A stretch of DNA of 64,000 nt, from positions 1-64,000 of the forward strand of contig CAIJLZ010000006.1 of NCBI GenBank assembly GCA_903821605.1, written 5' to 3'. The stretch comes from an uncultured Sphingomonadales bacterium (GTDB lineage Bacteria > Pseudomonadota > Alphaproteobacteria > Sphingomonadales > Sphingomonadaceae). The notes under the pieces are model-generated. The model made no database searches. It was not told the DNA's origin and was given only the letters and a program-made list of their open reading frames with translations. The stretch's first letter is position 1; each line of letters begins with the position of its first letter. A program made the translations under genes and the position numbers. Positions 1 to 64,000 of this stretch are shown here, piece after piece.

Positions 1-63
1 CTAGCTCTCGCCAGGACAGCCACTGCAATCGCAGACTACGGCGCAAAGTGACCCCAATGGTGA

Positions 64-141
<78 letters not shown>

Positions 142-172
142 TATCATCCAATCTAATCAAAGACTTAACGCA

Positions 173-194
173 AGCTCCCCTCGGGGAGCTTTTT
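173..194 (+). terminator. Rho-independent terminator after tRNA-fMet
   Basis: Stem AGCTCCCC / GGGGAGCT with a two-base loop followed by a T run. A near copy (loop AA) lies at 12241-12258 after attR, so similarity between the two junctions extends past the att core into the terminator. Confidence 0.8.
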
Positions 195-208
195 GCGTTT
201 CTAGCCCA

Positions 209-240
209 CCGTAAGCACTGTGGAAGCAAGAGGGGGCAAA
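209..240 (+). repeat. Direct repeat, possible integrase arm-type site (left)
   Basis: CCGTAAGCACTGTGGAAGCA and the following AGAGG are identical to 12012-12036; after one mismatch GGCAAAA also matches. At the right copy the GAGG-GGCAAA motif is reiterated. A repeat just inside both island ends fits the arm-binding sites of tyrosine recombinases. That role is inferred. Confidence 0.5.
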
Positions 241-287
241 ACTCCTCGTAACTTAGCTGGATGTGCGACCCGCACGATCACGCACCG

Positions 288-466
288 CTACCGACCTTCT
301 GGGCGATACGGTGGCGCCCGATCTTCATCCCAATCAAAATCGAAGGTGTCGTTGGGGTATCGATGTGGCTTAAATCCGCGCCCATCATCGGGGCCGAAAA
401 GGCGCTTGTCAGATAAACGGCTCTCTAGCTTTAGCGCACGCGACCAAGCCTTATCCTCCCTTTCCT
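288..466 (-). pseudogene. Possible 3' remnant of an unidentified gene
   Basis: Reading leftward, about 59 codons stay open between two stops and have protein-like composition, ending in an acidic, aromatic tail (DTFDFDWDEDRAPPYRPEGR). No start codon exists in this frame, so if coding it is only the tail of a gene lost from the island's left end. No family recognised. The rest of 195-549 shows only the short repeat at 209-240. Confidence 0.22.
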
Positions 467-549
467 AACCCAATCATGCAGTTGACTCCGGTTAGTCGGG
501 CTGACAAGCGGGCGTTGAGGTCAGGATTTAATAAATGGAGTGGTAAATC

Positions 550-1236
550 ATGAGCGTGATGACGAATGCAACAGCGCTGGCTGCACTATGTGCGTCATCA
601 ATCGCTTTGGCGGCTCCAGATATAGACCCCGTAGCACCTGCTAAAGCAGGGCTGACAGCGGCTCCTATTGCTGAAAGTACAACTGAAAACGCCATGCTTC
701 GTGCAGGCACACCGGTTGCTCTGAGGCTTCTAGAGGAGGTCACCACGAAGCATAAGGCAGTTCGTGTTGGGCAACGGTTCACGCTCGAAGTCGCGGATGC
801 GGTCGTAGTGAATAGTGTGCAGGTCATACCCGCCGGAACTCCCGCTTGGGCTGAAGTCACAGGGGTTCGCAATAAGGGAATGTGGGGCAAATCCGGCAAG
901 CTAGACGCCCGCCTTCTTTACCTGCGCGTGAACGGCCGCCAAATCCGCCTGACGGGATCCTTTGACGACAAAGGTGTAACTGGCACGGCTGGCGTTGTTG
1001 GGGCCGTGGCGTTCATCCCTATCGCGGGGTTTTTCACAACTGGGACTAGCGCAACCTTTCCGAAGGGCGGAGCTATAAGCGGCTTTATTGATGAAGACGT
1101 CGAGCTGGCCTTCAAACAGTCTGAACCAGCTCCTTTGCAGGTCACTGCTGCAGCGTCACCAGTCCAAATATCGGCGGCTGCATCTCCGGAGGTGGCATCG
1201 CCTAAAGACGCCGCCGCGCCGAAACCAAAGAATTGA
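550..1236 (+). CDS. Exported hypothetical protein, paralogue 1
   Basis: A 228-aa protein with an N-terminal signal peptide (LAALCASSIALAAP) and a Pro/Ala-rich C-terminal tail from about residue 190. The middle contains AGTPVALRLLEEVT and IPAGTPAWAEV followed by a Gly/Ala-rich hydrophobic stretch ending GFFTTGTSATFPKGG. The next gene has the same order of blocks, so the two arose by duplication. The repeated 'aGT-V-ipaGT' beta-rich layout loosely recalls outer-membrane beta-domains of the VirB10/TrbI type; this is a resemblance only. First gene of an overlapping three-gene operon. Function unknown; periplasmic or envelope location inferred. Confidence 0.75.
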   Translation: MSVMTNATALAALCASSIALAAPDIDPVAPAKAGLTAAPIAESTTENAMLRAGTPVALRLLEEVTTKHKAVRVGQRFTLEVADAVVVNSVQVIPAGTPAWAEVTGVRNKGMWGKSGKLDARLLYLRVNGRQIRLTGSFDDKGVTGTAGVVGAVAFIPIAGFFTTGTSATFPKGGAISGFIDEDVELAFKQSEPAPLQVTAAASPVQISAAASPEVASPKDAAAPKPKN

Positions 1237-1844
1237 AGAGCGTGAGAGTGCACTTCAGGCTTTCCACTTGCCAAAGACATCTTTTGCTCGCTCTGGCGCT
1301 ATGCGTTTGCACGCCGGCAGCGGCCGACCCATCACCTGTTTCTGCTGCGGTGGCAGCTAACAGCACTATCTTAATACCAGCAGGCACGCTGGTGGCTCTT
1401 CGTATCGATCAAAATCTATCGTCTAAGAGTGCCAAGCGAGGCGACAAGTTCTCAATTTCACTGGCGAACGATCTTTGGGTTGAAAACCGTATCGTTGTGC
1501 CCGTTGGCACTAAGGGCCTTGGAGAAGTTGTTCACGCCTCGGGGAAAGGCTTCGGAGGCCGTGCAGGCGAATTGATCGTGACGGCCCGCTACCTTGAGCA
1601 TGGCGGGCGCCAGATCCGCTTGGGCCATTTCAGGTTGTCTGCCGCAGGATCTAACAACGCGACAGCCGCTCTTCTAGCGACGGCCGCAGCCCCAATTGTA
1701 GGCGTATTTGTCACTGGCACGAGCGCGTATATTGGCTTGGGCCAGTTGGCTCAGGCGAGGCTCGCGGAGGACTTTCCTCTAACAGTCGAGCCAAGCTCAA
1801 ACACGGCAGCTAGAACCGTTGCCAATCAAGGAGAAAATAAATGA
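1233..1844 (+). CDS. Exported hypothetical protein, paralogue 2
   Basis: A 203-aa protein starting at a TTG that overlaps the previous stop, which suggests translational coupling. It has a signal peptide (LLLALALCVCTPAAAD) and then the same blocks as its neighbour: IPAGTLVALRIDQNLSSKSA, VPVGTKGLGEVV, a GRQIRLGHFRL strand and the hydrophobic stretch ending VFVTGTSAYIG. The family is not recognised. Conservation of both copies next to a DUF2846-like gene suggests one envelope-associated unit. Confidence 0.72.
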   Translation: MKSVRVHFRLSTCQRHLLLALALCVCTPAAADPSPVSAAVAANSTILIPAGTLVALRIDQNLSSKSAKRGDKFSISLANDLWVENRIVVPVGTKGLGEVVHASGKGFGGRAGELIVTARYLEHGGRQIRLGHFRLSAAGSNNATAALLATAAAPIVGVFVTGTSAYIGLGQLAQARLAEDFPLTVEPSSNTAARTVANQGENK

Positions 1845-2395
1845 GAAAATTGTCGCAATCTCTCTTAGTTGCAGCGGCAGTTGGGGTGGCAGCATTCACC
1901 GTCACATCTACAGCGATGGCTGCGTCAGGCGGCCAAGCCCCGGACGTGCTACCTGCGCCTCCGGCTGGGCATGGGCAGATAGTTTTCTGGCGTCCAGGCA
2001 CTATCGTCGGGGCGGCCCTCGGATGCGGCGTAAACCTTGGCACTGAGCGCATCAGTGCACTTGGACGTGGTAAATACTTTATGTTGAACCTCGCGCCTGG
2101 TGCATACGAGTTCAATGCGAAGAGCGAAGCCAAGGACACCCTCAACCTTGAGGTAGAAACTGGTGAAGTGTATTTCGTGAAGTGCACTATTCGCATGGGA
2201 ATCATGGCCGGCCGCCCTAACCTTGCTCCCTCAAATCTTGCTGAGTTCGCGGCGAAGAAGGCAGATCTCAAGTATGTTGACGCCGATGACGTTGGTCCCC
2301 GGGTTGCCCAAGATCCAAGCGTAGCGGTTGTCGCGAGCGCTTCCCAACAGCCTGCTCCGGCGATCGCTGATGCCACGCCAGAAGTAGTAAAGTAA
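1841..2395 (+). CDS. DUF2846-like exported protein
   Basis: A 184-aa protein whose ATG overlaps the previous stop (ATGA). It has a signal peptide (VAAFTVTSTAMAA). The core GQIVFWRPGTIVGAALGCGV, then LGRGKYFMLNLAPGAYEF and ETGEVYFVKC, follows the DUF2846 pattern (an F/Y-x-R-P strand, then a 'PG-Y/H' turn, then 'G-YF-k'). Known members are uncharacterised envelope proteins. Last gene of the operon; a stem-loop follows at 2415-2452. Confidence 0.68.
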   Translation: MRKLSQSLLVAAAVGVAAFTVTSTAMAASGGQAPDVLPAPPAGHGQIVFWRPGTIVGAALGCGVNLGTERISALGRGKYFMLNLAPGAYEFNAKSEAKDTLNLEVETGEVYFVKCTIRMGIMAGRPNLAPSNLAEFAAKKADLKYVDADDVGPRVAQDPSVAVVASASQQPAPAIADATPEVVK

Positions 2396-2414
2396 GCCCT
2401 TAGCGTTAGAACGT

Positions 2415-2457
2415 CCCGGACCTACACGCTTAACGTGCCTAGTTGGTCCGGGGCTTT
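2415..2457 (+). terminator. Terminator of the envelope operon
   Basis: CCCGGACC (2415-2422) pairs with GGTCCGGG (2445-2452), followed by GCTTT. The loop contains a smaller CACG/CGTG stem. It lies 20 bases after the last stop codon. Confidence 0.65.
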
Positions 2458-2543
2458 GATTTTCGGTAACAGCCAAATCGCATTTCTAACTGCTGCTTAC
2501 AACGCAAACGGAACCTACTCGTTCACCAGTTTTACCATTCGAC

Positions 2544-2753
2544 CCCAAATTTCGCCATGCACGGGTCGAGATCGCTGCCTGGTTCGAGGATTACAACCGG
2601 GAGAGGCCGCACTCGTCACTTGGCTAAGCAACCCCGGCGGCGTTCGTCGCCGAACTGGATAAGCAATGGCCTGCTTCGCTAAGCCCTACGGGCTCCGCTA
2701 CGCAGCCCATTGCTTCAACCGCGCTGATGCGCAAAACAACCGCCCGGCTCTAA
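2544..2753 (+). pseudogene. IS3-family transposase, C-terminal remnant
   Basis: The frame through 2556 reads EIAAWFEDYNRERPHSSLG, the hallmark end of the IS3-family (rve) integrase core. A TAA stop at 2625-2627 replaces the usual Tyr codon, after which the same frame continues TPAAFVAELDKQWP to a natural stop at 2751-2753. Only the last ~65 codons remain and one is nonsense, so it is dead. The catalytic DDE part is absent. Confidence 0.85.
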
Positions 2754-2785
2754 TCCCCGCTAGCGGAAAGCTGGGGGTCACGTCA
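2754..2785 (+). mobile_element. Probable right terminus of the IS3 remnant
   Basis: The sequence after the transposase stop ends GCTGGGGGTCACGTCA, resembling IS3-group terminal repeats that begin TGACGTGACCCCC when read inward. No matching left end remains nearby. The thioesterase stop codon (2783-2785) lies inside this end, so the insertion may have set that gene's C-terminus. Confidence 0.5.
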
Positions 2786-3337
2786 GTCTAACCCGCGGCG
2801 CGGTGGAATTCCTATGGCCTGCCTGGCCCCGTGGGGCTTAGGGTGGTGAGCGTAAGCCTCGGCCATTCGGTTCAGCCGCGCCAGAACTTCATCGGGGAAC
2901 GGTGCAGAGCGGCGGGTCGTCATGTCGACATGGAGAGACATGTATTCACCGAAAGCCACGCGGCAAGGCGGGGTTCCGTCGCCCGCACTGACCCACAGCT
3001 CATGGATGTGGTGGATACGCTTGGCATCGTGGGCATAAAGCCAGCAGCGAACCTCGATCTGATCGCCCAGCATCAACTCGTTCTCGAAGCTTATCCGAAA
3101 TTCGCGCTGAAAGATAGAAAAAGCCCGCTTCTCGATGTAGTCCGCTTCCATGAGAAACTCACGAAAGAATGGCCATGTCGCGTCGTGGAACAGTTGTGGA
3201 TAGATCAGCGAATTCATATGACCGTTGGCGTCGATCCATTCGGGTAATACCTTGCCACGCCAGCCGATGAACGGAACAGTAAATGCGCCCCCAATAGTTT
3301 CTCTCATATGTCTGCCAAACTCCCTTTCATGGTCCAT
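2783..3337 (-). CDS. Hotdog-fold acyl-CoA thioesterase
   Basis: A 184-aa protein with the 4HBT signature Asp-x3-His-x-Asn at D36, H40 and N42 (DANGHMNSLIY), followed by a GDQIEVRCWLYAHDAKRIHH strand, as in thioesterases of the carnitine/4-hydroxybenzoyl-CoA type. It likely hydrolyses a CoA thioester in the cytoplasm. It is the last gene of the minus-strand unit after the Rieske oxygenase and SDR. An alternative start at 3307 has a good AAAGGGAG ribosome site. The C-terminal RRGLD abuts the IS end and may be altered. Confidence 0.78.
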   Translation of the reverse strand: MDHEREFGRHMRETIGGAFTVPFIGWRGKVLPEWIDANGHMNSLIYPQLFHDATWPFFREFLMEADYIEKRAFSIFQREFRISFENELMLGDQIEVRCWLYAHDAKRIHHIHELWVSAGDGTPPCRVAFGEYMSLHVDMTTRRSAPFPDEVLARLNRMAEAYAHHPKPHGARQAIGIPPRRGLD

Positions 3338-3397
3338 CCGAACTTCCGAAAGACGTAGATTAAAAGCAATTGAGGCGCTGGAATGCGCAAGATTTCA

Positions 3398-4240
3398 TCA
3401 AAACACGCGCAATCCGTCCAAGGTGTGGATTTCCGCGTCGAGCTGCCGCAGCAGTGGAAGGCTTCGAACCACATTGCCACTAAGTTCGTTCGCCGGACGG
3501 TGGCACAACTGAAGTGCCGCCTCCGCCATGGCTTCGATAGGTTCGAGATGATCACGCTCATCCCAGTTGCCGACGGAAAGAGCGCCCTCGCTGGCAACCG
3601 CGCCGACAGGTGCAAGGGAATTCACTGCAATCCTCTCCCGCGACAATTCCACCGCCCAACCTGCCGTCAGACGGTCAAGCGCCGCTTTTGAAGTGCCGTA
3701 GAGGGTGGCATGGCTGTCACGGTTAAAATTGACGTAGCGATCGTTCTCATCCCACGGTGCAGCGGGCGGAGCATCTGCCGTTGCACTTGAGATGTTAAGA
3801 ATCCAGCCTTCGCCCAGTTTGCGCATGTGTGGCAGTGCCTGTTGCGACAGTTCCTGCGGGGCAAAGAGATTCATCTGGAACGCAAGTTGAACCTGACGCG
3901 GCTCCGCCTCCCAAATCGGTATGAAGCGCGACCAGGCGGCGTTGTTCACTAAGATATCGAGCTTGCCAAAATGGGCGACAGTTTCCGTAACGATCCGCGC
4001 CCGATCGACAGGGTCTGCCAGATCAGACTGGATCATCAGGCACTGCCCCCCCGCTGTGCGGATCGTATCGGCAGTTTCTTTCAGTGAGCCGGAAAGGCGT
4101 CCTCCCGGCTCTGCCGTGCGGGCGACGATAGCCACTTTGGCACCTTCTGCGGCAAATCGGCGGGCAATAGCTGCCCCGATGCCCCGGCTGGCCCCTGTAA
4201 CAATAGCAACGCGCCCTGCTAGAAGATTGGATAAGCTCAT
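3398..4240 (-). CDS. SDR-family oxidoreductase
   Basis: A 280-aa short-chain dehydrogenase: NAD(P)-binding TGASRGIG at residues 15-22, NNA at 99-101, a Ser at about 151 and the catalytic YGTSK (Y181, K185). It probably oxidises a hydroxyl or reduces a keto group on the cluster's substrate. It lies 41 bases after the Rieske gene and 60 bases before the thioesterase, same strand, so co-transcribed. The tail beyond residue 230 is longer than the minimal ~250-aa SDR. Substrate not predictable. Confidence 0.85.
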   Translation of the reverse strand: MSLSNLLAGRVAIVTGASRGIGAAIARRFAAEGAKVAIVARTAEPGGRLSGSLKETADTIRTAGGQCLMIQSDLADPVDRARIVTETVAHFGKLDILVNNAAWSRFIPIWEAEPRQVQLAFQMNLFAPQELSQQALPHMRKLGEGWILNISSATADAPPAAPWDENDRYVNFNRDSHATLYGTSKAALDRLTAGWAVELSRERIAVNSLAPVGAVASEGALSVGNWDERDHLEPIEAMAEAALQLCHRPANELSGNVVRSLPLLRQLDAEIHTLDGLRVF

Positions 4241-4281
4241 AACCTCGCCACACGCCTCTTATCTATCTATCAATTACGTAA

Positions 4282-5394
4282 TCAGGCCGCCCCTTGTGCC
4301 GGAGGTGTGGTGGCGCCCTTCCACTCGGCGTAGAACTGGTAGTACCAGCGCCTCAGCTCGCCGATCGGACCGTCGCCCTCGCAGATTAGGGCTTGCTCCA
4401 CGAAGCGCTGACGATCCCAGATCACCTTGTCTTGGTCGAACTGCTTCAGAATGTCCTTAATCAGGGCCTTCGCAAGATTGCCGAGCGGGCCATTTGCCTG
4501 GTCTTTAGGCTGGGTGAAGGCAAAGCGGACACGCAGCTTGTTGTTCTCCACCGGGGTCATGCCGACCACCAGCAGCGTTTCCGAGATGCCGGCAAAGCGG
4601 CTGAACGTCTGGCCGGGGCCATTGTTGCCATTGGTGATCGTGCCGTCCACCTGACCCCGCGGCGTGCCAAGTTTTGCTTCGACCAGGCCGGTGCGGCGGT
4701 GCCCTTCGTAGGCGATCCGGGCGTCAGGATAGGTGGCGGTGCCGTGAACATACTTGAAATGAGCAAGGTCCGCCGCATTTTCTGCCAGGAACTGGAGCGG
4801 AGCTTCCACGATCCAATCGTAGCGGTCGAAAGCCGTCCAGTCGGGATCGGTCGCTTCTGGATAGTGATCCAGGTCCCACGCAGGGGCGGCATCCTCGGGG
4901 TGATACCAGAACCACACGAAGTTGTTCGCTTCCTGCACGTGCCACGTGCGGGTGCACTTGCGCTTGACCTGCGGTGGGATCGCCTTGGAGTATGGGATGT
5001 CCTTCACCACGCCTTCTTCGCCGTCATAGCGCCAGGCGTGGAACGGACATTCCAGCAGATTGCCGCTTACCTTACCGCCATGGCCCATGTGTGCGCCAAG
5101 GTGCTTGCAGTAAGCGTCCATGATCCGCACTTTGCCGTCCTCGCCACGCCAGATCGCAAGATCGCGCGCGAAATAACGTAATGGCTTCACTTCGCCCACA
5201 GCGATTTCATCTGAATAGCAGACCACGAACCAGCCGAAGGGGAAGGGTAGGCGATCCAGGCCGCGCTCTTCAGGGGCGGGCTGATTTTCAACCGGAGCGG
5301 TGCGCCATTGCTTAAGCTCGTCGCCCTTCATCGCATCGAGAATCTGCCACACGGCGACAGGCGGCGTACGACCATCATGCACGGCTTCGGACAT
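4282..5394 (-). CDS. Rieske non-heme iron oxygenase, alpha subunit
   Basis: A 370-aa oxygenase. The Rieske [2Fe-2S] ligands are C96-x-H98 and C116-x2-H119 (CKHLGAHMGH ... CPFHAW). The mononuclear iron site is D209-x2-H212-x4-H217 (DLAHFKYVH). The 'PFGWF' entry and FKYVHGTA motif resemble the single-component KshA/Neverland-like group acting on bulky hydrophobic rings, but substrate assignment is inference. No ferredoxin or reductase is in the island, so electrons must come from elsewhere. The start at 5394 is chosen for its AAGGGG ribosome site; longer in-frame reading would run through the operator. First gene of a Rieske-SDR-thioesterase unit. Confidence 0.88.
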   Translation of the reverse strand: MSEAVHDGRTPPVAVWQILDAMKGDELKQWRTAPVENQPAPEERGLDRLPFPFGWFVVCYSDEIAVGEVKPLRYFARDLAIWRGEDGKVRIMDAYCKHLGAHMGHGGKVSGNLLECPFHAWRYDGEEGVVKDIPYSKAIPPQVKRKCTRTWHVQEANNFVWFWYHPEDAAPAWDLDHYPEATDPDWTAFDRYDWIVEAPLQFLAENAADLAHFKYVHGTATYPDARIAYEGHRRTGLVEAKLGTPRGQVDGTITNGNNGPGQTFSRFAGISETLLVVGMTPVENNKLRVRFAFTQPKDQANGPLGNLAKALIKDILKQFDQDKVIWDRQRFVEQALICEGDGPIGELRRWYYQFYAEWKGATTPPAQGAA

Positions 5395-5442
5395 TGCTTC
5401 TACCCCTTCTGCAAACTCGGCTAATCCCCGAGTCACGACGTA

Positions 5443-5472
5443 ATTGTCGAGAACTGCTGTCGCAGGTGGCAC
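5443..5472 (-). promoter_or_regulatory. Promoter of the Rieske unit
   Basis: On the minus strand, GTGCCA (5472-5467) and GACAAT (5448-5443) are separated by 18 bases. The homologous promoter at 9842-9871 has TTGCCA and GATTAT at the same spacing, which supports both calls. The operator touches the -35. Confidence 0.5.
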
Positions 5473-5496
5473 AATCGTAGACTTGAGTCTACGATT
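5473..5496 (-). promoter_or_regulatory. TetR-type operator, perfect 24-bp palindrome
   Basis: Half-site AATCGTAGACT, a two-base centre, then its exact reverse complement. It sits directly upstream of the -35 of the Rieske promoter and 8 bases after the tetR stop. Size and symmetry fit a TetR-family dimer. A partly degenerate copy is found at 9871-9895. Confidence 0.75.
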
Positions 5497-5504
5497 TTTA
5501 GCTT

Positions 5505-6083
5505 TCATGCTTCGATGGAGAGGCCTGTGCAAATCAGGTTAGCGGCCGACGCCAGTTGGATAGCGATGGGATAGTCCTTATTTATCCGCCATTTATGGAT
5601 GATAACCAGATACGTTCCGAGCAGGATTTCCCCCAATGTCTCAGCATCTTTGCGCTGCTCAGGACCAGCGGCGAGACTGGTGAAGGCAAGGTGCAAACGA
5701 AGCATGCGTTCCTCACCTGGCAACTCATTCCAGCCTTGCTCCAGAATCGCAACAATTGGCTTTAACACTCCCTCACGGGATTGTAGATGCCCGCCATTCT
5801 CAGCAAAGAAGCCTGTAATCCGCTTAATAACAGATCGCTCGCTCGCGGCGTACTTTTCGATTTCCTGCAACAAATCGGCGTCCATCAGTTCGACGATAGT
5901 CGTTACAATTGTGTTTTTGTTGGGAAAGTGTTTGAAGAGAGTTGCGCGCGCGATGCCTGCTTGTTCGGCAATACGGTCCATCGTGGTGTCGGCAATGCCA
6001 GTTGAAGCAAAGCTTTCCATAGCAGCGCGGACGATAGCCCCACGGATGCGCAATCGATTTTTCTCTCGTACTGACAGTGTCAT
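5505..6083 (-). CDS. TetR-family transcriptional regulator
   Basis: A 192-aa protein with an N-terminal helix-turn-helix (MDRIAEQAGIARATLFKHF, about residues 34-53) and a helical ligand-binding C-terminal domain. It is encoded between the two catabolic units on the same strand and directly upstream of the palindrome at 5473-5496, so it is the likely repressor of both units, released by a pathway intermediate (inference). No good Shine-Dalgarno precedes the ATG. A direct repeat GATTTCGGA occurs at 6156-6164 and 6170-6178 in its upstream region. Confidence 0.85.
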   Translation of the reverse strand: MTLSVREKNRLRIRGAIVRAAMESFASTGIADTTMDRIAEQAGIARATLFKHFPNKNTIVTTIVELMDADLLQEIEKYAASERSVIKRITGFFAENGGHLQSREGVLKPIVAILEQGWNELPGEERMLRLHLAFTSLAAGPEQRKDAETLGEILLGTYLVIIHKWRINKDYPIAIQLASAANLICTGLSIEA

Positions 6084-6182
6084 AGTTTTTAAGGACTACA
6101 CAAAAAATTAAGAGATTCATATCAACGCTATCAATTAGAGACGTGCGTGCGCGTTGATTTCGGATTTGAGATTTCGGACAAG

Positions 6183-6974
6183 TTAGCGACCCTTCCAGTT
6201 AGGTCGCCGCTTCTCCAGAAATGCCCGTGGTCCTTCGGACGCGTCTTCGCTTTCGCTCACGAGACTACTCAGTTCATTCGATAGCGAACGCAGGTCGTTC
6301 ACCGAGAGGTCATATGCCTGACGAGCAATCGAAAGACTGGCCGTGACGGACAGAGGCGCGTTGGCAGCGATATTATCCGCCAGGGCGCGGGCGGTGGCGA
6401 GCAATTGTCTCGCGTCCACGATGCGGTTTACAAGGCCGAAAGCCTCTGCTCGCTTGGCATTCAGCGGCTCGCCCGTTGCAAGGAGTTCTAGCGCAATCGC
6501 ACGTGGCAAGGCCCGCGGCAGCCGGAAAGCCCCCCCTGCGCCAGCAAGAATTCCCCGTTTGACCTCGGGCAAACCGAAGTAGGAACCAGGCGTGGTTAAG
6601 ATCATGTCACAGGCGAGCGCGATTTCAAATGCGCCGCCAACGGCAGGCCCGTCCACGGCTGCGATCCAGGGCTTTTCGCGCTTGGCATCGATAAAGCCCG
6701 CAAAACCACCGTCCGCGGTCATGAGGCTGCGTCCTCCGGTTCGGGCAATTTCGGCCAGGTCCGCGCCGGCGCTAAAAATGCCCGCAGTCGACGATGCGAG
6801 AATCGCCACTCGGATGTCCCGGTCCTGCTCGACCTGAGTGACGGCCCAACCCAGCGCCTCGGCCATCGCGGCACTGATCGCATTGCGCTTTTCGGGCCGA
6901 TTGAACTGTAAGACTGCAACGTGGTCGGACACATCGAACAGGACTTCGTGCCCAATTGCAGGAGGCTGTGTCAC
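6183..6974 (-). CDS. Enoyl-CoA hydratase/isomerase family protein
   Basis: A 263-aa crotonase. The oxyanion-hole motif SAGAD is at 68-72 and GPAVGGAFE at 109-117. Both glutamates that activate water in true hydratases are present at E117 and E137 (GLPEVKRGILAGAGG). It probably hydrates an enoyl-CoA made from the acid activated by the preceding ligase; a hydratase-lyase of the feruloyl-CoA type is also possible. Its ATG overlaps the ligase stop (ATGA), showing translational coupling. Confidence 0.87.
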   Translation of the reverse strand: MTQPPAIGHEVLFDVSDHVAVLQFNRPEKRNAISAAMAEALGWAVTQVEQDRDIRVAILASSTAGIFSAGADLAEIARTGGRSLMTADGGFAGFIDAKREKPWIAAVDGPAVGGAFEIALACDMILTTPGSYFGLPEVKRGILAGAGGAFRLPRALPRAIALELLATGEPLNAKRAEAFGLVNRIVDARQLLATARALADNIAANAPLSVTASLSIARQAYDLSVNDLRSLSNELSSLVSESEDASEGPRAFLEKRRPNWKGR

Positions 6975-8680
6975 GCTGGTTCTCCAGAAGGTCTGGACCG
7001 CGCCAGTTCGCGTGCGCGTAGTGCCCGCTTGTCAATTTTGCCTAGCCCATTGCGGGGCAGCGGCTGCTGCTCGAAAACTATTTCGGATGGCACCTTATAG
7101 CTGGCGATATGATCGCCGACATGTACCTTGATCTGGGCCTCAGACGGCTCACATCCCGGTTGCGTTATCACCAGCGCGACGAGCCGCTCTCCAAGGCGAT
7201 CGTCGGGCATGCCGATGGCTGCGGCCTCGACGATGTCAGGGTGTTGGTTCAATACGCGCTCGACCTCGGCACAATAGATGTTCTCGCCGCTCGAGATTAC
7301 CATGTCAGTCTTGCGGTCCACGATAGTGATGTAGCTGTCGGCGTCGATACTGCCGATGTCTCCGGTACGAAGCCAGCCTTCGGCATCGAGCGCCTTGCCT
7401 CCGCTTGCCGGTTGCCCCCAATAGCCCGCCATGACCATGGGGCCGCGCACCCATATTTCGCCAGTCTCGCCGATCGCCTGATCTTCGCCTGCGTCGTTTA
7501 CGATCCGGATTTCAGCGAGCGGATGGACCCTGCCCGACGCTTCAGGACGCACGCTGTATTCAGCGCCCATGGCCATGCTGATCGCTCCGCACGTCTCGGT
7601 CATGCCATACCCGCCGCCGACGATTGCGCGCGGAAATGCGGCCTTCACCGCCTTGAGCAAGTTGGGTGGTGTTGCCTGTCCCCCAAAACCGAGCGACTGC
7701 AAGGACGACATATCGCGACGTTCGCGCTCCTGATTGTGTATCAGGTCGCGTAGGGCAGTTGGCGGCCCACTGAACGCATTGATCTGCTCCGCCTCGACCA
7801 GACGCAACGCTTCCCCAGCGTCCCATCGGGGTATGATGACGATCTTTCCGCCGCGCGCCAGCGTCGAGAGGAAAATGGCATGGAGGCCGCTGACGTGGAA
7901 CAGCGGCACCACTAGCAATGACGTGTATTGCGGGTATTGCGTGGTGCCTCCACCGGCTTCGAGTTTGTGATCACGCATTAGCCTGTGCAGATATTCAGCC
8001 GCCACATGCTGCGACATGAGTAGCGATGTCAGGACGGCGCGATGCGTCAGGATCGTTCCCTTGGGGCGTCCAGTCGTTCCGGAGGTAAACAGGATGCACG
8101 CCGGCGCGTCGGGATCTTCCATCCGGACCGGCACGAGGGCATCGGAGTTCCCGTGAAGCGCGGACCGAAAGCCTTGACTGTCCGATTCGACGATGATGCC
8201 TGTAAATCCGGCTTCGCGAAGCAGCTTGGCCCGACGTTCGTCGGCCACCACCAGTGCACTGTCGATGTCTTCGATGCAGAATCGCATCTCATCGCCCGTG
8301 CCACGGCTGTTGATAAGCGCCGGTATCGCGCCAAGCGAAGAGGCGGCAATGAAAGCCTGCATCCACTCGGCACTATTGCGCATGGCGATCGACACCCGAT
8401 CGCCCGCGCGAATGCCGAAGTCCTGATGCATCTGCGTTGCCATCGCCCCGGCCAGAGCGCGCATTTCCGCGTACGTGACACGGCGATCGCCCTCCACGAC
8501 AAAGTCGTTGTCCGCATGGCTGGCCATGGCCTCGAAAAGCGACGCGATCGTGCCGGTCGCGCGCGCGAAGACTTTCATCGGCACGCCGCGAACCTCCACC
8601 CGGGTGATCTCGAAAGGCGCTCCGGCGCCAGTGAGATCATCGCCGGCTTCAGCCGAGGTCAAAGGGTTCTGCAGGTGCAT
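6971..8680 (-). CDS. Acyl-CoA ligase, AMP-binding
   Basis: A 569-aa ANL-superfamily enzyme: P-loop ILFTSGTTGRPKG, YGMTETCG, the hinge-region GDIGSIDADSYITIVDRKTD and a C-terminal catalytic Lys in NGLGKIDK. It activates a carboxylic acid to its CoA ester with ATP. The start at 8680 is preceded by GGGAGGAACA; the GTG at 8692 overlaps that ribosome site and is unlikely. It lies 37 bases downstream of the phosphotriesterase-like gene and overlaps the enoyl-CoA hydratase gene, so the three form one unit. The substrate is likely an aromatic or alicyclic acid (inference). Confidence 0.88.
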   Translation of the reverse strand: MHLQNPLTSAEAGDDLTGAGAPFEITRVEVRGVPMKVFARATGTIASLFEAMASHADNDFVVEGDRRVTYAEMRALAGAMATQMHQDFGIRAGDRVSIAMRNSAEWMQAFIAASSLGAIPALINSRGTGDEMRFCIEDIDSALVVADERRAKLLREAGFTGIIVESDSQGFRSALHGNSDALVPVRMEDPDAPACILFTSGTTGRPKGTILTHRAVLTSLLMSQHVAAEYLHRLMRDHKLEAGGGTTQYPQYTSLLVVPLFHVSGLHAIFLSTLARGGKIVIIPRWDAGEALRLVEAEQINAFSGPPTALRDLIHNQERERRDMSSLQSLGFGGQATPPNLLKAVKAAFPRAIVGGGYGMTETCGAISMAMGAEYSVRPEASGRVHPLAEIRIVNDAGEDQAIGETGEIWVRGPMVMAGYWGQPASGGKALDAEGWLRTGDIGSIDADSYITIVDRKTDMVISSGENIYCAEVERVLNQHPDIVEAAAIGMPDDRLGERLVALVITQPGCEPSEAQIKVHVGDHIASYKVPSEIVFEQQPLPRNGLGKIDKRALRARELARSRPSGEPA

Positions 8681-8717
8681 TGTTCCTCCCACAAAGGTCC
8701 GGCCTATAGGTAACCGG

Positions 8718-9689
8718 TTATGCGACGCCTGTGAGCAAGCGCCGCGGGTTCTGATCGAAAATCACATCGAGATCTTCGTCGGTGACGCCCCTCTCGCGCA
8801 GCTTGTCCGAAAACTCGGTGACGACATAGCTCAATGGCCTGTTGCCCGAGAGGAACTCTGCCGGAGTCATGCTCACACCCGGCGGCATCGCGAAAGGGAG
8901 TCGCGGCGATTTGAGGGTGCAGATGCAGTCCTGCGAGAGGCACAGCTGCCGCGTATAGCCGGCGGCAACCAGGGCGGCCACATAGTCAGCGCGCCGGTCG
9001 TCAGGTGCCAGGATGTCGTATCCCACACGATCGATGGCAACGAAAGTCCCGCGGTCCGCCAGCCGCGCGATTTCCTCCCAGCTGGACTGCTCGTCCTGGT
9101 GTCCGATCATGACTCTGGTCAGGTCGGCGCCGTTTTCGGCAAAGATCGCCTGCTGCACCTCGCCATGCCGGCTATGTTCAGTATGGGTGATGATCGCGCA
9201 TTGCGCTTCCCGCTGGGCCATCGCGGCGGCAGTCAGGACCTTGCGTTCGAGGGGAGTGATTTGTGCGCCTGTCGCCGCCTTGATGATGCCGGGGCGGAGA
9301 CCGGTATTGCCCACGCCGTTTTCCAGTTCGTGCAAATAGAGTTCGGCGATCTCCTCCTCGCTCCGCACGCGCCAGTACTGAGGAATTCCGGAGTCCTCGA
9401 AAAACAGGCCGGTGGCGAACACGACACGCACGCCCGACCGTTCGGAAACCTCGGCATAGAGTTCGGGGTCGCGGCCCATTTCGATGGCGCAGGGATCCAC
9501 AATGGTGCCTACGCCGTGAGTCTTCAGCTCCTGCAGCTTATCGACGGCAATCGCGACGATTTCCCGACGGTCCGGCCGACTGTTCGGATCGAGCTCCTCG
9601 CCCGGCAGGCCGATGACGATATGTTCATGGACAAGCGTTCGCCCAAGTTCCTCCGCGGCGATCGGTCCCGTGACGGTCATGACCTGCAT
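8718..9689 (-). CDS. Phosphotriesterase-like hydrolase/lactonase
   Basis: A 323-aa TIM-barrel metalloenzyme with all binuclear-site ligands visible: H21-x-H23 (VHEHI), K137 in IIKAATG (the lysine that is carbamylated in the family), H169 (ITHTE), H197 (IGHQD) and D254 (LSQDC). Members cleave phosphotriesters or, more often, lactones. Beside a CoA ligase, opening a lactone or ester to a free acid is the most reasonable role (inference). The start at 9689 has a GGGAGAGAAG ribosome site; the ATG at 9719 lacks one. It is read from a promoter homologous to that of the Rieske gene. Confidence 0.85.
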   Translation of the reverse strand: MQVMTVTGPIAAEELGRTLVHEHIVIGLPGEELDPNSRPDRREIVAIAVDKLQELKTHGVGTIVDPCAIEMGRDPELYAEVSERSGVRVVFATGLFFEDSGIPQYWRVRSEEEIAELYLHELENGVGNTGLRPGIIKAATGAQITPLERKVLTAAAMAQREAQCAIITHTEHSRHGEVQQAIFAENGADLTRVMIGHQDEQSSWEEIARLADRGTFVAIDRVGYDILAPDDRRADYVAALVAAGYTRQLCLSQDCICTLKSPRLPFAMPPGVSMTPAEFLSGNRPLSYVVTEFSDKLRERGVTDEDLDVIFDQNPRRLLTGVA

Positions 9690-9734
9690 CGTTCTTCTCT
9701 CCCACTGTACCTCAACCATTCAAGGTCCGGTACT

Positions 9735-9794
9735 CTAATGCTGGCATCGCACAGGGACGTGCTGCGTGCGACCATCAAGTAGCGCTTCCGACAT
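9735..9794 (-). pseudogene. 5' remnant of a second Rieske oxygenase gene
   Basis: From an ATG at 9794 the frame reads MSEALLDGRTQHVPVRCQH and stops. The Rieske gene starts MSEAVHDGRTPPVAVW, and the ~100 bases upstream are homologous in both places. The simplest reading is that a duplicated promoter plus gene was deleted after about 12 codons and fused to the phosphotriesterase gene, which now uses its promoter. The 19-codon peptide could still be translated as a leader. Confidence 0.7.
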
Positions 9795-9841
9795 TGCATC
9801 TCCCCTAGGCCCAAATGCCGCCAATCCCGAATCGCCACGTA

Positions 9842-9895
9842 ATAATCTAGAACTGCAGTAGCAGGTGGCAAATTGGCAGACCGAAGTCTACGAAA
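9842..9895 (-). promoter_or_regulatory. Promoter and degenerate operator of the phosphotriesterase unit
   Basis: On the minus strand, TTGCCA (9871-9866), 18 bases, then GATTAT (9847-9842). Just upstream, 9871-9895 retains one intact half-site (TCGTAGACT as read on this strand) and a diverged partner (GTCTGCC). Position relative to the -35 matches the Rieske operator, so the same TetR protein probably binds both, here more weakly. Confidence 0.6.
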
Positions 9896-10117
9896 TCCTC
9901 AGTGTCTGATCTGAAATTTGTCCGTCGTCAGAACATTTGGCGCAGATCGCGGGTAGACATGGCCGAGATCTCTGGAGCTCCCCCGGTTAGAAAGGATTAC
10001 GCGGGGGAGGGCGCTCGGTTTCTTGGCTAACTATATAATTGATCCGAGGCACCTAAATGCCCCTTTTTTAAGCAGGTAGTGACCAAATAGTGAGGGCTGT
10101 GACTCCCGAGGCTGTAG
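9896..10117. other. Intergenic stretch without a recognisable gene
   Basis: No convincing coding frame. It holds an 8-bp stem CTCCCCCG (9978-9985) / CGGGGGAG (10002-10009) without a T run, so it is not a clear terminator. Confidence 0.5.
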
Positions 10118-10186
10118 TTGATCTTCCCCCTTCTGAGTGGTCCAAAATATCTGTTATTTTGGACCACTCAGAAGGGGGAAGATCAA
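10118..10186. repeat. Perfect 32-bp inverted repeat with 5-base centre
   Basis: 10118-10149 and 10155-10186 are exact reverse complements (TTGATCTTCCCCCTTCTGAG at the outer left, GGTCCAAAATA at the inner left) around TCTGT. The length and perfection suggest two insertion-sequence ends left face to face, or a small palindromic element. It lacks a T tract expected of a terminator. The adjoining gene fragment begins right at its edge. Confidence 0.85.
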
Positions 10187-10414
10187 GAGTTGGTGCAGTA
10201 TCACGTTTACGATATCCCCTCGTCGGAAGCGACTTTTGGGCATCGATGGGGGTTACTCGAGCAGGCCGTTCGGGATGCGCCAAAAGAAATGGTCCACTTG
10301 GTCCCAACTTACCAATCGGCAGATCAGGATCACTACGATGCGCTACACGGCGGCTGCCAGCACTGGCCTGGCTGGGATTTTGGGGCCGTCGACCAGCGCG
10401 CCATAATCACCTGA
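10187..10414 (+). pseudogene. Fragment resembling an ATP-dependent DNA ligase
   Basis: The frame continuing out of the palindrome reads ELVQYHVYDIPSSEATFGHR, then LVPTYQSADQDHYDALHGGC. This fits the segment between nucleotidyltransferase motifs III and IV of phage-type ATP ligases (YHVYD..., F-R, lVPT). The adenylation Lys motif and the final EG-MvR/K motifs are missing, so it is an internal piece broken on both sides. Identity is my reading of the pattern and moderately uncertain. 10415-10575 shows nothing recognisable. Confidence 0.4.
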
Positions 10415-10575
10415 CTGGCATTGGCATGCCACGTCAGGCGTGTCGACAGCCCAGCCTTGCCGATACGCCCAGTTTCAATACGCGCGTCCATCGGCGCGCA
10501 GCCAGTCCACATGTCGGCCGGCCTGCTGGACTTAGAACTAGAGCCTCGCTGCAGTGGGCCACATCGCTGGGGCTT

Positions 10576-11733
10576 CTATGCCGCCATCGCCCGGTCCAGC
10601 ACATCGGTAATAGAGTCCGCCGCAATCATGGCCGGCTCTGCGGCAAGGTGGGCGTAGCGCGCCGTGGTCTGCACCTGTGTATGGCCCAGCAATTTCCCGA
10701 TGATGGGCAGCGAGTGTCCGGCCGCGATCGCAGTTGAGGCGAAAGTGTGCCGTAGATCGTGGATGCGGACCTCCGGAATTCCTGCCCGTGCCCGGGCGCG
10801 CTGCCAGAAGGGTTGCAGATCCGTTAAGCGCTGACCTGGTATTATCCCGGTAATGACCCAAGGGTTGCCGGGCAGGCGAGGGGCATTCTCCAACAGCTCA
10901 CAGGCCGGGCGTCCGAGGAACACCTTCTTCGCCCCCGACTTGGAGTCAGGCAGGTTAAGGGTGCGGGCTTCGAGATCCACATAGTCCCAATGCAAGGTTA
11001 TGATCTCGCTCAGGCGGCATCCGGTGTAGATGAGCAGTCGTATCGCGAGGATGGCCGAAGGCATCTCCCGACCTTCCTGCTCAATCTCCCGCAGCACATC
11101 CCCAAGATGCTTGATCTCGTCTAGGGTCAGGAACCGCTCGCGTTTCACCTCGGGGTACTTCTGGATCAAACGGCGCGGGTTGCTCCCATCAGGGCGCAGA
11201 CCCCACAGCTCGGCAAGATTGAACATCTTTGAGATGATCTCGAGGCAGCGATTGGCCTCATAGGGAATGTGCCGCAGGTCATGATGGAATTTGGTGACGT
11301 CGGCACGGGTGATTTCCGTGACCAGCATTTTCCCCAGTTTGGGGAGGATGAATTTGGCGAGGGAGCGCCGGTATCCCTTGGCCGTGCTCTCCTTGACCCG
11401 CAACGAGATATGTTGCAGGTCAAACCGTTCAGCGAGATCCTCGACCAATAGCGCCGTGCGCTTGGCCTCCCGATCGGCTGCGGGGTCTTTGCCATTTCGG
11501 GCATCAGCAAGGATGGCGAGCGCCCGGCTGCGTGCCTGTTCGGTGGTGAGGATGGTGCTGGGGCCGAGCGAGATCCGGCGAGATCGCCGCCCAGCGCGAT
11601 ACTGGACGATGTATTGCCGGCGCCCTGACGGTAGCACCCGCAGGCCAAGGCCCGGGATGTCCTCATCCCAGATGTAATATTCCTTGTCCCTTCGGGCGGC
11701 CGCTTCGACCGCGCGTTTGGTTATCTTGGTCAT
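10576..11733 (-). CDS. Tyrosine recombinase (island integrase)
   Basis: A 385-aa integrase with an N-terminal arm-binding DUF4102-like region (residues 1-60, GLGLRVLPSGRRQYIVQYR), a SAM-like core-binding domain (about 95-185) and a C-terminal catalytic domain. Catalytic residues are R240 (TGCRLSEI), K265, H325-x2-R328 (HDLRHTF), H351 (LLGHT) and Y360. It should integrate and excise the island at tRNA-fMet. The start at 11733 is chosen because the longer in-frame extension is low-complexity and lacks a ribosome site. It appears intact, so the island may still be mobile. Confidence 0.92.
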   Translation of the reverse strand: MTKITKRAVEAAARRDKEYYIWDEDIPGLGLRVLPSGRRQYIVQYRAGRRSRRISLGPSTILTTEQARSRALAILADARNGKDPAADREAKRTALLVEDLAERFDLQHISLRVKESTAKGYRRSLAKFILPKLGKMLVTEITRADVTKFHHDLRHIPYEANRCLEIISKMFNLAELWGLRPDGSNPRRLIQKYPEVKRERFLTLDEIKHLGDVLREIEQEGREMPSAILAIRLLIYTGCRLSEIITLHWDYVDLEARTLNLPDSKSGAKKVFLGRPACELLENAPRLPGNPWVITGIIPGQRLTDLQPFWQRARARAGIPEVRIHDLRHTFASTAIAAGHSLPIIGKLLGHTQVQTTARYAHLAAEPAMIAADSITDVLDRAMAA

Positions 11734-12163
11734 GTCCGTGTCACTTCTGTCGATCGGATTTGTGACCGCGGCTGGCCGGTTGCACCCAGGTGGTTGGCGT
11801 CCCACCTCGATGCGACCGGTCTTGCCTCGGCTGACACAACGGGTGCTGATCAGTGCCTGAGAAGTCAACGAACATATTGAAAAGAAGTAACAAAAGGAAA
11901 ATTGGCGCAATCAAGCGTATGAGGCGAGAGAGCCCAAAGGGTGGCAATGGCCCAGCCCGGGGGTCTTAGCTCGAATCGCTGACTGCATTCCGGCCATCTT
12001 CGCCGAACGGGCCGTAAGCACTGTGGAAGCAAGAGGAGGCAAAAGAGGGCAAATGCCGACGCAATCGTGCGGGGGAGGGGCCTGCTAGACATTCGTCCAT
12101 CTGTCGGTAATGTCGCACTTATGTCGGCTGCATCGCGCTATATCTAAGTCACTGAAAATGCAT
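11734..12163. other. Integrase upstream / attachment region
   Basis: No gene seen. It holds the integrase promoter region and, at 12012-12050, the arm-type repeats. No excisionase-like frame was recognised. Confidence 0.5.
12012..12050 (+). repeat. Direct repeat, possible integrase arm-type sites (right)
   Basis: The first 25 bases are identical to 209-233. The following AGAGGAGGCAAA and AGAGGGCAAA form two tandem variants of one motif. Position between integrase and attR is right for arm-binding sites. Confidence 0.5.
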
Positions 12164-12209
12164 CTCATAACCTGAAGGTCGTAGGTTCAAATCCTACTCC
12201 CGCAACCAA
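12164..12209 (+). repeat. attR: second copy of the tRNA-fMet 3' half
   Basis: A 46-base exact copy of 96-141. The sequence before it cannot form the tRNA 5' half, so it is a displaced attachment site and not a functional tRNA. Confidence 0.9.
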
Positions 12210-12240
12210 CAACACCAAACACCGTCAAACACACCACAAT

Positions 12241-12262
12241 AGCTCCCCAAGGGGAGCTTTTG
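12241..12262 (+). terminator. Original tRNA-fMet terminator displaced by the island
   Basis: Stem AGCTCCCC-AA-GGGGAGCT followed by TTTT, lying at about the same distance from attR as the terminator at 173 lies from attL. Confidence 0.65.
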
Positions 12263-12358
12263 GCGTTTCTAACGCCTGCCAGACAGCGCAGCAGACCAAT
12301 AACGACAAAAACGCCGGCAAGATTGACAATCCTGCTCTGCGCCGTGATCAACAAGGGC

Positions 12359-13522
12359 ATGACCGCTGTAATCACTTGCCCAATGCAGAGCCGCGCAGAC
12401 TGGCTTGAGGCGCTCCTCGCTATCTGTGCGCCAGTGCTGGAATATGGTGCCGCTGGGACGCTCAAAAAAGCGATGCCGGTCGAGGCGCCGATTAATCCCG
12501 AGCAGCGCCGCCCTTTCTCTCATCTGGAGGCATGTGGGCGGACGCTGGCGGGGCTGGCGCCGTGGCTGGAACTCGCCGGGCTGGAAGGCCGGGAGGCGGA
12601 ACTACAGGACGCGGCGCGTCAACAGGCGCGGCAACTGATCGCGTCGATCACCGATCCCGCATCGCCGGATTATCTGAATTTCAGCCAAGGCCTACAGCCC
12701 GTCGTCGACGCCGCCTATCTGGCGCAGGCGATCATGCGCGCGCCGCATGTTTTGTGGAATGGCCTGTCGAACGATGTCAAAGCCAATGTCCTGCGGGCCT
12801 TTGGCGCAACCCGCAGGATCAAGCCGTGGCGTAACAACTGGTTGCTCTTTTCAGCGATGATCGAGGCTTTTTTCTGTGCGGTCGGCGCTGATTTCGACCG
12901 GATGCGTATCGACTATGCGATCCACCAGATGGAGCAATGGTATGTCGGCGATGGCTTCTATAGTGACGGCGATACGTTCCATTTCGATTATTATAATTCT
13001 TATGTGATCCACCCGTTCCTGCTCGATATCCTGCGGGTCACGCAGCGCGAGCGCCATTGGGTCGAGCTTTACCCCCCAGCGCTTGTCCGGGCGCAGCGTT
13101 ATGCGGTGGTGCTGGAACGGATGATTTCCCCCGAAGGCGCGATGCCGATGGTCGGACGTTCGCTCAGCTATCGGTGCGGCAATCTCCATGCGCTGGCTCA
13201 TCTCGCGCTGCTCAAGCTGTTGCCGGATACATTGCCGCCGGGTCAGGTCCGTGAGGCCATCGCCGCCGTCGCCTTCAGAAGCCTGTCCGCCCCGCGGACG
13301 CTGGATGCCGAAGGCTGGCTGGCCGTCGGCTTTTTCGGCCAGCAGCCCAGCCTTGCCGAACATTATATTTCGACGGGCAGCTTATATATGTGCACGCTGG
13401 CGTTCATGCCCTTGGGCTTGTCCGCCGATGATCCGTTCTGGCAAGGCCCGGGCGTGCCCACAACCAGTGAGCGGATTTACGGGGGTGTTGATATGTCGGC
13501 CGATCACGCCTTGCGGGAATGA
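12359..13522 (+). CDS. DUF2264-family protein
   Basis: A 387-aa protein with DUF2264 hallmarks: NNWLLFSAMIEAFF, then QMEQWYVGDGFYSDGDTFHF and DYYNSYVIHPFLLD, an all-helical (alpha/alpha)6-type fold expected for carbohydrate-active proteins. No activity is established here. The ATG at 12359 is preferred because the next upstream start lies inside the tRNA terminator region. First chromosomal gene after the island; a glycosyltransferase gene converges on it. Confidence 0.8.
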   Translation: MTAVITCPMQSRADWLEALLAICAPVLEYGAAGTLKKAMPVEAPINPEQRRPFSHLEACGRTLAGLAPWLELAGLEGREAELQDAARQQARQLIASITDPASPDYLNFSQGLQPVVDAAYLAQAIMRAPHVLWNGLSNDVKANVLRAFGATRRIKPWRNNWLLFSAMIEAFFCAVGADFDRMRIDYAIHQMEQWYVGDGFYSDGDTFHFDYYNSYVIHPFLLDILRVTQRERHWVELYPPALVRAQRYAVVLERMISPEGAMPMVGRSLSYRCGNLHALAHLALLKLLPDTLPPGQVREAIAAVAFRSLSAPRTLDAEGWLAVGFFGQQPSLAEHYISTGSLYMCTLAFMPLGLSADDPFWQGPGVPTTSERIYGGVDMSADHALRE

Positions 13523-13527
13523 TCGGC

Positions 13528-14295
13528 TTAGCCCTTGCCGAAATAGATCCGGTTGAGGCCGTCGATCCGGAATGGTCGGCCATTTAACAGACCGTCGAGC
13601 GTTGCATAGCCGCCGGTTCGGATCGGCCCTTGTTGTGCGATGCGATGCGCTGACAGGTCGGCGTTCAGCCGCACCATGACCCGATATGCCTCCGACGGGT
13701 CTTCACCTTGACGGATCACTTCGTGCATTTTTTCCTGATCGCTATTCTCGATCGCGGGCTTGGCGGGGGCGGGTAGTCGGACGATAGGCCAGCCCATCAC
13801 GGCCATGCGCTTAATGAGGTCCATATCCTGCATGCCCATCGGCAGCAGCCCTTCATCATAGCCGCCAATCTGGAAAAACAACGCACGGGGCAGGCCAATG
13901 CGACCGCAGGAGCCATCTTTCCATGCCCCGGTGAATTGGTGGCATGGCCGCTGTTGTTGGTGCGCGTGGCGGATGTGACGCAGATCGTCCGCCGTCATAA
14001 AATTATCGGCATCAAGCCCGAACAGATAGTCGCCCGTCGACATGCGATGGGCGACGTTTTTGGCGATCGGGCAACTCCAGCTCACGGGGCTTGTAACTTG
14101 CACGAAGCGGAGTTTGTTTTGCTCAATCGCGGCTTTGAAATGGGTCCAAATCCATTCGGAGAGACCGTCATTCGAGCCATAATCGACAAGAACAATTTCG
14201 CTATCATCTTCAAGGTACGAGAGATTTTGGCCAAGGGTCTCGCGAACCTGCCACAGTCTATTTTTGCTCGTGATACAAAAGCTGATATTTTTCAT
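13528..14295 (-). CDS. Family 2-like glycosyltransferase
   Basis: A 255-aa GT-A fold protein: start MKNISFCITSKNRL, VLVDYGSNDGLSEW nucleotide-binding region (about 35-48), DADN (DXD-like metal site, about 95-98) and GGYDEGLLPMGMQDMDLIKR, the acceptor-side ED/QD segment. It transfers a sugar from a nucleotide donor; acceptor unknown. Its 3' end lies 6 bases from the end of the convergent DUF2264 gene. Confidence 0.78.
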   Translation of the reverse strand: MKNISFCITSKNRLWQVRETLGQNLSYLEDDSEIVLVDYGSNDGLSEWIWTHFKAAIEQNKLRFVQVTSPVSWSCPIAKNVAHRMSTGDYLFGLDADNFMTADDLRHIRHAHQQQRPCHQFTGAWKDGSCGRIGLPRALFFQIGGYDEGLLPMGMQDMDLIKRMAVMGWPIVRLPAPAKPAIENSDQEKMHEVIRQGEDPSEAYRVMVRLNADLSAHRIAQQGPIRTGGYATLDGLLNGRPFRIDGLNRIYFGKG

Positions 14296-14434
14296 GAGCC
14301 GACCGATGTTGAGCGTAAAATAATAACCGGCAGTATGGCCGGGTGTAAAGCCTACACATTTTTTGATGTAGGCATATACTGATTATTGCGCGCTTCGAGC
14401 GACCTTAGGGCTGGCCGCATGGGGCGGGTATGAA

Positions 14435-15328
14435 TTATTTAGCTGTCGGACTTTCCGAATGTTTTCCGCGTAATTCATCAATTTCAGCTTCGCGCCGCTT
14501 GAGATAATAAGCGCGCATCGCGGCATAGGGATTGTCGCTCGACTGGATCTTGCGCAATTCGTCATCCATTTCGCTGCGCTCATCCAGTGCGCTGACGCTT
14601 CCGGTTGCGAGTTGATAGGTTGGCTGGTTGAACGGGCTGCCGATGGTGGCGGGCAGCATCATCAGGTCGATGGTGCGTCCGATCATGTCGCGCACCGTGG
14701 TCGATCCAATCAGCGGCAGGAAGAGATATGGGCCGGGTTTTACATGATAATAGCCCAGCGTGTCGGCCAGCCCGTTGGAACGGCGGCGCAGATGGAGTGG
14801 ACGCTTGCTCGCCACATCGATCAAACCGACGATGCCAATGGTGGAATTGACGGCGAAGCGCACGACCGTGGTGGCCGCTTTGGCGGGCTTAAGCTGCAAC
14901 AGGAAGTTCACGAACACGATCGGTTCGTTCAAATTGTTGATGAAATTGTGCACGCCGCTGCGTACCGGCTTCGGCAGGGTGCGCTTATAGCTGCGCGCCA
15001 CCGGGCCAATGATCGCCTTGTCGACCGTTTGTATGGCCTCGAATGACACGGCGTTGACGGTTTCCAGCGGATCGCCCGGGGTCGCGGTGCGGGCGTTGAC
15101 GATGATGTCCTTGTCATCAATGCGCGCGGCGGGCGGGGTTGCATTCGGCGTGCTTATCGCGGGGGCCGGAGCCGGGGGTGTCACATTTTCCGGTGCGACG
15201 AGCGGCGTTGGCGCGGCGGGATCGGCGCTTGGCGCGGCTATCGGGGCGGCGGCGTCACCGGCGATCGCTGGAACATCCGCTGACGCGCCAGCCAGCAACA
15301 GGGCAAGAGTAACGGAAGTGACGGTCAA
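14435..15328 (-). CDS. mlaA: MlaA (VacJ)-like outer-membrane lipid-asymmetry protein
   Basis: A 297-aa protein. From about residue 84 it has the VacJ pattern: DPLETVNAVSFEAIQTVD, the P-x-A-x-x-Y segment, HNFINNLNEPIVFVNFLLQ and GYYHVKPGPYLFLPLIGSTTVRD. MlaA removes misplaced phospholipids from the outer leaflet. It starts at a TTG (a stop lies nine codons upstream) and carries a Pro/Ala-rich spacer at about 20-70. The signal sequence has no lipobox cysteine, unlike the usual lipoprotein. No mlaBCDEF is nearby. Confidence 0.83.
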   Translation of the reverse strand: MTVTSVTLALLLAGASADVPAIAGDAAAPIAAPSADPAAPTPLVAPENVTPPAPAPAISTPNATPPAARIDDKDIIVNARTATPGDPLETVNAVSFEAIQTVDKAIIGPVARSYKRTLPKPVRSGVHNFINNLNEPIVFVNFLLQLKPAKAATTVVRFAVNSTIGIVGLIDVASKRPLHLRRRSNGLADTLGYYHVKPGPYLFLPLIGSTTVRDMIGRTIDLMMLPATIGSPFNQPTYQLATGSVSALDERSEMDDELRKIQSSDNPYAAMRAYYLKRREAEIDELRGKHSESPTAK

Positions 15329-15591
15329 AAATCTGCCTTTCTACGCATCTGCCTGCACCGGCTGCGGCTTGTCCATGCGGCTATGATCGGGAAATTGTCA
15401 ATTGATCCCCGGTGCTGTGACGCTACGGATCCGCCATCGCCGCAGTTTATGAGGGCGTGTTATTGTTGCATTTGGTTGTTGAAATCGCCTTGGCTCGTTA
15501 ATGCTGCCCTCGAACTGAGGTCTGCCGCTGGTGGTGACGTCAGGTTAGAGGCGTTGCGATGTTCGCCGCGTGGAGGAGTAGATAAATTCAC

Positions 15592-16728
15592 ATGGGGTCT
15601 TTGCGAGTCGCGCTGTTTTCCGGCAATTATAATATGGTGCGCGACGGTGCGAACCGGGCGTTAAATCGCCTTGGCGGTCATATTCTGGCGAGCGGCGGCG
15701 CGCTCCGGGTCTATTCTCCGACCATTTCCACCCCGGCGTTTGAGCCGACGGGAGATCTGATTTCAGTTCCCTCCATCGCCTTTCCCGGACGCCCCGAATA
15801 TCGGCTGGCACGCAGTTTGCCGGATCGGTTGAAGCAGGACATCCGGCAATTTCAGCCTGATCTCATCCATGTGTCGGCCCCTGATCCGCTTGGCTTTTCG
15901 GCCCAGCATTTCGCGCGCGAACTGGGCATCCCGGTGGTGGCAAGCCTGCACACGCGGTTCGAGACCTATCTTCAGCATTATGGGCTTGGTTTTGTGCACC
16001 GCTTGCTGTTGCGCAAGCTTGATCAATTTTATGATCGCGCCGACCTTGTGCTTGTCCCGACAGAGCCGATCCGGCAGGAATTCGCAGCGCGTGGATTTAA
16101 ACGGTCGATGGTCGTCTGGGGGCGCGGGATCGACAGTAGCTGTTTTCATGCGGACTTCCGCGACACTGGTTTCCGCCAAAGCTTCGGCTATCGCGCGGAC
16201 GAGATCGTGCCATTGTTTTTCGGCCGACTGGTGCGTGAAAAGGGTGTGTTTCAATTTGCCGAGGTGATCGCGCGCTTGCGGCAGGCGGGCCTGGTGTGCC
16301 GACCCATGATCATCGGCGATGGGCCGGAACGGGACAAGCTGGCGCGGTTGATGCCGAACGTCAATTTTCTCGGCCATCTTTCGGGTGAGGCATTGGGCCG
16401 GGCGGTTGCCAGTGCCGATATTCTCATCAACCCAAGCCAGTCGGAAGCCTTTGGCAATGTCAATCTGGAGGCCATGGCATCGGGGCTGGCGGTCGTATCC
16501 GCCGATGTGCCAAGCGCCAGCCAGTTGATCGATCATGGCCGCAACGGCTTGCTGGTCGCGCCCGATGATATTGACGCTTATGTGGCGGCGGTGTTGCGGC
16601 TGGTAAACGACGCGGCATTGTCGAAAGCGGTTCGCGGCGCGGCGGCGCAAGCGGGCGGGCAGCATTGCTGGCCAGATGTGTTGGATGTCGTGCTCAATGC
16701 CTATCGCATGGTGTTGGGCCGCTCATGA
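15592..16728 (+). CDS. Family 4 glycosyltransferase
   Basis: A 378-aa GT-B enzyme. N-terminal FSGNYNMVRDGANRALNRLG; middle HVSAPDPLGFSAQHFARELG and SLHTRFETYLQHYG; C-terminal donor site PLFFGRLVREKGVFQFAEV and NPSQSEAFGNVNLEAMASGL (E-x7-E). It is close to the GDP-mannose-dependent mannosyltransferase (MgtA/PimB-like) group; lipid or polysaccharide acceptor inferred. Ribosome site GGAGGAG lies about 14 bases before the ATG. Confidence 0.85.
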   Translation: MGSLRVALFSGNYNMVRDGANRALNRLGGHILASGGALRVYSPTISTPAFEPTGDLISVPSIAFPGRPEYRLARSLPDRLKQDIRQFQPDLIHVSAPDPLGFSAQHFARELGIPVVASLHTRFETYLQHYGLGFVHRLLLRKLDQFYDRADLVLVPTEPIRQEFAARGFKRSMVVWGRGIDSSCFHADFRDTGFRQSFGYRADEIVPLFFGRLVREKGVFQFAEVIARLRQAGLVCRPMIIGDGPERDKLARLMPNVNFLGHLSGEALGRAVASADILINPSQSEAFGNVNLEAMASGLAVVSADVPSASQLIDHGRNGLLVAPDDIDAYVAAVLRLVNDAALSKAVRGAAAQAGGQHCWPDVLDVVLNAYRMVLGRS

Positions 16729-16824
16729 TCCGCACCGGGTGGGCTTTTTACGGTGCATGACGAATGGGCTGGCAATGCGCCGCACATCGGCTAGTCTGAT
16801 CCTCCATAACAAGGAGAGAGTAAC

Positions 16825-17013
16825 ATGTTCGTGAAATTCGTCAGCGCGGACCGCGTGGAAACAGCGATCAATGCCTCCCAGGTGACGTTTATCTCCTCGG
16901 TCACGGACGGTACGCGTATCCGTTTCGGCGAAGGCCGCAGCGTTACCGTGGTTGAGCCGATGGACGAAGTCATCTCGCGGCTCAACGAAACTCGGCAACT
17001 GCCCACGACCTGA
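16825..17013 (+). CDS. Small conserved-looking hypothetical protein
   Basis: A 62-aa protein behind an excellent AAGGAGAGAG ribosome site. It has the feel of a compact beta-rich domain (VETAINASQVTFISSV, RIRFGEGRSVTVVEP) with no membrane segment. Family not recognised. It lies alone between the glycosyltransferase and a convergent reductase gene. Confidence 0.65.
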   Translation: MFVKFVSADRVETAINASQVTFISSVTDGTRIRFGEGRSVTVVEPMDEVISRLNETRQLPTT

Positions 17014-17035
17014 TCGCGACTGGCGACCGGTCAGC

Positions 17036-17995
17036 TTATATTGCTGACTGGTCGCTCGCCGCATCCAGCAGCGCGATCTGCGCCGGGGTTAACGACAGTC
17101 GCATCGCGGCGAGCAGGTCTGCGACCTGTCGGGCGTTGGTGGCGCTCACGATTGGGGCGAGAATCGCCGGGCGGCTGTTGAGCCACGCGAGCGCGACTTG
17201 CGCGCAATTGGTGCCGGTTTCGGCCGCAACCTGATCAAGCGCGGCCAGCACGCCCATCCCCAGTGGGGTGAGATAGGGGCGCACTTCTTCGGCACGGGCA
17301 TGGCCGGCAAGATCGGCTTCGCTGCGATATTTGCCTGACAAGAAGCCGCTGGCCAACGCCCAGAACGGGGTCACCGCAATGTCATGGGTAACGCAATAAT
17401 CCTGTAACGGTCCCTCGAAGGCCGGGCGCGCCATCAGATTGTAGAGCGGTTGCAGCAGATCATAACGGGCAATGCCCGCGGCATCGGTCATGGCGCGGGC
17501 CTCGGCCAGTCGGGCTGCATCATAATGGGAGGCGCCAAGGGCGCGCACCTTGCCCGCCTTGACGAGCGCGCCAAAGGCTTCGACCGTCTCTTCAAGCGGG
17601 GTGCCCATATCGTCGAGATGCGCGAAATAGATATCGACATAGTCGGTTTGGAGGCGCCGGAGCGAGCCATCGATCCCGGCCATGATCGCCCGGCGCGAAA
17701 GCCCGCCGAGGTCCCCCGCCGCGCGGCCGACCTTGGTCGCGATCATCAATTTGTCGCGGCTTTGGCGCGAGGCGATCCATTCGCCGATCAGCGTTTCTGA
17801 CTCGCCGCCCTGAAGGCCGGGTATCCACGATGAATACATGTCGGCGGTATCGATCAGCCTACCGCCGCCCGCGACATAGGCATCAAGCACGGCAAAGGTC
17901 GCGTCGCGGTTGGCTGTCCAGCCGAACACATTGCCACCCAGCATCATCGGCGGCGCCTTCAGCCCCGATCGTCCCAGTGCGCGTTCTGCCGTCAT
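17036..17995 (-). CDS. Aldo/keto reductase
   Basis: A 319-aa TIM-barrel reductase. Catalytic tetrad: Asp and Tyr in DTADMYS, Lys in IATKVG, His in YFAHLDD. The late NADPH-binding segment IVSATNARQVADLL is present. It reduces carbonyls with NADPH; substrate unknown. The start at 17995 sits 9 bases behind AAGGGG; the ATG at 18004 directly touches that motif and is less likely. Confidence 0.87.
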   Translation of the reverse strand: MTAERALGRSGLKAPPMMLGGNVFGWTANRDATFAVLDAYVAGGGRLIDTADMYSSWIPGLQGGESETLIGEWIASRQSRDKLMIATKVGRAAGDLGGLSRRAIMAGIDGSLRRLQTDYVDIYFAHLDDMGTPLEETVEAFGALVKAGKVRALGASHYDAARLAEARAMTDAAGIARYDLLQPLYNLMARPAFEGPLQDYCVTHDIAVTPFWALASGFLSGKYRSEADLAGHARAEEVRPYLTPLGMGVLAALDQVAAETGTNCAQVALAWLNSRPAILAPIVSATNARQVADLLAAMRLSLTPAQIALLDAASDQSAI

Positions 17996-18111
17996 CGCCA
18001 ACATCCCCTTAGATCATCGCTGCCATGCCGGGGGGTGCAGGCCCGGTCGCCATCCGCAACCTAATCACTGCCCCGGCATGGGCAAGCTGGCAGGATGGCA
18101 GGTGCGGGGGG

Positions 18112-19098
18112 TCAGGGTAGCAGCAGCGTGGATCCGGTGGTGCGCCTTGCTTCCAGATCGCGATGCGCCTGCGCCACGGCCTCAAGCGGGTAACGCTGGC
18201 CGATGGTGACGCTCAGCTTGCCCGAGCGCAACATGTCGAACAGCCGTGCGCTGCCCGCCTGCCGTTCTGCGGGCGCGCCGTAATAATCATAAAGCGTGGG
18301 GCGGGTGACGAACAGCGAGCCATGCGCCGCCAACTGGCCAAGCGCGACGCCGGTGACGGGCGCGCTCGCATTGCCATAGCTGATGATCAGCCCGCACCGC
18401 GCTGTGGCGGCGAGTGAGGCTTCCCATGTCGCCATGCCGACCCCATCGAAAACCACCCGGACCCCTGCGCCGCCGGTAATGTCGCGCACCCGTGTGGCAA
18501 GGTCTTCGCTATCGGTCACGATCACATGATCGGCCCCCGCCCGGGTGGCGATGGCTGCCTTGTCGGGATGTCCGACGGCACCGATCACGATTGCTCCCAC
18601 GGCCTTCAACCATTGCACCAGCAACTGGCCGACCCCGCCCGCAGCCGCATGGACCAGTACCGGCCAGCCAGCCTCGACCTTGCCGCATCGCTCGACAAGA
18701 AATTCGGCGGTGCAGCCTTTGAGCATGATCGCCGCGACCGTTTCATCATCAATATCATCGGGGACATGAAAGAGTTGCGCCGCTGGCAGATTGCGATGGG
18801 TGGCATAGGCCCCCATCGCGGGGCCAAGTGTGGCGACCCGGTCGCCCGGCGCAAATCCGGTGACGGCGCTGCCGACCTGTTCAATCACGCCTGCGCCTTC
18901 GACGCCCAGGCCCATGGGTAGCGGGAAGGGATAGATGCCGCGCCGGTGATAGGTGTCGATGAAATTCAACCCGACCGCCGTGGTGCGGATGCGCACTTCG
19001 TCGGGGGCAGGGGCGGGAAGCACGTCTTCGACCCAATGGATCATTTCCGGGCCGCCATATTGATCGATCTGGGCCATGCGGGCGGTGATACTGGTCAT
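18112..19098 (-). CDS. NADPH:quinone oxidoreductase, MDR family
   Basis: A 328-aa protein of the zinc-free quinone reductase (QOR) type: N-terminal GroES-like domain with GVGVNFIDTYHRRG-like block (here VGLNFIDTYHRRGIYPFPLP), LVHAAAGGVGQLLVQWLKAVG nucleotide-binding loop and C-terminal LFDMLRSGKL. It catalyses one-electron or two-electron quinone reduction with NADPH. No cysteine cluster for structural zinc is seen. Confidence 0.85.
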   Translation of the reverse strand: MTSITARMAQIDQYGGPEMIHWVEDVLPAPAPDEVRIRTTAVGLNFIDTYHRRGIYPFPLPMGLGVEGAGVIEQVGSAVTGFAPGDRVATLGPAMGAYATHRNLPAAQLFHVPDDIDDETVAAIMLKGCTAEFLVERCGKVEAGWPVLVHAAAGGVGQLLVQWLKAVGAIVIGAVGHPDKAAIATRAGADHVIVTDSEDLATRVRDITGGAGVRVVFDGVGMATWEASLAATARCGLIISYGNASAPVTGVALGQLAAHGSLFVTRPTLYDYYGAPAERQAGSARLFDMLRSGKLSVTIGQRYPLEAVAQAHRDLEARRTTGSTLLLP

Positions 19099-19243
19099 TC
19101 GACGCCTTCCTGTGTGCGCAATTTTGTGTTCGCGGCGAAAATAGACCCGAATTCGGATCGCGAGGCAAGGGGGCGGCGTGAGGCCCTATCGCGCATCGCC
19201 TTGGCGGTTGACGCGGCGGCTCCAAGCCGGGAGAAGCAAGACG

Positions 19244-19606
19244 ATGAAACAGGGTGTGCGCTTCTTATATTTGATCGGGGGTGGCCTTGCGGTCATGCTG
19301 GGCGTGATCGGGATTTTCCTACCCCTGTTGCCGACGGTGCCGTTCCTCATTCTCGCGGCCTTCTGCTTTGCGCGGAGCCATCCAGCGTTTGAGCAGCGGT
19401 TGCTCGATCATCCGCATTTCGGGGAAGCCATCCGCACATGGCGCGCGCGCGGGGCCATCAGCCGCAAGGCCAAGCGCGCGGCAAGCTTTGCTTTTGCCAT
19501 CAGCCTTGCCCTTGCGTTGTGGCTCACGCCGATGCCTTGGCCCTTGGTCTCGGCGGCGGCCATTCTCGCGACCGCTAGCTGGATCTGGGCCCGGCCCGAA
19601 ATTTAG
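19244..19606 (+). CDS. DUF454 (YbaN-like) inner-membrane protein
   Basis: A 120-aa protein: GIFLPLLPTVPFLILAAFCF followed by ARSHPAFEQRLLDHPHFGE, the YbaN/DUF454 signature, with three or four hydrophobic helices. Function unknown in the family. The ATG at 19244 is preceded by GGGAGAAGCAAGACG. Confidence 0.83.
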   Translation: MKQGVRFLYLIGGGLAVMLGVIGIFLPLLPTVPFLILAAFCFARSHPAFEQRLLDHPHFGEAIRTWRARGAISRKAKRAASFAFAISLALALWLTPMPWPLVSAAAILATASWIWARPEI

Positions 19607-19685
19607 GCGGCGCGGATAGCCTCGACAGCATCAGGAGCGGGGGCTAGGCTTTCCATAGGATTGGCTATTTCCGGAATGTGTAACC

Positions 19686-20618
19686 GTGCAGACCATCGCG
19701 ACGTTGACCATGAATCCGACTATCGACGGGGCGTGCGAGGCTGAGAAGATTTTTCCCACCCACAAGATCCGCACCCAAGGCGACCGTTATGATCCGGGCG
19801 GCGGCGGGATCAATGCCGCCCGTGTGCTGGCACGGTTGGGATGCGGCGCGACGGCTTATTATCTGGCGGGCGGGGCGACGGGGTCGGTACTTGATCATCT
19901 GCTCGATAGTTGCGGTGTCGCGCGGTGCCGGATCGATATTGCTGGCCATACCCGTGTCGCGCATTCGGTGTATGAACGTTCGACCGGGCAGGAATATCGC
20001 TTCGTGCCGGAAGGCCCATTGGTGAGTGAGGGCGAATGGCGGGCGGTGCTGGATCGGTTGGCGCATCTCGATGTTGCCTGGCTAGTGGCAAGTGGATCTT
20101 TGCCGCGCGGCGTGCCCGATGATTTTTATGCGCAGGTCGGTGCCATTGCGGCGGCCAAGGGGGCGAAGCTGATCCTCGATAGCTCGGGACCGGCGCTGGC
20201 GGCGGCACTCGCGGCGGGTGGGGTGTTTCTGGTCAAGCCAAGCGCGGGTGAATTTGAGCAATTGGTCGGGCGGCGCCTCACTACCCCTGCGGAGATTGGC
20301 GCAGCGGCGATGGAGTTGGTGCAGGCCGGGCAGGCGGCGCATATCGCGGTTACCATGGGGCATCTTGGCGCGGTGCTGGCCGATCAATCGGGCTGGTCGC
20401 ATCTGCCTGCCATGCCGGTCGAGGCGAAGAGTGCGGTGGGGGCGGGGGACAGCTTCCTTGCCGGGATGACCTGTGCCTTTGCGCGCGGCTGGGCCCCGGC
20501 GCGTGCCTTTCGTTACGGCATGGCGGCGGGTACGGCGGCAGTGCTGACACCGGGCACTGATCTGTGTCACAAGGTCGATATCGAACGCCTGTTCGCCGAG
20601 ATTGAAGAGAGGGGCTGA
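19686..20618 (+). CDS. pfkB: 1-phosphofructokinase/PfkB-type sugar kinase
   Basis: A 310-aa ribokinase-fold kinase starting at GTG. It has MNPTIDGACEAEK at the N-terminus, the substrate loop DPGGGGINAARVLARLG (about 38-54) and the catalytic AVGAGDSFLAGM signature with Asp base (about 250-261). It likely phosphorylates fructose-6-phosphate or a related sugar phosphate. It is followed after 4 bases by a beta-CASP nuclease gene; pairing of the two looks operonic. Confidence 0.85.
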   Translation: MQTIATLTMNPTIDGACEAEKIFPTHKIRTQGDRYDPGGGGINAARVLARLGCGATAYYLAGGATGSVLDHLLDSCGVARCRIDIAGHTRVAHSVYERSTGQEYRFVPEGPLVSEGEWRAVLDRLAHLDVAWLVASGSLPRGVPDDFYAQVGAIAAAKGAKLILDSSGPALAAALAAGGVFLVKPSAGEFEQLVGRRLTTPAEIGAAAMELVQAGQAAHIAVTMGHLGAVLADQSGWSHLPAMPVEAKSAVGAGDSFLAGMTCAFARGWAPARAFRYGMAAGTAAVLTPGTDLCHKVDIERLFAEIEERG

Positions 20619-20622
20619 CAGC

Positions 20623-22224
20623 ATGACGTCAACGCCGGAAGTGATTTTCCATGGGGCGGCCGGAACGGTCACCGGGTCCTGCACCGAGCTGCGCTGTGGT
20701 GATCAGCGTATCCTGATCGACTGCGGCCTGTTTCAAGGCTCGCGCACGCTGGAGACGCTGAACCGCGAGCCGTTCGATTTTGACCTGTCGGCGATTTCGG
20801 CGGTGGTGCTGACACACGCGCATATTGATCATAGCGGGCTTTTGCCCAAGCTGGTGGCCGCAGGTTTTACCGGGCCGATCTGGTGCACGGCGGCGACGCG
20901 TGACCTGCTCTATTACATGCTGCCGGATGCGGGCCGAATTCAGGAATTCGAGGCGGAACGCCGCAACCGCCGCGCCGACCGCGCGGATGAAACGCCGTTC
21001 GAACCGATCTATACCGAGGCCGATGCGCTGAGCGCCTATGAACAGGCGCACGCGGTCGATATGGAACATTGGTTTGAGGCCGCCCCGGGCATTCGTGTGC
21101 GCTTGTGGAATGCAGGCCATATCCTTGGCTCGGTGTCGGCCGAAATTGACGCGGGTGGTGTGCGGCTGCTCTTTTCGGGTGATCTGGGGCCGGAACACAA
21201 GGCCTTTCACCCGGACCCGACGGCCCCCAAGGGCTTCGATCATGTGATCTGCGAAAGCACTTATGGCGATCGAGTGCGCGAACATGTGACGATCGAGCAA
21301 CGCCGCGACTTGCTCGAAACCGAGATCGAGGCCGCGCTGAGCCGGGGCGGCAACCTGGTTATCCCGGTGTTCGCGTTGGAACGGACGCAGGAGCTGTTGC
21401 TCGATATTGCCCGGCTGATCGAGGCAAAGCGGCTGAAGAATCCGCGCGTGTTCATCGACTCACCACTGGCGAGCCGGGCCACCGATGTGTTTGCCGCCCA
21501 TGCTGATAAGCTGGAAGATGTGCAGGATGGGGCGCTGTTTCGCCTGCCAGCCTTTCATTTCATCGCCAGCGTCAATGAGTCGATTGCGCTCAACAATGTG
21601 ACGGGCGCGATCATTCTTGCCGCATCGGGCATGTGCGAGGCGGGGCGGATCCGCCATCATCTGCTGCATAATTTGCCCAACCGCCATTCGACCATTTTGT
21701 TTGTCGGCTATCAGGCGGGTGGCACGCTGGGGCGCACCTTGCTGGACGGGGCAGACCGGGTGCGCATGTCTGGGCGCGATGTCGCGGTGCGAGCGCAAAT
21801 TCGCCGGATCGACAGCTATTCCGCCCATGCCGACCAGTCGGACCTGCGCGCATGGGTTGCCGCGCGTGCGCCGATTGCGGGCAGCCTGATCCTTGATCAT
21901 GGTGAAACGACCAGCCTAGAGGCGTTGCGCCAGTTGATGCAGGCGGAAAATGCGGCCCCCACCATTGTCGTACCGCAGATCGGCGAACGTTATGCGCTTC
22001 CCAAGGATGCACCGGCCAAGCGGTTGGCGACGGGGCGGATCGACCTGCACCCCAGCATCGAGCATGACTGGCAGAACGACTATGCAGCGTTTTCGACCGG
22101 GTTGAAGCGCGAACTGCATGCGATCAAAGATGCGGCTGACCGCCGTGCCGCACTGGCCCGCATGCGCGAGGTGCTGCATTCCTATCAGCATCACCGGCAG
22201 AAGCAGAAAGACCGACAACACTAA
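20623..22224 (+). CDS. Beta-CASP metallo-beta-lactamase RNase
   Basis: A 533-aa protein with the metal motif THAHIDHSG (about residues 66-74), further ligands in NAGHILGS and FSGDLGP, the beta-CASP insertion (FVGYQAGGTLGRTLLDG) and a C-terminal RMMBL portion (IRRIDSYSAHADQSDL). Family members are zinc RNases of the CPSF73/YSH1 kind. ATG 20623 is chosen over an upstream TTG because it matches the family N-terminus (VIFHGAAGTVTGSC). Confidence 0.87.
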   Translation: MTSTPEVIFHGAAGTVTGSCTELRCGDQRILIDCGLFQGSRTLETLNREPFDFDLSAISAVVLTHAHIDHSGLLPKLVAAGFTGPIWCTAATRDLLYYMLPDAGRIQEFEAERRNRRADRADETPFEPIYTEADALSAYEQAHAVDMEHWFEAAPGIRVRLWNAGHILGSVSAEIDAGGVRLLFSGDLGPEHKAFHPDPTAPKGFDHVICESTYGDRVREHVTIEQRRDLLETEIEAALSRGGNLVIPVFALERTQELLLDIARLIEAKRLKNPRVFIDSPLASRATDVFAAHADKLEDVQDGALFRLPAFHFIASVNESIALNNVTGAIILAASGMCEAGRIRHHLLHNLPNRHSTILFVGYQAGGTLGRTLLDGADRVRMSGRDVAVRAQIRRIDSYSAHADQSDLRAWVAARAPIAGSLILDHGETTSLEALRQLMQAENAAPTIVVPQIGERYALPKDAPAKRLATGRIDLHPSIEHDWQNDYAAFSTGLKRELHAIKDAADRRAALARMREVLHSYQHHRQKQKDRQH

Positions 22225-22286
22225 GACGACGGCGCAGATCGGCCGGTCAGGCTGGCCCCCATTGTTGCCAGTCGCTTGTGGCGCAT

Positions 22287-22310
22287 CCCCCGATCGCGGC
22301 GCGTCGGGGG
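22287..22310. terminator. Possible bidirectional terminator hairpin
   Basis: CCCCCGA (22287-22293) pairs with TCGGGGG (22304-22310) between the convergent nuclease and P450 genes. No T run, so weak. Confidence 0.3.
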
Positions 22311-22320
22311 CGTCCAACCG

Positions 22321-23556
22321 CTATCTCCTCTCAAAACAAATCGGCAGGCTGATAAGATTGCGGCCAAAAAAGCTGGGCGTATAGGCCAGCCCCGGTGCTG
22401 TCTCCTCCATCCGGAAGCCACGCAGCCGCCCGATCAACAGCGAGAAACAGGTGATCAACTCCTGTCGCGCAAGTGGCGCGCCGATGCAGTGATGCCGCCC
22501 AATGCCGAAGGCCAGATGCTTGCCCGGCGATTTGCGATGGAGGTCGATGCGCTCGGGGGAGGGAAATTCCTTTTCATCCCGGTTTGCTGCACCAAAGCGC
22601 AGGCTGAGCAGATCGCCCTCCTGCAACATGATGCCACCCAGTTCGGTGGGGGCGACGACCCGTCGGAACATGCCCTGCGCCGGGGATTCGAGACGCACCA
22701 CCTCTTCGGCAAAGGCCGGGATCAGCCCCGGATCAGCCGCAAGCTCGTCTTGAATATGCGGGTTTTCGATCAGCAGGCGCATGCCGGATGCCAGTGCAGA
22801 GGCGGTTGTGTCATTGCCGGAGGCCAAGAGATCGACCGCGATGATGGTCAATGCCTCTTCCATCGCGAGCAATTCGCCCTGCTCGTCCCGGGTCTGGGCA
22901 ATCACCGTCAGAAGATCATCCTTTGGTGCACGACGTCGCTCTTCGATGCGTTGTTGGAAAAATTTCTGCATCTCGACGAACAAGCGGGCGCATTCGACCT
23001 CGCGTTCCGGGCTGACCATCATGCTGAATGGCTCGACGATCGCATCGGACCATGATTTGAACGTGTCGATCATGTCCGGGGAAACGCCGATTTGCTCGGC
23101 AATCACGATCATGGGGAAGGGATGGGCAAAAGCGCGCACGAATTCGCATTCGCCCTTGTCGACGAATTGGTCGATCAACTGGTTGGCGGTGCTTTCCATC
23201 CACGGCACCATGGCGCGCACTTTCGATGCGGTGAACAGCCGATCCAGCAAGGCCCGTACCCAAGTGTGACGGGGCGGATCAGAGGTCGAGCAAGACGAGG
23301 TGGGGAGCCACCCCTCCTCGGTGAAGACCCGGACGACCTCCGGCGGAACACCGCCGGGCCGCAATGTTGCCGGGCTAACGCCGCTGGCGAACAGATCCGG
23401 CTCGCGAATGACCTGCATGCATAGGTCATAGCTGGTGACGAGATGAAAGCCGGTATTGGGCATTTTATACACCGGCGCCTGGGTGCGCAGCCTATTGTAC
23501 AACGCATAAGGGCAGGATTGGACCTTTGGGTCCATCAGGTCGGGCAGGCTCTCCAT
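22321..23556 (-). CDS. Cytochrome P450
   Basis: A 411-aa bacterial class P450. I-helix LLASGNDTTA (about 245), ExxR in EEVVRLESP, and the heme loop FGIGRHHCIGAPLAR with the axial Cys. It hydroxylates a hydrophobic compound using electrons from a separate ferredoxin system; none is adjacent. It stands alone, convergent to the nuclease gene. Substrate unknown. Confidence 0.9.
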   Translation of the reverse strand: MESLPDLMDPKVQSCPYALYNRLRTQAPVYKMPNTGFHLVTSYDLCMQVIREPDLFASGVSPATLRPGGVPPEVVRVFTEEGWLPTSSCSTSDPPRHTWVRALLDRLFTASKVRAMVPWMESTANQLIDQFVDKGECEFVRAFAHPFPMIVIAEQIGVSPDMIDTFKSWSDAIVEPFSMMVSPEREVECARLFVEMQKFFQQRIEERRRAPKDDLLTVIAQTRDEQGELLAMEEALTIIAVDLLASGNDTTASALASGMRLLIENPHIQDELAADPGLIPAFAEEVVRLESPAQGMFRRVVAPTELGGIMLQEGDLLSLRFGAANRDEKEFPSPERIDLHRKSPGKHLAFGIGRHHCIGAPLARQELITCFSLLIGRLRGFRMEETAPGLAYTPSFFGRNLISLPICFERR

Positions 23557-23874
23557 TCCCTCTCCTTGTCGTTCGACTTTATCGTTGATTGAACATCATC
23601 AGATAGGCGTCAGGCGCCCACAAAATCTGTTTGCGCGATAGGACTGCCTCATTGTGTGGCGTTTGCCAATGGCCAGCGCGTCGCCACGCGTTCTTACCAT
23701 GGTTGTATTGATGCGGCGTGGCGCGGCGGTCTGGCTGTCGTTAGTGCGGGAAAGGCGCCCGCGAACAGTCTTTCTTCACATCCGCTTTCGCCATTGTCTC
23801 ATTTTCAATGGCATCTTTGACGCAATTTGATTAAATAATTTTTATGTTTTTGTATCAAATGTCAGGGGCGAGCG
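23557..23874. other. Intergenic region upstream of P450 and J-domain genes
   Basis: No gene is seen. The right 60 bases are A/T-rich (TTGATTAAATAATTTTTATG) and probably hold the J-domain gene promoter; GGGGCGAGCG before 23875 is its ribosome site. Confidence 0.5.
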
Positions 23875-24468
23875 ATGGCGAGTGATCATGATGACTTCAT
23901 TGATTATTATGAAATTTTGCAGGTAAGCCCCAATTGCGACAGCAAAATTCTAGAAAGCGCCTATCGCTATCTCGCCAAGCAATACCATCCTGATCATCCG
24001 GACACAGCGGACGGAGCGCGCTTCTATGAAATCATCGAGGCGCATAGCGCGCTGAAAAATCCCGAACAACGGGCTGCATATGATTTGATATATGCTTCAC
24101 GAAATATCGATAAATTATACAATAAAGAACATCATCAAGAGGATAGAAAAGACAAATTATCAAATGACACAAGTGCGGCGTCGGATGCGAACGTTCAAAA
24201 AAATATGCTCTTCTCGCTTTACAAAAGAAGGCGCGAGAATGCTTCGGATCCCGGGATTGTGGGCTTTTATCTCCAGGAAGCGTTTAATTGCTCCGACGAG
24301 CATTTTGAATTTCATATTTGGTATCTGAAATCAAAGGGCTTTATCAGCATCACCGAGCAAGGGTTGCTGGCGATTACCATTGAAGGCGTAGATCATGTGA
24401 TTTCGATGCATCAGTATAAAGCTAAAGAAAAATTGTTCATTACGCAGTCGGATGGGCTGGATGATTAA
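23875..24468 (+). CDS. J-domain protein with unknown C-terminal domain
   Basis: A 197-aa protein. The J domain covers about residues 9-68 with the invariant HPD at 38-40 (KQYHPDHPD) that stimulates Hsp70. A charged linker (about 75-100) leads to a C-terminal segment (about 105-185) that looks like a winged helix (WYLKSKGFISITEQGLLAIT followed by IEGVDHV). There is no Gly/Phe region, zinc finger or DnaJ C-terminal domain. The gene is notably A/T-rich against its neighbours, suggesting transfer. It is a candidate specialised DnaK cochaperone with a nucleic-acid or protein-recruiting domain (inference). Confidence 0.75.
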   Translation: MASDHDDFIDYYEILQVSPNCDSKILESAYRYLAKQYHPDHPDTADGARFYEIIEAHSALKNPEQRAAYDLIYASRNIDKLYNKEHHQEDRKDKLSNDTSAASDANVQKNMLFSLYKRRRENASDPGIVGFYLQEAFNCSDEHFEFHIWYLKSKGFISITEQGLLAITIEGVDHVISMHQYKAKEKLFITQSDGLDD

Positions 24469-24585
24469 ACTTCATCAGCCCTGAACCCCGCGAGTTCGCC
24501 GTCGCTGCTGGTTTACGACATGGGGCCGAACATGCCCCCGTGTCCCGATGCCCCCGCCTCGCGATCATGAGCAGCAGGGCGGGTC

Positions 24586-25593
24586 TCAACTGTAGAGCAT
24601 CACCACATTCGCAATGATATAGGCGAGCGAGATCACCACTAAGGAGATTTTGTCCAGTTTCAGTGAGGCTGCTTCACGGTCATTATAGCGTAGGCGCAGC
24701 GACCAGATGCTGACGAACACCGTCACAAAAATGGTGCCGACGGCCAGCAGGTTGAGCTGTTCGGCCAACGTGACGGCGGTTGTCTTCGGCAGATTATCCG
24801 ACAGCACGAACGCATTGGCACTGGCGGCGAAGATCGATCCGACCCCCAGCCCGAAGCGGGCGTCCAAGTCGTGCGAATGGACCAGCAAGGCCAACAAGCT
24901 CAATGCCACGGCCAAAATGGAAATCCAAAATTCCTTGAACAGCACCATCATGCTGCTGCGTTCAAGATCGGTCGCCACCACCAGTCGCGAATAGACTGCA
25001 TTGGGTGTTGCGCTCGACCGCAAGCCATAGTCGGTGGGATAGACATGTGCCGCGACAAACGGCTTTTCGAGCGTTACCTTCCACCCCGGCACGGTCAGGC
25101 CCGGATCAAGCGCCGTCCCGCGATCTGCGACATATTGCAATGTGCTTGTATCATATGTGGAGTCTTCCAACTCGATGGTGAGGCGGTGGTTATCGAGCGG
25201 GAAGCGTTTGACATCGAATTGATGGAATAACGTGGCCTGCACCCGTATCGTGGAATAATGATATCCCATGTCGTCGAGGATCTCGGTATCCGACCGCGAA
25301 TTGATGATGCCGTTCGCGATTTCGAAGGTCTTCTGGGGTTCGATGTCTGAACCCTTCCAGCGCATCCACACCCACATATCGACGTCGAAGGTCCCATCCT
25401 TCTGCGACACATTGCTGATGCGTAGCAGATAAGCGCCGACCTGAACCATGGTGGCGGTCGATGCGGTGCTCTCGGCACTGCTGGCGGCAGGCGCGGGCTC
25501 CGCATGGGCGGGGGCCCCCATCACGAGAACTGCAAACGCGCAGCAGAGGGAGAGGCAGAAGCGGGAGAGGTGCTTGAAGGTCATCGCCGCCAA
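24586..25593 (-). CDS. Prokaryotic pentameric ligand-gated ion channel homologue
   Basis: A 335-aa protein: signal peptide (1-31), a beta-sandwich extracellular domain with VQVGAYLLRISNVSQKDGTF, MWVWMRWKGSD and the loop KRFPLDNHRLTIELEDS where the conserved Pro of the 'Cys-loop' lies without cysteines, as in GLIC/ELIC. Four C-terminal membrane helices follow: WISILAVALSLLALLV, a pore-region GVGSIFAASANAFVL, AVGTIFVTVFVSIWSL and VVISLAYIIANVVML. Ligand and ion selectivity unknown. It is monocistronic. Confidence 0.75.
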   Translation of the reverse strand: MAAMTFKHLSRFCLSLCCAFAVLVMGAPAHAEPAPAASSAESTASTATMVQVGAYLLRISNVSQKDGTFDVDMWVWMRWKGSDIEPQKTFEIANGIINSRSDTEILDDMGYHYSTIRVQATLFHQFDVKRFPLDNHRLTIELEDSTYDTSTLQYVADRGTALDPGLTVPGWKVTLEKPFVAAHVYPTDYGLRSSATPNAVYSRLVVATDLERSSMMVLFKEFWISILAVALSLLALLVHSHDLDARFGLGVGSIFAASANAFVLSDNLPKTTAVTLAEQLNLLAVGTIFVTVFVSIWSLRLRYNDREAASLKLDKISLVVISLAYIIANVVMLYS

Positions 25594-25692
25594 CTATCGC
25601 TGGCATCCGATGCGGTAAATGATTGTTGCAGCCAAGCTGGGGGTGTCGGCCTGCCCAGTTATGCCGAATTGGTGCCGGTATCCATTGAAAGG

Positions 25693-25717
25693 CCCGGAAC
25701 CGGCTTGCGGTTCCGGG
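25693..25717. terminator. Strong stem-loop downstream of the VOC gene
   Basis: CCCGGAACCG (25693-25702), five-base loop, CGGTTCCGGG (25708-25717); on the minus strand it is followed by CCTTTC. Probably terminates the VOC gene. Confidence 0.5.
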
Positions 25718-25737
25718 TCATGTCGCATGGTCGGTGA

Positions 25738-26109
25738 TTAGCCGGCTAGGTGCAGCGCGCAGAGCTTGTTGCCGTCGGGATCACGCAAATAGGCGAGATA
25801 ATAAGGGCTGCCCTCGCGGTAACCGGGCGCGTCTTCGCAGGTCGTCCCACCGTTCTCGATCCCGGCCTGATGCCAAGCGTCAGCCTGCTCCGGCGTCATC
25901 AGAAAACCGATGGTGCCGCCATTGGCATGAGTCGCGGGCTGGCCATCAATGGGTTTGGTGATGATAAACAAGCCGCCATTATGCTGGTAAATGAGCCGAC
26001 CGTTGGCGTCCTCAATGGCGCTTGGCCCACCAAAAGCCGCGAAGGTGGCATTGAAGAATTTTTTCGAGCGGGCAATATCGTTGCTACCCACCATGACGTG
26101 ACTGAACAT
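25738..26109 (-). CDS. VOC/glyoxalase-family protein
   Basis: A 123-aa single-domain vicinal-oxygen-chelate protein: FSHVMVGSNDIARSKKFF at the start and YYLAYLRDPDGNKLCALHL at the end, the glyoxalase/bleomycin-resistance fold. Metal ligands are plausible (H4 and a late Glu/His) but the reaction is not predictable. Confidence 0.8.
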   Translation of the reverse strand: MFSHVMVGSNDIARSKKFFNATFAAFGGPSAIEDANGRLIYQHNGGLFIITKPIDGQPATHANGGTIGFLMTPEQADAWHQAGIENGGTTCEDAPGYREGSPYYLAYLRDPDGNKLCALHLAG

Positions 26110-26260
26110 GACCTGATCTCTCCTCGTGATCGCAATCGTCAGAGTTTATGACCGACAATCGGCGCGTCAAGCGGAAGTAATGGGCAATATAGACGGGTAA
26201 ATGGTGGCTCGTCGGGGCGAAGGCGCCACATACGGCAATGTTCGCGGTTTTGTGCGCAAA

Positions 26261-26337
<77 letters not shown>

Positions 26338-26487
26338 CGGGCACGTTGCCGCGCGAGAAAGGCGCTTAGCAAAGCATGGGGAGGGACGCCAGCGGCTTTT
26401 TGCATTTTGCCGCCGGTGGTTGCTGATCGGGCATGTGAATGCGCGAACATGCCTTGATGGTGCGGCTGTTGCTGCGCCGCAACAATT

Positions 26488-26504
26488 ATGACAATTTGAT
26501 GACA
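26488..26504 (-). promoter_or_regulatory. Pho-box-like PhoB site
   Basis: Two ATGACA hexamers start exactly 11 bases apart; on the minus strand this reads TGTCAT-N5-TGTCAT, the spacing of the PhoB consensus. It lies 100 bases upstream of a phosphate-selective porin, which is the expected Pho regulon member. Orientation is opposite to the gene, so it needs support. Confidence 0.5.
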
Positions 26505-26604
26505 TGCGTGGCGATCTTGCCTTTTCTTCGTCGGTTCTCACGGCCTATGGCGCTGTGGGCAAGACTGGCAATGCGCATCGGCAGGGTGCAGTTGGGGGAT
26601 CGAT

Positions 26605-28056
26605 ATGACGAAGATGGCGCGCGCAACCGGCGCAATTTCCGCAGTGACGCTGGCATTGCTGGCGTCGGGCCCGGTCGTCCTCCCTCGCCCTGCCATGGCG
26701 GCTGAAGGGTCCGCTGCCGACCGGTTGTTGCAACGCCTCGAGGCGCTTGAAACGCGGGTGCGGCTGTTGGAAGCGCGCAATGCCGAACTGGAAGCAGCAG
26801 CGCTCAAAACGGCTGCGCCGGTGAGTACCTCCGGCGCCTCCAGCGCCTCCAGCGTCCTTAGCGTCGCCAGTTCGACCACCCCGGCGGTGGCGGTGGCGGT
26901 GTCGAGTCCCGCACCGGTTGCCGTCGCGGCGGCACAGTCCGATTTCACGATCAAGCCGCGTGCCATGGTGCACATGGATTTCGCGGCCTTTCACGCGCGG
27001 GCCGGGGGTTATGATTTCAACAACGGTACCGATCTGCGGCGCGGCCGGTTCGGGCTGGAGGGCACGCTCTACACCGCGTTCAAATGGCGGGTTGATGCGG
27101 AGTTCGTCAAAAAATCGACCAAGCTGTTGGATGCGTATCTTCAATATGCGGTGTCGCCGCGCCTGAGCGTGACCATCGGCCAGCACAAGGCGCCGTTCGG
27201 ACTGGAAGGCAATAGTTCGGACGCGATCAATACGTTCATGGAGCGCGGCATGGCGGTAAATGCGTTCAGCGCGGTCGGTGCTGAACGACGGGTTGGCGTG
27301 AGCCTGGCCTATACGACGCCGCATCTGATGGCGGCATTCGGCGTGTTCGGATCGGGCGAGGATGTGACGCGCAATGCGACGACGCCTGATGAGGGCTATG
27401 GCGTGAATGGCCGAGTCGTTGTGGTGCCGGTGCAGGATAAGACGACCACGTTGCAATTGGGCGTGGCAGGCTATCACGCCACCAATTTCGCCGCCGATAG
27501 TGTTTCGGTTGGTGACCGTCCGGGCGTTCGGGTCGATGATGGTAATCTGATCGAGGCCAAGTCGATCACCCATGTCCGCGACGCCGATTATGTGGGGGCG
27601 GAAGCCATCGCCATCCATGGGCCGTTCTCGGTGCAGGGCGAATATGGGCGCTTGATGCTCTCGCGCGATGCCGGGCTGGCCAATCTCGATTTCGATGGTT
27701 TTTACGTTTTTGGCAGTTGGGTGCTGACCGGGGAGCAGCGGGCGGTCAAAAATGGCGTGGTTGACCGGTTGAAGCCGCTGGCGAAATTTGATCCGCGTGC
27801 GGGCAAATGGGGCGCGGTGGAATTGGCGGCGCGCTATGATCAGTTGGATTTGACCGATACCGGTCTGTCGCCGCTCACGCGCAAGGCGGTGACGTGGACC
27901 GGTGCGGTCAACTGGTATCTCAACCCTTATGCCCGCATCCTGTTCAACTATATCCGTTTCAAGGGGACGAACTCGCCATTGGTGGCGAGCCCGCTGGTTG
28001 ATGGGGCGACTGCCAAGGGCGATGCCTTCGCGACCCGGCTGCAATTTGACTTTTGA
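26605..28056 (+). CDS. Phosphate-selective porin OprO/OprP-like
   Basis: A 483-aa outer-membrane protein: signal peptide ending about residue 32 (PAMAAEG), a short coiled coil (RLLQRLEALETRVRLLEARN, 38-57), an Ala/Ser/Val linker, then a beta-barrel of the porin O/P family (LRRGRFGLEGTLYTAFKWRV, VTIGQHKAPFGLEG) ending with the usual terminal Phe (LQFDF). It imports phosphate or polyphosphate. A Pho-box-like repeat is upstream. Confidence 0.85.
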   Translation: MTKMARATGAISAVTLALLASGPVVLPRPAMAAEGSAADRLLQRLEALETRVRLLEARNAELEAAALKTAAPVSTSGASSASSVLSVASSTTPAVAVAVSSPAPVAVAAAQSDFTIKPRAMVHMDFAAFHARAGGYDFNNGTDLRRGRFGLEGTLYTAFKWRVDAEFVKKSTKLLDAYLQYAVSPRLSVTIGQHKAPFGLEGNSSDAINTFMERGMAVNAFSAVGAERRVGVSLAYTTPHLMAAFGVFGSGEDVTRNATTPDEGYGVNGRVVVVPVQDKTTTLQLGVAGYHATNFAADSVSVGDRPGVRVDDGNLIEAKSITHVRDADYVGAEAIAIHGPFSVQGEYGRLMLSRDAGLANLDFDGFYVFGSWVLTGEQRAVKNGVVDRLKPLAKFDPRAGKWGAVELAARYDQLDLTDTGLSPLTRKAVTWTGAVNWYLNPYARILFNYIRFKGTNSPLVASPLVDGATAKGDAFATRLQFDF

Positions 28057-28071
28057 TCGGGCCGGGCGCGG

Positions 28072-28806
28072 TTAATCCATTTCGTCGATCATCTTCGCCT
28101 TGAGCCGGTTCAGCGCGGCCTTTTTGATCTGGCAGACCCGGGCCGCGCCTACGCCCAGCAATTCCCCGATTTCGTGGAGATTGAGTTCCTCCACGAAATA
28201 GAGTTGCAGCACCAATGCCTCACGCTGGTCGAGTGCCGATACATGCCGGGCGAGGGCCTCATGCAATTGGCGCTCGGCGAGCGCGTCTTCGGCGTTGGCG
28301 GTCTGATCGGCGAACCATTGGCTTTGATCGGAATAATTGTCGTCGATTGATTCTTGCCACACCGGCTGGGCGCGGGCGAGCATGGCGTGATAGTCCGCGC
28401 CGCCAAGCCCCAGTTGCGCCGCCATTTCGGCATCGCTCGGCGGGCGCATCAGCCGTTGCTCAAGCTGGTCGCGGACGGCCATGATCTTACGGCGATCCGC
28501 CATGCCGCCGCGCCCGATCGGCGCTTCACGGCGCAGCGCATCGATCATCGCGCCACGCACCCGCATCGCGGCATAGGGGCCGAAATCAAGCCCGCGATCC
28601 TCGAACGTGCGGGCGGCCTCAACCATCGCGATCAGGCCGATCTGGATCAGGTCTTCGACCTCAATCGCGCTGGAGACGCGGCCATGGACATGCCATGCAA
28701 TGCGGCGGACAAGCGGGGTATGGCGGTTGACCAAGGCGCGGATATCGCGCTCGGCCGCGCCGGGGCCATAAGTGAGGCCGGGTGTGGTGATGACTTGATG
28801 CTGCAT
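28072..28806 (-). CDS. fliA: Flagellar sigma factor sigma-28
   Basis: A 244-aa sigma-70-family factor lacking region 1.1: region 2 VEDLIQIGLIAMVEAARTF, region 3 and region 4 ELNLHEIGELLGVGAARVCQ with its helix-turn-helix. It directs late flagellar genes and is held by FlgM. The ATG shares a base with the flhA stop (TGATG), so it is coupled to flhA. Sites it could read are present at 32474-32500 and 40963-40989. Confidence 0.9.
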   Translation of the reverse strand: MQHQVITTPGLTYGPGAAERDIRALVNRHTPLVRRIAWHVHGRVSSAIEVEDLIQIGLIAMVEAARTFEDRGLDFGPYAAMRVRGAMIDALRREAPIGRGGMADRRKIMAVRDQLEQRLMRPPSDAEMAAQLGLGGADYHAMLARAQPVWQESIDDNYSDQSQWFADQTANAEDALAERQLHEALARHVSALDQREALVLQLYFVEELNLHEIGELLGVGAARVCQIKKAALNRLKAKMIDEMD

Positions 28807-30923
28807 CAATGGTCTCCGGAACCGGGGGCGGCGTGGGGGGTCGGCAGGCTGGCGGGCTTGCCGCTGCCGATCACCGCGATCACGTCGACGGTTTTGCTTT
28901 CGGGAATTTCAAGGAAGGACAGGACCGGCACATCGCCGAGCTGCGCCCGCAACAAACGGGCCAGCGCCAAGCGACAGGGCGGCGAGGTGACAACGGCGAA
29001 ACCGCGTGCGGCGAGCAGCAGTGGCTGCACCGCATCCTGTACCGCGCGCGTGATGCGTTCGGCCAAGGCGGGTTCGAATGGCCAAGGGGATTGCGGGCTG
29101 GTGCGGACCGCCTGCACCAACAGCGACTCCAACTCACTATCGAAGGTGATGGCCGGGAGCGGCATTTTCACCGGTACGATGGACTGGACGATCAACGGCC
29201 CCAATCGCTGGCGCACCGCTTCGAGCAGCACCGCCGGTTCCTGATCGCGCCCGCCGAGTTCGACCAGCGCTTCCGCCACGCGGCGGAAATCGCGCAGCGG
29301 CACCCGTTCGGTCAGCAGCCCCCGGCAAACCTGACCGAGCAGGCTGAGCGCATAGGGCTGCGGGCTGAGATTTTGCGCCAGTTGCGGATAGCTCTCCCTC
29401 AGCGTTTCAAGCAGCGCCTGCATATCATCAAGGCCGAACAATTCGGCAGCCGACGCGGTGATCAGGCTGTTGAGATGGGTTGCCACCACGGTCGGCGCAT
29501 CGACCACGGTGTAACCGGCGGCAATCGCATCGGCGCGCTTGTCGGCCTTGATCCACAGCGCGTCCATGCCGAAGCTGGGATCCTTGACGGCGCGGCCGCT
29601 AATGCCGTCCATACAGTCGCCGGAATCGAGCGCGAGCAGATCATGGGGATAGACCTGATCTTCGCCCACCGTCACGCCCGCGATGCGGACGCGATAGGCA
29701 TGGCCGGGCAGGGCCAGATCGTCCTTCACCCGCACCAAGGGCAATACAAAGCCCAGTTCGCGCGACAATTGACGGCGGATGCCGGAAATGCGGCCCATCA
29801 AGGGCGCGCCCTTGCGTTCGTCGACCAGTTCGACCAGCCCATAGCCGATCTCCAGCGTGATCGGGGCGAGATCGCTGACCTCGCTCCACGCGATGACATG
29901 GGGTTGTTCGGCTGGTGGGGCCGGGGCCGGGGCGTTCAGCGCCGCGATTTCGCGTTGCCGCAGTGCCCACCACATCCAGCCCGCGACCGAGGCTGCAGGC
30001 AGGATGATGAGTTGCGGCATGGCCGGAATCAATCCGAGCACGGTCAGGATTGCCGCCACCGGCGCCCAAGCGCGGCTATGGCTGAACTGCTCGCTGATCT
30101 GGCCCGATAGATCATGCGGCGATGAAACGCGGGTGACGATGGAAGCCGCGGCAATGGACAGCAGCAGCGCGGGAACCTGTGCGACCAGCGCATCGCCGAC
30201 GGCAAGCTGCACATAATTGCGGGCTGCGTCGGACAGGTCCATGCCATGGCTCGCGACACCTAGGATCAGGCCGCCGATGATATTGACCGCCAGGATCAGC
30301 AGCCCGGCCACGGCGTCGCCCTTCACGAATTTCGACGCGCCATCCATCGATCCGTGGAAATCGGCTTCAGTCGCGACCTCTTGGCGGCGGGTCTTGGCCT
30401 CATCCGGCGTGATCAGACCGGCGTTGAGATCGGCGTCGATGGCCATCTGCTTGCCCGGCATGGCGTCGAGCGTGAAGCGGGCCGAGACTTCCGATACCCG
30501 GCCTGCGCCCTTGGTGATGACGACAAGGTTGATGATCAGCAACACCGCAAATACCAGCAGGCCGACGATATAGTCGCCGCCGATCAGCACCTTGCCGAAG
30601 GCTTCGATCACATGGCCTGCGGCGGACGCCCCTTCATGGCCATGGACCAGCACGACGCGGGTCGATGCGACGTTGAGCGCAAGGCGGAACAAGGTGGCGA
30701 GCAACAACACGGTGGGGAAGGACGAAAAATCGAGCGGTCGAGCAGCATGGAGCGCCACCATCAGCACCGCGAGCGAGATCATGATATTGGTGACAAAACC
30801 GATATCCAGCACGATCGACGGCACCGGCACGATCATCAGCACCACGACCACGAGGATCGCGAGCGGCAGGACCGATCCGGCGGCGGCGTTGGTCCAGATG
30901 CGGAGCTTCAACCCCCGATTCAT
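28806..30923 (-). CDS. flhA: Flagellar export gate protein FlhA
   Basis: A 705-aa FHIPEP-family protein of normal length. The N-terminal half has about eight membrane helices and the conserved cytoplasmic loop (TKGAGRVSEVSARFTLDAMP, GKQMAIDADLNAGLI). The C-terminal cytosolic domain docks export substrates and chaperones. Its ATG overlaps the stop of the transglycosylase gene. Confidence 0.95.
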   Translation of the reverse strand: MNRGLKLRIWTNAAAGSVLPLAILVVVVLMIVPVPSIVLDIGFVTNIMISLAVLMVALHAARPLDFSSFPTVLLLATLFRLALNVASTRVVLVHGHEGASAAGHVIEAFGKVLIGGDYIVGLLVFAVLLIINLVVITKGAGRVSEVSARFTLDAMPGKQMAIDADLNAGLITPDEAKTRRQEVATEADFHGSMDGASKFVKGDAVAGLLILAVNIIGGLILGVASHGMDLSDAARNYVQLAVGDALVAQVPALLLSIAAASIVTRVSSPHDLSGQISEQFSHSRAWAPVAAILTVLGLIPAMPQLIILPAASVAGWMWWALRQREIAALNAPAPAPPAEQPHVIAWSEVSDLAPITLEIGYGLVELVDERKGAPLMGRISGIRRQLSRELGFVLPLVRVKDDLALPGHAYRVRIAGVTVGEDQVYPHDLLALDSGDCMDGISGRAVKDPSFGMDALWIKADKRADAIAAGYTVVDAPTVVATHLNSLITASAAELFGLDDMQALLETLRESYPQLAQNLSPQPYALSLLGQVCRGLLTERVPLRDFRRVAEALVELGGRDQEPAVLLEAVRQRLGPLIVQSIVPVKMPLPAITFDSELESLLVQAVRTSPQSPWPFEPALAERITRAVQDAVQPLLLAARGFAVVTSPPCRLALARLLRAQLGDVPVLSFLEIPESKTVDVIAVIGSGKPASLPTPHAAPGSGDH

Positions 30924-31762
30924 ACCGTGCCCTCGCCAAGCCCGGCGAGCCGTTCATAGGCGGCGCGGGCGAAGTCGAGCGAGAGATGACGCGGCATGGG
31001 TTCGAACGCCCGCATGATCGGCGCGCGGTCGGATGGGGGCAGGCCGGTCTTGGTCGGACTAAATGTGGACAGCGCCACCAGGCCGGGCGTCCATGTCACT
31101 GTGTCGAACGGCATCGCGGGTAGCGCGCCACCGGCCGCCAGCCGGTCGGCAAAATCGGCGCGGATCGCGGACAGCGAGCGCCAGTCGCCATCCGCCGTGC
31201 GGAAGATCGCGGGATTGGCGGCGGCGGCGTCCGGGAAAAGCGGCCCGGCAGCGGTGTCAGGATCGGCCGCCATGGCGGAGAGGAAACGGCTGGCGCCTTC
31301 TACGCCGAGGAAATGGGCAAGATAGAGGTCGACCCCTTCGGGTGGGCGGCCAAGCGATTGCTGCAATCGGTTGGCATTGTCCGCGGCCAGTTCGGCCGCC
31401 ATCGCCGCCGATGCTTCCGGCTGTTCGCGCAGGTCGAGCACCGCGTCGCGCAATGCGGGGTCATCGATGCGATAATGGCCAGTGCTATCACGGCTGATCG
31501 CGCTCGCCGCCCAGTCGAGTCCGTGATCGGGGCCATGGCGGCTGACGGTTGCGAGCCAAGTCTGGCGGGTGAATTGATAAAGGCCGGTTGCGCTTGACCG
31601 ACCGGCATGGGCCGTCGGGTCGAGCTGGCTTTCGATCCGTGCCTTGGCCAGCAGATAGGAAAAGTCGACGCCGGTCTGGCCGGCGGCGGCGGCAATGGCC
31701 CCGATGACGCGTTGTCGATTGGGCGGGGCCATCGGGGTGGGGGAGAGATCAGTTGTCGGCAT
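30920..31762 (-). CDS. Flagellum-associated lytic transglycosylase
   Basis: A 280-aa protein with an SLT-like domain: LLAKARIESQLDP (catalytic Glu) and SSATGLYQFTRQTWLATV near the N-terminus. It cuts peptidoglycan. FlgJ in this window has only the rod-binding domain, so this enzyme probably opens the wall for the rod (inference from its place between flgN and flhA). It has no evident signal peptide at the chosen ATG (31762); a TTG at 31840 would add 26 residues without one. It may be exported by the flagellar apparatus. Confidence 0.8.
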   Translation of the reverse strand: MPTTDLSPTPMAPPNRQRVIGAIAAAAGQTGVDFSYLLAKARIESQLDPTAHAGRSSATGLYQFTRQTWLATVSRHGPDHGLDWAASAISRDSTGHYRIDDPALRDAVLDLREQPEASAAMAAELAADNANRLQQSLGRPPEGVDLYLAHFLGVEGASRFLSAMAADPDTAAGPLFPDAAAANPAIFRTADGDWRSLSAIRADFADRLAAGGALPAMPFDTVTWTPGLVALSTFSPTKTGLPPSDRAPIMRAFEPMPRHLSLDFARAAYERLAGLGEGTV

Positions 31763-31836
31763 CTGGGGTTCCGGGTTGGACGTGCCCGCTATTTCGCAAG
31801 AGCCGTGCCAATTTGTCGGAAGGTCCGGAAAACCGC

Positions 31837-32148
31837 TCAATGATGCCGGTTTGAATAAAGTCCGGCACCCTTCATCCCACGCAATCCGCGCAGATGGTCA
31901 AGCTGTTGACGCGTCCAGTCCGTCAGATAATTGACCCGGATGCGGACAGCACTCGACAGGCGCATGACCTGTTCAAGCTGGGCGCGGTTTTCGGGTTGCG
32001 TTCGCCAGGCATCGCGCTGGCGACATTGTTCGACGACCACGGCCAACCGGTTGGTCGCTTCGCTGATCGCCTCGACATCGCGGCGATCAAGTGCGGCGAT
32101 TAGGGCTTGCTGGCAGGTGATCAACTGATCGAACAGGCGTTCGGTCAT
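31837..32148 (-). CDS. flgN: FlgN-like flagellar chaperone
   Basis: A 103-aa helical protein (MTERLFDQLITCQQALIAAL ...). Size, coiled-coil character and position right after flgM with an ATGA overlap match FlgN, the chaperone for hook-filament junction proteins FlgK and FlgL. Sequence similarity in this family is low, so the name rests partly on context. Confidence 0.72.
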   Translation of the reverse strand: MTERLFDQLITCQQALIAALDRRDVEAISEATNRLAVVVEQCRQRDAWRTQPENRAQLEQVMRLSSAVRIRVNYLTDWTRQQLDHLRGLRGMKGAGLYSNRHH

Positions 32149-32420
32149 TTGAGGAGCGCCTTGGCGATGGCGGCGGGATCGACGCCATAGGTGCCCATCG
32201 CAATCGCCTGCCGGATCGGCGCAAGCCGCGCATAGTCGATTGGCGGGCCTTCGCTCGCGATTTCGGCGGCCAGCCGGACGAGTTTCGGCAGGCTGGGCAG
32301 GTTGATGTTGCCCGCTTCGGTGGACGCCGCAGCGCTGGTGGTGGTACGGTTGGCCGTTGCGGCCGCCATGGTCTGCCCGGTAATCGGCCGGACAGATCCG
32401 AAAGAGATGGGATCGACCAT
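32145..32420 (-). CDS. flgM: Anti-sigma-28 factor FlgM
   Basis: A 91-aa protein with a low-complexity N-terminal half and a C-terminal FliA-binding part (KLVRLAAEIASEGPPIDYAR, then IRQAIAMGTYGVDPAAIAKAL). It blocks FliA until the hook is complete and is then secreted. Ribosome site GGGGCTAGAA. It has its own sigma-28 promoter, giving the usual feedback. Confidence 0.82.
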   Translation of the reverse strand: MVDPISFGSVRPITGQTMAAATANRTTTSAAASTEAGNINLPSLPKLVRLAAEIASEGPPIDYARLAPIRQAIAMGTYGVDPAAIAKALLK

Positions 32421-32439
32421 TTCTAGCCCCTGGGTTCAT

Positions 32440-32461
32440 GGCTGTCGAAAAGCCGACAGCC
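32440..32461 (-). promoter_or_regulatory. Stem-loop in the flgM leader
   Basis: GGCTGTCG and CGACAGCC pair around a six-base loop, between the sigma-28 promoter and the flgM ribosome site. It has no T run. It could be the end of the flgA message or a leader structure. Confidence 0.4.
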
Positions 32462-32473
32462 TGCTGTCAGCAA

Positions 32474-32500
32474 TTAACGGCGGGCCTGCCCCGATCTTTA
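32474..32500 (-). promoter_or_regulatory. Sigma-28 promoter of flgM
   Basis: On the minus strand TAAA (32500-32497), exactly 15 bases, then GCCGTTAA (32481-32474). The consensus is TAAA-N15-GCCGATAA, so only one base differs. It overlaps the last codons of flgA. Confidence 0.8.
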
Positions 32501-32983
32501 ACGCGCGATGGCGGCGCGGCCGGGGCCGGTGACGGTTACGGTCACGATTAGCGGCTGCCCGGCCGACAAGCTTTTGACACGCAGCGGCTTGCCAAGCTGG
32601 CCGTCATCCAGGGCCACTGCTGCACTGGTCACGCTGAAACCCGGGCCATCGGCATCCAGCTCGACCAGATCACCGCGCCGGATAACCCGGAGGGCGGCGG
32701 CAGGGGCTATGGTCGGGATTGTGGCCTGTACCGGCACGCGAATCCGCCAACCAAGCGCGGGGCAGCGGATCGCCATGGCCCCATCGGCGGGCGGTGCGAT
32801 TTCTGCGGCCACCGGGCAGGCCGCCAGACGCAACCGACGGTCAAGTGGCTGCGGCTTGGCATCACCGGCCTGCGCCGCCACCCGCGCATCCAATGTGGCC
32901 AGGTCTTCAAATGCCTGAGCCGCCGCCGGAACGACAACGAGCAAGGGCAGGATGCAGGCAGGTAGCAGATAGTGGCGGGGCAT
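32498..32983 (-). CDS. flgA: FlgA, flagellar P-ring assembly chaperone
   Basis: A 161-aa periplasmic protein with signal peptide (LPACILPLLVVVPAAAQA) and a SAF-like C-terminal domain (RVIRRGDLVELDADGPGFSV, then LSAGQPLIVTVTVTGPG). It helps FlgI polymerise. Start 32983 or 32998; neither has a clear ribosome site and the 5' leader predicted from the sigma-54 promoter is short. Confidence 0.85.
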   Translation of the reverse strand: MPRHYLLPACILPLLVVVPAAAQAFEDLATLDARVAAQAGDAKPQPLDRRLRLAACPVAAEIAPPADGAMAIRCPALGWRIRVPVQATIPTIAPAAALRVIRRGDLVELDADGPGFSVTSAAVALDDGQLGKPLRVKSLSAGQPLIVTVTVTGPGRAAIAR

Positions 32984-33025
32984 GATCAACTGGTCCATCG
33001 GCAGCAGAGAGATGCTGTTGTGTCC

Positions 33026-33041
33026 AGCAAGGCGCGTGCCA
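33026..33041 (-). promoter_or_regulatory. Sigma-54 promoter of flgA
   Basis: On the minus strand TGGCACG-CGCC-TTGCT, a full match to the -24/-12 consensus TGGCACG-N4-TTGCW. The nearest gene downstream is flgA. Confidence 0.85.
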
Positions 33042-33165
33042 GTTGAGGTGAGGCGCGGGTCTGGCCACCCGTCCGGCATGGCCTTGTCGGATTTCCGACG
33101 CGGTGCGGTTAACGGCGCGACAGTCGGTGCGACAGATCAAGGGTTTCCGGCTGTTTTCGCACTTT

Positions 33166-33181
33166 TGGCACGGCGTTTGCT
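33166..33181 (+). promoter_or_regulatory. Sigma-54 promoter of the flgB operon
   Basis: TGGCACG-GCGT-TTGCT, again a full consensus match, 73 bases before the flgB start. It diverges from the flgA promoter 125 bases away, so shared enhancer sites between them are likely. Confidence 0.88.
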
Positions 33182-33253
33182 TTGGTCGGGGCACGTGGCT
33201 CCCAGCGCTTTTTCATCGGCGGGGGCCGTTCAGTGAAAGGAACGATCACGGCC

Positions 33254-33589
33254 ATGACAGATGCCCTGTTCGGCATGGATGCCACCGCTCTGGCCTTGCG
33301 TCAGCGCCGGATGGAGGTGCTGGCCTCCAACATCGCCAATGCCGCGACCCCGCAATTTAAGGCGCGCGATCTTGATTTTCGCGCCGCGCTTGATGGGGTG
33401 AGCAATGGTCAAGGCGTTGATGGCGCGATCCGCTATCGCGTGCCGGTGCAGTCCGCACTTGATGGCAATACCGTCGAACTGGCGACTGAACAGGCCGCTT
33501 TCGCCGAAAATGCGCTCAGCTATCGCGCCAGCCTGAGCTTCCTCCAGTCGCGCGTCACCACGCTGATGCGCGCGATCCGGGGTGAATGA
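33254..33589 (+). CDS. flgB: FlgB, flagellar proximal rod protein
   Basis: A 111-aa rod protein with the axial N-terminal motif (ALRQRRMEVLASNIANAATP) and C-terminal helix. ATG 33254 follows AAAGGAA. First gene of the flgBCDEFGHIJKL operon, with most junctions overlapping. Confidence 0.9.
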   Translation: MTDALFGMDATALALRQRRMEVLASNIANAATPQFKARDLDFRAALDGVSNGQGVDGAIRYRVPVQSALDGNTVELATEQAAFAENALSYRASLSFLQSRVTTLMRAIRGE

Positions 33590-33993
33590 AAATGGCCGGT
33601 CTTTCCCTGTTTGATATCAGCGGCCGGGCCATGTCGGCCCAGCTAGTGCGGCTCAATACCACGGCGTCCAACCTTGCCAATGCCGGGGCCATCGCGGGCA
33701 GCGAGGCCAGCGCGTTTCGCGCGCTCAAGCCGGTATTTCGCACCGTCACCGGTGCGGCTGGCGAAGCAACGGTCACGGTTGAGCGGATCGCCCTTGCCGG
33801 GCGCGCACCGACGAAGAAGCACGATCCCGATCATCCGCTTGCCGATGCGCAGGGCGATGTCTGGGAAGCGGGCGTCGATGGCGCGGCGGAACTGGTCGAG
33901 ATGCTCGACGCCGCCCGCGACTATCAGAACAATGTCCAGGTCCTGCAAACCGCCAAGGGCCTGATCTCCGAAACTTTGAGGCTAGGCCAATGA
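33586..33993 (+). CDS. flgC: FlgC, flagellar proximal rod protein
   Basis: A 135-aa rod protein: LFDISGRAMSAQLVRLNTTA and SNLANAG at the N-terminus, the axial C-terminus VEMLDAARDYQNNVQVLQTA. Its ATG overlaps the flgB stop. Confidence 0.9.
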   Translation: MKMAGLSLFDISGRAMSAQLVRLNTTASNLANAGAIAGSEASAFRALKPVFRTVTGAAGEATVTVERIALAGRAPTKKHDPDHPLADAQGDVWEAGVDGAAELVEMLDAARDYQNNVQVLQTAKGLISETLRLGQ

Positions 33994-34301
33994 CAAGTAT
34001 CACCGCGACCAATTCGACCGGCACCACGACCAGCAGCACGACGAGCGCCAATGCGTCGCTTGACCAGTCGGCATTTCTGAAACTGATGACCGCGCAATTG
34101 CAATATCAAGACCCGTTCAACCCGATGGATAATAGCGAAATGGTCGCCCAGATGGCGCAATTTTCGAGCGTCAGCGGGATTTCCGAGATGAACGCGACGT
34201 TGAAATCCATCTCCACCCAGATTTCCGATCAGACGGCCTTGCTGTCGCAGCTCGATGCCGCGCTGTCTGCGACCACGACCACGACCACCGCCCAAGCCTG
34301 A
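33990..34301 (+). CDS. flgD: FlgD, hook-cap protein, minimal form
   Basis: A 103-aa protein containing only the N-terminal FlgD signature (AFLKLMTAQLQYQDPFNPMD, NSEMVAQMAQFSSVSGISEM). The Ig-like and tudor-like domains that bring other FlgD proteins to ~220 aa are missing, replaced by a Thr/Ala tail. No frameshift is visible and the next gene follows at once, so the short form seems genuine. Confidence 0.85.
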   Translation: MTSITATNSTGTTTSSTTSANASLDQSAFLKLMTAQLQYQDPFNPMDNSEMVAQMAQFSSVSGISEMNATLKSISTQISDQTALLSQLDAALSATTTTTTAQA

Positions 34302-34311
34302 GGAACAGCCC

Positions 34312-35139
34312 ATGTCCTTTTATATCTCGTTGAGCGGCCTCAAGGGCGCGCAGAATGACCTGACCACCATCTCCAACAATATCGCCAATGCGAACACCAT
34401 CGGGTTCAAGAAGAGCGAGGCGCAGTTCAGCGACCTGTTCAGTGCCTATCCAACCCGATCGACCGAATTGACGACCGGCTATGGCACCCGACTGACAGGC
34501 GTCGTGCAGCAGTTCAGCCAGGGCACGTTGGAGGCGACCGACCGCACGCTTGATCTGGCGATTGCGGGTGAGGGCTTTTTCATGGTGCGCGGCACCGACC
34601 CGCGAGATGAGTTGAGCTACACCCGCAGCGGTTCGTTCACCGTGGCAAGCGATGGCCGGGTGGTTGATGGCACCGGGGCGGCGTTGCAGTTGCTGCCGGT
34701 CGATGCCGATGGCGCGGTGACGTCGACCGCGCTTGCCGATGGCTATGATTTCGTCTTGCCCAATAGCGACCCGAATGATGCCGCCAATGCGGTCGTCAAC
34801 GTCTCGATTGGAAATGATGGACTGGTATCCGTCACCTATGCCGATGGCACGGGGGACAATCTTGGGTCGATTGGGTTGGCGACCTTCACCTCGCAGGAAC
34901 ATCTTCGCCCGATTGGTAGCGGTCATTGGCAATCGACGGCGGATAGCGGAACGCCCGTGGTCAATTCGGCGACCAATGGTCCGCTTGGATCGATCAACTC
35001 CGGCTCGCTGGAGCGCGCCAATGTCGACATTACCGAAGAACTGGTCGCGCTGATCGCCGCCCAGCGCAATTTCCAAGCGAATGCCAAGGCGATCGAAACC
35101 GCGTCGAACATGGCGCAGACGATCTTCAACATCAATTGA
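34312..35139 (+). CDS. flgE: FlgE, flagellar hook protein, short form
   Basis: A 275-aa hook protein. N-terminal FYISLSGLKGAQNDLTTISN and NIANANTIGFKKS, central FlgE/F/G D1 domain (LAIAGEGFFMVRG), C-terminal ELVALIAAQRNFQANAKAIE. Many FlgE proteins are near 400 aa; the outer D2 part is largely absent here. Start 34312 follows GAGGAACAGCC. Confidence 0.87.
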   Translation: MSFYISLSGLKGAQNDLTTISNNIANANTIGFKKSEAQFSDLFSAYPTRSTELTTGYGTRLTGVVQQFSQGTLEATDRTLDLAIAGEGFFMVRGTDPRDELSYTRSGSFTVASDGRVVDGTGAALQLLPVDADGAVTSTALADGYDFVLPNSDPNDAANAVVNVSIGNDGLVSVTYADGTGDNLGSIGLATFTSQEHLRPIGSGHWQSTADSGTPVVNSATNGPLGSINSGSLERANVDITEELVALIAAQRNFQANAKAIETASNMAQTIFNIN

Positions 35140-35149
35140 GGCTGAACCC

Positions 35150-35893
35150 GTGGACCGCCTGATCTATACCAGCCTGTCGGCGCTGCGCGGCGCGATGTCG
35201 CGTCAGACGGCGATTGCCAACAACCTCGCCAATGCCCAAACGCCGGGCTTTCGCGCCGATCTTGCCGGGGTGCAGGCCTTGTGGCTGCAAGGCGGCGGGC
35301 TGGAAAGCCGCGCCTTGGCGTCGGAAGAGGTGCTTGACGCCGATATGACGCCGGGCGCGGTGACGGCAACGGGGCGCGACCTTGATGTGGCCCTGAAGGG
35401 CGATGCGTTGCTCGTCGTGCAGGCGCGTGATGGCGAGGAAGCTTACACCCGGCGCGGCGACCTGCAATTGTCGGATAGCGGCCTGCTGACGACCGGCGAC
35501 GGGCTGCCCGTGATGGGGGCGCAAGGGCCGTTGATCTTGCCGCCCGCCGACCAGATCTCGATCGATGAACAGGGCCGGGTCTGGATCGTGCCCGAAGGCG
35601 GTGATCCGAAACAGCAGCAGGAGATTGACCGGCTCCGGCTCGTGACGCCCGCAGGTAGCGACATCGCCAAGGGGCTGGACGGCCTGTTTCGCGCGCGGGG
35701 CGGCGGCACGCTGCCCGATGATCCCGATGCCCGGCTCGTCACGCGCTCGCTTGAAGGATCGAATGTCTCTGCGACGGACGCCTTGGTCGAGATGATCGAG
35801 GCCAGCCGGTCATGGGACACCCAGTTAAAGCTGCTCGGTGAAGCGCGCGAGCTTGACACCAGTTCCGCTGAATTGATGCGCCTGCCGGCCTGA
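35150..35893 (+). CDS. flgF: FlgF, flagellar rod protein
   Basis: A 247-aa rod protein starting at GTG (DRLIYTSLSALRGAMSRQTA), with the NNLANAQTPGFRADL motif and C-terminal ALVEMIEASRSWDTQLKLL. It stands in the standard position between flgE and flgG. Confidence 0.9.
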   Translation: MDRLIYTSLSALRGAMSRQTAIANNLANAQTPGFRADLAGVQALWLQGGGLESRALASEEVLDADMTPGAVTATGRDLDVALKGDALLVVQARDGEEAYTRRGDLQLSDSGLLTTGDGLPVMGAQGPLILPPADQISIDEQGRVWIVPEGGDPKQQQEIDRLRLVTPAGSDIAKGLDGLFRARGGGTLPDDPDARLVTRSLEGSNVSATDALVEMIEASRSWDTQLKLLGEARELDTSSAELMRLPA

Positions 35894-35925
35894 TCGCCTG
35901 CCATGCTGACCAAGGAGTTGACCCA

Positions 35926-36714
35926 ATGACCACCGCCGCCCTTCACGTCGCCCGCACCGGCCTTGATGCCCAGAACAGCCGGATGCAGGTGATCGCCAAC
36001 AATCTCGCCAATGTGAACACCGTCGGCTTCAAGCGCGACCGTGCGAGCTTTGAAACATTGGCTTATCAACTCGTGACCTCGCCCGGCGCCTTATCGAGCG
36101 GTGACAATCGTTATGCCACCGGGCTCAATCTCGGCACGGGCGTCAAGATGACGGGCACTGCCCGGATTGATAGCCAGGGCGCGCTGTCGAACACCAACAA
36201 CAGCCTTGATCTCGCGATTGAAGGCGATGGCTATTTTCAGGTGCTGTTGAGCGACGGCCGCACCGCTTATACCCGTGCGGGCGATTTCAGCCTGTCGCCC
36301 GAGGGCACCATCGTCACCGCCGAGGGCAATGTCGTTCAGCCGCAGATTGAGGTGCCCGATGGCGCGACCGGGATCACCATCGGGCAAGATGGCACGGTCA
36401 GCGCGACGCTGGCGGGCAAGACGGATAGCACCCAATTGGGCCAGATCGAACTGGCGCGCTTCGTCAATCCGGCGGGGTTGCAGGCGATGGGCAATAATCT
36501 GCTGGTCGAAAGCGCGGCCTCTGGCACGCCGCAGGTTGGCACGGCGATGAGCGATGGGCGCGGCACGATCCGCGCCGGGATGCTCGAATCCTCCAACGTC
36601 AATGTGGTCGAGGAACTGGTCGACATGATCGAGACCCAGCGCGCCTATGAGGTCAACAGCAAGATGATTCAGGCCACTGACGAGATGCTGCGCAATGCCA
36701 CTCAACAAATGTGA
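35926..36714 (+). CDS. flgG: FlgG, distal rod protein
   Basis: A 262-aa protein of the usual length: LHVARTGLDAQNSRMQVIAN, LANVNTVGFKRDRASFETL, and the C-terminal ELVDMIETQRAYEVNSKMIQ. The stop lies inside the start of flgH (20-base overlap). Confidence 0.93.
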   Translation: MTTAALHVARTGLDAQNSRMQVIANNLANVNTVGFKRDRASFETLAYQLVTSPGALSSGDNRYATGLNLGTGVKMTGTARIDSQGALSNTNNSLDLAIEGDGYFQVLLSDGRTAYTRAGDFSLSPEGTIVTAEGNVVQPQIEVPDGATGITIGQDGTVSATLAGKTDSTQLGQIELARFVNPAGLQAMGNNLLVESAASGTPQVGTAMSDGRGTIRAGMLESSNVNVVEELVDMIETQRAYEVNSKMIQATDEMLRNATQQM

Positions 36715-37384
36715 TCTGCTGCGGGTGGCGCGGGGTTTGTCCGCGATGGTGGCGCTTGCGCTGCTCGCCAGCCCTGCCGCCGCGCGGTCCAAGCGTCCGG
36801 TGGAAGATTATGCCCCCAGCTTTTCCCCCGAGCCCGGCGCCGCATCCGGCAATGGCGCGATTTTCCGGCCCGACGCGGGCTATGCCGCGCTGACCCGAGG
36901 CAGTCGGGCGGCGATGGTGGGCGATGTGCTGACCATCGTGCTGGTCGAGGCGATGGACGCCAGCAAGAGCAGCAGCACGTCGACCGATCGCAGTTCAGCG
37001 CTCAGCATTACCCCGCCGAGCACCGGACCTTTATCATTTTTCTCTTCCACAGATGTAAATCTCGACAGCGCGCAGACGTTTAGCGGAGCGGGCGATGCTG
37101 CCCAGTCCAACAAGCTGACGGGAGAAATGAGCGTGACCGTGGCCGCCGTCTATCCGAACGGGACGTTGCTGGTGCGCGGCCAGAAGCAGCTCACCCTCAA
37201 TCGCGGTGACGAGAGCGTGCAACTGTCGGGGCTGGTGCGCCCGGCTGATATTTCGACCGACAACAAGGTGCTGTCCACCCGCATCGCCAATGCCCGCATC
37301 CGCTATACCGGCAAGGGCGACATCGCGCGCGCCAGCCGGCAGGGCTGGTTGCAGCGCTTCTTCTCGATGATCAGTCCGTTCTGA
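36695..37384 (+). CDS. flgH: FlgH, flagellar L-ring protein without lipobox
   Basis: A 229-aa L-ring protein: GDVLTIVLVEAMDASKSSST near residue 75, then SVTVAAVYPNGTLLVRGQKQ and LSGLVRPADISTDNKVLSTR. FlgH is normally a lipoprotein, but its signal region (VALALLASPAAARSK) has no cysteine, so it is probably cleaved by signal peptidase I. Confidence 0.9.
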   Translation: MPLNKCDLLRVARGLSAMVALALLASPAAARSKRPVEDYAPSFSPEPGAASGNGAIFRPDAGYAALTRGSRAAMVGDVLTIVLVEAMDASKSSSTSTDRSSALSITPPSTGPLSFFSSTDVNLDSAQTFSGAGDAAQSNKLTGEMSVTVAAVYPNGTLLVRGQKQLTLNRGDESVQLSGLVRPADISTDNKVLSTRIANARIRYTGKGDIARASRQGWLQRFFSMISPF

Positions 37385-38487
37385 TGCGGCGCGCGATCCC
37401 CCATCTTTTCCTCTGCGCGCTCCTCGCCAGCCTGCCGCTGTCGGCTCATGCCGCGCGGATCAAGGATATGGGCCAGTTTCAGGGCCTGCGAGTCAATCAG
37501 TTGACGGGCTATGGCGTGGTTGTCGGCCTGAACGGCACGGGCGATGACAGCCTTGATTATGCGACCCAGGCGATGAAAGGCGCGGCGTCGCGGCTTGGCC
37601 TGACGCTGCCCAATGGCACCACCCCTGCCGTCAAGAACAGCGCGGCCGTGATCATTACCGCCGAATTGCCCCCCTTTGCCAAGCCGGGCCAAAAGCTCGA
37701 CATCACGGTCTCCGCCATTGGCAAGGCCAAGTCGTTGCGCGGCGGTACGTTGCTGCTCGCCCCTTTGCAGGGGGCAGATGGCCAAGTCTATGCGATGGCG
37801 CAGGGCAATCTTGTGGTGGGAGGGCTTGGCATTGATGCGGCGGACGGATCGAAAGTCACCGTCAACGTCCCGTCTGCCGGTCGGATTGATGGTGGCGCGA
37901 CGGTTGAACGGGCGGTGGATACTGGCTTTGCCAGCGGTGATACGCTGACCTTCAACCTTGCCGAACAGGATGTCAGCAACGCCCGGCTGGTGGCGGATCG
38001 GATCAACGCCGAAATCGGCGCGGGCGCGGCACGGCCACTGGATGGGGCATCGATTGCGATTGGTGCGCCAGTGGGTGGCGAGGCACGGGTGCGGTTGATG
38101 AGCCGGATCGAGAATCTCGACATTACCCCGGTCGAACCGGCGGCGCGCGTGATCGTCAATGCCCGGACCGGCACCGTGGTCATCAATGGCGCGGTGCGGA
38201 TCAGCCCGGCAGCGGTCAGCCATGGCAAGCTCACCGTCAAGGTAGAGGAAGATCCGCGCGTGATCCAACCCGCACCGTTCAGCCGGGGCCAGACCGCCAT
38301 CGAGCCCAACAGCGCCATTGCCGTCGAAGAGGAACGCACACCCGCCTTTTTGATGCCGCGCGGTGCATCGCTTGCCGATATTGTGAAGGCGCTGAATCGC
38401 ATTGGTGCGTCGGCAGGCGATCTTGTCGCCATTCTCGAAGCGCTCAAACAGGCAGGCGCGTTGCAGGCCGAGTTGGTGATCATATGA
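37384..38487 (+). CDS. flgI: FlgI, flagellar P-ring protein
   Basis: A 367-aa protein of typical size with a Sec signal peptide (LLASLPLSAHAARIKDMGQF) and the conserved NQLTGYGVVVGLNGTGD. The C-terminus has GASLADIVKALNRIGASAGD. It overlaps flgH and flgJ by 1-4 bases. Confidence 0.95.
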   Translation: MRRAIPHLFLCALLASLPLSAHAARIKDMGQFQGLRVNQLTGYGVVVGLNGTGDDSLDYATQAMKGAASRLGLTLPNGTTPAVKNSAAVIITAELPPFAKPGQKLDITVSAIGKAKSLRGGTLLLAPLQGADGQVYAMAQGNLVVGGLGIDAADGSKVTVNVPSAGRIDGGATVERAVDTGFASGDTLTFNLAEQDVSNARLVADRINAEIGAGAARPLDGASIAIGAPVGGEARVRLMSRIENLDITPVEPAARVIVNARTGTVVINGAVRISPAAVSHGKLTVKVEEDPRVIQPAPFSRGQTAIEPNSAIAVEEERTPAFLMPRGASLADIVKALNRIGASAGDLVAILEALKQAGALQAELVII

Positions 38488-38780
38488 GCGGGATCATCGC
38501 GCCCCTATCCACCGCGCCGACCGGCACGACAGCACCCGATCCGGCGCTGCATCAGGTCGCGCAGCAGTTCGAAGCGGTGTTCCTGCGCCAGATCATCGGG
38601 GCGATGCGGCAGGCCAAGCTGTCTGATGATCTATTCGGCTCGTCCGCGACCGATCAGTTTCGCGAAATGGCCGATGCGCGCACCGCCGATAGCCTCGCCT
38701 CGACCGGTCAATTCGGCATCGCTGCCCTGATCGAAAAGCAGTTCGCCGGGGCGGTGATGCCCCGCAAGGAGGAAAAATGA
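38484..38780 (+). CDS. flgJ: FlgJ, rod-binding domain only
   Basis: A 98-aa protein equal to the N-terminal domain of FlgJ (VAQQFEAVFLRQIIGAMRQA, then FREMADARTADSLASTGQFG). The muramidase domain of enterobacterial FlgJ is absent, as common in alphaproteobacteria. The transglycosylase encoded at 30920-31762 may supply the activity. Confidence 0.88.
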   Translation: MSGIIAPLSTAPTGTTAPDPALHQVAQQFEAVFLRQIIGAMRQAKLSDDLFGSSATDQFREMADARTADSLASTGQFGIAALIEKQFAGAVMPRKEEK

Positions 38781-40108
38781 GCGATCTTCTCACCATCGGC
38801 GCATCGGGCGTCGCCGCCTTTAACCGCGCGCTGACAACGACCGGCGATAATATCGCCAACAGCCAGACCGATGGCTATGCGCGCCGCACGGTTCAGTTGA
38901 ACCAGATGCCGGGGGCGGGTGATGTCCGTTTCTATCGCCGCAATGTGCGCCCCGGCGGGGTGGCAATGGCCGGGGTCCAACGTTCGGTCAATGAGTGGCT
39001 GAACGCCGACGCCCGCGCATCCGCCAGCGAATCCGGGCGGACAGCAAGCCGGCTCAATTGGGTATCGGCAGCGGAGCGCGCGCTTGACGATGGCGATGCC
39101 GGGGTCGGCACTAGCGCGACAGCGATGTTCAACGCCGCCGACACGCTGGCCAATGATCCGACCAATGACAGTTTGCGCCAGGGCTTTTTGCAAGCGGTCG
39201 ACGATGTCGCCACGGCCTTTCGCCGTACCGCGGACGGGCTGGAATCGGTCGCGTCCGGCATGGGCGCGGATGCGGCGGCCAGTGTCAGTCAGCTCAACAC
39301 CGATTTGGCCGACCTAGATCGTGTCAATCAGGCGCTGAGCAAGTCGCTCGACGGCTCGACCAACCGGGCGACGCTGCTGGATGAGCGCGACCGGTTGCTC
39401 GACAATATTTCGTCCAGCCTTGCAGTGACGGTGGCATTTGACCCACGTGGCCTTGCGACGGTGCGGATGGATGGGACCAGCAGCGATTTGTTGCTGTCGC
39501 CGACTACGCTCGCGACGGTTGAGGTCGGGCAAGCTGCCAATGGGGCGCTGTCCTTTGCGGTTGATGGCGTGGCGGTGGTGCCGATGTCGGGCAAGCTCGC
39601 GGGCCTGTCCGAAGCGGCGGCCGAGGTTGCGGGGCAACGCAGCGCGCTTGATACGCTTGCAGCCCAATTCGCGAGCCAACTCAACGGCGCGCATCAATCG
39701 GGCGTGGATGCCAATGGCGATACGGGCGGGGCGCTGCTCGCGCTTAGCGGTGGCGCGGCGACGTTGCAGGCGGTGGCATTGCTCCCGGCGCAGGTCGCGG
39801 CCAGCAGTGGGGGCAAGTCCAATGGCATGTTGATCGATCTCGCCAGCCTGCGTGGTGCGGCGGGGGTAGAGGCGGGCTGGAGTGCCCAAGTCGCGGCCCA
39901 TGCGCAGGCCGTGGCCGCCGCCAAGTCGCAAGACTCGGCGGCCACCACCCGGCAGCAAGGGGCGGCCGCCGCGCGTGCCGAAGTAAGTGGGGTCGATCTT
40001 GACCATGAGGCCGCAGAACTGATCCGCTTCCAGCAAGCCTATCAGGCCGCCGCCAGCGTGGTGCAGGTCGCCCGCGATACCGTTCAGTCGATCCTCGACA
40101 TCATCTGA
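38777..40108 (+). CDS. flgK: FlgK, hook-filament junction protein 1
   Basis: A 443-aa protein: ASGVAAFNRALTTTGDNIAN at the start and EAAELIRFQQAYQAAASVVQ at the end. It joins hook and filament and is a FlgN client. Its ATG overlaps the flgJ stop. Confidence 0.92.
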   Translation: MSDLLTIGASGVAAFNRALTTTGDNIANSQTDGYARRTVQLNQMPGAGDVRFYRRNVRPGGVAMAGVQRSVNEWLNADARASASESGRTASRLNWVSAAERALDDGDAGVGTSATAMFNAADTLANDPTNDSLRQGFLQAVDDVATAFRRTADGLESVASGMGADAAASVSQLNTDLADLDRVNQALSKSLDGSTNRATLLDERDRLLDNISSSLAVTVAFDPRGLATVRMDGTSSDLLLSPTTLATVEVGQAANGALSFAVDGVAVVPMSGKLAGLSEAAAEVAGQRSALDTLAAQFASQLNGAHQSGVDANGDTGGALLALSGGAATLQAVALLPAQVAASSGGKSNGMLIDLASLRGAAGVEAGWSAQVAAHAQAVAAAKSQDSAATTRQQGAAAARAEVSGVDLDHEAAELIRFQQAYQAAASVVQVARDTVQSILDII

Positions 40109-40128
40109 TTCAGCAGGGAAAAACCTTT

Positions 40129-40959
40129 ATGGTCTATGTTACCGGCAATCGCCTGACCGCCGAAATCAACCGGCAGGACAGGCTTGGCGCTGCCATTCAG
40201 AAGCAACAAGCGGCGGTTTCGTCGGGCAAGCGGCTGGAGGTCGCGTCCGATGATCCCGTGGCCGCTGCCCGGATCTCGCAATTGCGGCAGGCCGAAGCCA
40301 ATGACGCGGTCTGGTCGCAGACGATCACGCTCGCCCGTTCGCTTGCCAGCCAGGCCGATGGCGTGATGCGCGCGCTGGCCGATCATATGAGCCGCGCCCA
40401 GGAACTGGCAATCGCGGCAGGCAAGGGGGATGCATCGTCATCCGACCGTGATGTGATGGCCGCTGAATTGCGGGTGATGGCCGATGATATCGATAGCCTC
40501 TCCCGCACCACATCCTCGCTTGGCAAACCGCTTTTTGCCGAGGGTGATGCATCGCAACTGCGGTTTGATGGCGATACGGTGTTCGCCCCGGTGCCATCGC
40601 GCGATGCGGTATTTTCGGTTGATGGCACGTCGCTCGCCGATGTTGTGCGTACCATGGCCGATCAAGTGTCGGCGGGTGGCACGGCCAATCTGGCCGCTGT
40701 GGTGTCGGCGGCGGGTAATGCGGTGGACCATGTCGCAGCCCGGACCGCGCAGATTGGCGTCGATGCTGCCCGGATCGAGCGGATCGACAATGGACGTTCG
40801 GCGCGCGCCATTGCGGTGGCGGAAGAACGGTCTGCGTTGGAGGATACCGACCTGACCGAAGCCATTGCGCGACTCAGTGCCCAGAATCTGACGCTGGAGG
40901 CGGCACAGGCCACTTTTGCCCGCATCAATCGCCAGTCGCTGTTCGACCTGCTGCGTTGA
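40129..40959 (+). CDS. flgL: FlgL, hook-filament junction protein 3
   Basis: A 276-aa flagellin-like protein: IQKQQAAVSSGKRLEVASDD and PVAAARISQLRQAE near the N-terminus and EAIARLSAQNLTLEAAQATF at the C-terminus. Last gene of the flgB operon. Confidence 0.9.
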   Translation: MVYVTGNRLTAEINRQDRLGAAIQKQQAAVSSGKRLEVASDDPVAAARISQLRQAEANDAVWSQTITLARSLASQADGVMRALADHMSRAQELAIAAGKGDASSSDRDVMAAELRVMADDIDSLSRTTSSLGKPLFAEGDASQLRFDGDTVFAPVPSRDAVFSVDGTSLADVVRTMADQVSAGGTANLAAVVSAAGNAVDHVAARTAQIGVDAARIERIDNGRSARAIAVAEERSALEDTDLTEAIARLSAQNLTLEAAQATFARINRQSLFDLLR

Positions 40960-40962
40960 GAC

Positions 40963-40989
40963 TGAAATTCGGGCCATTCCGGCCGTTAT
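40963..40989 (+). promoter_or_regulatory. Sigma-28-like promoter of motAB
   Basis: TGAA, 15 bases, GCCGTTAT; three mismatches from TAAA-N15-GCCGATAA. Located 53 bases before motA. A 7-bp GC stem (40995-41001 with 41014-41020) lies in the leader. Confidence 0.5.
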
Positions 40990-41042
40990 CATGACGGGGG
41001 CACGCAATTGGCCGCCCCCGAGCCTCAAGGAGCTGGCCATCG

Positions 41043-41906
41043 ATGTTTGCCGTCATCGGGATTATTGTATTGATCGCGATGGTGTTCGGCGGCTTCGCGT
41101 TGACCGGGGGCAGTCTGGCGGTCGTGTTCCATGCCTTGCCGCACGAAATGCTGATCATCGGCGGGGCCGGGATTGGGGCGTTGTTGATTGGCAATTCCTC
41201 GATTGAACTCAAAGACCTAGGCGCGGGTGTCGGCAAGGTGTTTACCGGCCCGCGTTATGCCAAGCAGGATTTTCTCGACAGCATGTTTCTGGTGTCGCGC
41301 CTGATGAAGCTGTTGCGGATGGAAGGGCCGGTTGCGGTGGAACCGCATATCGAAGAACCCGCCGCATCGCCGCTGTTCGCGGAATATCCCAACCTCAACA
41401 AGGATCAGGTGCTGATCCGCCTGATCTGCGACACGCTGCGATTGGTGGTGGTGTCGTCCGGTTCGCTGGAGCCGCATGTCGTCGAGGAGGTGATGGATCA
41501 GGCGATCAAGACCCATGTCTATCAGATGATGAAACCCGCCGAGGGGCTGCGCGGCATGGCGGATGCGTTGCCTGCCCTTGGCATCGTTGCGGCGGTGCTT
41601 GGCGTGGTCAAGACCATGGCGTCGATTGATAAGCCGCCCGAAGTGTTGGGTGCGATGATCGGTTCGGCGCTGGTCGGGACGTTTCTTGGCGTTTTTCTCG
41701 CTTATGGGCTGGTTGGCCCCTTTGCTAATCGCGCCCGATCGGTGACCCATGCCGACGCCGCGATTTATCAGGTCGTCAAGCAGATCATCATCGCCTCGCT
41801 CCATGGCTATCCCCAGCCCTTGGTCATCGAGGCGGCGCGTGCGGGGATCGAACATCCCAACCAGCCCAGTTTCGCCGAGGTGTTCGATGGGCTGCGGGGG
41901 CGTTGA
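41043..41906 (+). CDS. motA: MotA, flagellar stator protein
   Basis: A 287-aa membrane protein with four helices and the cytoplasmic loop between helices 2 and 3. The segment ADALPALGIVAAVLGVVKTM and the LVGTFLGVFLAYGLVGPFAN helices carry the conserved Pro and Gly residues of MotA. It couples proton (or Na+) flow to rotation with MotB. AAGGAG ribosome site. Confidence 0.94.
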   Translation: MFAVIGIIVLIAMVFGGFALTGGSLAVVFHALPHEMLIIGGAGIGALLIGNSSIELKDLGAGVGKVFTGPRYAKQDFLDSMFLVSRLMKLLRMEGPVAVEPHIEEPAASPLFAEYPNLNKDQVLIRLICDTLRLVVVSSGSLEPHVVEEVMDQAIKTHVYQMMKPAEGLRGMADALPALGIVAAVLGVVKTMASIDKPPEVLGAMIGSALVGTFLGVFLAYGLVGPFANRARSVTHADAAIYQVVKQIIIASLHGYPQPLVIEAARAGIEHPNQPSFAEVFDGLRGR

Positions 41907-41909
41907 GCC

Positions 41910-42746
41910 ATGTTGATGAACCGCCCACGGCCGCAACCTCCGGTGATCGTCAAAAAGGTGATCTCGGAAGACCATAGCGTGCATCATGGTGGCGCGTGGA
42001 AAGTGGCCTATGCCGATTTTGTCACGGCGATGATGGCGTTTTTTCTTCTGCTTTGGCTGATGGGCTCCACCTCGGAAAACCAGCGCCGCGGCATTGCCGA
42101 TTATTTTTCCCCCACCATGTTGCAGAAGAAGGAAAACAGCGCGGGCACGGATGGCGTCCTGTCCGGCGAGCGCATCGAAGGGGTGGGGGCATCGCCCGGC
42201 CATCCCACTGGCGCGATCGAGTTGCCTTATGTCCGCGAGCAGGACCGCCAGCGGTTGAGCGCGCTGCGCACCGTGATCGATGCGCGGGTCAAGAGCGACC
42301 GGCAGTTGCGGCGGCTGGCGCGCAATATCCGCATGGTCGATACCCGCGAAGGGTTGCGGATCGATCTTGTCGATGAGGCCGATTTCTCGATGTTTGTCTC
42401 GGGCACCGATGTCATGACGCCACAGGCGCGGCAATTATTGGTCATGCTGGCCGAAGTGGTGCGGGCCTTGCCCAATCCGTTGTTGATCCGGGGCCATACC
42501 GATGCCGCCCCGTTCGTCGCGCGTTCGGCCATGAGCAACTGGATGTTATCGGCGGTCCGTGCCGAGGCGACGCGCCAGTTGCTGCAACGCGGCGGGGTTG
42601 CCCCGGCCCGGTTCGCCCGGATTGAAGGGGTCGCGGATCGCGAGCCCTATGTGGCCGGTAATCGGTTGGACCCCCGCAACCGGCGCATGTCGCTGGTGTT
42701 AGGTTGGGGTAATGAGGGGTCAGGGGAAAGAGAATTGGCCCGATAA
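41910..42746 (+). CDS. motB: MotB, flagellar stator protein
   Basis: A 278-aa protein: a single N-terminal helix with the ion-binding Asp (AYADFVTAMMAFFLLLWLMG), a linker and a C-terminal OmpA-like peptidoglycan-binding domain (LLIRGHTDAAPFV, NRRMSLVLG). It starts 3 bases after motA. Confidence 0.94.
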   Translation: MLMNRPRPQPPVIVKKVISEDHSVHHGGAWKVAYADFVTAMMAFFLLLWLMGSTSENQRRGIADYFSPTMLQKKENSAGTDGVLSGERIEGVGASPGHPTGAIELPYVREQDRQRLSALRTVIDARVKSDRQLRRLARNIRMVDTREGLRIDLVDEADFSMFVSGTDVMTPQARQLLVMLAEVVRALPNPLLIRGHTDAAPFVARSAMSNWMLSAVRAEATRQLLQRGGVAPARFARIEGVADREPYVAGNRLDPRNRRMSLVLGWGNEGSGERELAR

Positions 42747-42963
42747 AATAATCGACACCAAAAAATGAAACTAATAATCGTATCGGACAGTTTATAATCC
42801 AATTCGGAACGAAGTGGTGAAAATATAGAATTTATCCTGCATCCGAAGCGGACGTATTTTGGAATTAAAAGGGGGTTGCAGCTTTTTTATTTTAAGACAT
42901 TATTTAGCTGCATGATGACAAGGTAACTCCATAAGAAGTTCCGCGTAAGGGAGTGCGTTCATC

Positions 42964-44100
42964 ATGGCGTCGGTTGTATCAGTGCATCGCTTTGGCAATG
43001 TCGGGCCTGTTTCGCGCGAAGTCGTCGATGAAGATGTGTCAGCCCTGATCATCGGTGGCAGTTCAGTAATAGTAGCGTTGCGTAACATGGTCCGACGGGT
43101 CGCGCGGTCGGATGCGTCGATATTGATCACCGGGCCTTCCGGGGCGGGCAAGGAAATGGTCGCCCGCGCCATCCACGCGGCAAGCGACCGCAGCGACAAA
43201 CCCTTTGTCGCCCTCAATTGTGGCGCGATCCCTGCCGAGTTGGTCGAAAGCGAGTTATTCGGCCATGAAAAAGGGTCATTCACCGGCGCCCATGCGCGGC
43301 GCATCGGGCGGTTCGAGGAGGCCGATGGGGGCACGTTGTTCCTCGATGAAATCGGCGACATGCGGTTCGATATGCAGGTCAAGCTGTTGCGCGTGCTGGA
43401 AGACGGGCTGGTGACGCGGGTCGGCGGCACGGCCATCTTGCCGGTGGATGTCCGGATCGTCTGCGCGACGCATCAGGATCTGGATCGCGCGATGGCCGAC
43501 AAGCGGTTCCGCGAAGATCTGTATTTTCGGCTCGGCGTGGTGGTCGTCAACATCCCCGATCTGGCCAGCCGGGTCGAAGATATTCCGGCGCTGATCGACC
43601 ATTTCCAGCGCCGCAAGCGCATGACCCAGCGGGTGCGTTTCGATGCCTCTGGCATGGCGCGGTTGATGACCCATCGTTGGCCCGGCAATGTCCGTGAATT
43701 GCGCAATGTGATCGAACGCGCGGCGGTGCTGTTTCCAGGCGAACTGATCGACGCCCGTGATGTGGATGGCCTGCTGCATCGCGGCGGGCTTCAACTCAGC
43801 CATGGCGGGCCGGTGTCCTTTTCACCGCAAGCTGACATGCCGACGCCGATCCCGGCATTGCCCCCTTTACCCCCGATCCCGCTGCCGGTGGTGCCGATCC
43901 GCCCGGCCGCGCCGCGCAAGGATGGGCCGCCGATCCCGATCAACCTCAAGGAATTGCTGGAAACGATGGAATTGGAGCGCATCCAGATGGCGCTCGACAT
44001 GGCGGATGGCGTGATTTCGGAAGCCGCCCGCCTGCTGATGCTCAAGCGCACGACATTGATCGAAAAGATGCGCAAATATGGCGTCGACCGCCAGCTTTGA
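42964..44100 (+). CDS. Sigma-54-dependent flagellar activator (FleQ/FlbD-like)
   Basis: A 378-aa enhancer-binding protein: AAA+ domain with Walker A GPSGAGKE (57-64), loop GSFTGA (104-109, variant of GAFTGA that touches sigma-54), Walker B GGTLFLDEI (122-130) and RWPGNVRELRN. A proline-rich linker (about 290-320) precedes a Fis-type DNA-binding end (ISEAARLLMLKRTTLIEKMR). No receiver domain precedes the ATPase; the first ~25 residues are a short extension. It probably drives the sigma-54 promoters at flgA and flgB. The preceding 217-base gap is unusually A/T-rich. Confidence 0.88.
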   Translation: MASVVSVHRFGNVGPVSREVVDEDVSALIIGGSSVIVALRNMVRRVARSDASILITGPSGAGKEMVARAIHAASDRSDKPFVALNCGAIPAELVESELFGHEKGSFTGAHARRIGRFEEADGGTLFLDEIGDMRFDMQVKLLRVLEDGLVTRVGGTAILPVDVRIVCATHQDLDRAMADKRFREDLYFRLGVVVVNIPDLASRVEDIPALIDHFQRRKRMTQRVRFDASGMARLMTHRWPGNVRELRNVIERAAVLFPGELIDARDVDGLLHRGGLQLSHGGPVSFSPQADMPTPIPALPPLPPIPLPVVPIRPAAPRKDGPPIPINLKELLETMELERIQMALDMADGVISEAARLLMLKRTTLIEKMRKYGVDRQL

Positions 44101-44115
44101 TCGCTGGTGGCCGGC

Positions 44116-45129
44116 TCAGGCGGCTGCGCGCAAATTCCCAAGATTGCGTGCGGCCGCCGCCACGAGTTCAAGCGAGCGCCGCCGCGCTGCCTGATCAAAG
44201 ACGCTGCCACACAGCACCACCTCATTAACCCCGGTGCGCGCGATGAAGGCGCCAAGGTCGCGTTCGATATCCGTCTGGGTGCCGATGCTGACGCAGCGCA
44301 GCATCGAGCGGAGCAATTGCTTGCCCATCGCATCGAGATTTTCCGCATAATCAACGACCGGCGGCGGTAGCTTGCCCGGTGAACCGGTGCGCAGCGAGAC
44401 GAAGCTTTGTTGCATCGACGAGGCGATCAACGTCGCTTCCGCCATGCTATCGGCGGCGAAGCAATTATAGGCGGCGGCGGCATAGGGCGCGGCCAGGGTC
44501 TTCGATGGGCGGAACTGCTCACGATAAATGGCGAGTGCCTCATCCAACATGTCCGGCGCGAAATGCGAGGCGAAGGCAAAGGGTAGGCCAAGGGCGGCGG
44601 CCAATTGCGCACCGAACAGGCTGGACCCGAGAATCCACATGTCGATTTGTGCACCTGATCCCGGCGTCGCGGTCATGCCGAGCTGCGGATTACCCTCGAA
44701 ATAGGCCTGAAGTTCCAGCACATCGCGCGGGAATTCATTGGCATCGGAGTGAAGATTGCGGCGCATCGCCTGCGCGACCCGCCCGTCCGAACCGGGCGCG
44801 CGGCCCAGCCCGAGATCGATCCGACCGGGAAACAGCGCATCCAACGTGCCAAATTGTTCGGCAATCTGGAGCGGGCTATGATTGGGCAGCATGATCCCGC
44901 CCGCACCGATGCGGATGGTCGAGGTGGCGTGGCCGAGATGCGCCAGCACGACCGAGGTCGCCGCCCCGCCAATGCCCGGCATGCCGTGATGTTCGGCCAC
45001 CCAATAGCGATGGAAGCCAAGTTGTTCGGCCCATTGGGCTTGGGCGGCGGCATTGGCGAGCGCGTCGCGCATGTCATGGCCCTCGCGCACCGGCACGAGA
45101 TCGAGGATGGAAAAGCGAGTTTCGGTCAT
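44116..45129 (-). CDS. LLM-class flavin-dependent oxidoreductase
   Basis: A 337-aa luciferase-like monooxygenase-family protein: FHRYWVAEHHGMPGIGG, TSTIRIGAGGIMLPNHSPLQ and FPGRIDLGLGRAPGSD, all typical of the family. Likely uses reduced flavin; substrate unknown. Start 45129 chosen because the upstream extension does not match the family N-terminus (MTETRFSILDLVPVREG). Confidence 0.87.
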   Translation of the reverse strand: MTETRFSILDLVPVREGHDMRDALANAAAQAQWAEQLGFHRYWVAEHHGMPGIGGAATSVVLAHLGHATSTIRIGAGGIMLPNHSPLQIAEQFGTLDALFPGRIDLGLGRAPGSDGRVAQAMRRNLHSDANEFPRDVLELQAYFEGNPQLGMTATPGSGAQIDMWILGSSLFGAQLAAALGLPFAFASHFAPDMLDEALAIYREQFRPSKTLAAPYAAAAYNCFAADSMAEATLIASSMQQSFVSLRTGSPGKLPPPVVDYAENLDAMGKQLLRSMLRCVSIGTQTDIERDLGAFIARTGVNEVVLCGSVFDQAARRRSLELVAAAARNLGNLRAAA

Positions 45130-45184
45130 GCGCCTATGTTGGGGATGATGGCGGCGGGCGCAAGCGGAATGATGCCGTGGCGGC

Positions 45185-45946
45185 TCAACGCCGGACGGCC
45201 AGCCCGGCCTGACGCAGCGCATCGCGCGCTTCGGCGATGCTGTGCTGGCCGAAATGGAAAATCGACGCGGCCAGCACGGCGCTGGCATGGCCTTGCGTCA
45301 CCCCGGCGACGAGATGGTCCAGCGTGCCGACCCCGCCGGAAGCGATAACCGGCACCGCGACCTGATCGGCGATGGTGCGGGTGAGATCGAGATCATAGCC
45401 ATCGCGTGTGCCGTCGCGGTCCATCGAGGTAACGAGCAGTTCGCCCGCCCCGAGTTCGGCGAGTCGCACCGCATGGGCGACGGCATCGATACCGGTCGCG
45501 CGGCGGCCACCATGGGTGAAGATTTCCCACTTGCCCGGCGCGACGCGCTTGGCATCGACCGAACCGACGATGCACTGGCTACCGAAAATATTGGCCATGT
45601 CGGCGACGACTTCAGGCCGCGCCACGGCGGCGGAATTGACGCCGACTTTGTCCGCCCCGGCGAGCAGCAGCGCGCGCACATCTTCGGGCGTGCGGACCCC
45701 GCCGCCGACCGTCAGCGGCATGAAGCAGACTTCTGCCGTGCGCGACACGATGTCGAGCAGCGTGCCGCGCGCCTCGTGGCTGGCGGTGATATCGAGGAAG
45801 CAGAGTTCATCCGCGCCCGCCGCATCATAGGCGCGGGCCGCCTCAACCGGATCGCCGGCGTCGCGCAGATCGACGAAGTTCACGCCCTTGACCACGCGGC
45901 CATCGGCGACGTCGAGACAGGGAATAATGCGGGTGCGGACAGTCAT
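45185..45946 (-). CDS. hisF: HisF, imidazole glycerol phosphate synthase cyclase
   Basis: A 253-aa TIM barrel: [20 protein letters not shown] with the catalytic first Asp, second Asp in [14 protein letters not shown] and the phosphate site [11 protein letters not shown]. It forms the fifth step of histidine synthesis with HisH. hisB, hisH and hisA lie ~8 kb away on the same strand, so the usual his cluster is split. Confidence 0.95.
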
Positions 45947-46027
45947 GGCGGCGCTTTAAGGCTTTTGGCGCGGGATTGCCAGTGGGGTCGCACATCCTCC
46001 CCCCATGGGGGAGAATGCCTTAACCGC

Positions 46028-47548
46028 TTAGACGAACAGCCCGTTATATTGATCGCGCAGCGCGTTTTTCTGGACCTTGCCCATGGTGTTGCGCGGCAGT
46101 TCCGTCACGAATTGCACCGATTTCGGCTGTTTGAACTTGGCCAGTCGCTCGGTCAGCCCGGCGACGATATCGGCCTCGGTCAAGGTGATACCCGGTTGCG
46201 ACACGACGACCGCGACCACCGCCTCGCCAAAGTCGCGGTGCGGTACGCCGATGACAGCGCTTTCCACCACGCCGGGCAATTCGTCGATCTCCGCTTCGAT
46301 TTCCTTGGGATAGACGTTGAACCCACCCGAAATGATGAGGTCTTTGCCGCGCCCGATGATGCGGACATAGCCAGCCTCATCGATCATGCCCAAGTCGCCG
46401 GTGATGAAGAAACCATCGGCGCGCATGTCTTCCGCCGTCTTTTCCGGGTTGCGCCAATAGCCCGAGAACAGATTCGGTCCGCGCACCTCGATCATGCCGA
46501 TTTCGCCTTGGGCCAGCGGTTCGCCGCTGGCTGGATCGGTCACGCGCAGATCGACGCCCGGCAGCGGGAAGCCGACCGTGCCCGGCACCCGCCCGCCATC
46601 ATAAGGGTTGGAGGTGTTCATCTGCGTTTCGGTCATGCCATAACGTTCGAGAATCGCATGGCCGGTCCGCTCTTCGAATTCGCGATGCGTTTCCGCCAGC
46701 AAGGGCGCGGAGCCGGAGATGAACAGCCGCATATGGCTGGTCGATTCGCGGCTGAGACCCGGCAGGGTCAGCAACCGGGTGTAAAAGGTTGGCACCCCCA
46801 TCAGCGCCGTCGCCTTGGGGAATAGGGCATGGACCTGCGCGGCGTCGAATTTCGGCAGGAAGATCATGCTACCGCCCGCCGACAACAGGGTGTTGGTAGC
46901 AATGAACAGGCCGTGGACATGGAAGATCGGTAGGGCGTGGATCAGCACATCCTGATCGGTGAAGCGCCACATATCGATCAGGATCGCCGCATTGGATGAC
47001 AGCGCCCGGCGCGGGATGACGGCGCCCTTTGGCTTGCCGGTCGTGCCCGAAGTATAAAGCATCGCCGCCGGTGCTTCCGGATCATGGCGCGGCGCAACGA
47101 GCGACGGATTGGCGACGGTGCCAAGCAGATCGGTCCAACTGCCCTTGCCGCTGTTATCAAGCGTTTCGATCCGGAGCGCGGACGGCAAATCGGTCAGCTT
47201 GGCGACCCAGCTTGGATCGATGATCAGCAGCGACGGCTCGGCATTGTCGATAAACCAGGCGACCTCGGCGGCGGTGTAGCCGCTGTTCAGCGGCATATAG
47301 ACCGCGCCATGCCATAGACAGCCGAGATAGAGCATCAGGGCAGGTACCGATTTTTCGACCTGCGCCGTGACCCGGTCGCCCGGCTTGACGCCAAGCTGGG
47401 CGAGCAGCGCCGCGATGCGGGCGGCTTCATGGCGCAGCGCGCCATAGTTGAGCAGGGCATCGCCATGCGCATCGCGCAGGAACGGGCGGTCCGCATCCTT
47501 GTTGGCGAAGTGGCAGATCGTGTCGATGATATCGGGATAGCTGGTCAT
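46028..47548 (-). CDS. matB: Malonyl-CoA synthetase-like AMP ligase
   Basis: A 506-aa ANL enzyme: AMLYTSGTTGKPKGA P-loop, ERYGMTETQMNTSNPYDG (the block characteristic of MatB-type ligases) and a C-terminal LPRNTMGKVQKNALR with the catalytic Lys. It makes malonyl-CoA or methylmalonyl-CoA from the free acid and ATP. No malonyl-CoA decarboxylase is adjacent. Confidence 0.85.
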   Translation of the reverse strand: MTSYPDIIDTICHFANKDADRPFLRDAHGDALLNYGALRHEAARIAALLAQLGVKPGDRVTAQVEKSVPALMLYLGCLWHGAVYMPLNSGYTAAEVAWFIDNAEPSLLIIDPSWVAKLTDLPSALRIETLDNSGKGSWTDLLGTVANPSLVAPRHDPEAPAAMLYTSGTTGKPKGAVIPRRALSSNAAILIDMWRFTDQDVLIHALPIFHVHGLFIATNTLLSAGGSMIFLPKFDAAQVHALFPKATALMGVPTFYTRLLTLPGLSRESTSHMRLFISGSAPLLAETHREFEERTGHAILERYGMTETQMNTSNPYDGGRVPGTVGFPLPGVDLRVTDPASGEPLAQGEIGMIEVRGPNLFSGYWRNPEKTAEDMRADGFFITGDLGMIDEAGYVRIIGRGKDLIISGGFNVYPKEIEAEIDELPGVVESAVIGVPHRDFGEAVVAVVVSQPGITLTEADIVAGLTERLAKFKQPKSVQFVTELPRNTMGKVQKNALRDQYNGLFV

Positions 47549-47684
47549 AGACCCGCTCTAGCCGATCGGCGGTGGTGAGGAAATGCCGGGCGCGGCGCGA
47601 TTCTCGGTAAGGGAGAGTCGGCGCTGGCTGCCCCCCGGCCCGCATATGGGCCGGCTTGGGGCTGGGTGCGCGCCCGTGATCAGA

Positions 47685-49232
47685 TCAGCGCGGAATGCCG
47701 ATGTTGAGGAAGCCGGGGATCGGGCCGCTCCAGTCGCCGGGGCTGCTGCGGTCATCGACCGGCTGGATGCCCTGCGGTGCCGGGTAACGGGCAGTGCCGC
47801 CAAAGCCGACGGGCTGGTGATTTTCCGTCGCCACCCGGGGCTCGCGTTCGTCGCGGGGCTTGCGGCGCGGGGCGCGGGCCGGGCGTTCCGCCGCTGCGGC
47901 GCTGACGGGAGCGTCCACCTGTTCGCTGTGGCGGGGTTCGACACGCGCCGGGCGTTCGGCCGGTTCAACCTGCTCGCTCGCTTCGACGCGCTCGGCCTTC
48001 ACGCGCTCGGCTTTGACTGGCTTTTCGCGGGCAGGACGTGCGGTTTCCGCTTTCGGCTTGCGGCCGCGCGGCTTTTCTTCGCGGGTGTCGCTATCGCCGT
48101 CGGCAGCGGCGCCCTGTTCCATGCCCTCAAGGCGCGGGATCGGGCCGCCGATCAGCTTTTCAATCGCCTCGATCGCTTCCTGATCGGAATCGGTGACGAT
48201 GCTGAACGCGGTGCCGCTTGCGCCGCCACGACCGGTGCGGCCGATGCGGTGGATATAGTCATCGGGATGCCATGGCACATCGAAGTTGAAGACATGGCTC
48301 ACGCCCTTCACATCGAGGCCGCGCGCGGCGACGTCGGAGGCGACGAGAATGTTGATGTCACCCGATTTGAACTTGTCGAGTTCCTTCAGGCGCTGCGGCT
48401 GGTCCATGTCGCCATGGATCTGCCCGGCGGAGATGCCGTAACGCAACAGGCTCTCGGTCAGTTCGCGCACCGTTGTCTTGCGGTTGCAAAACACGATGGC
48501 GGTCTGGACGTTTTCGCTCTTGATCAACTGGCGCAGCACATCGCGCTTCTTGCGCGGCTGGGTATAGGCCAGCTTCTGGGTGATCATGATATTGGCGGTC
48601 GCGGGCCGCGCCACTTCGATCGATTTCGGGCTGGACAGGAATTTGTCGGCCAGCTTCTTGATCGGCGGCGGCATGGTCGCGGAGAACAGCAAGGTCTGGC
48701 GGTTCGACGGTAGCTTGGAACAGATTTCTTCGATATCGGGGATAAAGCCCATGTCGAGCATCCGGTCAGCTTCGTCGATGACGAGCAGGCTGCACCCGGT
48801 CAGCAGAATCTTGCCGCGTTCGAACAGGTCCTTCAACCGGCCCGGCGTCGCAATCAGCACATCCACGCCCTTTTCCAGGGCGGCCATCTGATCGCCCATG
48901 CTGACGCCGCCAATGAGCAGCGCCATGTTGAGCTTGTGATATTTGCCGTATTTCTCGAAATTCTCGGCGACCTGCACCGCGAGTTCGCGCGTCGGCTCAA
49001 GAATGAGCGAGCGCGGCATGCGCGCCCGGCTGCGGCCTTCGGCGAGAATATCGATCATCGGCAGGACGAAACTGGCCGTCTTGCCGGTACCGGTCTGGGC
49101 GATGCCGATAATGTCCTTACCCATCAGGACAGACGGTATAGCCTGTGTCTGGATCGGCGTCGGGTCGTTATAGCCGGAATCCTCAACGGCCCGAAGCAGG
49201 GAATCAGAAAGGCCGAGATCGGCAAAGCTCAT
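47685..49232 (-). CDS. DEAD-box RNA helicase, RhlE-like
   Basis: A 515-aa helicase. Q-motif near residue 25, motif I AQTGTGKT (45-52), motif II DEAD (153-156), SAT motif (FSATMPP) and HRIGRTGRGG in the second RecA domain. From about residue 385 a low-complexity Glu/Arg/Pro/Ala tail probably binds RNA. It unwinds RNA in ribosome assembly or decay (family role). Confidence 0.9.
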   Translation of the reverse strand: MSFADLGLSDSLLRAVEDSGYNDPTPIQTQAIPSVLMGKDIIGIAQTGTGKTASFVLPMIDILAEGRSRARMPRSLILEPTRELAVQVAENFEKYGKYHKLNMALLIGGVSMGDQMAALEKGVDVLIATPGRLKDLFERGKILLTGCSLLVIDEADRMLDMGFIPDIEEICSKLPSNRQTLLFSATMPPPIKKLADKFLSSPKSIEVARPATANIMITQKLAYTQPRKKRDVLRQLIKSENVQTAIVFCNRKTTVRELTESLLRYGISAGQIHGDMDQPQRLKELDKFKSGDINILVASDVAARGLDVKGVSHVFNFDVPWHPDDYIHRIGRTGRGGASGTAFSIVTDSDQEAIEAIEKLIGGPIPRLEGMEQGAAADGDSDTREEKPRGRKPKAETARPAREKPVKAERVKAERVEASEQVEPAERPARVEPRHSEQVDAPVSAAAAERPARAPRRKPRDEREPRVATENHQPVGFGGTARYPAPQGIQPVDDRSSPGDWSGPIPGFLNIGIPR

Positions 49233-49352
49233 GACATACGTCCGGAAATAGCGCCATCCGCCCCGTTGGCTGATATGCTCGCGGCCATGGCGTGCATCCC
49301 GGACATTGTCAAGAAATACCCCTGATCAGGCCCTGAAGTCGGGCCTGCGAAA

Positions 49353-49886
49353 TCAGAACGGCACGTCGTCGTCGAGGTCGCTATCGAACGCCTTGGCGGG
49401 CGAGGATGCGCCACGGCCTGCGCCGCCCGAAGGGGCGCTGCCATAGCCGGTGTCGCCGCCACCAAAGCCGGCGCCGCTATCATTGCCCCAATCGCTGCCG
49501 CCACCCGAACGCGCGCCGCCGCCGGCGCCGCCTTCGGGCCGGTCAAGCAGGGTGATGTTGCCATCAAAGCCCTGAATCACGACTTCGGTCGAATAGCGTT
49601 CCGCCCCGGACTGGTCCTGCCATTTGCGGGTCTGGAGCTTGCCTTCGATATAGACTTTGGAACCCTTGCGCAGATAGCGTTCCGCGACATTGGCGAGGTT
49701 TTCGTTGAAGATCGCTACCGAATGCCATTCGGTCTTTTCCTTGCGCTCCCCGGTGGCGCGATCTTTCCAGCTTTCGGTCGTGGCGATGCGGAGGTTCACC
49801 ACCTTGCCACCATTCTGGAAACTGCGGCTTTCCGGGTCGCGACCCAGATTGCCAATCAGGATGACCTTGTTGACGCTGCCTGCCAC
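49353..49886 (-). CDS. ssb: Single-stranded DNA-binding protein
   Basis: A 177-aa SSB: OB fold with [20 protein letters not shown], the [16 protein letters not shown] strand, a Gly-rich linker and the acidic partner-binding tip DDDVPF. Replication and repair. Confidence 0.96.
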
Positions 49887-49901
49887 CGAATCGTTCCCCT
49901 C

Positions 49902-51758
49902 TTACATGCCCAGAGCCGTTGCCGACCAATATGTGATACCAGCAGCGACATAAGCGAGGCCGAATAGATATGCCAGTAGGAAAGCTGGCCATTTCCATCC
50001 GTTGGTCTCGCGCCGAACCACCGCGATGGTCGAGATGCATTGCGGCGCGAACACGAACCACGCGAGAAAGGCAAGCGCGGTGGGGAGTGGCCATTTACCC
50101 TGTAGCCGGGTGACTAGCGACTGTTCCGCGCCGCCATCCGATTCGACGGCATAGACCGTCGCCAGCGCCGATACCGCGATTTCACGCGCGGCCATGGCGG
50201 GGATCAGCGCCAGCGCGATGTTGCGGTCAAAACCGATGGGCTTGACCACGACGGCCAGCCCGTCGGCGATATTGGCGGCGATGCTGTAATCAATCGCGGG
50301 AATGGCCGGATCGGCGTCGGCAGGTGGTTTGGGGAAGCTCAGCAATATCCAGAGCAACACCGTTGACGCCAGAATGATCGTGCCCGCCCGCTTGAGAAAG
50401 GCCGCCGCGCGCTGCCATAGGCCCAGCAGGAAATCGCGCAGCGCCGGCATCTGATATTTTGGCATTTCCATCAGGAAACTGTGATCCGGGCCTTTGGTCA
50501 CGGTCCGACGCAAGATCAAGGCGGCGACAAAGGCCGCGAAAATCCCGGCGATATAGAGGCAGAACAGCACCAATCCCTGCAACCCGATGCCGGGGCCGAT
50601 GTTGATCCCCGGAATAAAGGCGCCGATAATGACGGAATAGACCGGCAGGCGGGCCGAGCAGGTCATAAGCGGCGCGATCAGGATGGTCGTCAACCGGTCG
50701 CGCGGTTCCGCCATGGTGCGGGTGGCCATAATGCCGGGCACCGCACAGGCGAAGGACGACAAGAGCGGGATAAAGGCACGGCCAGACAGGCCCGCACGGC
50801 CCATCAAGCGATCCATGATGAAGGCGGCGCGGACCATATAGCCGCTGGCCTCCAGCACGAGGATGAAGCTGAACAGAATCAGGATCTGCGGCAGGAATAC
50901 AATCACCGAACCGACCCCGGCGATCACCCCTTCCAGCAATAAATCGCGCCAGAAACCGGCGGGCATCGCGCCCTTGGCGGCTTGTTGCAGGCTGGTAAAG
51001 ACCCCTTCGATCAACGCAATCGGCGCTTCTGACCAGGCGAACACGGCCTGAAACATCAGGAACAGAATGGCCGCAAGCAGGGCCGGGCCGATCACCGGGT
51101 GCAGCGCGATCGAATCAATCCGACGGGTGATGGAACGGCGGCTGCCGGTTTCAGTTGTGACGGCGCGGGCGATGGCCCGGGCTTGTTTCTGCAAGGTGCG
51201 GATATCAAGCGGCGGCAGGTCGCGTTCCGTGCCCGCATGGCTGCCCGGCGTCACGTCCGCCAGTAGATCACGCAGCGCATCAATGCCGTGACGGCGGACG
51301 GCGACCGTCGGCACGACCGGCATGTCCAATGCGCGCGACAGTGCCTCGACATCGACGGTGATGCCGTCGCGCTTGGCAAGGTCGATCATGTTGACCGCCA
51401 ATATGATCGGCAGGCCGAGCGACTTGAGTTCAAGGATGAAACGCAGATGATTGTCGAGATTGCCGGCATCGACCACGGCCAGCACGATATCCGGCTTTTG
51501 CTCGCCGACCTGATGGCCGAGCAACACATCGCGAGTGACGGCCTCATCGGGGCTGTGCGGGGTCAGGCTATAGGTGCCGGGCAGGTCGATCAGTTCGGCC
51601 GGGCGACCGTCGCCCAGCATGATCTTGCCCGCATGACGTTCGACCGTCACGCCCGGATAATTGCCGACCTTCTGGCGCGCCCCGGTAAAGGCATTGAATA
51701 AGGCGGTTTTGCCGGCATTGGGGTTGCCGACCAAGGCGATAACCGGCGCCGCGTTCAT
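49902..51758 (-). CDS. feoB: FeoB, ferrous iron transporter
   Basis: A 618-aa protein: N-terminal G domain (G1 GNPNAGKTALFNAF, G3 DLPGTYSL, G4 NMID) and C-terminal membrane domain with two gate repeats (AFIPLLSSFACAVPGIMATR and related). It imports Fe(II). Somewhat shorter than the ~750-aa enterobacterial form. Its ATG overlaps the feoA stop. Confidence 0.93.
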   Translation of the reverse strand: MNAAPVIALVGNPNAGKTALFNAFTGARQKVGNYPGVTVERHAGKIMLGDGRPAELIDLPGTYSLTPHSPDEAVTRDVLLGHQVGEQKPDIVLAVVDAGNLDNHLRFILELKSLGLPIILAVNMIDLAKRDGITVDVEALSRALDMPVVPTVAVRRHGIDALRDLLADVTPGSHAGTERDLPPLDIRTLQKQARAIARAVTTETGSRRSITRRIDSIALHPVIGPALLAAILFLMFQAVFAWSEAPIALIEGVFTSLQQAAKGAMPAGFWRDLLLEGVIAGVGSVIVFLPQILILFSFILVLEASGYMVRAAFIMDRLMGRAGLSGRAFIPLLSSFACAVPGIMATRTMAEPRDRLTTILIAPLMTCSARLPVYSVIIGAFIPGINIGPGIGLQGLVLFCLYIAGIFAAFVAALILRRTVTKGPDHSFLMEMPKYQMPALRDFLLGLWQRAAAFLKRAGTIILASTVLLWILLSFPKPPADADPAIPAIDYSIAANIADGLAVVVKPIGFDRNIALALIPAMAAREIAVSALATVYAVESDGGAEQSLVTRLQGKWPLPTALAFLAWFVFAPQCISTIAVVRRETNGWKWPAFLLAYLFGLAYVAAGITYWSATALGM

Positions 51759-52060
51759 GCGGCCACGCCTTCAGCCAGCGGTATCACCTTGATCGCGCTG
51801 GCGAGTTCTCGGCGAATGGCGACCGTCATGCGGCCCACCATGCAAGCCAGCGGATCGCCGCCCCATGGGCCTTTGTGCAGCAACTCAACGATGACACCTT
51901 CATCAAAACCCATCTCCCGCAGTCGCCGAGCCTGATCTTCGGTCAACTGGCTCCAGTCGATGGCGGCAATATGGGCGGGGCGGCCCAGCGGGCATTGATC
52001 AAGCGCAATGGCATCAAGCGCAATGGCATCAAGCGCAATGGGGGAGAGAGTCTCGGTCAT
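51755..52060 (-). CDS. feoA: FeoA-like protein with a repeat-expanded N-terminus
   Basis: A 101-aa FeoA: SH3-like core with ARRLREMGFDEGVIVELLHK and DPLACMVGRMTVAIRRELAS. The first ~20 residues include two in-frame LDAIA units plus part of a third, from a 15-bp tandem repeat, lying before the conserved core. Possible Fur-like site upstream. Confidence 0.87.
   Translation of the reverse strand: MTETLSPIALDAIALDAIALDQCPLGRPAHIAAIDWSQLTEDQARRLREMGFDEGVIVELLHKGPWGGDPLACMVGRMTVAIRRELASAIKVIPLAEGVAA
51998..52042. repeat. 15-bp tandem repeat, three units, inside feoA
   Basis: ATCAAGCGCAATGGC occurs twice, then once more with a final G in place of C. The unit is a multiple of three, so copy-number changes keep the feoA frame. 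Confidence 0.9.
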
Positions 52061-52069
52061 TTGTGCGAG

Positions 52070-52078
52070 TGATTATCA
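52070..52078. promoter_or_regulatory. Possible Fur-type site upstream of feoAB
   Basis: TGATTATCA, a 9-bp palindrome matching the core of Fur boxes, lies between the divergent feoA and UPF0262 starts. Only half of a full 19-bp box can be argued. Confidence 0.35.
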
Positions 52079-52153
52079 ATAAGACGACAATAAAGCCAGT
52101 AAAGATTGGGGCCGATTGATCTGGCACCGGGTTTGCCCCTATGGCTGAAGCCC

Positions 52154-52636
52154 ATGGCCGATCCGCGCATCATCGACATCCAGTTGGATGACCAGACGAT
52201 TATTTGGCGCAACGCCGATGTCGAACAAGAACGGCGTATCGCGATTTTCGACCTGTTGGAAGGCAATTTTTTCAAGCCGTTGCGCGATTATCCGCAGGAT
52301 TATGCCGGGCCATTCCGGTTGATGCTGCGGGTGGTAGAGGGGCGTCTCGCACTTGATATTTCGGCAGAATCCGGTGATTTGCTCGAAACATTGGTGTTGT
52401 CGCTGACCCGCTTTCGGCGGCCGATCCGCGACTATTTCGCGATTTGCGACAGCTATTTTCAGGCGATCCGGCAATCGACCGCGCAGCAGATCGAAACCAT
52501 CGACATGGCGCGGCGCGGGATCCACAATGACGCCGCGCAGTTGTTGATCGACCGGCTGGATGGCAAGATTGATCTCGACTTCGACACCGCCAGACGGCTG
52601 TTTACATTGATCTGCGTCCTGCATATTCGCGGCTAA
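52154..52636 (+). CDS. UPF0262 family protein
   Basis: A 160-aa protein matching UPF0262 in length and character (RIIDIQLDDQTIIWRNADVE, then LLEGNFFKPLRDYPQDYAGP). Unknown function. In alphaproteobacteria it often sits beside hisD; here it lies between hisF and hisA on the opposite strand. Start 52154 chosen from the family N-terminus. Confidence 0.83.
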   Translation: MADPRIIDIQLDDQTIIWRNADVEQERRIAIFDLLEGNFFKPLRDYPQDYAGPFRLMLRVVEGRLALDISAESGDLLETLVLSLTRFRRPIRDYFAICDSYFQAIRQSTAQQIETIDMARRGIHNDAAQLLIDRLDGKIDLDFDTARRLFTLICVLHIRG

Positions 52637-52672
52637 CGATAACAAAATCATCATCCACTTCGGGAGCATCGC

Positions 52673-53383
52673 GTGCGCGGCAGGGGGGTCGTAAAACTGT
52701 TGGCGGCCGCCGTGCTGGCGCTGCTGGGTGCCGGGGCATGGATTTATGCCACGCGCTGGGCCCCGTCGCGGGATTGGTTTCCGGATCAGGGCATTGCGAT
52801 CACGGCAGATGCGGGCGATGTGCAATGGCCGACGGCCCATGCGGCGGGCGTCGATTTCGCCTATCTCCGGGCGACGGCGGGGGCGATGGGGCGTGACGAG
52901 CGCTTTGCCGGTTATTGGGAAGCCACGCGCAAGGCGGGCGTGAAGCGCGGCGCATGGCATGGCTATTCGCTCTGCCAGTCGGCGGATGCGCAGGCGAATA
53001 ATTTTGTTGCCGCTGTCCCCCGTGAAAAGACGGCGCTACCGGCGGCGATCCTGCTCGACTTTACGGCAGATTGTCCGGCGCGGCCGGGCAAGGAGCGCGT
53101 CGTCGAGGAGGTCCGTTTATTACTTCAGGTGATCGAGCAGCAGACCGGCAAACGTGCCCTGCTTTGGGTCAGTGAGCGTTTCGACGATGCTTATGGCATC
53201 AGCGCCGGGTTTGACCGCGACCTATGGTTGATCGGCAGCTTCTTCCGCCCGAATTATGGCGGGCGGCCATGGCGGATGTGGCAGTCGAGCACGATCCGAC
53301 GGGTCAATGGGGTTGCTGGCCCGGCCCGTTGGGCGGTCATCTACCCGCGAGCGGGCGACAAGGGCGCATCTAGCGCGTTGTGA
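52673..53383 (+). CDS. GH25-like protein, catalytic residues replaced
   Basis: A 236-aa membrane-anchored or secreted protein (hydrophobic segment 8-26) with a GH25 lysozyme-type barrel: DAGDVQWPTAHAAGVDFAYL, WHGYSLCQSADAQANNFVAA, WLIGSFF and MWQSSTIRRVNG. In active GH25 enzymes the first strand reads G-[IF]-D-x-S and a later strand D-x-E. Here these read GIAITA and LDFTA, so one Asp and the catalytic Glu seem lost. Probably a binding or inactive form. Starts at GTG. Confidence 0.65.
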   Translation: MRGRGVVKLLAAAVLALLGAGAWIYATRWAPSRDWFPDQGIAITADAGDVQWPTAHAAGVDFAYLRATAGAMGRDERFAGYWEATRKAGVKRGAWHGYSLCQSADAQANNFVAAVPREKTALPAAILLDFTADCPARPGKERVVEEVRLLLQVIEQQTGKRALLWVSERFDDAYGISAGFDRDLWLIGSFFRPNYGGRPWRMWQSSTIRRVNGVAGPARWAVIYPRAGDKGASSAL

Positions 53384-53525
53384 GGGGTTGATGTGTCGCG
53401 GACGTGCGGCCAGCAGCCATTAGGGGCTTGCCAAGTGCGTTCCGGTAGCTAGGACATGGCTTCCTTCGGTATGCCCGCCCATGCGAGCATGACGGATCAG
53501 AAACTTCAGGGGGAAGACGCAGCAC

Positions 53526-54080
53526 ATGGCCATCCAATCGGATCGGTGGATCAGGGAGCAGGCGCTCAGCACCGGCATGATCGAACCTTTTGTCGAGGCG
53601 CAGCGCCGCGACGGGTGCATTTCCTATGGCTTGTCATCCTATGGCTATGACGCGCGGGTGGCCGATGAGTTCAAGATCTTCACCAATGTCGATTCGGCAA
53701 CGGTCGATCCGAAGGACTTTGCCTCCAACAGCTTTGTCGACCGTAAGACCGATGTCTGCATCATCCCGCCCAACAGCTTCGCGCTGGCCCGGACGGTGGA
53801 ATATTTCCGTATCCCGCGTGATGTGCTGGTGATCTGCCTTGGCAAGTCGACCTATGCGCGCTGCGGCATTATCGTGAATGTCACCCCGCTGGAACCGGGC
53901 TGGGAAGGACATGTGACGCTGGAATTTTCCAACACCACGCCGCTGCCTGCCAAGATTTATGCCAATGAAGGCGCGTGCCAGTTCCTGTTCCTGCAGGGCA
54001 ATGAGCCGTGCGAAGTGTCTTATGCGGACCGGGCTGGCAAATATATGGGCCAACAGGGCGTCACCCTGCCGCGGCTATAA
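53526..54080 (+). CDS. dcd: dCTP deaminase
   Basis: A 184-aa dCTP deaminase of standard length: [40 protein letters not shown] (catalytic Glu) and [20 protein letters not shown]. It makes dUTP for thymidylate synthesis. Confidence 0.95.
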
Positions 54081-54098
54081 GCGACCAGCGGCGGGGGT

Positions 54099-54830
54099 TT
54101 AGCCCGCCGCGACCGCCAAGGCGGTGGCAAGGTCAAGCCGACCATCATAAAGCGCGCGGCCGGTGATCACGCCTTCAATGCCATCCTTGGCATGCACCGC
54201 GAGCATGTGAATGTCGCTGATCCCCGCGACGCCGCCGGATGCGATGACCGGAATGGCGGTGCTGCGGGCAAGATCGACCGTGGCCTCGATGTTGCAGCCC
54301 TTGAGCAGGCCATCACGCCCGACATCGGTGAACAATAGCGCGGCTACGCCCGCATCTTCGAACCGGCGGGCCATGTCGACAATCGACACGGTCGACACAT
54401 CGGCCCAGCCCTTGGTCGCGACCATGCCGTCGCGCGCATCCACCGCCACCACAATGCCGCCGGGGAAGTCCTTGGCCGCGGTCTTGACGAGATCTGGATT
54501 TTCAAGTGCGGCGGTGCCGATCACGACGCGCGAGACGCCAAGGTCGAACCAGCGTTCAATCGCGGCGCGGTCGCGGATACCGCCGCCGAGCTGCACATGG
54601 CCGGGGAAGGCCTTGACGATGGTTTCGACCGCTTCGGCATTGACCGCGCGGCCCGCAAAGGCACCATCGAGATCGACGCAATGCAGATGCTGCGCGCCCG
54701 CTTCGGCGAATAGCAACGCTTGAGCGGCGGGATTGTCACCATAAATGGTGGCGCGGTCCATATCGCCTTCGGCCAGACGGACAACTTGACCGCCCTTCAG
54801 GTCGATGGCGGGAAAGACGATGAGGCTCAT
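54099..54830 (-). CDS. hisA: HisA, ProFAR isomerase
   Basis: A 243-aa TIM barrel: FPAIDLKGGQVVRLAEGDMD with the first Asp and VIASGGVAGISDIHML phosphate site. Its ATG overlaps the hisH stop. Confidence 0.95.
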   Translation of the reverse strand: MSLIVFPAIDLKGGQVVRLAEGDMDRATIYGDNPAAQALLFAEAGAQHLHCVDLDGAFAGRAVNAEAVETIVKAFPGHVQLGGGIRDRAAIERWFDLGVSRVVIGTAALENPDLVKTAAKDFPGGIVVAVDARDGMVATKGWADVSTVSIVDMARRFEDAGVAALLFTDVGRDGLLKGCNIEATVDLARSTAIPVIASGGVAGISDIHMLAVHAKDGIEGVITGRALYDGRLDLATALAVAAG

Positions 54831-55447
54831 GGTTGCCACTCCAGAAAACGCTTGAGAAAGGCGAGGCCATAGGCCTGGCTCTTTTCGGGATGGAATTGCG
54901 CGCCGATCATGTTGTCGCGGCCAATCGCCGCGATCAGGGGCGCGCCATGTTCGGTCGTCGCCAGCACATGGCCGGGCGCGACGCCGGTCACGGCGAAACT
55001 GTGGAGAAAATAGGCCTCGCCCGGCACGATCAGCGGATGCGCGACCGCCGGGATCACATCGTTCCAGCCCATATGCGGAATTTTGATTACGGGGTCGGTC
55101 GGCTCGATCAGCTTGACCACGCCTTCGATCCAGCCAAGGCCCTGATGGCTGCCCATTTCTTCGCCCCGGTCGGCCATGAGCTGCATGCCGACGCAAATGC
55201 CGAGGAATGGCTTGCCTTGCTTCAGCACGGCGTCGTTCAGCGCATCGACCATGCCGTCAATCGCCGCGAGCGAACCCATGCACGCCCCGAACGCGCCGAC
55301 ACCGGGCAGCAACACGCGGCCCGCGCCGGCCACGACATCCGGGTCAGAGGTGACAAGCACCTGTTCCGCCCCCGCCGCGAACAGCGCGTTTTCAACCGAC
55401 TTCAGATTGCCCGCGCCATAATCGACGAGCGCGACGGTGTGAGACAC
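54827..55447 (-). CDS. hisH: HisH, IGP synthase glutaminase subunit
   Basis: A 206-aa class I glutamine amidotransferase: nucleophile Cys in FLGICVGMQLMADRGEE, His and Glu in GAQFHPEKSQ. Supplies ammonia to HisF. Confidence 0.95.
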   Translation of the reverse strand: MSHTVALVDYGAGNLKSVENALFAAGAEQVLVTSDPDVVAGAGRVLLPGVGAFGACMGSLAAIDGMVDALNDAVLKQGKPFLGICVGMQLMADRGEEMGSHQGLGWIEGVVKLIEPTDPVIKIPHMGWNDVIPAVAHPLIVPGEAYFLHSFAVTGVAPGHVLATTEHGAPLIAAIGRDNMIGAQFHPEKSQAYGLAFLKRFLEWQP

Positions 55448-55449
55448 GA

Positions 55450-56037
55450 TCAGAGCATTCCCTTGGTCGACGGGATGCTGTCAGCCTTGCGCGGGTCGAT
55501 CTCGACCGCGACGCGCAACGCGCGGGCGAGCGCCTTATAGCAGCTTTCGACCACATGGTGGTTGTTGCTGCCATAGAGGTTTTCGACATGGAGCGTGATG
55601 CCCGCTGCACCGGCAAAGCTGTGGAACCAGTGTTCGATCAACTCGGTATCCCATGCGCCCAGTTGCGGCATGGCGAGTTCGACCTTCCACACCAGATAGG
55701 GGCGGCCGGAAATATCGAGCGCGACCCGGGTCAGCGTTTCATCCATCGGGGCATAGGCATGGCCATAGCGGGTGATGCCCTTGCGGTCACCCAGCGCCTT
55801 GCTGATCGCCTCGCCAATGGCGATGCCGGTGTCTTCGGTGGTGTGGTGCTGGTCGATGTGGAGATCGCCATTGCACGCGACCTTGAGATCGATCAGCGAG
55901 TGACGGGAGAGCTGTTCGAGCATGTGATCGAGAAAGCCGATCCCGGTTGAGACCTCATACACCCCGGTGCCGTCGAGATTGACCTCGACCCGGATGCTCG
56001 TTTCGCTGGTTTCGCGAGTGATGTTGGCGGTGCGCAT
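55450..56037 (-). CDS. hisB: HisB, imidazoleglycerol-phosphate dehydratase
   Basis: A 195-aa monofunctional dehydratase: [18 protein letters not shown] and [20 protein letters not shown], the metal-binding His clusters. First of hisBHA; 2 bases separate it from hisH. Confidence 0.95.
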
Positions 56038-56089
56038 GGGCTTCCCTATAGCGCGATTGCCATTTCGTGCAACGTTGGAGGCGTGATCT

Positions 56090-56812
56090 TCAACCGATCC
56101 GGCGGCCTGACCAGATCACCCGGCCAATGATGTGAATGTCGCCCGGATCACAATCGGGCCACGCCGGATAGGCCGGATTATCGCTGCGGATGGTGAAGCG
56201 CCCGGTCGCCGGATGGCGGGCAAGCCGTTTGACCACCAACACATCGTCAATCCGCAGCACATAAATGCCGTCGCGCACCCGCGCCGCCGTATCGCCGCCA
56301 TCAACCAGAATGTCATCGCCATTGATCAATGTCGGGGTCATCGAATCGCCCTCTACCCGGATCATCGATAATTGCCCGGCCCGCGACGGGGTCAGTTGGC
56401 GCAGCCAGTCGGGGCGGAACGCCATATGGCCCTTGGTGGTCTCCCCCTGCGGCACCGCGCCCGGCCCGGCAGAGGCGCGGACATCGTGGCGCGGGACCAG
56501 CACAAGATCGCGCCCATCCGGCGGCGGCGCGGCGCGGCGCGAGGGCTGGGTATAGGAAATTTCCTTAGTTGGCGCCGTGGCGCGCTGGCCGCTGGGGGCC
56601 AGCCAATCTTCCGGCACGCCGAAATATTCCGCGAGCAGGCGGCGGTCGGCCTCGTCCAACTTGCGCGGCGTGCCGCGTTTGATGAACTGTTGGATATAGG
56701 CGGCATTACGCCCGATCAGCCGCGACATGGCGGCATAATCCTCGCCCCGGTCGCGGATCAGGCGATCAAGCGCCTCACGGGGATCATCATGTTCCATCGG
56801 GCTGCTATACAT
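56090..56812 (-). CDS. XRE/S24 LexA-like repressor
   Basis: A 240-aa (or 235-aa from 56797) repressor. The N-terminal helix-turn-helix covers about 10-60 ([20 protein letters not shown]) and the C-terminal S24 domain has the Ser in [14 protein letters not shown] and the Lys in VVKRLARHP, so self-cleavage under stress is possible. Two TAGG..CCTA palindromes lie directly upstream, indicating autoregulation and control of the divergent small genes. Confidence 0.8.
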
Positions 56813-56813
56813 A

Positions 56814-56827
56814 TAGGAAATATCCTA
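56814..56827. promoter_or_regulatory. Repressor operator 1
   Basis: TAGGAAATATCCTA, ends palindromic (TAGGA/TCCTA). It starts two bases upstream of the repressor ATG at 56812. Confidence 0.6.
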
Positions 56828-56848
56828 GACAAGTAGGATTTCAAGCCA

Positions 56849-56862
56849 TAGGTATTTTCCTA
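56849..56862. promoter_or_regulatory. Repressor operator 2
   Basis: TAGGTATTTTCCTA, same length and ends as operator 1, 35 bases away. A half-site GTAGGATTTC sits between (56833-56842). Confidence 0.6.
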
Positions 56863-56935
56863 GCGAATGATTCGACGCCAATGATTCGATGCCGGTTGTT
56901 CGCCTTGGGGCAGGGCTGATGCAAAAGGGAAATGA

Positions 56936-57130
56936 GTGATGTTGTTGCGTGAGGTAGAAAAATTCCTGCGGGCTTATGATGTGCCCGCGACGAGATTGGG
57001 TCGGCGCGCGGTGGGCGATCCGGCGTTGGTGCGCGACCTGCGCCGAGGTCGCGAACCGCGCGCCCCGCTGACGGCGCGGGTCCGGGCCTTCATGGCGGAT
57101 TATGCGGCGGAGGGCTCGGCCGATGCGTAA
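56936..57130 (+). CDS. Small Cro-like putative DNA-binding protein
   Basis: A 64-aa basic protein (REVEKFLRAYDVPATRLGRR ... DLRRGREPRAPLTARVRAFM) that looks like a compact helix-turn-helix. Start GTG 56936 or ATG 56939. AAGGGA lies upstream. It diverges from the S24 repressor over the shared operators, so a repressor/antirepressor-like pair is possible (inference). Confidence 0.6.
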   Translation: MMLLREVEKFLRAYDVPATRLGRRAVGDPALVRDLRRGREPRAPLTARVRAFMADYAAEGSADA

Positions 57131-57443
57131 TCCCTATCCACGGGTCACGGGTGCCGTGCTGCGGGCGATGGAGCAGCTCGCGGGCGTGGCACCGGTCCTG
57201 GGCGAGGTTGGGTCGCAACCTTGGGCAAGCATCACGTTCAGCGGGGTGCGCCATCGCATCGCGGTGACGCTTGATGGCGATGCGGCAGTCGTGGATCGGT
57301 TAATGCGCGCCCTACCCGAGGCCGAGATTCCCCTGGTGGGCGAGATGGTGGCGGACCTGACCGTCGAGATCGAGGCTTTGGGGGAACGCGCGGGCAGGGC
57401 GTTTGCAGAGCTGGTGGTGATGGTGCTGACCGTGCGGCATTAA
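57123..57443 (+). CDS. Hypothetical protein
   Basis: A 106-aa protein whose ATG overlaps the end of the preceding gene by 8 bases, so co-translated. Mixed alpha/beta (ITFSGVRHRIAVTLDGDAAV) and acidic in the middle. Family not recognised. Confidence 0.6.
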   Translation: MRNPYPRVTGAVLRAMEQLAGVAPVLGEVGSQPWASITFSGVRHRIAVTLDGDAAVVDRLMRALPEAEIPLVGEMVADLTVEIEALGERAGRAFAELVVMVLTVRH

Positions 57444-57509
57444 GGTAAGAAATTGTTATCACGTTGATTCTATCGTAATGTTGAACAGTCGAACGGTAGG
57501 TGGCGTTGC

Positions 57510-57812
57510 ATGATGGAAGAGCATGAAGTGCGAGGCGCTGGTGATCCAGCGCCGCTGGTCGATCAGAAAGTTGTTCACGTGACGAGCCCGCTCGGTATTG
57601 GGACAAAACTCGTTGACGGGATCAAGGGAATCGCAATCGTCAATGACATCGTTCGCATCAGCTTTACTGAAAATGTGCTCGATACATTGGATGAAGCGGG
57701 CTTGAAGGGGCGGCATGTTGTCACGCTCGCGATGGGTATCGCGCCCTTTCTCGCTATCATGGATTTGCTGGAGAAGGTTCGATCAGATGTGCGACATACG
57801 CCTCATGGCTGA
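57510..57812 (+). CDS. Hypothetical protein, possibly DUF3467-like
   Basis: A 100-aa protein: GIAIVNDIVRISFTENVLDT followed by HVVTLAMGIAPFLAIMDLLE. The order strand, short loop, strand, helix resembles DUF3467 (anti-phage/unknown small proteins) but only weakly. It overlaps the next gene by 26 bases, forming a two-gene module with lower G+C than the flanks. Confidence 0.5.
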   Translation: MMEEHEVRGAGDPAPLVDQKVVHVTSPLGIGTKLVDGIKGIAIVNDIVRISFTENVLDTLDEAGLKGRHVVTLAMGIAPFLAIMDLLEKVRSDVRHTPHG

Positions 57813-58266
57813 GGTCGTTCACATGTTTGAATCTAGTAGAAATACGCCAGATAAGCCGTATATTGAAAAGACGGCGACCGACTATCCGGGCGGTCGCGGA
57901 GGAGGCCCGATGGATCCGATGAGTTGGAAAGATTATACCGACGCAAGGATCGGCGAGGTTCGTTCAGACATCAAGGTGGATATCGTGACACTCGAATCCC
58001 GTATCGACGAACGGCTATCAAGCATCACCACGAAATTGGACCGGCTGCCGACGCGCTGGCAGTTCATTTCGACGTTTGGTGGCGGCATATTGGCGATATT
58101 CGCGATCCTTGCTTATGCCGCCGACCGTTCAGATAGCGCGGCAGAGCGTGCGGCCACGATTGCCGGTGCGCTCGCCAGACTTGAAGCGGCGGCGACGATA
58201 CCGCCCGAAGAGGCGAAAGCAGCACAAGCTGTTGCAACACCATCTTCAACAGCGGTTCCCAAATAG
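57787..58266 (+). CDS. Hypothetical membrane protein with coiled coil
   Basis: A 159-aa protein (start 57787 or 57805). A polar N-terminal part with a Gly-rich patch (YPGGRGGGPMDPMSW), a coiled coil (YTDARIGEVRSDIKVDIVTL ... LDRLP), one membrane helix (FGGGILAIFAILAYAA, about 99-114) and an Ala-rich tail. No family recognised. Overlaps the previous gene, so they probably act together. Confidence 0.55.
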   Translation: MCDIRLMAEVVHMFESSRNTPDKPYIEKTATDYPGGRGGGPMDPMSWKDYTDARIGEVRSDIKVDIVTLESRIDERLSSITTKLDRLPTRWQFISTFGGGILAIFAILAYAADRSDSAAERAATIAGALARLEAAATIPPEEAKAAQAVATPSSTAVPK

Positions 58267-58323
58267 GTCTTAGCAATTGTCATCGCCTTGACCGTGCGGG
58301 AGGGAGCGTAGCGGGGGCGCCGT

Positions 58324-59043
58324 TTACCGGGCTTCCACCGACTCCGGCAGTTGCCAATCGATCGGTGCCAAGCCCTGCGCCACCAGAAAGTCGTTGGTCT
58401 TTGAGAATGGCTTGCTGCCGAGAAATCCATGACGTGCCGACAAGGGTGAAGGATGGGCGGATTTGAGGACGAGGTGCCGCCCGCCTTTGTCGATACTCTC
58501 CACGAAGGCTGCCTTTTTCTGGGCATAGGCACCCCAGAGGATGAACACCACCGGATGGGGCTGATCATTGACAAGGCGGATCACCGCGTCGGTGAATTTT
58601 TCCCAGCCCTTGCCCTGATGCGATGCCGCCATGCCCATTTCGACCGTCAGCACGGCGTTGAGCAAGAGTACGCCTTGCCGCGCCCAATGTTCGAGCAGGC
58701 CATGGCTCGCGCGGGGAATGCCGAGGTCGCTCGCCAGTTCCTTGTATATATTGACCAGCGATGGCGGGATGCGGACACCGGGCTTGACGCTGAAGCTCAG
58801 GCCATGGGCCTGTCCTTCGCCGTGATACGGGTCTTGCCCCAGGATCACGACCCGCACGGCCTTCAGCGGCGTCAGTTCAAGCGCGCGGAACCAATCCGGG
58901 CCTTGGGGAAAGATGCGCTTGCCCTTGGCCTGTTCGCCACGCAGGAACTGGCGCAGTTGCTGCATATCGGTGCTGGCGACTTCGCCCTCCAGTGGCGCGC
59001 GCCAGCTATCGGGCAGGGTGATCGGGAGGATGTCGTCGGTCAC
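58324..59043 (-). CDS. ung: Uracil-DNA glycosylase family 1
   Basis: A 239-aa glycosylase: [18 protein letters not shown] with the catalytic Asp, and [11 protein letters not shown] with the catalytic His. Removes uracil from DNA. ATG overlaps the ldcA stop. Confidence 0.95.
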
Positions 59044-59882
59044 AGTCTCAGGCCGAACGGGACGATGCGATTATCGGGATCATGGCCGATATCGGCGCGG
59101 CCGAGATAGGGCAGGCCAGCCCGTTCGCACCAGCGGCGGACCATGGCCTCCGGCTCCTCGCCAAAGGGGGTGTCATTTTCCGGCACATCGCTGATGCGCC
59201 CCAGCATGATCCCGCTGGCGCGGCGGACATTCGGGCTGGAGCTAATGTGAAACAGCGCGCGGTCGATGGCATAATGATATTCGGATACGTCCTCGATCAT
59301 CAACACATGGCCGGTGAAATCCGGCTCCAGCCCGGTGCCGAGCAATTCGGACAGCACAGCAAGGTTGAAGGCGAGATAGGCGGTACCCGTTTCGACCTTC
59401 GGTTCAAGCGTGGTGGCGTCGCCATCATGCAGCCACATGAGCGCCCGGCGCAGCGCCTTCTCGCCGCCGATGCGGCTGATATCGGCGACCATCGGGCCAT
59501 GGGCGACATGGCGAAAGCCCCGTGCATAAAGGCCAGCGAGCAGGAACCCCGCATCGCTATAGCCGAGCCAGTGCTTCTTGCGGGCGGCCAGACCAAAGCG
59601 TTCGATGGCGTCTTCCGCGATGCGGCAGGCCCCATAGCCGCCGCGCGCGATCCAGATCGCATCAATTGCCGGGTCGTTTGCCATCTCGACCAATGCGTCC
59701 AGCCGGACATGATCCGCCCCGGCAAAATGGCCATCGGTGGCGAAACATTGCGGGTGGAACAGCAGTTCGGGCGCGCTGGCGCCGAATTGCTGGCGGGCGA
59801 TGTTGGTCGCCTTGATGGCCCATTCCTCTTCCAGCCTGCGGCCGGGGGCGACGATACCGATGCGACGGGGGGTGGTGGTCAT
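59040..59882 (-). CDS. ldcA: LD-carboxypeptidase, family S66
   Basis: A 280-aa protein: [12 protein letters not shown]-terminus, [20 protein letters not shown] (nucleophile region) and [14 protein letters not shown], then [19 protein letters not shown] (Glu) and a late His, the S66 triad. It trims tetrapeptides to tripeptides in peptidoglycan recycling. Diverges from the Mpl-like ligase. Confidence 0.85.
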
Positions 59883-59929
59883 GTGTGTGGACGCTTGCTG
59901 TTCACGGGAAAAACGTCAATAGCCAGCCC

Positions 59930-61315
59930 ATGGACCATGACAAAGGCTATTTTTTCTGCGGAATCGGCGGCAGCGGTATGCTGCCCTTGGCGTGCATCAT
60001 GCAGGGCCGCGGATTTTCGGTGGCGGGATCGGATCGCGCGCTTGATCAGGGGCTGGTCGGCGGCAAGTTTGCCTTTCTGCGCGACCGGGGCATTGCGCTA
60101 TTTCCGCAAGATGGCAGCGGCCTGACCAGCGCCCAACAGGTGCTGGTGACATCCGCCGCGGTTGAAGAAACGGTACCGGATGTGGTGGCGGCCAAGGCAC
60201 TGGGCGCGCCGATGCTGCGGCGGGCGAATTTGCTGGCGGACTTGTTCAATGCGTCACCCGTCAGCATCGGCGTGGCGGGGACGAGCGGCAAGTCGACCGT
60301 CACCGGCATGATCGGCTGGATGCTCCACGCGCTGGGGCTTGATCCGACGGTGATGAACGGCGCGGTGATGAAGAATTTCGTGACCCCCGATGTTCCGTTC
60401 GCGAGCGCGCTGGTCGGTAAGGGCGATCATTTCGTGTCGGAGGTGGACGAGAGCGACGGGTCGATTGCGCTCTATACGCCGACGGTCGCGGTGCTCAACA
60501 ATGTCGCGCTTGATCACAAGAGCATGGAAGAGTTGCGCGCGTTGTTCGGTGGCTTTCTCGCCCGTGCCGCCAAGGCGGTGGTCAACGCCGATCATGCGGA
60601 GGTCGCGGCGCTGGCGGCGACTTTGCCTGACGACCAGTTGGTGCGCTTCGGGATCGACCATCAAGGTGCCACGCTCAACGCCACCGATCTGGTCGAACGA
60701 CCGGATGGCGTGTCGTTCCGGGTCAATGGCACGCCGGTTCAACTGCGGGTGCCGGGGCGGCATAATGTTGCCAATGCGCTGGCGGCGCTGGGCGTGATGG
60801 TGGCGCTTGGCCTGCCGTTGGATAAGGCCGCAGCGGCACTGGCGGATTTTGCGGGGCTGAAGCGGCGGCTTGAACTGGTCGGCTCGGCGGCTGGCGTGAC
60901 CGTGATCGACGATTTTGGCCATAATCCGGACAAGGTCACGGCGACGCTCAACACGCTCCATGCCTTTCCGGGCCGGTTGCTGATCTTGTTTCAGCCGCAT
61001 GGCTATGGCCCGTTGCAGCAAATGGGCGAGGAACTGGCGGCAACTTTTGCGCGGCTATTGGCGGACGAGGATCGTCTGGTGATCCCGGACCCGGTCTATT
61101 TTGGCGGCACGGTGGATCGCAGTCGGGGCAGTGACTGGCTGGCGACGATGGTCGCGGCCGGGGGCAAGGCGGCGCAGCATGTGGCGGATCGCGAAGACGC
61201 GGGGGCGATGCTGGTGGCCGAAGCCCGGCCGGGTGATCGCATCATCGTCATGGGCGCGCGCGATGACCGCTTGTCCGAACTGGCGGCCAAGCTGTTGGCG
61301 AAACTGGCAGGCTGA
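59930..61315 (+). CDS. mpl: Mpl/MurC-type muropeptide ligase
   Basis: A 461-aa Mur ligase: N-terminal [23 protein letters not shown] loop [29 protein letters not shown] and [20 protein letters not shown]. The arrangement fits MurC or Mpl; Mpl is favoured because the divergent neighbour is ldcA and its product, the tripeptide, is Mpl's substrate. Start 59930 aligns with the family N-terminus. Confidence 0.75.
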
Positions 61316-61402
61316 TCACAATCGCGGCGGTTTGGGGGAGGGCATTGCTGTTGCCTGCTATCTCCGATGGACCTTGCGCCCCTTAACTGGCATGGCGGCG
61401 GC

Positions 61403-62065
61403 ATGATCCTTGCTGACCGAGTCCTGTTCCTTGATGGAGAGGCCATTATCCTCGACAAGCCTGCTGGCTTGCCGGTGGACCGCCCGCGCGACGGCACCTT
61501 GTCGCTTGAAAATTTTCTCGCCTCGCTGACCTTCGGGTTCAAGCGCTGGCCTGCCGCCGTGCATCGGCTCGACCGCGATACGTCGGGTTGCTTGTTGCTG
61601 GCGCGCAATCCTAAGGCGTTGGGGCGCTTTGGGCAGGCGTTCGAACAGCGCCGCGTCGGCAAGCGCTATTTTGCGGTGGTCGAAGGCCAGCCGGAAGGCG
61701 ATGAAGGCGTGATCGATCTGCCGCTGTTCAAGGTCAGTTCCGAGGCCAATGGCTGGCGGATGATCGGTGATGATCGCGGCAAGCCTGCGGTGACCCGCTG
61801 GAAAGTGATTGCGCGCAAAGAGCATCGCGCGCTGGTTCAGTTCGAGCCGGAAACAGGCCGCACCCATCAGATCCGCGCCCATGCGGCCTATGGGCTGAAA
61901 TGCCCGGTGGCGGGTGATCCGATCTACGCCTCGCATTTGCCCAAGAGCGAAGACCCGATGTTGCTGCACAGCGCATGGCTGCGGATTGAGCGCGACGGCA
62001 AGCCGCCGATCGAGGCCGAGGCCCCGCTGCCCGACAGCTTTGCCAAGGCGGGCTTCGCCCTATGA
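61403..62065 (+). CDS. RluA-family pseudouridine synthase
   Basis: A 220-aa pseudouridine synthase (61367 would add 12 residues): ILDKPAGLPVDRPRDG, catalytic HRLDRDTSGCLLLAR and GRTHQIRAHAAYGLKCPVAG. No S4 domain. rRNA or tRNA target unknown. Confidence 0.88.
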   Translation: MILADRVLFLDGEAIILDKPAGLPVDRPRDGTLSLENFLASLTFGFKRWPAAVHRLDRDTSGCLLLARNPKALGRFGQAFEQRRVGKRYFAVVEGQPEGDEGVIDLPLFKVSSEANGWRMIGDDRGKPAVTRWKVIARKEHRALVQFEPETGRTHQIRAHAAYGLKCPVAGDPIYASHLPKSEDPMLLHSAWLRIERDGKPPIEAEAPLPDSFAKAGFAL

Positions 62066-62475
62066 GCTTCCCGCCCGGTTCGCCCTTGCCGGACCAGGTG
62101 CTGGAAGAAAAATTCCTGGCCGCGACCGGACCGGGCGGGCAGAATGTCAACAAAGTGGCAACGGCGGTGCAGATGCGGCTCGACGTGTACGCGCTGCGGT
62201 TGCCGCCGTCGGTCTATCGTCGCTTGAAAGAAGCGGCGGGTAGCCGTTGGACCAAAGAGGGCGAAATTGTCCTTGTGGCCCGCAATTACCGGACCCGTGA
62301 GGCCAATCGCGAGGATGCCCGCGCCCGGATGCAGGCGCTGGTCGATGCCGCATGGGTGGCGCCGGTGCGGCGCGTCCCGACCAAGGTCGGTAAAGCCGCC
62401 AAGGCGCGGCGGTTGGAGGGCAAATCCAAGCGCAGCGAAGTCAAGCAGGGCCGGGGGCGGGTAAGGTTGGACTAA
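62062..62475 (+). CDS. arfB: ArfB, alternative ribosome-rescue factor
   Basis: A 137-aa peptidyl-tRNA hydrolase with GGQ in AATGPGGQNVNKVATAVQMR and a basic C-terminal tail (KVGKAAKARRLEGKSKRSEV) that enters the ribosomal mRNA channel. Overlaps the previous stop. Confidence 0.93.
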   Translation: MSFPPGSPLPDQVLEEKFLAATGPGGQNVNKVATAVQMRLDVYALRLPPSVYRRLKEAAGSRWTKEGEIVLVARNYRTREANREDARARMQALVDAAWVAPVRRVPTKVGKAAKARRLEGKSKRSEVKQGRGRVRLD

Positions 62476-62525
62476 GCGGCCGGGGGTGGATTCCCTTTGC
62501 GCTGAAGTTGCGTTATGATGTGCCC

Positions 62526-63206
62526 ATGCAGGGGAAATCGCCGATTGCGACCAAATGGGTGCTGGTGCTGTTGTTCGCACTGGCCGCTTGTGTAGGCTCG
62601 GGACCGAGTGATCGCCAGCCGTCACGATCAGACCAGACCCCCGTCACCGCCGGTCGCCTCCCCAGCAACTCCCCCCAGACCCGCCAGTGCATCAGCCAAT
62701 TGCGGCGCATGGGCGCTTCGTTTGAGCCGTTGCCGGATCGCTGGTTCGGGGGTGGGTGCACCGCGCTCTCCTCGGTCAAGCTGCTCGATATTGGCACGCC
62801 GCTTGCCCATATGACGGCGATTACCTGCCCGATGGCGACCAATTTGATTGCATGGAGCCGCGATGTCGCCCAACCGGCGGCGCGGCGCTATTTCGGGGCC
62901 AATATCCGCCAGATCGAAACCATGGGCAGCTATAGTTGCCGACCGGTGAATGGGCAGGCGGGCAACGGCCTTTCCGAACATGGGCGGGCCAATGCCATCG
63001 ACATTGGCGGCTTCACCTTGGCCGATGGGCGGCGCGTGACCGTGCTTAACGGCTGGAATGGCAAGGATGATCGGGTGCGGCAGTTCCTGCGCGATATCCA
63101 CAAGGGGGCGTGCCGTAATTTCCAGATCGTGCTTGGCCCGGATGCCAATCATTGGCATGCCGACCACCTTCATTTCGACATGGGAAAAGGCCCTTATTGC
63201 CGCTAG
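62526..63206 (+). CDS. Extensin-like lipoprotein
   Basis: A 226-aa protein with lipobox (LLFALAAC) and a C-terminal extensin-like domain: GLSEHGRANAIDIGGFTLAD and HWHADHLHFDM, which together give the His/Asp/His zinc ligands of M15-type D,D-peptidases. Probably acts on peptidoglycan from the outer membrane (inference). Confidence 0.8.
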   Translation: MQGKSPIATKWVLVLLFALAACVGSGPSDRQPSRSDQTPVTAGRLPSNSPQTRQCISQLRRMGASFEPLPDRWFGGGCTALSSVKLLDIGTPLAHMTAITCPMATNLIAWSRDVAQPAARRYFGANIRQIETMGSYSCRPVNGQAGNGLSEHGRANAIDIGGFTLADGRRVTVLNGWNGKDDRVRQFLRDIHKGACRNFQIVLGPDANHWHADHLHFDMGKGPYCR

Positions 63207-63276
63207 ATTTGGGCGCGTCGGGCGAGTTGATGCGACGGAGCCTTGCACTCGCGCGCGGGCTGTGGTTGGAGGCGCT

Positions 63277-63879
63277 ATGACTATTCGCAGCCTGTTCGCC
63301 ACGCGTTTCTATGAGGACAGCCTCAACGACGCGACCCTGATCGATGAACTGGAGCACAGCTGTCGCACGCTGGCCGAGGACGACCGGGCGGGGCGCGCTT
63401 GGGCGAAGGAGAATAGCTATCCCGGCTATACTTCTTATGCCTCGCTCAACGATCTGCCGATGCGCGACCCGGTGTTCGCGGACCTCAAGCGCAAGCTCGA
63501 TAAGCATGTGCAGCGCTTTGCCGAGGCATCGTGCATGGAATTGGCCGGCCGCAAGCTCAAACTCGATAGCCTGTGGGTCAATATCCTCAAGCCCGGTGGC
63601 AGCCATAGTAGCCATATCCATCCGCATAGCGTGGTGTCGGGCACGGTCTATGTGGCGGTGCCGCCCGGCGCGGGCTGTCTCAAGCTCGAAGACCCGCGCC
63701 TGCAACTGATGATGGCGGCACCGACCCGCCGGACGGATGCGCCGGAAGAGGATCGCAGCTTTGTATATGCCCAGCCCGCACCGGGCACGATCTTCTTGTG
63801 GGAAAGCTGGCTGCGCCATGAAGTGGTGGCGAGCAAGGCCAAGTCGGAACGGATCAGCGTCAGCTTCAACTATAGCTGA
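63277..63879 (+). CDS. Putative 2OG-Fe(II) oxygenase, TIGR02466-like
   Basis: A 200-aa protein: NILKPGGSHSSHIHPHSVVS with metal-binding His, GTVYVAVPPGAGCLKLEDP, GTIFLWESWLRHEVVASKAK and ERISVSFN, the double-stranded beta-helix order of the family. Substrate unknown. ATG 63277 follows GGAGGCGCT. Confidence 0.78.
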   Translation: MTIRSLFATRFYEDSLNDATLIDELEHSCRTLAEDDRAGRAWAKENSYPGYTSYASLNDLPMRDPVFADLKRKLDKHVQRFAEASCMELAGRKLKLDSLWVNILKPGGSHSSHIHPHSVVSGTVYVAVPPGAGCLKLEDPRLQLMMAAPTRRTDAPEEDRSFVYAQPAPGTIFLWESWLRHEVVASKAKSERISVSFNYS

Positions 63880-64000
63880 GTGCGGCCCATCAAATGCCAG
63901 CGCGGTTTGGGCATGATCCCGCCGCAGCGCGGGCATTTGGGGGAGCGGGCAAGAATCTGTTCGCCGCATTGCGGGCAAATGCGGGTGGCGTGGCGTTGAA
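63870..64000 (-). CDS. Zinc-ribbon protein, C-terminal part (cut by window)
   Basis: The last ~42 codons of a minus-strand gene. Two CxxC pairs are spaced as a zinc ribbon (ICPQCGEQILARSPKCPRCG). It ends 10 bases inside the convergent oxygenase gene. The 5' part is outside the window. Confidence 0.6.
   Translation of the reverse strand, partial: QRHATRICPQCGEQILARSPKCPRCGGIMPKPRWHLMGRTQL

Follow-up and report, generated by a model that had tools for sequence, protein, structure and literature searches.

An old duplicate of a Rieske oxygenase gene start heads a phosphotriesterase-family gene unit in a Sphingomonadales genome

How does a catabolic gene unit come to stand behind the beginning of a gene that lies intact a few kilobases away? 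Recruitment of genes under existing regulators is the usual account of how catabolic operons expand, and the joints are seldom still readable. Here the joint can be read from a truncated gene start, both putative operators, and the tip of an insertion sequence (IS). We analyzed a window of 64,000 nucleotides (the whole stretch of DNA under study, to which all positions refer) from an uncultured Sphingomonadales bacterium, whose genome comprises 19 contigs totaling 2.67 Mb, following up a sequence-only reading that had described the locus as promoter capture.

The gene cluster and its phosphotriesterase-family member

The cluster is carried on the minus strand and is arranged, in order of transcription, as follows; an integrase gene lies nearby:

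8718..9689, minus strand: phosphotriesterase-family, lactonase-like gene (PTE), next gene behind the stub; probable start 9689
6971..8692, minus strand: acyl-CoA synthetase (ACS), closest among NCBIfam models to steroid-24-oyl-CoA synthetase but under the cut-off of that model
6183..6974, minus strand: enoyl-CoA hydratase family protein (ECH)
5505..6083, minus strand: TetR-family regulator (TetR)
4282..5394, minus strand: Rieske oxygenase with a KshA_C domain
3398..4240, minus strand: short-chain dehydrogenase (SDR)
2783..3337, minus strand: thioesterase-like protein
10576-11910: integrase gene, beyond the IS3-type ends

A role of the cluster in steroid or bile-salt metabolism is likely, because ACS is nearest to the steroid-24-oyl-CoA synthetase model (437.6 bits, cut-off 750) and the closest solved structure of the Rieske protein is 3-ketosteroid 9alpha-hydroxylase (E value 5e-39). 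A second steroid-type cluster is found in the same genome (contig C4:274000-293999); its identities to the present cluster are 75% for SDR, 60% and 58% for Rieske proteins, and 43% for ACS, the SDR being kept far better than its partner Rieske. The operator core described below was not found there with up to one mismatch.

The Pfam PTE family match, a likeness shared with phosphotriesterase-like lactonases (PLL) and PTE, covers nearly the whole length of the protein, which nevertheless falls short of the curated cut-off in all three NCBIfam models that it matched. At this similarity PTE is rare, being present in 3 of 397 family genomes (own included) at an E value of ≤1e-60. The closest relative (77%) occurs in G061, with 1 of the 4 genomes of that genus having such a gene, and the other cluster proteins are absent from the 19.5 kb around it. 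In L017 and L018, PTE (64%) lies 3' of a long gene, which we take to be secA. The sequences upstream of PTE in G061, L017, and L018 bear no likeness to the stub (scores 17 to 20, taken without shuffles), so that the three examined relatives have PTE in other settings without the duplicated block; in L019 the sequence ends too near PTE for comparison. We place the translation start of PTE more likely at 9689 than at 9719: a separate ribosome site (GGGAGAGAAGAACG) precedes the 9689 ATG, and the start of the L018 protein points the same way. The stub ends 45 bp before this ATG.

Two homologous blocks and a stub of the Rieske gene

The regions preceding the Rieske gene and PTE contain the following elements:

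5350..5494, minus strand: W_R, taken as the original block, reaching from the operator into the first codons of the intact gene for the Rieske protein
9750..9893, minus strand: W_P, taken as the derived copy of the Rieske 5' region, which reaches from the operator over the candidate promoter and ribosome site to the ATG and the codons that follow it
9735..9794, minus strand: stub of the Rieske gene, 19 codons, MSEALLDGRTQHVPVRCQH-stop
9842..9871, minus strand: candidate promoter TTGCCA-18-GATTAT, 9/12 consensus match
5443..5472, minus strand: counterpart GTGCCA-18-GACAAT, 8/12, counted from the alignment and below the scan threshold

W_R and W_P are homologous. Positions 9750-9893 and 5350-5494 are 74% identical (38 differences at 144 compared positions), and the two longest direct repeats within 2500-12300 are 5350-5428/9750-9828 (71%) and 5427-5494/9826-9893 (78%). 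Gapped local alignment of the two blocks gave a score of 133, whereas the best of 568 other 220-nt windows, taken on both strands with the Rieske region as query, reached 50; the homology claimed upstream of 5394 and 9794, first codons included, is therefore far above random, and a chance likeness of two promoters has a negligible probability. For the part 5' of the ATG alone, the score was 85 between the copies and 16 to 35 for either copy against the corresponding region in seven related clusters. The homology begins at the outer edge of a palindrome (9893/5494) and is clear to about codon 12 and loose to codon 17. Within it, identity amounts to 15/20 in the operator, 21/25 over and just after the candidate –35 element, 10/15 in the candidate –10 region, 26/40 in the leader, where W_P has a one-base deletion, and 27/36 in the ATG and 12 codons.

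The candidate promoter region of the donor gene is present twice, with the second copy ahead of PTE. The shared –35 and –10 elements claimed by the sequence-only reading hold in part: a fair pair is present at the second copy and a poorer one at the first, so that W_P has a better sigma-70-like pair than W_R, and its ribosome site and ATG persist. The scan yielded 6 such pairs in 10 kb compared with 3.7 (SD 2.2) in shuffled sequences, overall within the range of the shuffles, and W_P may be regarded as a candidate promoter of the PTE unit.

The stub aligns with the Rieske start (MSEAVHDGRTPPVAV...), and the joint ahead of PTE holds a donor gene cut short after its 5' part. The sequence-only reading had it cut after about 12 codons, followed by a stop and then the lactonase gene; clear homology reaches about codon 12, the stub has 19 codons, and PTE is the next gene. 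The stub and the resident Rieske share the residues DGRT, where all 27 other distinct Rieske homologues have DART (rows with at least 50% identity and a query start of ≤12, one per distinct first 600 nt; 34 rows less six shorter stretches of counted loci and the window itself, some of the remainder being near relatives). As a single-residue difference, DGRT would be a modest marker of shared origin. Residues P12 and A14, by our reading of the alignment, are broken in the stub and kept in the resident Rieske and the 27 homologues, which suggests that the stub is a derived, unconstrained copy. The two closest Rieske paralogues in the genome (60% and 58% identical) both have DART. Most likely, the stub is a derived, relaxed copy of the resident Rieske lineage and not a piece of any known paralogue, and the origin of W_P as a whole from this lineage appears well supported.

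A sequence model of both blocks found only W_R and W_P in the genome, with a third match at an E value of 0.2; a dispersed repeat family was ruled out on this count of two. The search, run with stricter filters over 397 family genomes (own included; a sample with one per species), returned 25 genomes at an E value of ≤0.1, the best other than its own at 0.008, which is no more than chance, and nothing above chance was found in the 396 other genomes. Plasmids gave no match to 9690-9900.

The Rieske frame is open upstream of 5394 (5395-5508) up to an ATG that overlaps the TetR stop (ATGA). Translation of this extension is unlikely because its third-position GC is 0.39, compared with 0.73 in the Rieske gene. 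That the block codes throughout, or that the stub is a selected leader peptide, is very improbable. The open frame and a protein-level agreement of 27/44 (22.3 expected, P = 0.03) would fit such coding; however, an antisense frame does equally well (28/44, P = 0.018), the upstream part alone gives P = 0.09, W_P carries a frameshift, and none of the 396 other genomes has the feature. Coding conservation 5' of the ATG was rejected as weak. A stub recurring as a leader in many unrelated loci, which the sequence-only reading had named as counterevidence, was not found in these 396 genomes or in plasmids.

Putative operators, the TetR regulator, and the direction of copying

Each block begins with a palindrome:

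5475..5494, minus strand: likely TetR operator, perfect 20-bp palindrome TCGTAGACTCAAGTCTACGA, just 3' of the TetR gene; core shared with seven related clusters
9874..9893, minus strand: second operator, imperfect palindrome TCGTAGACTTCGGTCTGCCA; core 9/10, 2 mismatches at 14 specified positions

We collected 20 TetR-centered loci of other family members (375 kb in total). The exact core TAGAC-N4-GTCTA is present once each in 7 of them (L060 to L066) and missing from the other 13, with a chance expectation of 0.36 in 375 kb. These seven are the clusters with the closest TetR proteins (38 to 45%), and the core lies about 30 to 100 bp 3' of TetR, distances that for the most part count from where the tblastn match ends and not from the stop codon. 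Cores with one mismatch are not enriched in the fetched loci (8 observed, about 11 expected by chance); four stand 35 to 75 bp 3' of TetR (L067, L070, L072, and L075) and four elsewhere (one in L074, two in L076, and one in L079). Because the exact core recurs just 3' of TetR in relatives, the first palindrome is very likely the operator of the TetR here, and the TetR-operator order appears to be old. G295 (L060) even has the same TetR-operator-Rieske pair, with a Rieske protein 78% identical. W_R keeps this order of the relatives, so that the direction of copying, with intact W_R as the older copy, appears well supported.

The shared operator position is likewise a claim that stands in part: a palindrome is found at both places, but the second is imperfect. 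It has 1 mismatch at 10 core positions, its dyad is imperfect, and its conservation (15/20) is no better than that of the whole block; one-mismatch cores arise by chance at two more places in the window (12086 and 41508). The second operator region (9876-9897) also has exact matches of 21 to 22 nt in three other family genomes, which we regard as chance. In the one genome inspected of the three, the match falls in a coding stretch, presumably lysS.

A possible operator rule for the TetR group L060-L067, L070, L072, and L075 would be T(A/G)GAC-N4-GTC(T/C)A directly 3' of the regulator gene, a position from which the regulator would lie upstream of the promoter that it likely controls. This motif is offered for a sphingomonad TetR group. 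A large regulon was considered and rejected, as the genome has three sites with up to 2 mismatches, two of which are the operators described here, and the reversed control pattern gave 20.

Palindromic TetR operators have been proposed for the bsd I bile-salt cluster of Caenibius tardaugens, and TetR is missing from the homologue of this cluster in Sphingobium sp. Chol11 (PMC12882949). The bsd I operators proposed differ in sequence from those found here, and the present cluster differs in having a PTE-family hydrolase and a KshA-type Rieske gene behind TetR. The plasmid clusters of the ACS-amidohydrolase-Rieske-amidase type (N. aromaticivorans pNL2, Novosphingobium ES2-1, and Sphingobium TomMM15) have related ACS and Rieske proteins (60 to 64%) but carry an amidohydrolase and an amidase where PTE stands here; in the stretches taken from them, the operator core was not found with up to one mismatch. 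Our literature search found no paper combining TetR, Sphingomonadaceae, bile salt, and phosphotriesterase.

Routes by which the copy may have come to head the unit

The two copies are direct repeats 4.4 kb apart that flank PTE-ACS-ECH-TetR, which is the arrangement predicted by a tandem duplication. We therefore regard W_P as an old duplicate of the Rieske 5' end heading PTE-ACS-ECH(-TetR), with promoter capture by tandem duplication as the probable route. The ancestor would have had the order PTE-ACS-ECH-TetR-operator-Rieske. A segment with one end immediately before PTE and the other within the Rieske gene would have been repeated in tandem, which would have put a Rieske start some 50 bp in front of PTE; the remaining outer copy would later have disappeared from this region, where IS3 ends abound. 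Transcription would now begin in W_P. Translation of the stub would give a 19-codon peptide and stop, and that of PTE would begin at a separate ribosome site. TetR would bind at both operators and keep the two units repressed until a ligand, perhaps a steroid or bile-salt intermediate, releases it. The tandem route, the promoter activity, the control of the copy by TetR, and the substrate are all put forward as inferences. Against this route stands the sharp end of the homology at the operator edge, which it leaves unexplained: the best candidate for a TetR remnant 5' of W_P scored 27, a score equaled in 85 of 200 shuffles, and was rejected.

The edge is marked by remains of mobile elements:

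9919..9968, no strand assigned: outermost 50 bp of an IS3-family insertion sequence (identity about 88%), with its tip facing W_P
10119-10185: second IS3-type left end, now a perfect palindrome

Two inserted copies, one in a Paracoccus plasmid and one in an Aminobacter plasmid and both with an IS3-family transposase annotation, have sequence in common from precisely base 9919. Because 25 bp of unrelated sequence lie between W_P and the IS3 tip, a simple IS-adjacent deletion fails to explain the break.

Alternatively, a second Rieske gene, complete and with its own operator, might once have stood here as a recent paralogue of the resident one and then have lost all but its first codons through a deletion that brought PTE behind its promoter. 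The homology evidence is the same, loss of a full gene would leave a similar joint, and Rieske duplication is common: the genome itself has the further close paralogues noted above, and G184, G326, and G398 carry a Rieske of 31 to 33% beside one of 60 to 62%. We consider this course unlikely. No Rieske 3' trace remains in 9690-9745, ahead of PTE (the candidate scored 18, as did 106 of 300 shuffles or better), and no relative was seen with two linked copies of the resident kind, the linked pairs there differing in kind; by itself, moreover, the loss does not account for a single PTE-to-TetR unit standing exactly between the copies. Relatives with a full second Rieske at this place, which the sequence-only reading had suggested looking for, were not found among the 396 family genomes and plasmids, and neither the order before the duplication nor a full tandem repeat was found in this same set.

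It is somewhat less probable still that W_P is a dead relic, the PTE unit being transcribed from another promoter, such as one on the IS/integrase side, with TetR inactive there. The operator, no better kept than the block overall, the poorly kept –10 region, the leader deletion, and the chance occurrence of one-mismatch cores all agree with decay; yet the best-kept stretch is the one over and just after the candidate –35 element, the promoter pair of the copy outscores that of the original, and the ribosome site and ATG persist.

Returning to promoter capture by tandem duplication, the outline given by the sequence-only reading is right in that a copy derived from the 5' end of the Rieske gene heads PTE and three PTE relatives lack the block; its route, whether tandem duplication, loss of a second Rieske gene, or copying of a short piece, is inferred, no intermediate having been found among the genomes and plasmids searched, and both the word "direct" for the evidence of a shared regulator and the regulation assumed with it are too strong. 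A bolder proposal, which we hold more tentatively, is that one duplication moved the operator, promoter, and translation start together and so placed a foreign PTE-CoA ligase-hydratase unit under the existing TetR steroid switch at once. If so, the locus would be a natural, aged Cit+-type event that captured regulation and not expression only.

In E. coli Cit+, the joint reportedly contains the donor-gene start. Capture of a promoter through duplication is already known, and the present locus looks like a well-preserved natural example of it; it would offer a concrete instance of how regulation is captured in steroid-type degradation in the environment. A duplication placed a promoter ahead of another gene in Cit+ (rnk-citT; PMC4718724), and duplication-based promoter capture activated transferred genes experimentally (PMC11111574); the likeness is that a promoter is set before another gene by duplication. 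Unlike Cit+, the case described here is natural and old (26% diverged), its operator was carried along, the outer copy is gone, and the promoter function is predicted from sequence.

The second IS3-type end forms a perfect 32-nt inverted repeat with a 5-nt loop (10118-10186), has relatives in L129 and L130, and was not seen at any other place in the genome when up to 2 mismatches were allowed. It appears as if an inner partial repeat had been turned into a perfect palindrome by template switching. From this palindrome, a 75-codon open frame extends over 10187-10411 on the plus strand; it has no Pfam match above the cut-off and resembles the remaining 3' part of a gene that was disrupted.
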